A DNA stretch of 34,041 nt, taken from assembly GCA_903871605.1 (NCBI GenBank), contig CAIQHF010000050.1, forward strand, positions 1 through 34,041. Reading direction: 5' to 3'. How positions within the stretch are numbered: the first letter of the stretch is position 1; each line of letters begins with the position of its first letter. This document shows, piece after piece, positions 1 through 34,041 of the stretch. Source of the DNA: an uncultured Sphingomonadaceae bacterium (lineage in GTDB: Bacteria; Pseudomonadota; Alphaproteobacteria; Sphingomonadales; Sphingomonadaceae). The notes beneath the pieces were generated by a model. It was not told the DNA's origin, did no database searches, and saw only the letters and a list, made by a program, of their open reading frames with translations. A program made the translations under genes and the position numbers.

Positions 1-617
1 AGCGCCCTGGGCAGCGCCCGCGCCGCGGCGAGCTCGGCGTCGCCCAGATAGGCGTTGCGCGAGGACAGCGCGAGCCCCTGGTCGTCGCGCACGATCGGCA
101 CGCCGACGATCTCGACCGGCAGATCGAGATCGTGCACCATCCGCCGGATCACCGCGAGCTGCTGCCAATCCTTCTCGCCGAACAACGCGACATCGGGCGC
201 GACCTGGTTGATGAGCTTGAGCACGACCGTCGCGACGCCATCGAAATGCCCCTGCCGCGAGGCGCCCTCGAGCACTTCCGACACGCCCGACACCGAGACG
301 GTGGTGGCGTAGCCCGGGGGATACATTGTCTCGACCGTCGGCGCCCACAGCATCGCGCAGCCGGCATTCTCGAGCATCTGCGCATCGCTCCGTTCGCGGC
401 GCGGATAGCGGCCGAGATCCTCGCCGACGCCGAATTGCCGGGGATTGACGAAGATCGACGCGATCACCGCGTCGGCCCGGCGCGCGCCTTCCGCGACCAG
501 CGCGATATGGCCGGCGTGCAGCGCGCCCATCGTCGGCACGAGCGCGATTCGCCGGCCCTCTCCCCGCAGCCAGGCGACGGCGTCGCGTAGCATTGCGAGG
601 TCACGGATGATTTGCAC
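1..617 (-). CDS. panC: Pantoate--beta-alanine ligase (pantothenate synthetase), 3' end cut off by the window
   Basis: Reading the minus strand from a GTG at 617 gives about 205 residues of PanC, which joins pantoate and beta-alanine with ATP to make pantothenate (vitamin B5, the CoA precursor). The family hallmarks appear in order: [10 protein letters not shown] near residue 28 (the HxGH nucleotide-binding site of this nucleotidyltransferase fold), SIFVNPRQF, the GEKDWQQL pantoate/ATP loop, and SSRNAYL near the visible end. PanC is usually about 280 residues, so the last quarter lies to the left of the window. GTG is preferred because a GGAGGG ribosome site lies about 10 nt upstream and the homologous N-terminus begins here. 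It is divergent from mipZ; about 98 bp between them must hold both promoters. No frame damage is seen. Confidence 0.96.
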
Positions 618-715
618 GGGCGGCGGCCCTCCGATATGGTTTGGGGAACGCTCTGTGCGGCGGCATCGGGGCCAGATCAAGACCCGCCGGAGCCCTGGGG
701 AAGAATCACACCGAC

Positions 716-1522
716 ATGGCATCCAACACCCATCTTATTGTTTTTGCTAATGAAAAGGGCGGAACGGGCAAGTCGACCACCGCCGTGCACGTCGCGGTCG
801 CGCTCGCCGCACAGGGTCGCCGCGTCGCGGTGATCGATCTCGACACGCGCCAGAAGACGATGGTCCGCTATCTCGAGAATCGCACCGCCACGGCGCGCCG
901 CGAGAACATCGATCTGGTCACGCCGCGCTTCGAGACCTTCGATCCCGCCAAGGATCCCGCGATCGAGCGCCGGCTCGACCTGCTCGGCGAGGACGCCGAG
1001 TTCGTGATCGTCGACACGCCCGGGCGCGACGACCCCTATGCGATGAAGGCGGTGGCGCGCGCCGATACGCTGGTCACCCCGATCAACGACAGCTTCATCG
1101 ATCTCGACCTGATCGGCCAGGTCGATCCGGATACTTACAGGATCAAGCGCCCGAGCTTCTACGCCGAGATGGTGTGGGACGCGCGCAAGGTCCGCGCCAA
1201 GACCGACGGCGGGACGGTCGACTGGGTGGTTCTGCGCAACCGGCTGCAGCATCTCGAGGCGAAGAACATGCGCCGCGTCGGCGCCGCGGTCGAGGAACTC
1301 GCCAAGCGCGTCGGCTTCCGCGTGATCCCGGGCCTGGGCGAGCGCGTCATCTATCGCGAGCTGTTCCCCAAGGGGCTGACGCTGCTCGATCTGGGCGCGA
1401 TCAAGGAGGCGGGGCTGAGCCACGTCGCCGCGCGCCAGGAGCTGCGCGAGATGGTGTCGGGGCTCCAGCTTCCCGCGCCCGCCGACCTGTTCACGCGCCC
1501 CGCGCTCGCCGCCACCGCCTGA
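716..1522 (+). CDS. mipZ: MipZ, ParA-like ATPase that positions the division plane
   Basis: A 268-residue ParA/MinD-superfamily ATPase. The N-terminus carries a deviant Walker [11 protein letters not shown] (K14 and K19), followed by [18 protein letters not shown], the MipZ version of switch I, and [10 protein letters not shown] as Walker B. The DLDxRQ and ENR spacing is characteristic of alphaproteobacterial MipZ rather than ParA or Soj. In Caulobacter MipZ binds the ParB-parS complex, forms a bipolar gradient and inhibits FtsZ assembly away from midcell; the same role is inferred here. I place the start at ATG 716 ([16 protein letters not shown]). An upstream in-frame ATG at 641 would add 25 residues with no match to the family. 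ParA and ParB are not in the window. The downstream J-domain gene begins 17 nt later, so the two are probably co-transcribed. Confidence 0.93.
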
Positions 1523-1538
1523 TCGAAGCGGCACGCCC

Positions 1539-1808
1539 ATGAAATTCCTCGTCGCGCTGCTCGTCATTGCCGGCATCTGGTGGCTGGGCCAGCGCCGCCG
1601 CCAGACCGGCGCGCTGTCGCCCGCCGAGGCCCGCGACCTGCTCGGCGTATCGAGCCGCGCCGACGAGGCCGAGATCCGCGCCGCGCACCGCCGGCTGATC
1701 GGCCGCGTCCACCCCGATGCGGGCGGCTCCGCCGCGCTCGCGGGGCGCGTCAATGCGGCGCGCGACGTCCTCGTCGAACAATTGCGTTCGCATGTCTCAC
1801 CCAATTGA
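1539..1808 (+). CDS. Small membrane-anchored J-domain protein (DnaJ/Tim14-like)
   Basis: An 89-residue protein. Residues 1-17 form one hydrophobic segment ([15 protein letters not shown]) followed by RRRQ, so the protein is probably anchored with the C-terminal domain in the cytoplasm. Residues 27-85 resemble a short J domain: [11 protein letters not shown], then [15 protein letters not shown] with the HPD tripeptide at 58-60 that stimulates Hsp70 ATPase. The layout resembles the Tim14/Pam18 type of mitochondrial import motor, for which alphaproteobacterial relatives are known. The Hsp70 partner (DnaK) is not in the window. It follows mipZ closely. Its last codons overlap a possible in-frame upstream extension of pgmG, but the likely pgmG start lies after this stop. 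The specific client is unknown. Confidence 0.85.
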
Positions 1809-1850
1809 ACCGAGCGGGCGCCAAGGCGTCTTGCTCGCGACCCCGGCTAT

Positions 1851-1856
1851 AGGAGA
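1851..1856 (+). promoter_or_regulatory. Ribosome binding site selecting the TTG start of pgmG
   Basis: AGGAGA lies 7 nt before TTG 1864. It favours this start over the in-frame ATG at 1792, whose extra 24 residues ([12 protein letters not shown]...) do not resemble the family and would overlap the J-domain gene. Confidence 0.6.
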
Positions 1857-1863
1857 CCCCGCC

Positions 1864-3246
1864 TTGTCCCATCGTTTCGATCCGACCTCGCTGCGCGAAT
1901 ATGACATCCGGGGAATTGTCGGCAAGGCGCTCGGCCCCGCCGACGCCACCGCGATCGGCCGTGGATTCGCGACGCGGGTGCGTCGCGCCGGGGGCACCCG
2001 CGTCGCGGTCGGCTATGACGGCCGCACCCATTCGCCGCTGCTCGAGGCCGCGCTGATCGAGGGACTGACCGCAAGCGGCGTGGACGTCGTCCGCATCGGC
2101 CTGGGACCGACGCCGATGCTCTATTATGCCGAGGCGACGCTCGAGGTCGACGGCGCGGTGCAGATCACCGGCAGCCACAATCCGGGCGATTACAACGGCT
2201 TCAAGATGGTGCTCCAGCACAAGCCCTTCTTCGGCGCCGACATCCAGGATCTCGGCAAGCTCGCGGAAGCGGGCGACTGGGAGGAGGGCGAAGGCAGCGT
2301 CACCAATTACGAGATCATGGACGACTACACAAACCGGCTGATGGCGGGCTATGCCGGCGGCGCGTTCAGGATCGGCTGGGATGCGGGCAATGGCGCGGCG
2401 GGCCCGATCGTCGACCGGCTGGTCAAGATGCTGCCCGGCGAGCATCACACGCTCTATACCGAGGTCGACGGCAATTTCCCCAACCATCATCCCGATCCGA
2501 CCGACGAGAAGAATCTCGAGGACCTGAAAAAACTGGTCAAGGACAAGGGGCTCGACTTCGGCCTCGCCTTCGACGGCGACGGCGACCGCATCGGCGCGGT
2601 CGACGGCGAGGGCCGCGTGGTGTGGGGCGACCAGCTGCTCGCGATCCTGGCCGAGCCCGTGCTGCGCGAGGAGCCGGGTGCGACGATCATCGCCGACGTC
2701 AAAGCGAGCCAGGCGCTCTACGACCGCATCGCCGAGCTCGGCGGCACGCCGTTGATGTGGAAGACGGGCCACAGCCTGATCAAGACCAAGATGAAGGAGA
2801 CCAACTCGCCGCTCGCGGGCGAGATGAGCGGCCACATCTTCTTCGCGCACGATTATTACGGCTTCGACGACGCGCTCTACGCGGCGATCCGGCTGATCCG
2901 CGCGGTGCGCGTGATGGGCGGCTCGCTCACCGCGATCAAGTCGGCGATGCCGGTGATGGTCAACACCCCCGAGATGCGCTTCCAGTCGTCCGACGACCGC
3001 AAGTTCAAGGTCGTCGACGAGGTGCTCGAAAGGCTCGCGGCGAGCGGTGCCGACGTCGACAAGACCGACGGTGCGCGCGTCAACACCGAGGATGGCTGGT
3101 GGCTGCTGCGCGCCTCGAACACGCAGGACGTGCTCGTCGCGCGCGCCGAGGCCAAGGACGAGGCGGGGCTCGAGCGGCTGATGGGGATGATCAACGACCA
3201 GCTCGCGCAGAGCGGCGTCGAGCCGGTGCTCTCGGCGGGGCATTGA
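1864..3246 (+). CDS. pgmG: Phosphomannomutase/phosphoglucomutase
   Basis: A 460-residue alpha-D-phosphohexomutase that interconverts hexose 1- and 6-phosphates, feeding GDP-mannose, UDP-glucose and exopolysaccharide synthesis. The start [16 protein letters not shown] is typical of the bacterial PMM/PGM group and of sphingomonad PgmG. The active-site serine loop ITGSHNP is at 101-107 (Ser104 is the phosphoserine), the metal loop DGDGDR at 237-242, the sugar-binding loop GEMSGH near 319-324, and the phosphate-binding loop RASNT at 416-420. All four functional loops are intact and the length is normal for the family. TTG 1864 is chosen from the AGGAGA site upstream. The stop TGA overlaps a tiny ATG reading frame, and hrpB follows 32 nt later. 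The gene name comes from resemblance to sphingan-producing Sphingomonas; substrate preference cannot be read from sequence. Confidence 0.93.
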
Positions 3247-3278
3247 TGGCGCACACCGCGCCGTCCTAAGGCCGGCCG

Positions 3279-5798
3279 GTGAGCGACCTCCCGATCCATG
3301 CCGTGCTGCCCGACCTGCTCGCCGCGCTGCGGGCAGGATCGGCGGCCGTGCTGGTCGCTCCGCCCGGGGCTGGCAAGACCACCGCGGTCGCCCCCGCGCT
3401 GATCGGCGAGGCATGGTGCAGCGGCGAGGTGCTGCTGCTCTCGCCCCGCCGCCTCGCCGCGCGGGCGGCGGCCGAGCGGATGGCGGCGGTGGCGGGCGAG
3501 CCGGTCGGCCGGACCTTCGGCTATGCGACCCGCCTCGACAGCAGACGGTCGGCGGCGACGCGCGTCACGGTGATGACGGAAGGCATTTTCCGCAACCGCA
3601 TCCAGGCCGATCCCGAGCTTGCCGGGGTCTCGGCGGTGCTGTTCGACGAGGTTCACGAGCGCAGCCTCGACAGCGATTTCGGGCTCGCGCTGGCGCTCGA
3701 CGCGCAGGCCGCGCTGCGCCCCGATCTCAGGCTGGTGGCGATGTCGGCGACGCTCGACGGCGAACGCTTCGCCGCGCTGATGGGCGCGCACACGCCGCTG
3801 ATCGAGAGCGCCGGGCGCAGCCATCCGATCGAACTCCGCCATCTCGGCCGCGACGCCGGCGGGCGGATCGAGGACTCGGTGGCGGCGGCGTGCCGGCTCG
3901 CGCTCGGCGAGCAGGCCGATGGCGGCATCCTGGCCTTCCTGCCCGGCGTCGCCGAGATCGAGCGCACCGCCGAGCGGCTCGATCGCCTGCCGCCTGAGGT
4001 CGACCTCCACCGCCTGCATGGCAGCCTCGATCCCGCCGAGCAGCGCGCCGCGATCGCCGCCGCGCCCGCCGGCCGCCGCAAGCTCGTGCTCGCCACCGCG
4101 ATCGCCGAGACCAGCCTGACGCTCGACGGCGTGCGGATCGTCGTCGACTCGGGGCTGGCGCGACGCGCGCGCTACGATCGTGCGGCGGGGGTGACGCGGC
4201 TGTCGACCGAGCGGGTCAGTCAGGCGGCGGCGACGCAGCGTGCGGGCCGCGCCGGGCGGCAGGCGCCGGGCGTGGTCTATCGGCTGTGGGAGGCGGCGGC
4301 GACCGCGGGGCTGCCGCGCTTCGATCCGCCCGAGATTCTCGAGGCCGATCTGTCGGCATTGCTGCTCGATTGCGCGCTATGGGGGGTGACCGATCCGGCG
4401 ACGCTGCGCTGGCTCGATCCGCCGCCCGCCGCGGCGGTTGCCGAAGCGCGAGCGCGGCTGGCGGCGCTCGGCGCGATCGATGGTGACGGCCGCCCGACCG
4501 CGCACGGCCGCGCGATCGCCGCGCTGCCGCTGCCGCCGCGGCTGGGGCACATGCTGGTCGCCGCGCCCGACAAGCGGGTGGCGGCGGAGGTCGCCGTGTT
4601 GCTGTCGGAGCGCGGATTGGGCGGCGATTCGAGCGATCTCGCGCAGCGGTTGCAACGCTGGCGAGGCGAGAGGGGACGGCGCGCGGAAGCGGCGCGGGGG
4701 CTGGCGAAACGGTGGGCCTCCCTGTTCCCCGGCGCAGGCCGGGGCTCAGGCCCCACCCCCTCAGCTGGCGCTGCGCGCGAAGGCGTTGCGGGCCTGGGCC
4801 CCGGCCTTCGCCGGGGAACGGAAGGCGATGTCGCGCTCTGCGTCGCGCTTGCCTATCCAGACCGCATCGCGCGCCGACGCGACGCCTCGGGCGAAAGCTG
4901 GGCGAGCGTCGGCGGCCGCGGCTATCGGCTCGATCCCGCCTCGCCGCTGGCGCGCGAGGAATGGCTCGCGGTCGCCGAGACGCAGGGGATCGCCGCGGGC
5001 GCGCGCATCCTCGCCGCCGCCGCGATCGACCGCACGACGATCGAGCAGCTTTATGGCGACCGCATCGCCGAGGCGCGTGCCGTCCGCTTCGATGCCGCAA
5101 CCGGCGGCGTCGTCGCGACGCGCGAGCGACGGCTGGGGGCACTGCGGCTGGGCGGCGGACCCGACGACAGGCCCGATCCCGCCGCGGTCGCCGCGGTGCT
5201 GCTCGAGGGGGTGCGCGGCGGGGGGCTCGCGACGCTGCCCTGGCCGGACGGCAGCGTCCGGCTGCGCGAGCGCACGGACTTCGCGCGTCGCTTCGATCCG
5301 TCGCTGCCCGATCTCTCCGACACGGCGCTGCTCGCCACGCTCGACGACTGGCTCGCGCCGCTGATCGGGGGGCGCCGCCGGCTCGACGCCCTCTCCGCCG
5401 CCGATCTCGCCGGCGCGCTCGACACGCTGCTTGGCTGGGACGCGCGCCGCGCGGTCGACCGGCTCGCGCCCGATCGGCTGGCAACGCCGGCGGGAAGCGC
5501 GCACCCGATCGACTATGCCGCCGAGGCCGGGCCGACGGTCGAGTTGCGCCCGCAGGCGTTGTTCGGGCTGGGAATCCATCCCACGGTCGGCGACGGCCGC
5601 GTCCCGCTGGTGCTGTCGCTCACCTCGCCCGCGGGCCGCCCGATCCAGACGACGCGCGATCTGCCGGGCTTCTGGGCGGGAAGCTGGGCGGCGGTCGCCA
5701 GGGAGATGCGCGGCCGTTATCCGCGCCACCCCTGGCCCGAGGACCCCGCGCACGCCGACCCGACGCTGCGCACCAAGAATGCCGCGCGCCGCGGCTGA
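3279..5798 (+). CDS. hrpB: ATP-dependent RNA helicase HrpB (DEAH-box), carrying an in-frame palindromic repeat
   Basis: An 839-residue DEAH/RHA helicase of the HrpB group. Motif I is APPGAGKTT (Lys33), motif II DEVHERS (Asp123), motif III SATLDG, and motif VI QRAGRAGR. After the helicase core come the winged-helix/ratchet region and the HrpB-specific C-terminal domain ending in RYPRHPWPEDP. HrpB is widespread in bacteria; its substrate is not settled. The GTG start at 3279 follows a weak ribosome site. The odd feature is residues 482-514 (nt 4724-4819): a 96-nt family A palindrome translated as a Gly/Pro/Arg-rich stretch just before the conserved DVALCVALAYPDRIARRR segment. It is exactly 32 codons and keeps the frame, so the protein is probably still functional. 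See the repeat entry and the first finding. Confidence 0.95.
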   Translation: MSDLPIHAVLPDLLAALRAGSAAVLVAPPGAGKTTAVAPALIGEAWCSGEVLLLSPRRLAARAAAERMAAVAGEPVGRTFGYATRLDSRRSAATRVTVMTEGIFRNRIQADPELAGVSAVLFDEVHERSLDSDFGLALALDAQAALRPDLRLVAMSATLDGERFAALMGAHTPLIESAGRSHPIELRHLGRDAGGRIEDSVAAACRLALGEQADGGILAFLPGVAEIERTAERLDRLPPEVDLHRLHGSLDPAEQRAAIAAAPAGRRKLVLATAIAETSLTLDGVRIVVDSGLARRARYDRAAGVTRLSTERVSQAAATQRAGRAGRQAPGVVYRLWEAAATAGLPRFDPPEILEADLSALLLDCALWGVTDPATLRWLDPPPAAAVAEARARLAALGAIDGDGRPTAHGRAIAALPLPPRLGHMLVAAPDKRVAAEVAVLLSERGLGGDSSDLAQRLQRWRGERGRRAEAARGLAKRWASLFPGAGRGSGPTPSAGAAREGVAGLGPGLRRGTEGDVALCVALAYPDRIARRRDASGESWASVGGRGYRLDPASPLAREEWLAVAETQGIAAGARILAAAAIDRTTIEQLYGDRIAEARAVRFDAATGGVVATRERRLGALRLGGGPDDRPDPAAVAAVLLEGVRGGGLATLPWPDGSVRLRERTDFARRFDPSLPDLSDTALLATLDDWLAPLIGGRRRLDALSAADLAGALDTLLGWDARRAVDRLAPDRLATPAGSAHPIDYAAEAGPTVELRPQALFGLGIHPTVGDGRVPLVLSLTSPAGRPIQTTRDLPGFWAGSWAAVAREMRGRYPRHPWPEDPAHADPTLRTKNAARRG
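4724..4819. repeat. Family A palindromic element inside hrpB
   Basis: The left arm begins GTTCCCCGGCGCAGGCCGGG and the right arm is its near-perfect reverse complement; over the outer 29 nt I count two mismatches. The same arms bound intergenic elements at 31691-31788 and 28328-28404. The length is 96 nt, a multiple of three, and the hrpB frame has no stop through it. Confidence 0.88.
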
Positions 5799-5871
5799 TG
5801 CGCATTGCGCCTTGACGGCGCGCGCCGCGCTGCGGCATCGCGTCGCCACCGATTTGCCGAGGAACGACGAG

Positions 5872-6177
5872 ATGGCCGCGCGCATCTACCAGCGGATCAA
5901 GAGCACGATGCAGTCCGGCCGGGCCAAGGTCGGCGAGTGGACGCTCGAATATGAGCCCGCGCATCCCAAGGTCGCCGATCCGCTGACCGGCTGGGCGGGA
6001 TCGGGCGACACGCGCGAGCAGCTCCGCCTGACCTTTCCCAGCCTCGATGCTGCGCGCGGCTATTGCGATCAGCATGGCATCGCCTACGCGGTGATCCCGC
6101 TCAGCGAGCGCTCGCTCAAGCTGCAGACCTATGCCGAGAATTTCGCGGTGGGTCCGGTCGTGCCGGCGGGGGACTGA
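5872..6177 (+). CDS. NDUFS4-like NADH:ubiquinone oxidoreductase accessory subunit (ETC complex I)
   Basis: A 101-residue protein beginning MAARIYQRIKSTMQSGRAK, followed by EWTLEYEP and PLTGWAGSGDTREQLRLTFPSLDAARGYCDQHGI. This matches the ETC_C1_NDUFS4 family: the GW.GS.D motif and the F.....A..Y...G pattern are its signature. In mitochondria and alphaproteobacteria this small peripheral subunit sits on the peripheral arm of complex I and supports stability. The start is ATG 5872, after a purine-rich stretch (GAGGAACGACGAG); upstream in-frame codons belong to a shadow of hrpB. The nuo operon is not in the window, so the gene stands alone, as is usual for it. It converges on the NUDIX gene, with a family B repeat between them. 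Confidence 0.88.
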   Translation: MAARIYQRIKSTMQSGRAKVGEWTLEYEPAHPKVADPLTGWAGSGDTREQLRLTFPSLDAARGYCDQHGIAYAVIPLSERSLKLQTYAENFAVGPVVPAGD

Positions 6178-6191
6178 GGACTTTGATTCTC

Positions 6192-6274
6192 CGTTCGTCC
6201 TGAGCGCAGTCGAAGGACGGCCGCAAATGCCGCGCTTGATGACACGCACTTCGACTTCGCGCGGTGCGATCGGG
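6192..6274. repeat. Family B palindromic element between convergent genes
   Basis: The left arm CGTTCGTCCTGAGCGCAGTC (continuing GAAGGAC) and the right-hand CTTCGACTTCGCGC region are complementary halves, diverged at the right end. It lies between the stops of the NDUFS4-like and NUDIX genes and could serve as a bidirectional transcription barrier. No U tract is present. Confidence 0.75.
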
Positions 6275-6281
6275 GGTTCGG

Positions 6282-6818
6282 CTAGGCGTCCGCCAATATC
6301 CCCGCGCCGAGCAGCAGCAGCAATTTGACGTCCGCCACCACCCCCGCCGCGCGCCGCGCCGTGACGAAATCCTTCACTTCGGCGAGCGGCACGCGGTGGA
6401 CGATGATATCCTCATCGTCGACGCCGCCGCCATCGGAGACCTTCTCCAGGCCGCGCGCGCGCACCAGCGTGAACGTCTCGGTGACCATTCCGGGTGACGA
6501 GGCGAACTCGCCGATCGTCTCGATCCGCGCAGGCCGATAACCCGTCTCCTCCTCAAGCTCGCGCGCGGCGGCAACCTCGATCGCCTCGTCGGCGGTCTCG
6601 TCGCCGACCAGCCCCGCGGGAAGCTCGAGGCAAAGCCGGCCGAGCGGGACGCGGAACTGCTCGACAAGGATCACCGCGCCCGCGTCGACCGCGAGGATCA
6701 CCGCCGCGCGGACGCCCCGCGTCCGGCCGACATATTCCCATTTGCCGCGCGTCCTGGCGACGATGAATTTTCCGGTCCAGCGGGTCTCTTCGGGCACGGC
6801 GCGATCGGGATCGCTCAC
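6282..6818 (-). CDS. NUDIX hydrolase, ADP-ribose pyrophosphatase-like
   Basis: A 178-residue protein with a complete Nudix box at residues 72-94: Gly72, Glu78, then RELEEETGY at 86-94, matching Gx5Ex7REUxEExGU. The preceding RVPLGRLCLELPAGLV is typical of ADP-ribose/nucleoside-diphosphate-sugar pyrophosphatases (NudF-like), which cleave ADP-ribose to AMP and ribose 5-phosphate. The exact substrate cannot be read from the sequence. The GTG start at 6818 overlaps the upstream TPM gene's stop (GTGA), so translation is probably coupled. It is the last gene of the lemA-TPM-TPM-NUDIX operon. The C-terminus LLLLLGAGILADA is unusually hydrophobic but short. Confidence 0.88.
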   Translation of the reverse strand: MSDPDRAVPEETRWTGKFIVARTRGKWEYVGRTRGVRAAVILAVDAGAVILVEQFRVPLGRLCLELPAGLVGDETADEAIEVAAARELEEETGYRPARIETIGEFASSPGMVTETFTLVRARGLEKVSDGGGVDDEDIIVHRVPLAEVKDFVTARRAAGVVADVKLLLLLGAGILADA

Positions 6819-7480
6819 AGCATGATCAGCCTGTCCGGAAGCTCGTTGGTGTCGTCGCTCGATCGCGGGAAATGCTCGGCGAGCACCTGGCCGATCCGCT
6901 CGACCGCGGCGACCATGCCGTCGCCGGGCCGTCCCTTGCGGACCGCCTCGATCAGCATCGTCATCGCCTCGCCCCAGGTTTCGGGCGTGACGCGCTGCGC
7001 GATCGAGGCATCGGCGACGATCTCGGCGCGGCGCTCGGCGAGCGACAGATAGAGCAGCACGCCGGTCTTGGCGCGCGTGCGGTTTTCGGCGGAGAGGCGG
7101 AACAGCAGGATCGCGCGGCGGCGCACCCGGCGCGCGCGCGTCGCGCCGGGTGTCAGCGCGAGCCGGAGCGCACGGATGCCGAACAGATAGCGTGCGGCGA
7201 GGAAGGTCACGGCAAGCCCGAACAGCAGGACCGACAGATAGGCGCCCGCGGTCCACGCCGACCAGCCGCCGACCGCGCGATCGAGCGCATAGCCGAACAT
7301 GGCGGGGGCCGCTGCGACCAGCGCCAGCATGAAGAACATCGCGAGCACCGCCCAGTGCAGCACGACATCGTTGTATGAATCCGAATCGGCCGCGACGATG
7401 GTGACGATCTCGCCGTCGCTTGCCGCCTCGGCGCGCGTCACGGCCTCGCCGACGCGGAAGCGGTCCTGCTCGCTCAGCAT
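6815..7480 (-). CDS. Membrane TPM-domain protein
   Basis: A 221-residue protein of the TPM (TLP18.3/Psb32/MOLO-1) group. The N-terminus LSEQDRFRVGEAVTRAEAASDGEIVTIVAADSD is the first strand-helix of the fold. It is interrupted by two hydrophobic segments (roughly residues 42-66 and 76-98) before the second half, NRTRAKTGVLLYLSLAERRAEIVAD, which holds the conserved TGVLLYLSL...EI strand. The C-terminal part contains the W.......L......G...DG motif. This membrane-split version regularly follows a secreted TPM protein and LemA, which is the arrangement here. Function is not established; a role in envelope or membrane-protein upkeep is inferred. ATG 7480 begins 1 nt after the upstream stop, and the stop overlaps the NUDIX start. 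Confidence 0.85.
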   Translation of the reverse strand: MLSEQDRFRVGEAVTRAEAASDGEIVTIVAADSDSYNDVVLHWAVLAMFFMLALVAAAPAMFGYALDRAVGGWSAWTAGAYLSVLLFGLAVTFLAARYLFGIRALRLALTPGATRARRVRRRAILLFRLSAENRTRAKTGVLLYLSLAERRAEIVADASIAQRVTPETWGEAMTMLIEAVRKGRPGDGMVAAVERIGQVLAEHFPRSSDDTNELPDRLIML

Positions 7481-7481
7481 G

Positions 7482-8408
7482 TCACCATCCCCCCGAGGCG
7501 CCGCCGCCGCCGAACGAGCCGCCACCGCCGCCGGTGAAGCCGCCGCCGCCCCAGCCGCCGCCGCCGCTGTCACTGCCGCCGCCGCCGCCGCCGCCGAAAC
7601 CGCTGCCGCCCGATCCGGCGCCCCAGCCGCCGCTGCCCAGCCCCCACAGGAAGATCGGCCACGCGCTGCCGCCATAGGCGGTGCCGTGGCCGCGCCTGCG
7701 GATCAGCCCGCCGATGAACACCCAGCCGATCACGATCACCCAGAAGATCAGCGCGATCGGCACGCCGTCGCTCTGCGCGCGCTTGTGCTGCGCGTCATAG
7801 GCCGCGATCGCCGCCTTCTCCTTGGCCTGCGCCTGATCGTCGGGAAGCGACAATTGGTCGATGATCGCCTGCGCGCCCGCATCGATCCCGCCCGCCATGT
7901 CGCCCGCCTTGAACGCGGGGGTGATCTTCGAATTGATGATGACGCTGGCATAGGCGTCGGTCAGCGCGCCCTCGACGCCCTGCCCCGTCTCGATGCCGAC
8001 CTTGTGCTCGGCGGGGGCGACCAGCAGGATCGTGCCGTTGTTCGCATCCTTCAAGCCGACGCCCCAGGCGCGGCCGAGCTTGTAGCCATAATCCTGGATA
8101 TCGTCGCCGCCGAGGCTCGGCACCGTCGCGACGACGAGCTGGCGGCCCTGCCCCTGCGCGGTCGACTGCTTCTGGAACGCCTCGAGCTTCCCCTCGAGCG
8201 CCGCCTTGCGATCGGCGGGCAGCACGTTCGCCGCGTCGACGACCAACCCGGTGAAGGCGGGAAAGCTCTGCGCGAAGGCGGGGGTGGCAAACAGCGCGAG
8301 CAGTGCCAGCAGCGCGCTGGCGAAGGCAGGCGCCCAGGATTTCGGATGGCGTGCTTTCCGCCCCTGGGCTCCGGCCTGCGCAGGAACACGGATGGTGGTC
8401 ACCGCCAC
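7482..8408 (-). CDS. Secreted/membrane-bound TPM-domain protein with glycine-rich tail (YgcG-like)
   Basis: A 308-residue protein. Residues 1-46 are a long signal peptide (core ALLALLALFATPAFA, probable cleavage after AFA), 53-200 a TPM domain (LVVDAANVLPADRKAALEGKL... QLVVATVPSLGG... NNGTILLVAPAEHKVGIETGQGVEGALTD), 218-240 a membrane segment (ALIFWVIVIGWVFIGGLI), and 250-308 a tail that is almost all Gly, Ser and Trp. This is the YgcG architecture, usually found next to LemA, as here. Start: GTG 8408. The first 30 residues are mostly encoded by a family A repeat, giving an unusual n-region. No start codon is available after the repeat, so the repeat must be translated. Function in the envelope is inferred only. 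Confidence 0.87.
   Translation of the reverse strand: MAVTTIRVPAQAGAQGRKARHPKSWAPAFASALLALLALFATPAFAQSFPAFTGLVVDAANVLPADRKAALEGKLEAFQKQSTAQGQGRQLVVATVPSLGGDDIQDYGYKLGRAWGVGLKDANNGTILLVAPAEHKVGIETGQGVEGALTDAYASVIINSKITPAFKAGDMAGGIDAGAQAIIDQLSLPDDQAQAKEKAAIAAYDAQHKRAQSDGVPIALIFWVIVIGWVFIGGLIRRRGHGTAYGGSAWPIFLWGLGSGGWGAGSGGSGFGGGGGGGSDSGGGGWGGGGFTGGGGGSFGGGGASGGW
8320..8389. repeat. Family A element forming the signal-peptide start of the TPM gene
   Basis: On the minus strand a half-element begins GTGTTCCTGCGCAGGCCGGA and continues GCCCAGG; a second half (CCTGGGCGCCTGCCTTCGCC) follows after about 25 nt. This matches the 17727-17803 copy. The right arm is diverged, as expected if it is now held by coding constraint. 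Confidence 0.75.
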
Positions 8409-8419
8409 CGTCGCCGCCG

Positions 8420-9007
8420 TCAGAAACTCACCTTGGGGGCGTTCTGCGCATCGGGCGCGGTCGCCGTGAACGGGGTGATCGGCTTGGCGCCGTAGATCAC
8501 CTTGGCGGTGATCATGTCGGGGAAGGTGCGGATCATCGTGTTATACTGCTGCACCGCGGCGTTGTAGTCGCTGCGCGCGACCGCGATGCGGTTCTCGGTG
8601 CCCTCGAGCTGCGATTGCAGCGCGAGGAAATTCTGGTTGGCCTGGAGCTGCGGATAGGCCTCCTGCACCGCGAGCAGCCGGCCGAGCGACTGGCCCAGCT
8701 GATCCTGCGCATCCTGGAATTGCTTCATCTTGGCGGGATCCTTGAGATCGTCGCCCGAGATGGTGATCGAGGTCGCCTTGGCACGCGCCTGCACCACGCC
8801 CTCGAGCGTCGACTGCTCGTGCGTGGCATAGCCCTTCACCGTCGCGACGAGATTGGGGATGAGATCGGCGCGGCGCTGATACTGGTTCTCGACATCGGCC
8901 CATTTGGCCTTGGCATTCTCCTCGGACGCCGGGATCTGGTTGACCCCGCAGGCGGACAGCGAGATCGCCGCGAGGGGCGCGAGGAGCGTGAGGCGGCGCA
9001 GGGTCAT
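8420..9007 (-). CDS. lemA: LemA family lipoprotein
   Basis: A 195-residue protein. Residues 1-20 form a lipoprotein signal ([13 protein letters not shown], lipobox cysteine at 20). It continues with the LemA core: W..[40 protein letters not shown], then [30 protein letters not shown]-like helices and a C-terminal FP..ITAK. The family forms a helical bundle exported to the envelope; its biochemical role is unknown, though LemA and TPM genes are often together. The start is ATG 9007. The TGA stop at 8420 lies 12 nt before the TPM start, so the genes are one operon. The 126-bp gap to divergent mscL must contain the promoter; a TATTAG-like box is possible but not convincing. Confidence 0.93.
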   Translation of the reverse strand: [195 protein letters not shown]

Positions 9008-9133
9008 CGAGGGCTCCGTGAAGCGTTTCGCCGGCCTAATACACCGCGCACGGGAGGGCGGCAACGGGCTTGCCGTCGCCGAAACAATCGTTAACCCTCC
9101 CGCCCACGGACAGACATCGAGAGGGGAGCGGCC

Positions 9134-9586
9134 ATGCTCAAGGAATTCAAGGCGTTCGTGATGCGCGGCAACGTGCTGGATCTCGCGGTCGCGGTGATCA
9201 TCGGTGCGGCGTTCAGCAAGATCGTGACCTCGCTGACCGACGACATCCTGATGCCGCTGATCGGCAAGGTTTTCGGCGGGCTGGACTTCTCGGGCTATTT
9301 CCTCATCCTCTCGCGCGACAAGGTGCCCGCGGCGCTGGCCGGCTCGACCGACTATGCCGCGCTCAAGAAGGCGGGCGTGCCGCTGCTCGGCTATGGCGAA
9401 TTCATCACCCAGGCGGTCAATTTCCTGATCGTCGCGTTCATCATCTTCCTGATCATCAAAGGGGTGAACAAGGCGATGGCGCTGACCGCCAGGCAACAGG
9501 CCGAGAGCGCCGCGGCGCCCGCCCCCGATTCGGCCGAGGTGATCCTGTTGCGCGAGATCCGCGATTCGCTGAAGGCGCGCCCCTGA
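9134..9586 (+). CDS. mscL: Large-conductance mechanosensitive channel MscL
   Basis: A 150-residue inner-membrane channel that opens under membrane tension to release solutes during osmotic downshock. The N-terminus LKEFKAFVMRGNVLDLAVAVIIGAAFSKIVTSLTDDILMPLIG is the signature S1/TM1 region, including the pore-lining LAVAVIIGAAF segment and the DDILMPLIG turn. TM2 is FITQAVNFLIVAFIIFLIIKGVNK near residues 86-109. The C-terminus ends in the helical bundle PDSAEVILLREIRDSLKAR. The length is slightly above the E. coli protein, mostly from the periplasmic loop (AALKKAGVPLLGYGE). The start ATG 9134 follows GAGAGGGGAG, a strong ribosome site. The gene is monocistronic, divergent from lemA and followed directly by the tmRNA promoter region. 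Confidence 0.96.
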   Translation: MLKEFKAFVMRGNVLDLAVAVIIGAAFSKIVTSLTDDILMPLIGKVFGGLDFSGYFLILSRDKVPAALAGSTDYAALKKAGVPLLGYGEFITQAVNFLIVAFIIFLIIKGVNKAMALTARQQAESAAAPAPDSAEVILLREIRDSLKARP

Positions 9587-9591
9587 TCCGG

Positions 9592-9621
9592 TTGCGCCGC
9601 CGCCGCGCGGCGCCTATATCG
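9592..9621 (+). promoter_or_regulatory. Candidate promoter of the tmRNA gene
   Basis: TTGCGC at 9592-9597 and TATATC at 9616-9621 are separated by 18 nt. This predicts a start near 9628, where the first structured hairpin of the acceptor RNA begins. Seen by eye only. Confidence 0.45.
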
Positions 9622-9627
9622 GCCATG

Positions 9628-9935
9628 CCGTCCTTCGGGTCGGCTATGGTGATAAATGATATCGGGTGAGGCGCAGCGGACCCGGGGGCAGTACCCGGCG
9701 ACTCCACCACAAGCCTATTGCGAGATAGGCTTCTGACGGGGTCGAACTAGGATCGACGTGTGTACGAGCGCGATGTTTTTGCCCGGCCTGATTGAGCCGT
9801 AAAACCGATCAAAACCACAAGTGCTAACGATAACGAGGCACTCGCGATTGCCGCGTAATCAAGGCCTAACGGCTTAGATTACAAGGCTTGAACGCGGTTC
9901 GGGCCGAACCGGGCAACAGAATCGGACACCGGCGG
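9628..9935 (+). ncRNA. ssrA: Two-piece (circularly permuted) tmRNA, alphaproteobacterial type
   Basis: The acceptor piece comes first. It has a TTCG-capped hairpin at 9628-9645, a T-arm-like stem (CCGGG/CCCGG) and the 3' end CGACTCCACCA at 9700-9710. Next is a spacer hairpin, AAGCCTAT/ATAGGCTT (about 9712-9733), which would be removed during maturation. The coding piece begins GGGGTCG at 9739-9745, which pairs with CGACTCC to rebuild the acceptor stem (one G-U pair), followed by AACTAGGATCGACG. The tag frame is at 9823-9855 with TAA at 9856: ANDNEALAIAA, with resume codon GCT. After the stop, GTAATC/GATTAC and CGGTTC/GAACCG stems follow. tmRNA with SmpB frees stalled ribosomes and tags the peptide for proteolysis. 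The outer ends of both pieces are approximate. The order acceptor-then-coding is the hallmark of the permuted alphaproteobacterial form. Confidence 0.94.
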
Positions 9936-10030
9936 TACGGGGGGCACCGAGCAACAGAAGCTCCCCACTCCTTCCATCGCGGAACCTGCGCGCCCGCCAT
10001 CCCTTTTGGCATCGACCAGGGAGAGAGACG

Positions 10031-10315
10031 ATGCGCCGTGCCGTGATATCATGCCTGTTGCTCGTCCCGCTGCTCGGCGGATGCGACAAGCCGAGCAAGG
10101 GCGACATCGTCCGCCGCCAATATGACAATAAGGCCGACCAGATCGACCGGCAGGCCGCGGTCCAGCCGACGCCGCAGGCCAAGAAGATCTACCGCGCGCA
10201 GGCGGATGCGATCCGCGACGAGGGCAAGGATCGCGAAAAGGGGCTCGAGGGCGGCAAGCCCAGTCACGGGCCGGACATCGCCGGCACGCCGGCGACCGCC
10301 ACCCCCCAGCCCTGA
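10031..10315 (+). CDS. Small putative lipoprotein, function unknown
   Basis: A 94-residue protein with a clear lipoprotein signal: MRRAVISCLLLVPLLGGC, where LLGGC is the lipobox and Cys18 the predicted lipidated residue. The mature part is short, charged and Ala/Gln/Lys-rich (KGDIVRRQYDNKADQIDRQAAVQPTPQAKKIYRAQADAIRDEG), probably helical, with a low-complexity Pro/Thr end. I recognise no domain. The start ATG 10031 follows GGGAGAGAGACG, a strong ribosome site. It stands alone between the tmRNA and a convergent thioesterase gene whose stop lies only 6 nt away, leaving no room for a terminator between them. It is probably anchored to the outer membrane, since residue +2 is Asp, which in E. coli would instead signal inner-membrane retention; the rule may not hold here. 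Confidence 0.75.
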   Translation: MRRAVISCLLLVPLLGGCDKPSKGDIVRRQYDNKADQIDRQAAVQPTPQAKKIYRAQADAIRDEGKDREKGLEGGKPSHGPDIAGTPATATPQP

Positions 10316-10321
10316 TACGGC

Positions 10322-10762
10322 TCATCCGGCGTCGGCGAGCGCCTGCATCGTCGCGCGCCACGCGGCCGGAAGCGCCACGGGCCGACGGCTCTCGCGGCCG
10401 ACATAGACGTGCGTGAAATGCCCTTCGGCGGCCGCGTCGCGCTCGCCTGCGGCGAACACGCCGAGATGATAGGTGACGCTCGATCCGCCCAGCCGCGCGA
10501 GCGCCAGCCCGACCTCGACGGGTTGCGGGAAGGCGAGCGAGCGCGCGTAGCGGCAGCCGGTCTCGACGACCAGCCCGATCGGATCGCCCGACGGGATGTC
10601 GAGCAGCCCGGCGGCGACCAGCCACGCATTCACCGCGGTATCGAACCAGCCATAATAGACGCCGTTGTTGACGTGGCCATAGGCGTCGTTGTCGTGCCAG
10701 CGCGTCGTGATCGGCGTCCAGTGCCGGTAGGCGGCGCGCGGACGAAAGGACGGCCGGCTCAA
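10322..10762 (-). CDS. Acyl-CoA thioesterase, 4HBT hotdog-fold (YbgC/FcbC type)
   Basis: A 146-residue hotdog thioesterase. The segment RWHDNDAYGHVNNGVYYGWFDTAVN near residues 19-43 has the catalytic Asp and the GHVNN motif of the 4-hydroxybenzoyl-CoA thioesterase family. The middle, FPQPVEVGLALARLGGSSVTYHLGVF, forms the central strand pair, and GHFTHVYVGRESRRPVALPAAWR the end. It hydrolyses acyl-CoA to free acid and CoA; chain specificity is unknown. The only close start is TTG 10762, which overlaps the TGA stop of the acyl-CoA ligase (TTGA), so translation is coupled. The pairing of a ligase with a thioesterase suggests control of an acyl-CoA pool. Confidence 0.88.
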   Translation of the reverse strand: MSRPSFRPRAAYRHWTPITTRWHDNDAYGHVNNGVYYGWFDTAVNAWLVAAGLLDIPSGDPIGLVVETGCRYARSLAFPQPVEVGLALARLGGSSVTYHLGVFAAGERDAAAEGHFTHVYVGRESRRPVALPAAWRATMQALADAG

Positions 10763-12438
10763 GCCACCGCGTCCGCGACCGCCCCGGACGCCTCCGCCGG
10801 CACGCCCGTCGCAAAGCGCGTGCGCAGCGCCTTCTGGTCGATCTTGCCGACGCTCGTCTTGGGCATCGCGTCGACGGTCTCGATCCGGTCGAGCAGCGCG
10901 AAGCGGCTGATCTCGCCGGCGTCGACCGCACGCTGCAGCGGCGCGTTGACCATTTCGAGCGTCGGCACGACCCCCGCGGCCGGCACCACGATCGCGATCG
11001 GCCGCTCGCTCCAGCGCGGATCGGGCACGCCGATCACCGCCACCTCGGCGATGCCGTCGGTGCCCGCGATCAGATCCTCGAGCGTCAGCGAACAGATCCA
11101 CTCGCCGCCCGTCTTGATGACGTCCTTGAGCCGATCCTTGATCTGGATATAGCCCTCGGCATCGATCGTCGCGACGTCCTGCGTGTGCAGCCAGCCGCCG
11201 CGCCACAATGCCTTCGAACTGTCGGGATCGCCGGTGTAGGATTGCGTCAGCCACGGCGCGCGCGTGACGATCTCGCCGCGCGACCGGCCGTCGGCGGGGA
11301 CGTCGTTCATCGCCTCGTCGACGACGCGGATCGAGACGAGCGGGACGGGCACGCCCGCCATCGTCAGCGCCGCCATGTCCGCCTCCTCGCTGCCGTCCGC
11401 GCCGAACCGCCGGCGGCACAGCGCCAGCGTCGGCGCGGTCTCCGACATGCCGTAGCCCGCGACGACGTGCATCCCGCGTCTGGTGCCCTCGCGCCATAGC
11501 GACTGGGTGAGCGCGGCGCCGCCGATCGTCATCAGCCAGCCCGACAGATCGCTGCCGCGCGCATCGGCGGCGGCAAGGATCATCTGCATGATCGTCGGCA
11601 CGCAATGCGAGAAGGTGACCCCCTCCGTCTCGCGCAGATCGAGGATCAGATCGGGCTCGTAGCGGCCCGGATAGACCTGCTTGATGCCCAGCATCGTCGC
11701 GACATAGGGGATCCCCCAGGCGTGGACATGGAACATCGGGGTCAGCGGCATATAGACCTCGTCGACGCCGAGGCCGGGATGGCGCGTGTCGCCGAACGGC
11801 GCGTTGCACGCGAGCGTATGCAGCACGAGCTGGCGGTGCGTGAAGCTCACCCCCTTGGGGTTGCCCGTCGTGCCGGTGGTGTAGAAGGTGGTGGCGAGCG
11901 CATTCTCGTCAAAGTCGCGAAACGCGAAATCGGGCGAGGCGGCGGCGCTCAGCGCCTCATATTCGCCCTTCGCATAGGCGGGGAGTTCGCCCGCCTCGCC
12001 GTCCATGATCGCGACCACCGCCTTGACCTTGGGGCAGGACGGCAGGATCGCCTCGACCAGCGGGAAGAAGTCGCGGTGGACGAGCAGTATCTCCGCCGAC
12101 GCATGGTTGAGCGTATAGGCGACCTGCGCGGGCGACAGCCGGACGTTCACCGTCTGCAGCACCGCCCCCATCATCGGCACCGCGAAATAGGCCTCGAGAT
12201 AGCGATGGCTGTCCCAGTCCATCACGCCGATCGTCATGCCCTCCTCGGCTCCCAGATCGGTCAGTAGCGTGGCGAGCCGGCCGATCCGCCGGCGCAGCTC
12301 GGCATAGGTGAAGCGCAGCTGGTCGCGATAGACGATCTCCTGCGCGGCGGACGTTACCAGTGCCGCGTCGAGAAGATGCCCGATCGTCAAAGGAAACCGA
12401 TAGGCCTCCTCGCTATGGTCCGCAAAACGCAGCGGCAT
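10759..12438 (-). CDS. Fatty acid--CoA ligase (AMP-binding, acyl-activating enzyme)
   Basis: A 559-residue ANL-superfamily enzyme that adenylates a carboxylic acid with ATP and transfers it to CoA. The P-loop YTTGTTGNPKG is at residues 186-196; GYGMSETAP (A5) and GWLHTQD with KDRLKDVIKTGGEW (A7-A8 hinge) follow; PKTSVGKIDQKALR at the C-terminus carries the catalytic lysine (A10). Together with the AMP site MTIGGAALT this resembles medium/long-chain acyl-CoA synthetases (AlkK/FadD13-like). I choose ATG 12438, since GGAGA lies 5 nt before it; a TTG at 12450 is in frame but would cover that site. The gene is divergent from the double TetR regulator, which probably controls it, and is coupled to the thioesterase. 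Actual substrate unknown. Confidence 0.93.
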   Translation of the reverse strand: MPLRFADHSEEAYRFPLTIGHLLDAALVTSAAQEIVYRDQLRFTYAELRRRIGRLATLLTDLGAEEGMTIGVMDWDSHRYLEAYFAVPMMGAVLQTVNVRLSPAQVAYTLNHASAEILLVHRDFFPLVEAILPSCPKVKAVVAIMDGEAGELPAYAKGEYEALSAAASPDFAFRDFDENALATTFYTTGTTGNPKGVSFTHRQLVLHTLACNAPFGDTRHPGLGVDEVYMPLTPMFHVHAWGIPYVATMLGIKQVYPGRYEPDLILDLRETEGVTFSHCVPTIMQMILAAADARGSDLSGWLMTIGGAALTQSLWREGTRRGMHVVAGYGMSETAPTLALCRRRFGADGSEEADMAALTMAGVPVPLVSIRVVDEAMNDVPADGRSRGEIVTRAPWLTQSYTGDPDSSKALWRGGWLHTQDVATIDAEGYIQIKDRLKDVIKTGGEWICSLTLEDLIAGTDGIAEVAVIGVPDPRWSERPIAIVVPAAGVVPTLEMVNAPLQRAVDAGEISRFALLDRIETVDAMPKTSVGKIDQKALRTRFATGVPAEASGAVADAVA

Positions 12439-12578
12439 CGCATTCTCCAATCGTCTCTATGGTTAATCGCGACATACCGGGGTCGGGAATGGAACGAAAG
12501 GCCGGACACGGCCGGGACCGCCGCCGCATCGCGTGAACCGCGGTGACGCTCGCTCAGGCTTTCGCTAAAACGGGCATC

Positions 12579-13844
12579 ATGGCATCGCCCGCCCCCGCCC
12601 CCGCCCCCGCCCCCGCCCCCGTCGCCGAGACGCGCCGCTTCGCCGCCAAGCGCGCGCTGATCCTCGATACCGCGTCGGCGCTGATCAACGAGCGCGGCGT
12701 CAAGGGCCTGTCGCTGGGCGAGGTCGCCGAACGGATCGGGCTCGGCAACACCGCGGTCACCTATTATTTCAAGCGTCGCGACGTGCTCGCCGCCGCCTGC
12801 TTCGACCGCGGGCTCGACCTGCTCGCCGCGCAGGTCAGCGAGGCCGCCGCGCTTCCCGACCCCAGGGCGCGGATCACGCGGCTGGTCGCGCTGCACTTCG
12901 CCGATCTCGCCGACATCGAGCAGGGCGTCGCGCGCCCGATCGCGCGGCTGAGCGACATGCGCGCGACCGACGATCCGATGCGCGGCGAACTGGTGCGGCG
13001 CTATTATGCGATCTTCCGCACGGCGCGCGGCTTCTTCGACGAGGGAACCACCGAGGAGAGCAAGCTGCTCCGGCTGATGCGCACGCACGTCATGCTCGAG
13101 ACGCTGCAGGCGCTGCCGACATGGCTCGATCGCTATGTCGGCGAGGAGCATGATCGCGTACAGGCGCGGCTGATCGAGCTGCTCTGCGGCGGGCTGGTGC
13201 CGGGCGACCGCGCGACCGCGGATCCCGCCCCCGCGATCGTCGCGCCGCCGCCTCCAACCGACCGCTTCCTCGACGCCGCGACCCGGCTGATCAACGAGCG
13301 CGGTTATCGCGGCGCTTCGGTCGAGCGGATCGCCGCCGCGCTCGACGTCACCAAGGGCAGTTTCTACCACCATCTCGACGCCAAGGATGATCTCGTCCTC
13401 GCCTGCTTCCGTCACAGCCTGGCGACGATCGCGACCGCGCAGCAGGCGGCGCTGGCGATCGAGGGCGATCATCGCCGCCGGATCGCCGCAGCGCTCGCGC
13501 CGCTGGTCGCGGTGCAGCTCGGCGACGGCACGCCGCTGCTGAGGAGCACCGCGCTGATCGCGCTGCCCCGCGAACTGCGCCGCGAGGTGCTCGACCGCAC
13601 CAACCGGCTGGCGCGGCGCTTCGCGGGGATGATCATCGACGGGATCAGCGAGGGCTCGGTCGCGGCGATCGATCCGCTGGTCGCCGGGCAGGTGCTGCTT
13701 TCCGCGCTCAACGTCGCCTATGAGTGCCGCGACATCGCCACGCGCGTGCCGCCCGCGCGCGCGGTGGCGCTGTATATGTCGATCCTGCTGCACGGCGTGC
13801 TGGGCGACGACCGGCACCGCTCGTCTTCGTCATCCCGGACCTGA
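12579..13844 (+). CDS. Tandem TetR-family transcriptional regulator with two DNA-binding domains
   Basis: A 421-residue protein, twice the usual TetR length. It contains two TetR N-terminal helix-turn-helix units: residues 22-75 (ILDTASALINERGVKGLSLG then VAERIGLGNTAVTYYFKRRD) and about 227-275 (FLDAATRLINERGYRGASVE then RIAAALDVTKGSFYHHLDAK). Each is followed by its own all-helical ligand/dimer region, so this looks like an internal duplication or fusion. The N-terminus holds a (PA)n run from five GCCCCC units. I prefer ATG 12579; a GTG at 12543 is in frame. The last five codons and the stop come from a family C repeat. Being divergent from the acyl-CoA ligase, it probably represses that operon with an acyl-CoA or fatty acid as ligand (inference). 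Confidence 0.9.
   Translation: MASPAPAPAPAPAPVAETRRFAAKRALILDTASALINERGVKGLSLGEVAERIGLGNTAVTYYFKRRDVLAAACFDRGLDLLAAQVSEAAALPDPRARITRLVALHFADLADIEQGVARPIARLSDMRATDDPMRGELVRRYYAIFRTARGFFDEGTTEESKLLRLMRTHVMLETLQALPTWLDRYVGEEHDRVQARLIELLCGGLVPGDRATADPAPAIVAPPPPTDRFLDAATRLINERGYRGASVERIAAALDVTKGSFYHHLDAKDDLVLACFRHSLATIATAQQAALAIEGDHRRRIAAALAPLVAVQLGDGTPLLRSTALIALPRELRREVLDRTNRLARRFAGMIIDGISEGSVAAIDPLVAGQVLLSALNVAYECRDIATRVPPARAVALYMSILLHGVLGDDRHRSSSSSRT
12591..12620 (+). repeat. Hexanucleotide tandem repeat (GCCCCC) x5 coding Pro-Ala
   Basis: Five exact GCCCCC units in the N-terminus of the TetR gene. Slippage would change the length by two residues per unit without shifting frame, so it is not a phase switch. 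Confidence 0.85.
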
Positions 13845-13910
13845 TCCGGGACCCAGGGCTTCATGCGCTGCGCCCGCGGCTCTGGATGCCGGATCAAGTC
13901 CGGCATGACG
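13828..13910. repeat. Family C palindromic element after the TetR gene
   Basis: Left half CGTCATCCCGGACCTGATCC continues GGGACCCAG; right half CTCTGGATGCCGGATCAAGT continues CCGGCATGACG. Each half is a hairpin and the two are mutual reverse complements with a few mismatches. The TGA stop of the TetR gene at 13842 lies inside the left half. Confidence 0.85.
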
Positions 13911-13960
13911 GTCAAACGGACCTAGCCAGCCCCAGCGTATTGCCATAATAATACAGTCCG

Positions 13961-15973
13961 ATGCGCAACCTGTTTTCCGAGTCGGGCGAAACCGATCGCG
14001 AGACCGCCTGGTACGAGGCGCCGCGCGACGCGCCGGTCGAAGCGCCGGTCGCCCCGCCCGCGCCGGCGCGCCGCAACCGCTGGCGACTCGCCCGCTGGGC
14101 GATCGCGGGCGTGCTCGCGCTGTTCATGGCCGCGGTCGCCTGGCTGGCGGTGACCGCGCCGCTCTCCAAGTCGCTCCAGCCGATCGCGCCGCCGAGCATC
14201 ACGCTCATCGCGTCCGACGGCCGCGTGTTCGCGCGGCAGGGCGCGATCGTCGACCGGCCGGTCGACGTGACGCGGTTGCCCCCGCATGTCTGGCAGGCGT
14301 TCGTCGCGATCGAGGACAAGCGCTTCCTGCACCACGGCGCGATCGATCCGCGCGGGATCGCGCGCGCGGCCTGGCACAATCTGCGCGCCGGCGGCGTGCG
14401 CGAGGGCGGCAGCACGATCACGCAGCAGCTCTCCAAGCTGGTCTTCCTCAACGCCGACCGCACCGCGGGGCGCAAGCTGCGCGAGGTGATGGTCGCCTTC
14501 TGGCTCGAGGCGTGGCTGACCAAGCAGCAGATCCTGTCGCGCTATCTGTCGAACGTCTATTTCGGCGACAATGTCTACGGGCTGCGCGCCGCGGCGCATC
14601 ACTATTTCGGCAAGCAGCCCGAGCAGCTGAGCGTCGGCGAATCGGCGCTGCTCGCGGGGCTGATGAAGGCGCCCTCCAAGCTCGCGCCGAGCACCAACCT
14701 CGCCGGCGCGCAGGCGCGGCAGGCGCTGGTCACAGCGGCGATGGCGGACGCGGGCTTCATCGACGCGGCGACCGCGCGCGCGGTCCGGCCCGCGGTGCTG
14801 CACCTGCGCCCCGTCCCCGCCGCGATCGGCGGCTCGTGGTTCGCCGACTGGGTTCTCCCCGCCGCGCGCGATCGCGCCGGCGGCGGCTACGACGCGCAGA
14901 GCGTGCAGACCACGCTCGACAGCCGGCTCCAGCGCGCCGCCAACGCCGCCACGAGCCAGGTCGGCGGCAACATGCAGGTCGCGCTGGTCGCGATGAAGCC
15001 CGATGGCCGCGTCGTCGCGATGGTCGGCGGCCATGATTACGATGCGAGCAGCTTCAACCGCGCCACGCAGGCGCGCCGCCAGCCGGGATCGACCTTCAAG
15101 CTGTTCGTCTATCTCGCAGCGCTGCGCGCCGGCATGACGCCCGACGACCGCATCGCCGACACGCCGCTCACGATCAACGGCTGGTCGCCGGTCAATGCCG
15201 ACCGTCATTACCAGCCGACGATCTCGCTGCGCGACGCCTTCGCGCGATCGAGCAACGTCGCCGCGGTCCGTCTCGCGCAGAAGGTCGGCCCCGACGCGGT
15301 GGTGCGCGCGGCGCGCGATCTCGGCGTCACCAACCCGCTCAGCGCCGATCCCAGCCTTGCGCTCGGCACCTCGGGGATGACATTGCTCGAGCTCACCCGC
15401 GCCTATGCCGCGGTCGCCGCCGACGCCTATCCGGTGGAGCCGCACGGGCTGCCCGACCCGCCGCAAGGCTGGCTCGAGCGACTATGGGACTGGCATCATC
15501 ACAGCCTCGGGGCGCAGCATGCGATGCTGCTCGATCTGCTGTCGGCCACGGTCAAGACCGGCACCGGCCGCGCTGCAGCGCTCAGCACGCAGGTGTTCGG
15601 CAAGACCGGCACGACGCAGGACAATCGCGACGCGATCTTCGTCGGCTTCGCAGGCGGCCTCGTCACCGCGGTATGGATCGGGCGCGACGACAACCAGCCG
15701 CTGCCCGGGATGGCCGGCGGCGGCCTGCCCGCGCGGATCTGGCGCAGCTTCATGGCGCAGGCGATCGGCGCCACCCCGCTCGGGCAGAAGGCCCCCAGGA
15801 GCGTCGATCCCGACGCGCTGTCGGGCGCGCTCGATGCGATCATCGGCAACACGACCTTCGGGCTCGACATCGGCAAGGATGGGATAAAGCTCACCACCAC
15901 GCCGAATCCGCCTGCGCCCAAACCCACCGACGATGCCGACGACCGGGACGACGACGGCCCGGACAATGGCTGA
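13961..15973 (+). CDS. Class A penicillin-binding protein (glycosyltransferase 51 + transpeptidase)
   Basis: A 670-residue bifunctional peptidoglycan synthase. After a cytoplasmic N-terminus there is one membrane anchor at about 45-68 (WAIAGVLALFMAAVAWLAV). The GT51 domain has the catalytic Glu118 in EDKRFLHHGAID, followed by GGSTITQQLSK and the LSRYLSNVYFGDNVYG motif. The transpeptidase has STFK at 377-380 (Ser377 nucleophile), SSN at 430-432 and KTGTT from 548. The C-terminus is an acidic, proline-containing tail (PTDDADDRDDDGPDNG). It is shorter than PBP1A and lacks the OB-like insertion, so it is the smaller PBP1-type paralogue of the mrcA gene at 25825. I see no good ribosome site before ATG 13961, only an AT-rich stretch, so the start is slightly uncertain. 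Confidence 0.92.
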   Translation: MRNLFSESGETDRETAWYEAPRDAPVEAPVAPPAPARRNRWRLARWAIAGVLALFMAAVAWLAVTAPLSKSLQPIAPPSITLIASDGRVFARQGAIVDRPVDVTRLPPHVWQAFVAIEDKRFLHHGAIDPRGIARAAWHNLRAGGVREGGSTITQQLSKLVFLNADRTAGRKLREVMVAFWLEAWLTKQQILSRYLSNVYFGDNVYGLRAAAHHYFGKQPEQLSVGESALLAGLMKAPSKLAPSTNLAGAQARQALVTAAMADAGFIDAATARAVRPAVLHLRPVPAAIGGSWFADWVLPAARDRAGGGYDAQSVQTTLDSRLQRAANAATSQVGGNMQVALVAMKPDGRVVAMVGGHDYDASSFNRATQARRQPGSTFKLFVYLAALRAGMTPDDRIADTPLTINGWSPVNADRHYQPTISLRDAFARSSNVAAVRLAQKVGPDAVVRAARDLGVTNPLSADPSLALGTSGMTLLELTRAYAAVAADAYPVEPHGLPDPPQGWLERLWDWHHHSLGAQHAMLLDLLSATVKTGTGRAAALSTQVFGKTGTTQDNRDAIFVGFAGGLVTAVWIGRDDNQPLPGMAGGGLPARIWRSFMAQAIGATPLGQKAPRSVDPDALSGALDAIIGNTTFGLDIGKDGIKLTTTPNPPAPKPTDDADDRDDDGPDNG

Positions 15974-15975
15974 TC

Positions 15976-16003
15976 TTCGCGAGCGGGCTTGAGATGATAT
16001 AAT
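15976..16003 (+). promoter_or_regulatory. Candidate promoter of the TonB-like gene
   Basis: A perfect TATAAT at 15998-16003 lies in otherwise GC-rich DNA, with a weak TTCGCG at 15976-15981, 16 nt upstream. It points to the TonB-like gene 64 nt away. The -35 match is poor. Confidence 0.4.
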
Positions 16004-16066
16004 CTCTCTTGTCGATCGGACTGAATGAGCGCAGCGTCTCCACTTCGGTCATGGAAGGAGCGTTTC

Positions 16067-16732
16067 ATGTCGTTCATCGATCAGGATCGGTCTCGGGAGA
16101 AGGCGCTGTCGGGCGCCGTTACGATCGCCGTCGTAGGGTGCGTCGGCTATGCGGTGATCAGCGGGCTCGCGATGACCATCGTCCGAACCCCGCCGTGGGA
16201 GATGCGGGCGACCACCTATCGCACCGCGCCGCCGCCACCTCCCCCCAAGCGCGAACATATCGTCAGGAAGGCGACCAAGACCCCGTCCTCCTCGCCTATC
16301 GCCGTTCCGCTGCCGCCGATCCCCCTGCCGCCGATCGATCAGACTCAATTACGGACCGGCACGACGATCCTGCCGCCCGTCCATATCCAGACCGGCGATG
16401 TCGGAGCGCAGACGCCGCCGCCCGCGCCCGATCTCAGCGCCGGCGCGCGACCGCAGGGCCATCCCGGCGACTGGGTGACGACCGAGGACTATCCCGCCGC
16501 CGCGCTGCGGGCGGGCGCCGAGGGCCGCACCGGGTTCCGACTCGAGCTCGGCACCGACGGACGCGCGACGGGCTGCACCGTCACGCAATCGAGCGGATCG
16601 GACGAGCTCGACCGCACCGCCTGCCGGCTGCTCGAGCGACGCGCGCATTTCTCGCCCGCGCTCGGTGTCGACGGCCAGCCCATCGTCTCGAGCTATGCGG
16701 GCAGCGTGGTCTGGCGGGCGCCGTCCGACTGA
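16067..16732 (+). CDS. TonB-family energy-transducing protein
   Basis: A 221-residue protein with TonB layout: a short cytoplasmic N-terminus, one membrane segment at about 13-37 (LSGAVTIAVVGCVGYAVISGLAM), a proline-rich periplasmic linker (APPPPPPKRE... PLPPIPLPPID), and a C-terminal TonB domain at about 135-217 (DYPAAALRAGAEGRTGFRLELGTDGRATGCTV ending YAGSVVWR). TonB proteins transmit proton-motive force from ExbB/ExbD to outer-membrane receptors. No exbBD or receptor gene is in the window, so this is a stand-alone copy; sphingomonads commonly encode several. The start ATG 16067 follows GGAAGGAG, a strong ribosome site. An upstream in-frame ATG at 16025 lacks such a site. The SxHxxx His motif of classic TonB is not present. 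Confidence 0.87.
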   Translation: MSFIDQDRSREKALSGAVTIAVVGCVGYAVISGLAMTIVRTPPWEMRATTYRTAPPPPPPKREHIVRKATKTPSSSPIAVPLPPIPLPPIDQTQLRTGTTILPPVHIQTGDVGAQTPPPAPDLSAGARPQGHPGDWVTTEDYPAAALRAGAEGRTGFRLELGTDGRATGCTVTQSSGSDELDRTACRLLERRAHFSPALGVDGQPIVSSYAGSVVWRAPSD

Positions 16733-16817
16733 GGCATGCGCCGCGCGCCGCGCCGGGTGGAACTCCCGACCCCTTGCCGGATTGAGGACTCGCTCTTTTC
16801 CCGGAAGGTTTCGCAAC

Positions 16818-17714
16818 ATGGCGGCGCGCGCATATTGGCAGGGCCAGATCCGACTGGCGCTCGTCTCGATCCCCGTCGAGATCTTCTCCGCGACCAAGAG
16901 CGGTGCCACCGTCTCGTTCAAGCAGATCCACGAGCCCTCGGGCAAGCGCATCCATTACGAGAAGGTGGTCGACGGCATCGGCCCGGTCGACGCCGACGAG
17001 ATCATGAAGGGCTTCGAGTACGAAAAGGGCGAATATGTCCTGCTCGACCAGGACGAGATCGAGGGCGTCAAGCTCGAGAGCAAGAAGACGCTCGAGCTGA
17101 CCTCGTTCGTCGATGCGCACGAGGTCGACGCGATCTATTACGACAAGCCCTATTTCGTCGTCCCCGCCGACGATCTGGCGGAGGAGGCGTTCATCGTGCT
17201 GCGCGAGGCGCTGCGCCGGACCAAGAAGGTCGGCCTCGGCCAGCTCGCGCTGCGCGGCCGCGAATATGTCGTGAGCCTGAAACCGTGCGGGCGCGGCCTC
17301 GTGCTCGAGACGCTCCGCTATGCCGACGAGGTCAACAAGGCGGCGAGCTATTTCCGCGACATCCCCGATTCCAAGCCCGACGAGGATCTGCTCGAGCTCG
17401 CGACAACGCTGATCGACAAGAAAGCGGGCAGTTTCGACGCCTCGGACTTCCACGATCGCTATGTCGATGCATTGAAGGATCTGATCGAGCGCAAGCGCAA
17501 GGCCAAGGGCGGCAAGGTCGTGCTCGACAGCGACGACGACAAGCCCGCGCGCGGCGGATCGAACGTCGTCGACCTGATGGCGGCGCTCAAGAAGTCGCTC
17601 GACAAGCCGGGTGCGGCGGCCGCCGCCAACGCGCCGGCAAAAGCTCCGGCGGTGAAGAAGGCGGCCGCCAAGAAGCCCGCCGCAAAGCCAGCTCCCGCAA
17701 GGAAGCGGGCATGA
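16818..17714 (+). CDS. ku: Ku, DNA-end-binding protein of non-homologous end joining
   Basis: A 298-residue bacterial Ku. The start ARAYWQGQIRLALVSIPVEIFSAT is the family signature, followed by SFKQIHEPSGKRIHYEKVV, the ring-forming beta-barrel core, and the EE....LREALRRTKKVGLGQLALRGREYVV helix-strand. Residues from about 245 onward are a Lys/Ala/Pro-rich tail (KKAAAKKPAAKPAPARKRA), the kind that binds DNA and recruits LigD. Ku homodimers thread onto broken DNA ends and hold them for LigD. ATG 16818 is chosen from GGAAGG upstream and the family start. ligD follows 101 nt later with a palindromic repeat between the two. Composition matches the neighbours, so I see no sign of recent transfer. 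Confidence 0.96.
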   Translation: MAARAYWQGQIRLALVSIPVEIFSATKSGATVSFKQIHEPSGKRIHYEKVVDGIGPVDADEIMKGFEYEKGEYVLLDQDEIEGVKLESKKTLELTSFVDAHEVDAIYYDKPYFVVPADDLAEEAFIVLREALRRTKKVGLGQLALRGREYVVSLKPCGRGLVLETLRYADEVNKAASYFRDIPDSKPDEDLLELATTLIDKKAGSFDASDFHDRYVDALKDLIERKRKAKGGKVVLDSDDDKPARGGSNVVDLMAALKKSLDKPGAAAAANAPAKAPAVKKAAAKKPAAKPAPARKRA

Positions 17715-17726
17715 TCATGCTCGCTT

Positions 17727-17803
17727 GTTCTCCCGCGAAAGCGGGAGCCCAGGGCTGCGAGCGCCGTGGCTCATCACCTGGGCTCCTGCCTACGCAGGAG
17801 CAC
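17727..17803. repeat. Family A palindromic element between ku and ligD
   Basis: Left half GTTCTCCCGCGAAAGCGGGA continues GCCCAGG; right half CCTGGGCTCCTGCCTACGCA continues GGAGCAC. The halves are approximate reverse complements. It fills most of the gap between two genes expected to be co-expressed and ends 12 nt before the ligD start. Confidence 0.85.
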
Positions 17804-17815
17804 GGGGCGCTCTAG

Positions 17816-20431
17816 ATGGCGACGCGCAAACCCGATCCGCTCGCGACCTACAACGCCAAGCGCGACTTCAAGAAGACGCGCGAGCCCAAGGGCGAGCGCG
17901 GCACGAAGACCGGCCATCTGTTCATGGTCCAGAAGCATGACGCGACGCGCCTCCACTGGGATTTGCGGCTCGAGATGGACGGCGTGCTCAAGAGCTGGGC
18001 GGTGACGCGCGGCCCGAGCCCCAATCCCGACGACAAGCGGCTCGCGGTGCGCACCGAGGACCATCCGATGTCCTATGCGACCTTCGAGGGGACGATCCCG
18101 GCGGGCGAATATGGCGGCGGCACCGTCATGCTGTGGGACGAGGGCGAATGGGAGGCGGTCGGCGGCAAGGACCCGGTCAAGACGATCGAAGACGGCCATG
18201 TCCACGTCATCCTCCACGGGCAGCGGATGAAGGGCGAGTGGCTGCTCGTTCGGATGAAGCCGCGCGCGCACGAGAAGCGCGAGAACTGGCTGCTGCGCAA
18301 GGTCGAGGACGCCGAGGCGGGGGCATCGGGCGCATTGGTCGATATGGCGCTGACCAGCGTCACCACCGGGCGCACGATGGCGCAGATCGCCGACGGCGAC
18401 GACCCGGTGTGGCATTCGGACGCGAAGAAGGCCAAGGCCGATCCCAAGGCGGCGAATGCGGCGGGGAAGAAGGCGCCTGCTAAAAGGAGACCGTTCGTCC
18501 CGAGCGAAGTCGAGGGACCCGAAGCGAGTGCAACGTCCGTAGCGCGTACCTCGACTTCGCTCGGCACGAACGGGGGTGCGGGGCGGCGCGGGGCCAAGGG
18601 CAAAGCCCTCCTCCCCGCCTTCCGCGACGTCCAGCTCGCCACGCTGGTCGATCATGTCCCCGCCGGCTCGGGCTGGCTGCACGAGGTCAAGTTCGACGGT
18701 TATCGCGCGCTGGTCGCGGTCGCGGGCGACACGGTGAAGGCGTACACGCGCCACGGCCTCGACTGGACCGATCGCTTCGCCCCCGTCGTGACCGCGATCG
18801 CCAAGCTCGGCCTGGGCTCCGCGCTGATCGACGGCGAGGTGGTCGCGCTCGACAAGGATGGCAGGCCCAGCTTCTCGGCGCTGCAATCCGCGCTCAAGAC
18901 CGGCGGCGCGCTGCATTATTTCGCGTTCGACCTGCTCGAACAGGATGGCGAGGACCTTACCCCCCTCCCCAACGTCGCGCGCAAGGACCGGCTCGCCGCG
19001 CTGCTCGCCGACGCCGCGCCACCGATCCACTATGCCGAGCATATCGCCTCGGGCGGCGAAAAGCTGTTCGAGACGCTGTGCGGCCAGGGCTATGAGGGCA
19101 TCGTCTCGAAGCGCGCCGACGCACCCTATCGCGGCACGCGCACGCGCAACTGGCTCAAGACCAAATGCACGCGGCGACAGGAGTTCGTCATCATCGGCTA
19201 TGTCGAGAGCGACAAGAAGGGGCGCGACCTGCGCAGCCTCGCGGTCGGCGTCAACGAGGGCGGCGAACTCCGTTATGCGGGCCGCGTCGGCACCGGCTTC
19301 GACGCGGACACGCGCGACATGCTGATGGCGAAGCTCAAGCCGTTGGTGCGCAAGACCGCGCCCGCCGAGGTGCCGCGCGTCGCGGCGCGCGGCGTCAAAT
19401 GGGTCGCGCCCAGGCTCGTCGCCGAAGTCGCCTTCGCCGAGTTCACCGGCGACAATGTGCTGCGCCATGCGAGCTTCCTCGGGCTGCGCGAGGACAAGCC
19501 GGCGGACGAGGTCGTCGCCGAACAGCCCGCCGATGTCGTCGACACAAAGCCCGCCGACGATGGCAAGCCGTTCGGCATCGCGATCAGCCACCCCGAGCGC
19601 GTCATCTTCCCCGGCGACGGCACCACCAAGGGCGAGCTCGCCGCCTATTACGCCAAGATCGCCGAACCGATGCTGCGCTGGCTCGCCGACCGCCCGGTCA
19701 GCCTGGTGCGCTGCCCGTCGGGGCGCGGCAAGGCGTGCTTCTTCCAGAAGCACGACGCAGGCAGCTTCGGCGACAAGGTGGGCCGCGTCCCGATCCGCGA
19801 GAAGGACGGGCATATGGAGGAGTATCTGGTCGTCGATCAGGGCTCGGCGATCATCGCCTGCGTGCAGATGGGGACGATCGAGTTCCATGGCTGGGGCGCC
19901 CCCGCGCACGATGTCGAGCATCCCGACCGGATGGTGTTCGATCTCGATCCCGACGAAGGCCTCGATTTCGAGGACGTCCGTAACGGCGCGATGCAGCTGC
20001 GCGACCTGCTCGGCGAGATGGGGCTGGTCAGCTTCGCGCTCGCCTCGGGCGGCAAGGGGGTGCACGTCGTCGTCCCGCTCGACGGCTCGGCGGACTGGCC
20101 CCGGGTCAAGGATTTCGCCTCGCGCTTCTCGCGCGCGGTCGCCGAGGCGCATCCCAAGCGCTTCACCGCCAACATGCGCAAGACCGAGCGCAAGGGCCGC
20201 ATCTTCCTCGACTGGCTGCGCAACGAGCGGGGTGCCACCGCGGTGCTGCCCTATTCGGCGCGCGCGCGGGAAACCGCCGCGGTCGCCGCCCCGATCAGTT
20301 GGGACGAGCTCGCCAAGCTCGACAACGCCAAGCCCTTTTCGGTTGCGGACGCGGACGAACTGCTGAAGCGGGCCGCATCGCGCGATCTCAAGGGTTGGGG
20401 CGAGGCGGAGCAGGCATTGCCGGATTTGTAA
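17816..20431 (+). CDS. ligD: LigD, multifunctional ATP-dependent DNA ligase for end joining
   Basis: An 871-residue enzyme with three domains in the order phosphoesterase, ligase, polymerase. Residues 1-165 are the 3'-phosphoesterase domain, with HDATRLHWDLRLEMDG (His41, His47). The ligase domain holds EVKFDGYRAL with the nucleophile Lys292, then DGEVVALD, EGIVSKR and NWLKTKC. From about 585 the primase-polymerase domain (ISHPERVIFPGDGTTKGELA, catalytic DLDPDEG near 708, and SGGKGVHVVVPL) fills in or adds nucleotides at ends. With Ku it repairs double-strand breaks without a template. Residues 226-253 (nt 18492-18572), in the phosphoesterase-ligase linker, are an in-frame 81-nt family B palindrome. 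No stop or frameshift occurs. ATG 17816 matches the family start. Confidence 0.96.
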   Translation: MATRKPDPLATYNAKRDFKKTREPKGERGTKTGHLFMVQKHDATRLHWDLRLEMDGVLKSWAVTRGPSPNPDDKRLAVRTEDHPMSYATFEGTIPAGEYGGGTVMLWDEGEWEAVGGKDPVKTIEDGHVHVILHGQRMKGEWLLVRMKPRAHEKRENWLLRKVEDAEAGASGALVDMALTSVTTGRTMAQIADGDDPVWHSDAKKAKADPKAANAAGKKAPAKRRPFVPSEVEGPEASATSVARTSTSLGTNGGAGRRGAKGKALLPAFRDVQLATLVDHVPAGSGWLHEVKFDGYRALVAVAGDTVKAYTRHGLDWTDRFAPVVTAIAKLGLGSALIDGEVVALDKDGRPSFSALQSALKTGGALHYFAFDLLEQDGEDLTPLPNVARKDRLAALLADAAPPIHYAEHIASGGEKLFETLCGQGYEGIVSKRADAPYRGTRTRNWLKTKCTRRQEFVIIGYVESDKKGRDLRSLAVGVNEGGELRYAGRVGTGFDADTRDMLMAKLKPLVRKTAPAEVPRVAARGVKWVAPRLVAEVAFAEFTGDNVLRHASFLGLREDKPADEVVAEQPADVVDTKPADDGKPFGIAISHPERVIFPGDGTTKGELAAYYAKIAEPMLRWLADRPVSLVRCPSGRGKACFFQKHDAGSFGDKVGRVPIREKDGHMEEYLVVDQGSAIIACVQMGTIEFHGWGAPAHDVEHPDRMVFDLDPDEGLDFEDVRNGAMQLRDLLGEMGLVSFALASGGKGVHVVVPLDGSADWPRVKDFASRFSRAVAEAHPKRFTANMRKTERKGRIFLDWLRNERGATAVLPYSARARETAAVAAPISWDELAKLDNAKPFSVADADELLKRAASRDLKGWGEAEQALPDL
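18492..18572. repeat. Family B palindromic element inside ligD
   Basis: Arms of about 26 nt: left begins CGTTCGTCCCGAGCGAAGTC, right ends in its reverse complement with two mismatches. The length is 81 nt, 27 codons, in the ligD frame, giving PFVPSEVEG at one end and TSLGTNG at the other. The same family is intergenic at 6192, 25579 and 31083. Confidence 0.9.
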
Positions 20432-20440
20432 ATCACCCCG

Positions 20441-20580
20441 TCCTCCGTCGTCCCGGCGGAAGCCGGGATCCATAGACGGCGGCGCGCCGAAAGAGGGGCG
20501 TCGCTCCCGACAGGCAATCTCGCGATAACCGCAGGCGTTCCGTATCCATGGGTCCCGGCTTCCGCCGGGATGACGGAGGA
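20441..20580. repeat. Family C palindromic element between convergent ligD and ABC permease
   Basis: Outer arms of 33 nt with two mismatches: the left begins TCCTCCGTCGTCCCGGCGGA and the right ends in the complementary GGATGACGGAGGA. The middle is about 74 nt without clear structure. Ten nt after the ligD stop and 18 nt before the permease stop, it is well placed to stop transcription from both sides. Confidence 0.88.
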
Positions 20581-20598
20581 GAAGAAGGGCCCGCGCCC

Positions 20599-21822
20599 CT
20601 ACTGCGCCGCGAAGCCGCGCTTCCACCACGGCCGCGTATCGCCCGTCTTGAGCACCGCCGAGCGGAACAGCCCCGCCGCGAAGCGCAGCGCGACGACCAG
20701 CCACAGCGTCTGCCACGCCAGCGCGAGCAGATGCGGCCAGATCGCGGGCAGTTCGGCGGCGCGCGCGAGCATGGCCAGCGGCGAGCTCCACGGGAAGATC
20801 GCCGCCGCCCACGCGACCCAGCCGTCGGGATGCCCCGTCCCCGCCGCCGCGAGGCCGTAGAGCAGCAGCTGGAACATCGTGACGGGCAGCGCCATCACCT
20901 GGATCTCGCGCGGGCTTCCCGCCTGCGATCCGATGCCGAGGAACACCGCGCCGAGCAGCAGATAGTTGCCGACGAAATAGGCGACGACGAGCACGCAAAA
21001 GGCGGGCCATCCGACCGCGGGCACGGGCAGGTGCGCGAGCATCGCGGGCTTGACCGCGACCAGCCCGATCCCGACGATCGCCCCCCATACCGCGACGAAG
21101 GTCAGCGTGATCGCGAGCATCGAGATCAGCTTGCCGAGGAAGATCGCATCGACCGGCACCGCGGCCGCCAGCACCTCGATCACCTTGTTCGACTTCTCCT
21201 CGATGAAGGTCGACAGCGACATGCCCGCGAGCATCACCAGCAGTACGAACAAGCCGGTCTGCGCGCCGCTGGCGAGGCCGACGCGGTCGCCCGCCGAAGG
21301 CTCGTCGTCCGCCCCCGCCCTGACCGTCCGGTGGCCGAGATCGACCGGCTTCGGCGCCGCCTGGCCCAGTGCGGTCGCCGCGCGCGCGGTATCGACCAGC
21401 AGAGACACGCCCTCCTCGGTGCCGTCGGGCGCGCGGCTCGACAGCAGGAAGCGCGGCGCGGCGAGCGATCCGCCGAGCACCGCGACATAATGGCGGCCGC
21501 GCTGGCGCAGCAGCGCGCGCGCCGCGTCGTCGGGCATCGGCGGCATCGGCGCCAGATCGGGCAGCACATCGTCGCCGAGCCGCGCGAGAAGACGGTCATG
21601 CGCCTCGGCCAGCGCACGCGTCGCCGGCGCGTCGGCGATCAGCGCCACCACGGGTCGATGCGGCGCCGAATGATCCTGATTGGCGCCGATCGCGCCGAAC
21701 ATCGCGCCGAACAGCACCGGGAAGAGCGGGGTTGCGAGAAACAGGATGAAGATGCGCGAGAAGACGGTGGCGACATAATCGCGCCGGGCGATCACCCAGG
21801 CGGCGGCGAGCAGGCGGTTCAT
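20599..21822 (-). CDS. ABC transporter permease (NatB/ABC-2 type exporter)
   Basis: A 407-residue inner-membrane protein. TM1 is at about 20-45 (VFSRIFILFLATPLFPVLFGAMFG), followed by a large extracytoplasmic domain of about 130 residues, then a cluster of five helices from about 190 on (TGLFVLLVMLAGMSLSTFIEEKSNKVIEVLAAAVPVDAIFLGKLI, ITLTFVAVWGAIVGIGLVAV, FCVLVVAYFVGNYLLLGAVFLGIG, and others). The EEKSNKVIEVL motif after the second helix is typical of the NatB/YhaP sodium-export-like ABC-2 permeases. Substrate unknown. ATG 21822 overlaps the stop of the ATPase gene (ATGA), so the two are translated together and form one exporter. Confidence 0.9.
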   Translation of the reverse strand: MNRLLAAAWVIARRDYVATVFSRIFILFLATPLFPVLFGAMFGAIGANQDHSAPHRPVVALIADAPATRALAEAHDRLLARLGDDVLPDLAPMPPMPDDAARALLRQRGRHYVAVLGGSLAAPRFLLSSRAPDGTEEGVSLLVDTARAATALGQAAPKPVDLGHRTVRAGADDEPSAGDRVGLASGAQTGLFVLLVMLAGMSLSTFIEEKSNKVIEVLAAAVPVDAIFLGKLISMLAITLTFVAVWGAIVGIGLVAVKPAMLAHLPVPAVGWPAFCVLVVAYFVGNYLLLGAVFLGIGSQAGSPREIQVMALPVTMFQLLLYGLAAAGTGHPDGWVAWAAAIFPWSSPLAMLARAAELPAIWPHLLALAWQTLWLVVALRFAAGLFRSAVLKTGDTRPWWKRGFAAQ

Positions 21823-22742
21823 GCCGCGACCTCCGCCTCTTGCGGCACCGGCTCGCCGACCAGCTCGACGAACGCCTCGTGCAGGCTGGGCCGCTCGATC
21901 GCCAGCGTCTCGATCCCCGCGTCGCCCGCGATCAGCGCTTCGAGCACGGGCTCGATCCCGTCGGCGGGCAGCGCGAACGACCAGTCGCGATCCCGTGCGG
22001 TGGCGTCCGCCGGCAGCGCCCGGCGCCACGGCCCGTCGGTCTGCCGCGTGCGCAGCTGGACGCGCGACGGCAGCCGGTCACGCGCCGCCGCCACCGTGCC
22101 GTCGAAGCGCACGCCGCCCTTGGCGATCACCGTGATCCGCTCGCACAGCCGCTCGGCATGCGCGATGACGTGGGTCGAGAACAGCACCGTCGCGCCGTCC
22201 GCGACCTGCGCGCGGATTAGCCCCTCGAGCCGCTGCTGGTTGATCGCATCGAGACCCGAAAAGGGTTCGTCGAGGACGAGCAGGCGGGGCTTGTGGACGA
22301 TCGTGCCGAGCAGCTGAACGGTCTGCGCCATCCCCTTGGACAGCGTGCGGATCGGCTTGGCCGCGGCCGCGCCGAGCCCCGCCTCCTCGAGCAGCGCGGT
22401 CGCGCGCCGCCGCCCCTCGGCGAGCGGCAGGCCGCGCAGCGCGCCGAGAAAGGCGATCGCCTCGCGCGGGGTCATGCTCGGATAGAGGCCGCGCTCCTCG
22501 GGCAGATACCCGATCCGGGGCGCGGCGCGCATCGGCTTGTCCTCGCCCAGGATCCGCCGCCAGCCGACCTCGGGATCGAGGATGCCGAGCAGCAGCCGCA
22601 AGGTCGTCGTCTTGCCCGCGCCATTGGGGCCGAGCACGCCGTGGATGCTGCCGGCCGGCACGCGAAGCCCGATTCCGTCGACCGCGCGTATCTTGTCGAA
22701 CCATTTGACGAGGCCCTCCGCCTCGACCGCGAGATCAGCCAA
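21819..22742 (-). CDS. ABC transporter ATP-binding protein (NatA-like)
   Basis: A 307-residue ATPase. Walker A is LGPNGAGKTTTL, the signature motif LSKGMAQ, Walker B LLVLDEPFSGLD, and the switch His is in FSTHVIAHAERLC. After the nucleotide-binding domain (about 1-215) comes the C-terminal DUF4162-like region of NatA-type ATPases (RVQLRTRQTDGP... AIERPSLHEAFVELVG). It powers the adjacent permease; substrate unknown. The start is uncertain: TTG 22742 (ADLAVEAEGLVKWFDK) has GGAG at a good distance, while longer options reach into an Arg-rich, unlikely N-terminus. The upstream gap to the divergent oxidoreductase is about 190 bp. Confidence 0.9.
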   Translation of the reverse strand: MADLAVEAEGLVKWFDKIRAVDGIGLRVPAGSIHGVLGPNGAGKTTTLRLLLGILDPEVGWRRILGEDKPMRAAPRIGYLPEERGLYPSMTPREAIAFLGALRGLPLAEGRRRATALLEEAGLGAAAAKPIRTLSKGMAQTVQLLGTIVHKPRLLVLDEPFSGLDAINQQRLEGLIRAQVADGATVLFSTHVIAHAERLCERITVIAKGGVRFDGTVAAARDRLPSRVQLRTRQTDGPWRRALPADATARDRDWSFALPADGIEPVLEALIAGDAGIETLAIERPSLHEAFVELVGEPVPQEAEVAA

Positions 22743-22935
22743 GACGCGGCGCTCCACGGCGTCGGACGGAATGGGAGGCGATACGCTGCATGCGCCGCAC
22801 GATGCCAGCGAACGTCGCCTATGGCTAGGGCGCCGCCTGCGCGAAGTCATCGCCTGTGCGCAATAATACGGGGTGCATTGTCGGCGCGCTTTCCCTTACG
22901 GTCGCCACGACCAGACGGGACGGGACGAGGCAGGA

Positions 22936-24183
22936 ATGACGACGCACGCCGATATTGTGATCGTGGGCGCGGGGCATGGCGGCGCGCAGGCGGCGATCGC
23001 GCTGCGCCAGCGCAAATATGAAGGCTCGATCGCGATTGTCGGCGAGGAGCCCGAAATCCCCTATGAGCGGCCGCCGCTCTCCAAGGATTATCTCGCCGGC
23101 GAGAAGCCGTTCGAGCGCATATTGATCCGCCCGCCGGGCTTCTGGGACGAGCGCGAGGTGACGATGCTGACCGGTCGGCGCGTCGTCGCGGTCGATCCGT
23201 CGGCGCATCTCGTCACCACCGAGGATGGCGGCACGATCGGCTATGGCAAGCTGATCTGGGCGGCGGGCGGCCATGCCCGCCGGCTGAGTTGCGCCGGCCA
23301 TGATCTCGCCGGCGTCCATTCGGTGCGCAGCCGCGCCGACGTCGACCGGATGATGGGCGAGCTCGCCGCGACGACGCGCGTCTGCGTGATCGGCGGCGGC
23401 TATATCGGGCTCGAGGCGGCCGCGGTGCTGACCAAGCTGGGCAAGCACGTCACCGTGCTCGAGGCGCTCGACCGCGTGCTCGCGCGCGTCGCCGGCGAGC
23501 CACTGTCGCGCTTCTACGAGGCCGAGCACCGCGCGCACGGCGTCGACCTTCGGCTGAACACGATGGTCGAATGCATCGTCGGCGAGAACGGCCGCGCCAG
23601 CGGCGTTCAGCTGGCGGGCGGCGAGATCGTGCCGTGCGAGATGGTGATCGTCGGCATCGGCATCATCCCCGCGATCGAGCCGCTGCGCGCGGCCGGCGCC
23701 GAGGGCGGCAACGGCGTCGCGGTCGACGAGCATGGCCGCACCTCGCTGCCCGACATCTTCGCGATCGGCGACTGCGCGCTGCATGCCAATCCCTATGCCG
23801 ACGGGCTGCCGATCCGGCTCGAATCGGTGCAGAACGCCAACGACCTCGCGACCGCGGTCGCGCGGATGATCGTCGGCGATCCCGAGCCCTATCATTCGGT
23901 GCCGTGGTTCTGGTCCAACCAATATGATCTGCGCCTCCAGACCGTCGGCCTGTCGACCGGCCACGACACGGCGATCGTCCGCGGCGACATCGCGAGCCGC
24001 AGCTTCTCGATCGTCTATCTGAAAGCGGGCGTGGTCGTCGCGCTCGACTGCGTCAACGCGGTCAAGGACTATGTCCAGGGCCGCGCGCTCGTCGTCGGCC
24101 GAGTCGCCGCCGATCCGGCACGGCTCGCCGATTCGTCGATTCCCCTGAAATCGCTCGTCGAATCCGCCGTCGCCCCCGCCTGA
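22936..24183 (+). CDS. NAD(P)H:ferredoxin/rubredoxin reductase, FAD-dependent
   Basis: A 415-residue two-dinucleotide-binding flavoprotein. FAD site: [15 protein letters not shown] from residue 6; NAD(P)H site: [21 protein letters not shown] near 150; second FAD contact: [14 protein letters not shown] near 270. The middle [16 protein letters not shown] is the hallmark of the ferredoxin reductase group that serves P450 or Rieske oxygenases (ThcD, BphA4, PdR-like), and the C-terminal [16 protein letters not shown] completes it. It passes electrons from NAD(P)H to a small iron-sulfur protein. No ferredoxin, P450 or oxygenase gene is nearby, so the partner is unknown. ATG 22936 follows GAGGCAGGA. 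Divergent from the ABC ATPase gene. Confidence 0.93.
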
Positions 24184-24220
24184 AGCACGGTCCGTCGAGC
24201 AACCGACGCACGGTTAATGA

Positions 24221-24233
24221 CAGGGTCACCCTG
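24221..24233. promoter_or_regulatory. Short perfect palindrome upstream of amiC
   Basis: CAGGGTCACCCTG is a 13-nt perfect inverted repeat (central C) about 73 nt before the amiC start. It could be an operator half-pair; it could also be chance. Confidence 0.25.
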
Positions 24234-24305
24234 AAAGTTCACCGTCGCGTCAGGCGTTCCACCTAGTCGAGAAGGCGGGGGAGCGCTGTTGGGGACAACG
24301 GGCTC

Positions 24306-25568
24306 ATGAGTAAGATTTTTGCGCCGCGCCTGGCCCGTTGCCATGGCCTCGCCGCGATCACGGTCGGATTGGGGGCGCTGCTCGCGCCGCCGCTGCCGGC
24401 CGCCGCCGCGTCGATCGACCATGTCTCGATCGACGGCAACGCGATCACACTCGCCTTCGACCAGCCCGTCGCGGGCGCCTCGGGGCTGATGCTCGACGGG
24501 CCACGGCGGATCGCGATCGATGTCGCCGGGCTGACCGCGGGCAGCGCGACCGCATCGGGCGGCCCGGTCGTCCAGACCCGCGTCGGCCAGGTCCGCCCCG
24601 GCATCGGCCGCGTGGTGTTCGATCTGGCGGGCTACAGCGTCGTCCGCGCGGCGACGCTGGGCGACGACCACAAGACGCTGACGCTGCAGCTCGCCGACGC
24701 CTCGCCGCGCGAATTCACCGTCGCGGCGCGCGCCGGGCGGACGATGTACGGTCAGCCGATGGCGCTCACCCAGGGCGCGACGGGCAGCATCACCGTGCCG
24801 CTCGACCCGCCCGAGCCCTATCGCCTGCCGATCCCGCCCGTCGAGGGCCGCGCCGACAAGCCGCTGGTGGTCATCGACGCGGGCCATGGGGGCCATGATC
24901 CGGGATCGCTCTCGCTCGACGGCCGCTACCGCGAGAAGGACGCGACGCTCGCGATCGCCAAGGCGCTGCGCGACGAACTCGTCGCCAGCGGCCGCGTGCG
25001 CGTCGCGCTCACCCGCTCGAACGATCGCTTCCTGGTGCTGCAGGAGCGGCGCGAGATCGCGCGGCGGCTGCACGCCGACCTGTTCATCTCGATCCATTGC
25101 GACAGCGCGCCGGGTTCGACGGCGAGCGGCGCCACCGTCTATACGCTGTCCGAAGTGTCGTCGGACCAGGTCGCGGCACGGCTCGCCGCCAAGGAGAACA
25201 AGGCCGACGTGATCAACGGCGTCGATCTCGGCGCGCAATCGAGCGACGTCGGCAACATCCTGATCGATCTCACGCAGCGCGAGACGATGAACGCCTCGTC
25301 GCGCTTCGCCGATCTCGTCCAGCGCGAGATGACCGACGAGGGGATCAGCTTCAAGACCACCTACCACCGCTTCGCCGGCTTGGCCGTGCTCAAGGCGCCG
25401 GACGTCCCCGCGGTGCTGATCGAGACCGGCTACATCACCGATCCGGGCGATCTCAAGCTGCTCTTCTCGAAGGACTATCAGCACCGCGTCGCGGTCGGTG
25501 TCGGCCATGCGGTCGAGGCGCATTTCGCGCGGCGGCTGGGGCGGACCGACGTCGCGATGGCGGAGTGA
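24306..25568 (+). CDS. amiC: N-acetylmuramoyl-L-alanine amidase AmiC (periplasmic)
   Basis: A 420-residue secreted amidase that cuts the peptide stem from peptidoglycan during daughter-cell separation. Signal peptide at 1-35 (AITVGLGALLAPPLPAAAA), then an AMIN domain at about 37-135 (IDHVSIDGNAITLAFDQPVAG..., the septal targeting module), then Amidase_3 from about 187: VVIDAGHGGHDPG with zinc ligand His194, the following REKD glutamate, SIHCDSAP with a zinc His, and VLIETGYITDPGD with the catalytic Glu. All zinc ligands are present. ATG 24306 follows a weakly purine-rich stretch. It stands upstream of mrcA, a neighbourhood conserved among alphaproteobacteria, and both act on septal peptidoglycan. 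Activation by an EnvC/NlpD-like LytM protein is expected but not seen here. Confidence 0.95.
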   Translation: MSKIFAPRLARCHGLAAITVGLGALLAPPLPAAAASIDHVSIDGNAITLAFDQPVAGASGLMLDGPRRIAIDVAGLTAGSATASGGPVVQTRVGQVRPGIGRVVFDLAGYSVVRAATLGDDHKTLTLQLADASPREFTVAARAGRTMYGQPMALTQGATGSITVPLDPPEPYRLPIPPVEGRADKPLVVIDAGHGGHDPGSLSLDGRYREKDATLAIAKALRDELVASGRVRVALTRSNDRFLVLQERREIARRLHADLFISIHCDSAPGSTASGATVYTLSEVSSDQVAARLAAKENKADVINGVDLGAQSSDVGNILIDLTQRETMNASSRFADLVQREMTDEGISFKTTYHRFAGLAVLKAPDVPAVLIETGYITDPGDLKLLFSKDYQHRVAVGVGHAVEAHFARRLGRTDVAMAE

Positions 25569-25578
25569 CAATATCAAC

Positions 25579-25772
25579 CGTTCGTCGTGAGCGCAGTCGA
25601 AGGACAGCCCCAAACGCTTCCCTCCGGTCGGGCTGAGCGCCGTCGAAGCCCGTCCCGAGCGCAGCCGAAGCGCCAAGCGCTTCGGTGGCTGCACTTCGAC
25701 TGCGCTCAGTGCGAACGGGGCTGTGAGCGAACGCGGTCCTTCGACTTCGCGCAGGACGATCGGTCTTGGTGG
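25579..25772. repeat. Nested family B palindromes between amiC and mrcA
   Basis: The 256-bp gap holds a composite of about 194 nt. Outer arms: CGTTCGTCGTGAGCGCAGTC (continuing GAAGGAC) and a complementary right end at about 25737-25763. Inside are a second family B pair (25636 GAGCGCCGTCGAAGCC with 25693 ACTTCGACTGCGCTCAGTGC) and a short palindrome, GCGCTTCGG/CCGAAGCGC. It looks like one element inserted inside another. I see no gene or clear promoter here. Confidence 0.75.
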
Positions 25773-25824
25773 ACGCAGGAGCCCGCTTCCAAAGCATCGC
25801 ATTCCCCTCTAGACCGCGTGCCGC

Positions 25825-28314
25825 ATGGACGAGCAGGCGGAAACGGGCGGACGGATCACGATCAGGCGGGAGGGCGGGCGCTGGCGGCGCGTGCTCGGCT
25901 CGCGCTGGACGCAGGCGCTGATCGCGCTGGCGACGCTGATCCTGATCGCCTGGCTGGCGATCTGGCTGATCTTCGCGCGCGACCTGCCGTCGACCGACAA
26001 GCTGCTCACCTACGAGCCGCCGCTGCCCACCAACGTCCGCGGGATCGACGGATCGCCCATCTATACCTTCGCGCGCGAGCGGCGGATCGAGCTCGCCTAT
26101 GCCGAATTCCCGCCGTTGCTGGTCGATGCCTTCGTCTCCGCCGAGGACAAGAGCTTCTTCACGCACCACGGCGTCAACCCGCTGACCTTCGCCAACGGCG
26201 CGTTCGAGTTCTTCACCAAGATGGGCACCGGCAATCGCGCCCGCGGCGGCTCGACGATCACCCAGCAGGTCGCCAAGAACCTGCTCACCGGCAATGAATA
26301 TTCGGTCAAGCGCAAGATCCGCGAGGCGATCCTCGCGATCCGCATCGAGCGCACGCTGTCCAAGCAGCAGATCATGGAGCTCTACCTCAACCAGATCTTC
26401 CTCGGGCGGAACGCCTACGGGGTCGAGGCCGCGGCGCAGAGCTATTTCGGCAAGGACGTCAAGGATCTGACGCTGCCGGAGATGGCCTATCTCGCGATCC
26501 TGCCCAAGGCGCCCTCCAACTATACCCCCGAGCATGACGCCGACCGCGCGCTCGCGCGCCGCGCCTATGTGCTGCGCGAGATGGCGGCCAATGGCTATAT
26601 CACGCAGGCGCAGGCCGATGCCGCCAACAGCGCCCCGCTCGGCGCGGTCGAGCGCGCCGCGGTCAAGCAGGACATGCCGCAGGGCTATTTCGTCGAGGAG
26701 GTCCGCCGCGAGCTGATCGAGAAGTTCGGCGAGAACGACGGCGACGGCCCCTATTCGGTCTATGGCGGCGGGCTGTGGGTGCGCTCCTCCTTCGATCCCG
26801 CCAAGCAGGCGGCGACCGAGAAGGCGCTGCGCGACGGCCTCGTCCGCTACGACAATGGCCATGGCTGGTCGGGCCCGTCGGGGCATATCGAGGTCGGCAA
26901 TGGCTGGCAGGGGCGCCTCGTCGCCGCCAGCATCGGCACCGGCTATGCCGACTGGAAGGCGGCGGTGATCCTGTCGAAGGGCGGTGGTCAGGCAGAAATC
27001 GGCTTCGAGGACGGCCACACCGGCACGCTGCCATCCTATGCCGCCAACCTGCCCAAGCGCGGCGTCGGCGGCTCGGCGTTCAACTTCCTCCACACCGGCG
27101 ACATCGTCGTGGTCAAGGACGTCGCGGGCACCTGGACGCTGCGCGCGATCCCCGCCATCTCGGGCGGAATGGTGATCGAGAACCCGCACACCGCGCAGGT
27201 GCTCGCGATGCAGGGCGGCTGGGATTTCCGCGGCGCGAGCTTCAACCGCGCGACGCAGGCGCTGCGCCAGCCGGGCTCGACGTTCAAGCCGATCGTCTAT
27301 TCGGCCGCGCTCGACAACGGCCTGACCCCCGCCTCGATCGTCGTCGACGGCCCGTTCTGCGTGTTCCAGACCGCGAGTCTGGGCACCAAATGCTTCAAGA
27401 ACTTCACCGCGGGCTATGCCGGCCCCAAGACGATGCGCTGGGGGCTCGAACAGTCGCGCAACCTGATGACCGTGCGCATCGCTGCACAGATCGGCATGAA
27501 CAAGGTCGTCCGCCAGGCGCACAACCTCGGCATCGGCGACTATCCCGCGGTGCTCGCGATCGCGCTGGGCGCCGGCGACACCACCGTCATGAAGATGGTC
27601 AACGCCTATTCCGCGCTCGACAATCTCGGGCGGCAGATGGCGCCGACCTTGATCGACTATGTCCAGGATCGCCACGGCAAGGTAATCTGGCGCGCCGACA
27701 ATCGACCTTGTGATGGCTGCAACGCGCCCGATTGGGACGGCAAGGCGATGCCGCGCCCGCCGGTGCGCGGCGTCCAGGCGATCCCCGCCGATTCCGCCTC
27801 GCAGATCGTCCACATGATGGAAGGCGTCGTCCAGCGCGGCACCGCGACGATCCTGCGCGATCTCGGGCGCCCGATGTTCGGCAAGACCGGGACCACCTCG
27901 GGGCCGACCAACGTCTGGTTCGTCGGTGGCTCGGCCGATCTCGTCGGCGGCGTCTATCTCGGCTATGATCGCCCGCGCCCGCTCGGCGGCTATGCGCAGG
28001 GCGGCACGATCGCGGCGCCGATCTTCAAGCAGTTCGCGCTGGCGACGATGCAGGCCGATCCGGTGGTGCCGTTCCGCGAGGCGCCCGGGGTGCGGCTGGT
28101 CCGGATCGATCGCAATTCGGGCAAGCGCGTCTATGGCGGCTGGCCGTCCAACGATCCGCTCTCGCCGATCATCTGGGAGCAGTTCAAGCCCGAGACCGAG
28201 CCGCGCCGCGCGATCGCCAAGGCCACGATCCCGACCAAGGCCGCGCCCAGGTCGGCCGGCGCCGCGCCGCCGCGCGATTCGGATTTCTTGCAGAAGGAGG
28301 GGGGCATCTACTAG
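25825..28314 (+). CDS. mrcA: Penicillin-binding protein 1A, bifunctional peptidoglycan synthase
   Basis: An 829-residue class A PBP. Membrane anchor at about 31-51 (ALIALATLILIAWLAIWLIF). GT51 domain with Glu107 in AEDKSFFTHHGVN, GGSTITQQVAKNLL, and ELYLNQIFLGRNAYG. Between the domains is an insertion of about 150 residues (SSFDPAKQAATEKALRDGLV to VVVKDVAGTWTLRAIP), the OB-like docking domain of PBP1A. Transpeptidase: STFK at 485-488 (Ser485), SRN at 544-546, KTGTT from 687. It polymerises and cross-links glycan strands in the periplasm. ATG 25825 is preferred. The tail (ATIPTKAAPRSAGAAPPRDS) is basic and disordered. It sits between amiC and prfB, as in other alphaproteobacteria. Confidence 0.96.
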   Translation: MDEQAETGGRITIRREGGRWRRVLGSRWTQALIALATLILIAWLAIWLIFARDLPSTDKLLTYEPPLPTNVRGIDGSPIYTFARERRIELAYAEFPPLLVDAFVSAEDKSFFTHHGVNPLTFANGAFEFFTKMGTGNRARGGSTITQQVAKNLLTGNEYSVKRKIREAILAIRIERTLSKQQIMELYLNQIFLGRNAYGVEAAAQSYFGKDVKDLTLPEMAYLAILPKAPSNYTPEHDADRALARRAYVLREMAANGYITQAQADAANSAPLGAVERAAVKQDMPQGYFVEEVRRELIEKFGENDGDGPYSVYGGGLWVRSSFDPAKQAATEKALRDGLVRYDNGHGWSGPSGHIEVGNGWQGRLVAASIGTGYADWKAAVILSKGGGQAEIGFEDGHTGTLPSYAANLPKRGVGGSAFNFLHTGDIVVVKDVAGTWTLRAIPAISGGMVIENPHTAQVLAMQGGWDFRGASFNRATQALRQPGSTFKPIVYSAALDNGLTPASIVVDGPFCVFQTASLGTKCFKNFTAGYAGPKTMRWGLEQSRNLMTVRIAAQIGMNKVVRQAHNLGIGDYPAVLAIALGAGDTTVMKMVNAYSALDNLGRQMAPTLIDYVQDRHGKVIWRADNRPCDGCNAPDWDGKAMPRPPVRGVQAIPADSASQIVHMMEGVVQRGTATILRDLGRPMFGKTGTTSGPTNVWFVGGSADLVGGVYLGYDRPRPLGGYAQGGTIAAPIFKQFALATMQADPVVPFREAPGVRLVRIDRNSGKRVYGGWPSNDPLSPIIWEQFKPETEPRRAIAKATIPTKAAPRSAGAAPPRDSDFLQKEGGIY

Positions 28315-28327
28315 ATGCCTTCCCTCT

Positions 28328-28404
28328 GTTCCCCCGCGCAGGCGGGGGCCCAGGGCCGCACACGCGGCGCCTGAAGCCCTGGACCCCCGCCTGCGCGGGG
28401 GAAC
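28328..28404. repeat. Family A palindromic element between mrcA and prfB
   Basis: Left arm GTTCCCCCGCGCAGGCGGGG continues GCCCAGGGC; the right arm is its reverse complement with one mismatch over 29 nt. The best preserved copy in the window. It lies 14 nt after the mrcA stop and 23 nt before the prfB start. Confidence 0.92.
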
Positions 28405-28426
28405 AACCGAGTTCTGGAGTTCTTAT

Positions 28427-29554
28427 ATGCGCGCCGAAGCGCAAGCCCATGTCGACAAGATCAACGCCGCGATGGCGCTTGTCCGCCGCTTCATCGAATG
28501 GGACCGCGCGCAGCGCCGGCTCCACGAGCTGAACGCCCGCGTCGAGGATCCGTCGCTGTGGAACGATCCCAAGCAGGCGCAGGCGATCATGCAGGAGCGC
28601 CGCCGCTTGGACGAATCGATCCAGGCGGTGATCACGATCGAGCGCGAGCGCGACGACACGGTCGAGCTGATCGAGATGGCCGAGGCCGAGGGCGACACCG
28701 AGATGGAGACCGAGGCGCTCGCCAGCCTCGGCGAGCTCGCGCAGCGCGCCGAGACCGACAAGGTCAAGGCGCTGCTCGCGGGCGAGGCCGACGGCAACAA
28801 TACCTATATCGAGGTCAATGCCGGCGCCGGCGGCACCGAGAGCCAGGACTGGGCGCAGATGCTCCAGCGCATGTACCAGCGCTGGGCCGAGCGCCACGGC
28901 ATGAAGGTCGAGCTGATCGACTATCATTCGGGCGAGCAGGCCGGGATCAAGTCGGCGACGCTGATGCTCAAGGGCGAGAACGCCTATGGCTGGGCCAAGA
29001 CCGAGAGCGGCGTCCACCGCCTCGTCCGGATCAGCCCGTACGACAGCTCGGCGCGCCGCCACACCTCGTTCGCGAGCGTCTGGGTCTATCCCGAGGTCGA
29101 CGACGATATCGACATCCAGATCAACGAGGGCGATCTGCGCATCGACACCTATCGGGCATCGGGTGCGGGCGGGCAGCACATCAACACCACCGATTCGGCG
29201 GTGCGCATCACGCACATCCCGACCAACATCGTCGTCCAGTGCCAGAACCAGCGCTCGCAGCACAAGAACAAGGCCGAGGCGATGAACCAGCTGAAAGCCC
29301 GGCTCTACGAGCGCGAGCTGCAGGAGCGGGAAGCGATCGCCAACGCCACCAACGCGACCAAGACCGACATCGGCTGGGGCCACCAGATCCGCTCCTACGT
29401 CCTCCAGCCCTATCAGTTGGTCAAGGACCTGCGCACCGGCGTCACCTCGACCGCGCCCGACGACGTGCTCGACGGCGCGCTCGATCCGTTCATGGCCGCC
29501 GCGCTGTCGCAGCGCGTCACCGGCGAGGCGGTCGAGGTCGAGGACGTCGATTGA
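28427..29554 (+). CDS. prfB: Peptide chain release factor 2 (RF2)
   Basis: A 375-residue class I release factor for UGA/UAA stops. The N-terminal helical domain ([42 protein letters not shown]) is followed by the codon-recognition domain, where the family SPF motif reads SPY ([17 protein letters not shown]), and the catalytic [16 protein letters not shown] with GGQ at 248-250. Unlike E. coli prfB, no in-frame UGA and CUUUGA-type slip site occurs near codon 25; the frame is continuous, so the autoregulatory frameshift is absent. ATG 28427 follows TGGAG. The stop TGA overlaps the TTG start of the next gene. A repeat directly upstream leaves only about 20 nt for the leader. Confidence 0.96.
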
Positions 29555-30276
29555 GGCCGGTCGTCGCCCTGGCGCTGCTGATCGCGCTGTCGGCGTGCGG
29601 TCCGGCGACGCACGGCGCCGCCGTGCCGACGCGCAACAAGGACGGCTTTCCGCTCCCCGCGCGCCCCGTCGCGAGCATCATCTCGGACGGCTGGTCGACC
29701 GAGGGCGCGCGCGACAAGCTCGACGAGGCGCGCGCGGTGATGGACAAGGCGGGCGTCGCGCCGGGGATGACCGTCGCCGACATCGGCGCGGGCGAGGGCT
29801 ATTACACGGTGCGCCTCGCCAAGCGCGTCGGCGCCGAGGGTCGCGTGCTCGCCGAAGACATCATCCCCGACGTGCGCGACGCGCTCGCCGAACGCGTCGC
29901 CCGCGAGGCGCTCGACAATGTCAGCGTGCGGCTGGGCGATCCCGCCAATCCGCGCTTGCCGCCGGGCAGCTTCGATCGCGTGCTGATGGTCCACATGTAT
30001 CACGAGATCCAGCAACCCTATGAGTTCCTCTGGAACGTGCGGCCCGCGCTCAAGTCCGAGGGCACGCTCGTCGTCGTCGACGCGGACCGCCCGACCAACC
30101 GCCACGGCACGCCGCCGGTGCTGCTCGACTGCGAGCTGCGTGCGGTCGGCTTCCAGCGCGTCAGCCAGCAGGCGATGCCGTCGGCGGGCGGCTATATCGC
30201 GGTGTTCAAGGCGATCGGGCCGCGCCCGCTGCCGCAGGCGATCCGCCCGTGCGACGCGGCGGGCGGCACCTCGTGA
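29551..30276 (+). CDS. Lipoprotein-signal class I SAM-dependent methyltransferase
   Basis: A 241-residue protein read from TTG 29551, which overlaps the prfB stop (TTGA). Residues 1-15 look like a lipoprotein signal ([13 protein letters not shown], lipobox LSAC), followed by a linker and a Rossmann methyltransferase: motif [21 protein letters not shown], motif [11 protein letters not shown], then [28 protein letters not shown] and LVVVDADRP. The fold is complete. Export of such an enzyme is odd, since SAM is not known to be available outside the cytoplasm. Similar signal-bearing proteins occur in other proteobacteria, function unknown. It ends in a GTGA overlap with thyA, so prfB, this gene and thyA are translationally coupled. 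A start further in would remove the signal; I see no ribosome site for one. Confidence 0.8.
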
Positions 30277-31067
30277 CGCCCTATCTCGAGCTGATGCAGC
30301 GCATCCTCGACGAGGGTGTCGAGCAGCAGGACCGCACCGGCGTCGGCACTTTGAGCGTGTTCGGCCACCAGATGCGCTTCGACCTGTCGAAGGGCTTTCC
30401 GCTCGTCACCACCAAGAAGCTGCATTTGCGATCGATCATCGTCGAGCTGCTCTGGTTCCTGCGCGGCGACACCAACGTCGCGTGGCTGCACGAGCACAAG
30501 GTCAGCATCTGGGACGAATGGGCCGCCTCCGACGGCGATCTCGGCCCCGTCTACGGCAAGCAGTGGCGCGACTGGACGACACCCGACGGCCGCCACATCG
30601 ACCAGATCGCCGAGCTGATCCGCGAGATCCGCGACAAGCCCGCGTCGCGCCGCCAGATCGTCTCGGCGTGGAACCCCGCGGATATCCCGCAGATGGCGCT
30701 GGCGCCCTGCCACTGCCTGTTCCAGACGCGCGTCGCGGGCGGCCGGCTCGACCTGCAGCTCTACCAGCGCTCCGCCGACGTGTTCCTGGGCGTACCGTTC
30801 AACATCGCGAGCTATGCGCTGCTGACGCATATTCTTGCACAACAATGTGGACTCGAGCCGGGGACGTTCGTGTGGACCGGCGGCGACTGCCACCTCTATT
30901 CCAACCATCTCGAGCAGGCGCGCCTCCAGCTCACGCGCGAGCCCAAGCCGCGGCCGACGCTCAAGATCCTGCGCCACCCCGACGCGATCGATGGCTATCA
31001 GCCCGACGATTTCGTGATCGAGGGCTACGATGCGCATCCGCACATCAAGGGCGCGGTGGCGGTATGA
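30273..31067 (+). CDS. thyA: Thymidylate synthase
   Basis: A 264-residue enzyme, identical in length to the E. coli protein, converting dUMP to dTMP with methylene-tetrahydrofolate and giving dihydrofolate. The start [37 protein letters not shown] is standard. The nucleophile is Cys146 in [32 protein letters not shown] carries the dUMP-binding arginine/serine/asparagine set; the end is [13 protein letters not shown] 30273 overlaps the methyltransferase stop (GTGA). FolA, which recycles the dihydrofolate, follows about 140 nt downstream beyond a family B repeat, the usual thyA-folA pairing. No frame damage. Confidence 0.97.
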
Positions 31068-31082
31068 TCGGTTCCCCACGCC

Positions 31083-31196
31083 CGTTCGCACTGAGCGAAG
31101 TCGAAGTGCGTGTTGCGGCGTGATGTTTGCCGCATGTCCCCTTCGACTGCCTTGCAGGCGCTCAGGACAGGCTTCGACTTCGCTCAGGACGAACGG
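31083..31196. repeat. Family B composite element between thyA and folA
   Basis: Left end CGTTCGCACTGAGCGAAGTC (continuing GAAGTGC), right end GGCTTCGACTTCGCTCAGGA (continuing CGAACGG), with a further CCTTCGACTG...GCTCAGGAC half-copy in the middle at about 31141-31168. The right end reaches the folA ribosome site. Confidence 0.82.
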
Positions 31197-31201
31197 AGAG
31201 G
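31195..31201 (+). promoter_or_regulatory. Ribosome binding site of folA at the edge of a repeat
   Basis: GGAGAGG overlaps the last two bases of the family B element and lies 4 nt before a CTG at 31206, where DHFR homology begins. No ATG, GTG or TTG is available between it and the conserved region. Confidence 0.45.
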
Positions 31202-31205
31202 ATCG

Positions 31206-31688
31206 CTGAACCCCGAGATCGTCTTCTTCGCGGCGCGCGCGGACAATGGCGTGATCGGCGTCGAGGGCGGCCTGCCCTGGCGCATCCCCGCCGACCTCAA
31301 GCGCTTCAAGGCGATGACCGCCGGCCTGCCGATGATCATGGGCCGCAAGACGTTCGAGAGCTTTCCCGACCTGCTCGTCGGCCGGCGCCACATCGTGCTG
31401 ACCCGCGACGCCGACTGGTCGCGCCCGGGCGCGGAGGTGGCGGACGGCGTCACAGCGGCGCTGTCGCTCGCCGGCGGGCCGGTGGTCGCGGTGATCGGCG
31501 GCGCCGAAATCTACCGGCTGTTCCTCCCGCTCGTCCACCGCATCGAGCTCACCGAAGTCCACGCCGCCCCCGATGGCGACACGCACATGCCCGATCTCGG
31601 AGCGGGCTGGCGCGAGACCTTCCGCGAGGATGTCGCGGCGGACGACAAGAGACCGGCCTACAGCTTCGTGACGCTGGTACGCGCGTAA
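31206..31688 (+). CDS. folA: Dihydrofolate reductase
   Basis: 160 residues from the proposed start: NPEIVFFAARADNGVIGVEGGLPWRIPADLKRFKAMTAGLPMIMGRKTFESF, with the GLPW loop, the catalytic Asp in PADLKRFK and the NADPH site MGRKTFES, then VIGGAEIYRLFLP and ELTEVHA. It reduces dihydrofolate, made by the upstream ThyA, to tetrahydrofolate. The start is a problem. Conserved sequence begins at a CTG (31206) behind GGAGAGG. The nearest conventional start is ATG 31134, which has no ribosome site and would add 24 residues read from the family B repeat; TTG 31110 adds more. I give 31206 but the longer protein is possible. Everything after the start is intact. Confidence 0.9.
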   Translation: MNPEIVFFAARADNGVIGVEGGLPWRIPADLKRFKAMTAGLPMIMGRKTFESFPDLLVGRRHIVLTRDADWSRPGAEVADGVTAALSLAGGPVVAVIGGAEIYRLFLPLVHRIELTEVHAAPDGDTHMPDLGAGWRETFREDVAADDKRPAYSFVTLVRA

Positions 31689-31690
31689 CC

Positions 31691-31788
31691 GTTCCCCGGC
31701 GAAAGCCGGGGCCCAGGCCCGCGGCTCGTGGCGAGCGTGGCGCTCGAATAGGGACGTGGGGCCGGGGCTCTGGCCTTCGCCGGGGAAC
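31691..31788. repeat. Family A palindromic element between folA and ribF
   Basis: Left arm GTTCCCCGGCGAAAGCCGGG continues GCCCAGGCC; right arm ends GCCTTCGCCGGGGAAC. A partial extra copy (TTCGCCGGGGTACAAG) follows at 31796-31811. Three mismatches separate its left arm from the copy inside hrpB. Confidence 0.88.
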
Positions 31789-31870
31789 AAGAAGATTCGC
31801 CGGGGTACAAGATGAACGACCCCGGCCTCCCCCATTGGCACCGGCCCTCCCTCTGCTATAGCCCGCCCCC

Positions 31871-32806
31871 ATGATCACGCACCCCGGGGATCGCCCCGTG
31901 CCCGCGCAGCTGCGCGGCGCGGTCGTGGCGCTCGGCAATTTCGACGGCTTCCATGTCGGCCACCAGGCGGTGGTGGGCCGCGCGCTTGCGCTCGCGCGCC
32001 AGACCGGCCGGATGGCGCTGGTCGCGACCTTCGATCCGCACCCCGCGCGGCTGTTCCGCCCCGATTCGCCGCCCTTCCTGCTGACCACGATCGACCAGCG
32101 CTGCGCGCTGTTCGACGCCTTCGGGATGGATGGTGCGATCGTGCTGCCGTTCGACCACGCGATGGCGTCGGTCACCCCCGAGGGGTTCGTCGCCGAATGG
32201 CTCGCCGATCGCGTCGGCGCGAGCGCGGTCGTCACCGGCCATGATTTCACCTTCGGGCGCAACCGCGACGGCGACACCGAGGCGCTCGCCACCATCGGTG
32301 GCCGCTACGGCATCGCCGCCGAGGCGATCGAGGCGGTCGAGGCGGACGGCGGCATCGCCTCCTCGACGCGCATCCGCCAGCATCTCAGGGCGGGCGAGAT
32401 GGCGGCGGCGACGCGGCTGCTCACCCGCCCCTATACGATCGCGGGGATCGTCCAGCATGGCGACAAGGTCGGCCGCACGATCGGCTATCCGACCGCCAAC
32501 ATCGCGATGGGCGACTATCTGCGCCCCGCCTACGGCATCTACGCCGCGCGCGGCCGCCTAGCCGACGGGCGCGTGCTGGACGGCGCCGCGAACCTCGGCA
32601 TCCGCCCGCAATTCGATCCGCCCAAGGAACTGCTCGAGCCGCATTTCTTCGATTTCTCGGGCGATCTCTACGGCCAGCCGGTCGCGGTCGAGCTGATCGC
32701 GCATCTCCGCCCCGAGGCGCGCTTCGACAGCCTCGACGCGCTGATCGCGCAGATGGACGCGGATTGCGTCGAGGCGCGGCGGATTCTTGGCTCCTCCCCT
32801 CCCTGA
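31871..32806 (+). CDS. ribF: Bifunctional riboflavin kinase / FAD synthetase
   Basis: A 311-residue enzyme that phosphorylates riboflavin to FMN and adenylates FMN to FAD. The FAD synthetase half (1-180) has VALGNFDGFHVGHQAVV (the nucleotidyltransferase HxGH-type site), ATFDPHPARLF, VVTGHDFTFGRNRDGD, and SSTRIRQHLRAGEM. The flavokinase half (185-305) has GDKVGRTIGYPTANIA, YGIYAARG, NLGIRPQF, LEPHFFDFSGDLYGQPVAVELIAHLRPEARFDS. ATG 31871 has little recognisable ribosome site (CTATAGCCCGCCCCC), so expression may be low. The last codons and stop (SSPP, TGA 32804) are read from the edge of a family D repeat. It lies upstream of ileS, a common ribF-ileS order in bacteria. Confidence 0.95.
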   Translation: MITHPGDRPVPAQLRGAVVALGNFDGFHVGHQAVVGRALALARQTGRMALVATFDPHPARLFRPDSPPFLLTTIDQRCALFDAFGMDGAIVLPFDHAMASVTPEGFVAEWLADRVGASAVVTGHDFTFGRNRDGDTEALATIGGRYGIAAEAIEAVEADGGIASSTRIRQHLRAGEMAAATRLLTRPYTIAGIVQHGDKVGRTIGYPTANIAMGDYLRPAYGIYAARGRLADGRVLDGAANLGIRPQFDPPKELLEPHFFDFSGDLYGQPVAVELIAHLRPEARFDSLDALIAQMDADCVEARRILGSSPP

Positions 32807-32918
32807 TGATCCTCTCCCCTCCCTGAAAGGGAGGGGTCGGGGGTGGGTTCGCCTGGGGCGGGCGGGAGCGCGATCCGGAGACGAACCCACCCCTAGCCCC
32901 TCCCTTTCAGGGAGGGGG
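32791..32918. repeat. Family D palindromic element between ribF and ileS
   Basis: Main arms: CTCCCCTCCCTGAAAGGGAG (continuing GGGTCGGGGGTGGGTTCG) at 32813-32850 and a reverse complement with three mismatches at 32882-32917. Each arm itself folds (CCTCCCT/AGGGAGG). A truncated extra left copy at 32791-32806 supplies the ribF stop. Confidence 0.88.
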
Positions 32919-32943
32919 ATAGTGCGCTAGAGCGCCCCGCGAC

Positions 32944-34041
32944 ATGGCTGACACTCCCGACACCACGCGCGACTGGCGCGACACCGTCTTCCTGCCGAAG
33001 ACCGACTTCCCGATGAAGGCCGGGCTCGCCGCCAAGGAGCCCGCGATCCTCGCCAAGTGGGAGGCCGACGACCTCTACGGCCAGCTGCGCCTCGCGCGGA
33101 TCGGTGCCGAACGCTTCCTGCTCCACGACGGCCCGCCCTACGCCAATGGCGACATCCACATGGGCCATGCGATGAACAAGGTCTTGAAGGACATCATCGT
33201 CCGGAGCCAGTCGCTGATGGGCAAGGACGCGCCCTACGTCCCCGGCTGGGATTGCCACGGCCTGCCGATCGAGTGGAAGGTCGAGGAGGCCTATCGCGCC
33301 CGCAAGCAGAACAAGGACGACGTCCCCGTCGAGCAGTTCCGCGCCGAGTGCCGCGCCTATGCGCAGAAATGGGTCGACGTGCAGCGCGAGCAGTTCAAGC
33401 GGCTCGGCGTGATGGGCGACTGGGCCGATCCCTATCTGACGATGAAGTATGAGGCCGAGGCGACGATCGTCGGCGAGCTTTTGAAGTTCGCCGAGACCGG
33501 CCAGCTCTATCGCGGCGCCAAGCCGGTGATGTGGAGCCCGGTGGAAAAGACCGCGCTCGCCGAGGCCGAGGTCGAATATGAGGACATCACCTCGACGCAG
33601 ATCGACGTGGCGTTCGAGATCGTCGATTCGCCGATCGAGGAGCTGAAAGGCGCCTACGCGGTGATCTGGACGACGACGCCGTGGACGATCCCGGTGAACC
33701 AGGCTTTGGCGTATGGGCCGGAGGTTGAGTATGCGGCGGTTCGATTTGCCGATGACATGGTGCTTTTGCTCGCCACAGAGTTAATGGACGTAGCGCTGAC
33801 GCGTGCCGGGCGCGCCTACGAAGACGGCTTGATCGTATGGGCTGGCAAAGGCGCCGACCTCGCCGGCACCGTCGCACAGCACCCGATGGCGAAGCGCTTC
33901 TCCCCCCTCCCCTTCAGGGGAGGGGCCGGGGGTGGGGCCGCGCCATCGGACGCAACGCCAGTAGGGGCGCCCCCCCCCCTCAAGGGGAGGGGGGAGAAGC
34001 GCTTCGCCATCGGGTGCTGTGCGACGGTGCCGGCGAGGTCG
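32944..34041 (+). CDS. ileS: Isoleucyl-tRNA synthetase, N-terminal part; frame runs into an inverted repeat at the window end
   Basis: 366 codons are open to the window edge. Residues 1-314 are clear IleRS: DWRDTVFLPKTDFPMKAGLAAKEP, the HIGH-like PYANGDIHMGHAMNK, PGWDCHGLPIEWKVEE, and the editing-domain entry VIWTTTPWTIPVNQALAY. IleRS charges tRNA-Ile and edits valine; the full enzyme is over 900 residues. After HPM (nt 33890) the sequence AKRFSPLPFRGGAGGG... no longer matches the family: it reads a family D-like palindrome and then, from about 33995, the reverse complement of the gene's own preceding bases. The frame has no stop, but the protein here cannot be normal IleRS. Either an assembly fold-back or a true rearrangement is present. 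Codons between 33700 and 33850 also use more TTG, GTT, CTT and TTA than the rest. Confidence 0.9.
   Translation, partial: MADTPDTTRDWRDTVFLPKTDFPMKAGLAAKEPAILAKWEADDLYGQLRLARIGAERFLLHDGPPYANGDIHMGHAMNKVLKDIIVRSQSLMGKDAPYVPGWDCHGLPIEWKVEEAYRARKQNKDDVPVEQFRAECRAYAQKWVDVQREQFKRLGVMGDWADPYLTMKYEAEATIVGELLKFAETGQLYRGAKPVMWSPVEKTALAEAEVEYEDITSTQIDVAFEIVDSPIEELKGAYAVIWTTTPWTIPVNQALAYGPEVEYAAVRFADDMVLLLATELMDVALTRAGRAYEDGLIVWAGKGADLAGTVAQHPMAKRFSPLPFRGGAGGGAAPSDATPVGAPPPLKGRGEKRFAIGCCATVPARS
33855..34041. repeat. Perfect 60-nt inverted repeat in ileS with a family D-like centre
   Basis: Arms 33855-33914 and 33982-34041 are exact reverse complements; the 67-nt loop at 33915-33981 holds GGGGAGGGGCCGGGGGTGGG and a run of 11 C. 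The outer 45 or so nt of each arm is ileS coding sequence. The second arm ends at the last base, so the true repeat may be longer. Confidence 0.95.

Follow-up and report, generated by a model that had tools for sequence, protein, structure and literature searches.

A 60-nt exact inverted repeat that terminates contig C50 of a sphingomonad draft genome within ileS is very probably an assembly chimera (probability, roughly 0.94); the chromosome would read from about position 33939 through the rest of an ∼110-bp palindromic element and on into ileS, as it does on contig C34. Judged from the assembled contigs, the genome itself very probably lacks the fold-back. The palindromic element itself (here called D; this and the other family labels are our own) is real at the level of sequence, being palindromic and open in frame in ileS, and the insert that it is predicted to encode is presumably translated. 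On this reading, the record would lose a spurious rearrangement that destroys a gene, and the case illustrates how a palindrome within coding sequence can interrupt a draft assembly.

Results

The window, i.e., the whole stretch of DNA analyzed (34,041 nt), is the entire contig C50 of a 4,276,050-base, 54-contig draft (G000). At its right end, two 74-nt arms (33855-33928 and 33968-34041), 39 nt apart, are complementary at 71/74 positions (96%). Within them, 33982-34041 (minus strand), which includes the last base of the contig, is the exact reverse complement of 33855-33914 (plus strand). The original prediction described two exact 60-nt arms, the second stopping at the window end, that include ileS coding bases and flank a family D-like center, and all of these details hold. 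Base 34041 lies inside the exact arm; the left arm is genuine ileS coding sequence followed by the left hairpin of the repeat, with the CACCCGATG-to-hairpin stretch reading as in the sister genome G009; and the center represents one member of a family of dispersed palindromes. Of the 108 contig ends, 104 were readable; a search of their terminal 1,500 nt for fold-backs of at least 15 nt at the very end found this one alone. The runners-up, at three ends, measure 14 nt, and a 60-nt exact arm is thus far beyond chance.

The left half of D is in frame at 33898-33939 (plus strand), contains the hairpin CCCCTCCCCTTCAGGGGAGGGG at 33904-33925 (plus strand), and is identical over 33916-33939 to C34:1-24. 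The center of the element (33940-33959, plus strand) agrees with C34 at 19/20 positions. The odd base, 33940, is G on C50 and T on both C34 and the sister genome, and is probably a miscall. Past 33959, C50 leaves the true right half of the element and, at the GGGGAGGGG stem, doubles back along the complementary strand of its left flank. The intervening stretch, 33960-33981 (no strand assigned), is corrupted, matching neither the true right half on C34 nor, exactly, the fold-back arm. The false right arm (33982-34041) ends with the contig, with no unique flank beyond it, and the true continuation is found on C34.

The contig profile search placed the two parts of ileS on two contigs. Positions 2 to 302 of the ileS model TIGR00392 matched C50:33007-33897, and positions 312 to 856 matched C34:136-1875. 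The other nine matches to this model were weaker, fell in other, unbroken frames of 612 to 1,083 aa, and look like related synthetases. C34 starts inside the same palindrome (C34:1-44 equals window 33916-33959 at 43/44 positions) and carries its true right half, with the right-hand hairpin at 66-87 followed by ileS coding sequence. Codon position 1 falls on both window 33916 and C34 base 1, so that the 324 N-terminal codons (32944-33915, plus strand) continue in frame at C34:1. Given the same order along the model and the same codon phase, the two parts make one IleRS of 1,020 aa. C50 and C34 have only 24 bases in exact overlap, all inside the repeat; at their ends there is no overlap, as C50 terminates with the false arm. 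It is thus homology, frame, and synteny, and not the assembly graph, on which the join rests. A ribF-like ORF (31871-32806, plus strand), whose homologues adjoin ileS in relatives, lies upstream of ileS at the C50 end, and a gene that we take to be lspA lies near the start of C34; these are the neighbors of ileS in congeners. Together, homology, frame, and synteny support the join. The fold-back had been expected to destroy IleRS, whereas ileS runs on in frame on C34. The tandem ileS copy proposed to lie elsewhere gains no support either, since the search returned a single ileS, divided between two contigs, and the weaker matches belong to other frames. As for the intact ileS that the original prediction suggested searching for, none was found in one piece, but the halves on C50 and C34 complement each other.

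The genus search (G000 and nine other genomes) recovered ileS with an unbroken frame in 9/9 congeners found. The sister species G009, whose IleRS is 91.7% identical, carries the same element with the same flanks, in frame and on one contig. A different element, with CGTC and GACG at its ends as seen by eye, occupies the same site in G008, and the site is short (HPM-HxxGGFF) in seven congeners. LspA adjoins ileS in all nine congener stretches and RibF in eight, the ninth contig ending there; the single-contig genome G001 has the order RibF-ileS-LspA. The flanks of the empty-site relatives are too diverged for target-site duplications to be told by eye.

Six copies of D measure 101 to 111 bp, with inverted repeats of ∼35 nt at the ends, the inner 22-nt palindrome CCCCTCCCCTTCAGGGGAGGGG in most of them, and a variable center. 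Three seeds (D, E, and U) matched 37 places in 1.80 of the 4.28 Mb, and the element is thus dispersed and multicopy. With at most two mismatches, the 22-nt hairpin pattern matched 24 times in the forward and 23 times in the reverse orientation, largely at shared positions, whereas the backward-read pattern gave no match. A similar element, U (32806-32925, no strand assigned), occupies most of the spacer between ribF and ileS, immediately before the ileS start. GTAG was absent within 12 nt of the outer hairpins on both flanks of all six D copies; CGTC pointing at the stem occurred within 12 nt in two of the six and directly adjoined it in none. The RAYT-type tyrosine transposase family (PF01797), which goes with REPs of the GTAG types, had no match in the readable part of the draft and was present in 5 of 14 control genomes. 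No Rfam model matched the element in the window or in C34:1-6000, where only two tmRNA models scored, both in the window; an alphaproteobacterial tmRNA is located at 9588-9930 (RF01849, 196 bits). D is putatively mobile, by a way of moving that is likewise putative.

An overlap of exactly 141 nt, suggestive of a de Bruijn graph with k = 141, is shared by seven pairs of contig ends; in eight further pairs the overlap is 26 to 136 nt. Six of the 37 element places lie at most 150 bp from a contig end, where 0.32 would be expected (P = 8e-7), in a sample that includes five stretches chosen for containing elements, a bias that works against the result. Leaving aside the right end of C50 and the left end of C34, which had prompted the test, the count is 4/35, with 0.30 expected (P = 2e-4). 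Enrichment near ends is confined to the element family; contig ends as a whole showed no excess of hairpins over interior DNA (Mann-Whitney P = 0.16). The left end of C29 and the right end of C33 share 65 nt, and the left end of C4 and the right end of C34 share 31 nt. Both shared sequences look palindromic, and other assembly gaps may therefore also sit at hairpins.

In IleRS, D adds a proline- and glycine-rich loop of about SPLPFRGGAGGGASPSDATPEGTPHPNPSPEGEG before the GTGLVH motif, in what we take to be the CP1 editing domain. The C34 part aligns with Staphylococcus aureus IleRS (1ffy) from residue 302 onward, the first insert lying upstream of this point. A second insert falls between 1ffy residues 418 and 419 and derives from a second, different in-frame palindromic element on C34 (L017:507-640; site 2). 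The IleRS compared include those of named relatives from 41 of 80 loci, chosen as sphingomonads or near; L076, in which the site-2 motif is absent, was left out, and L111 contributed no site 1. Site 1 measures 10 aa in 40 of 49 IleRS sequences, 13 to 15 aa in three, and 42 to 54 aa in six, and site 2 ranges from 3 to 75 aa (n = 50). In five of the six long sites 1, none of 200 codon shuffles matched the longest exact inverted repeat; in the sixth, from G008, 12.5% of the shuffles did so because its stems are imperfect. The same test gave 2/43 short sites 1 at 0.025 and 16/50 sites 2 at 0.02 or below. In the IleRS of L047 both sites are long (54 and 56 aa), and the predicted structure of this protein is weak (mean pLDDT, 60; pTM, 0.44). 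In this weak model, residues 360-391 and 529-578, inside the insert regions, have pLDDT values below 50 and no secondary structure, which agrees with, but does not prove, disordered loops. A further variable stretch, with peptides such as LDPRVRGDD, was seen upstream of site 1 in the IleRS of L046 and L054 and may represent another palindrome family.

Across the readable draft, elements and ORFs of at least 240 aa that run through them formed 47 pairs in 44 ORFs. Pfam was scanned with 40 of these, the two ileS parts and two others being left out; 27 had no match at 1e-5 and are therefore not counted as genes. UvrA, CarA, and the beta subunit of glycyl-tRNA synthetase have recognized domains that flank or span the element, and in a biotin ligase the element (C28:57043-57130) lies inside the ligase domain. 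RecG (37-bp match), DnaB, an AAA_2 ATPase, a radical SAM/HemN protein, a class V aminotransferase, DUF559, and YlxR are not claimed as hosts, the match being short or outside recognized domains.

The kinds of insert at the CarA, GlyS, and UvrA loops were told apart by eye in alignments with congeners. The CarA loop holds D in G000 and the PSEVEG kind in both G009 and G008; six other congeners have a short loop, and no CarA was obtained from G006. GlyS has D in G000, the CCCTCTCCCC type in G008, a CGTC-ended pair in G003, a further kind in G001, an unclassified insert in G006, and a short loop in G002, G004, G005, and G007. UvrA carries the CCCTCTCCCC type in G000, PSEVEG in G009, VRPEPVEG in G001 and G004, a D-like insert in G008, and an unclassified stretch in G005, and its loop is short in G002, G003, G006, and G007. 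Single loops are thus used by several kinds within one genus. In ileS, carA, uvrA, and glyS, the elements lie in frame in conserved genes, with homology on both sides and empty sites in relatives. Separately, the frame of glyS in G009 (L270) is lost at the loop that holds palindromic inserts in other species, which may be an assembly error in this 80%-complete genome.

Discussion

Among the explanations offered in the original prediction, the one that fits is a fold-back made by the assembly where a contig ends close to a strong hairpin, with the true continuation on C34. The assembly would have broken inside an element whose two 22-bp end hairpins are exact reverse complements, and C50 would then have been extended by faulty sequence that reverses direction at the GGGGAGGGG stem and runs back along the other strand of the C50 left flank. 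We infer that snap-back or dephased reads over the perfect hairpin are the likely read-level cause of the strand switch. Two marks of an artifact were looked for, an arm that ends at the contig end and a true continuation on another contig, and both were found.

A true palindromic rearrangement that broke ileS, with C34 as a separate or second copy, was also on offer. The inverted repeat is literally present in the contig, as this explanation demands, but the single ileS, whose two parts complement each other, speaks against a second copy. The false arm halts at the contig end without the unique flank that a real junction would show, the stretch between the arms deviates from both C34 and G009, and IleRS is essential. 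The sequences seen lend such a rearrangement no support, and we regard it as extremely improbable, save perhaps in a minor subpopulation. In that narrower form, a minority of the molecules in the culture would carry a real hairpin-mediated inverted duplication arising by template switch, and the assembler would have followed their path at the contig end. The geometry would fit snap-back synthesis on the hairpin, in the cell or in the library, with return at the stem, and the false right hairpin begins at 33971, 10 nt before the 33981 predicted from C34. The odd base and the corrupted stretch, however, resemble poor sequence more than a clean junction, and this variant, while less far-fetched than a fixed rearrangement, is still improbable. 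An assembly chimera over the D palindrome is the reading that we retain.

D probably persists in ileS because the editing-domain loop tolerates extra residues, and the added loop would presumably be harmless. In-frame inserts might instead be selected, e.g., as mRNA hairpins that pause translation or through a role of the loop in editing. The use of the same loops by different families in four enzymes could be taken in this sense, but short sites are common (40/49 at site 1) and the peptides that different families encode at a given loop are unrelated. Tolerance of inserts by permissive loops is thus the more economical reading, and selection appears unlikely. More tentatively, and with the odds against it, a few loops in essential enzymes of sphingomonads (IleRS sites 1 and 2, the CarA linker, GlyS, and UvrA) might be true docking sites, where unrelated palindromic families enter, swap, and disappear at about the same codons by targeting or recombination preference and not only because insertion elsewhere is lethal. 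If so, translated hairpin DNA would continually supply core enzymes with new loops. The genus offers a clear case of in-frame coding palindromes with empty sites, an insertion shared by sister species, and differing families at the same loops, and this combination makes preferential hitting testable against insertion survival.

The end of C50 can be compared with the Illumina miscalls after GGC and inverted repeats reported in PMC3622629. Both feature a GC-rich inverted repeat, faulty sequence downstream, and, on C50, a contig break; the paper deals with base miscalls, whereas C50 has a 60-nt exact self-complement and may come from another platform. Regarding the element, the available text of PMC2996958 (PARCEL repeats) contains no match for "sphingo." Among the matches listed in the open-licence literature (titles and abstract openings), PMC3733652 was the only one on coding palindromes, or on several families at one loop, in sphingomonads. 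The Rickettsia palindromic elements (RPE; Ogata et al. 2000, 2002), described in PMC10969869 as ∼150 bp long and in frame in unrelated genes, resemble D in being palindromic and inserted in frame in unrelated genes; going by this description, they differ from D in host order and in their greater length. The closest parallel is provided by the intragenic CGTC- and GTAG-tagged REPs of PMC3733652. These are short palindromes, often inverted dimers, within ORFs, and REP dimers and grouped repeats encode 20 to 30 aa. They occur in tRNA synthetases of Xanthomonas oryzae, E. litoralis (printed lithoralis), and S. alaskensis and in uvrA of O. terrae and Thioalkalivibrio. Two Xanthomonas species carry different REPs at nearly one position of recB, and for other genes that share a functional category the REP sites are reported to differ. 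D shares with these repeats the short palindromic structure and the location inside ORFs, including those of sphingomonad tRNA synthetases, but its six copies have neither GTAG near the ends nor CGTC adjoining the stem. The present genus differs from that description in that single loops hold several families. By analogy, the in-frame palindrome in sphingomonad genes is an already known kind of element, of which D would be a further member.
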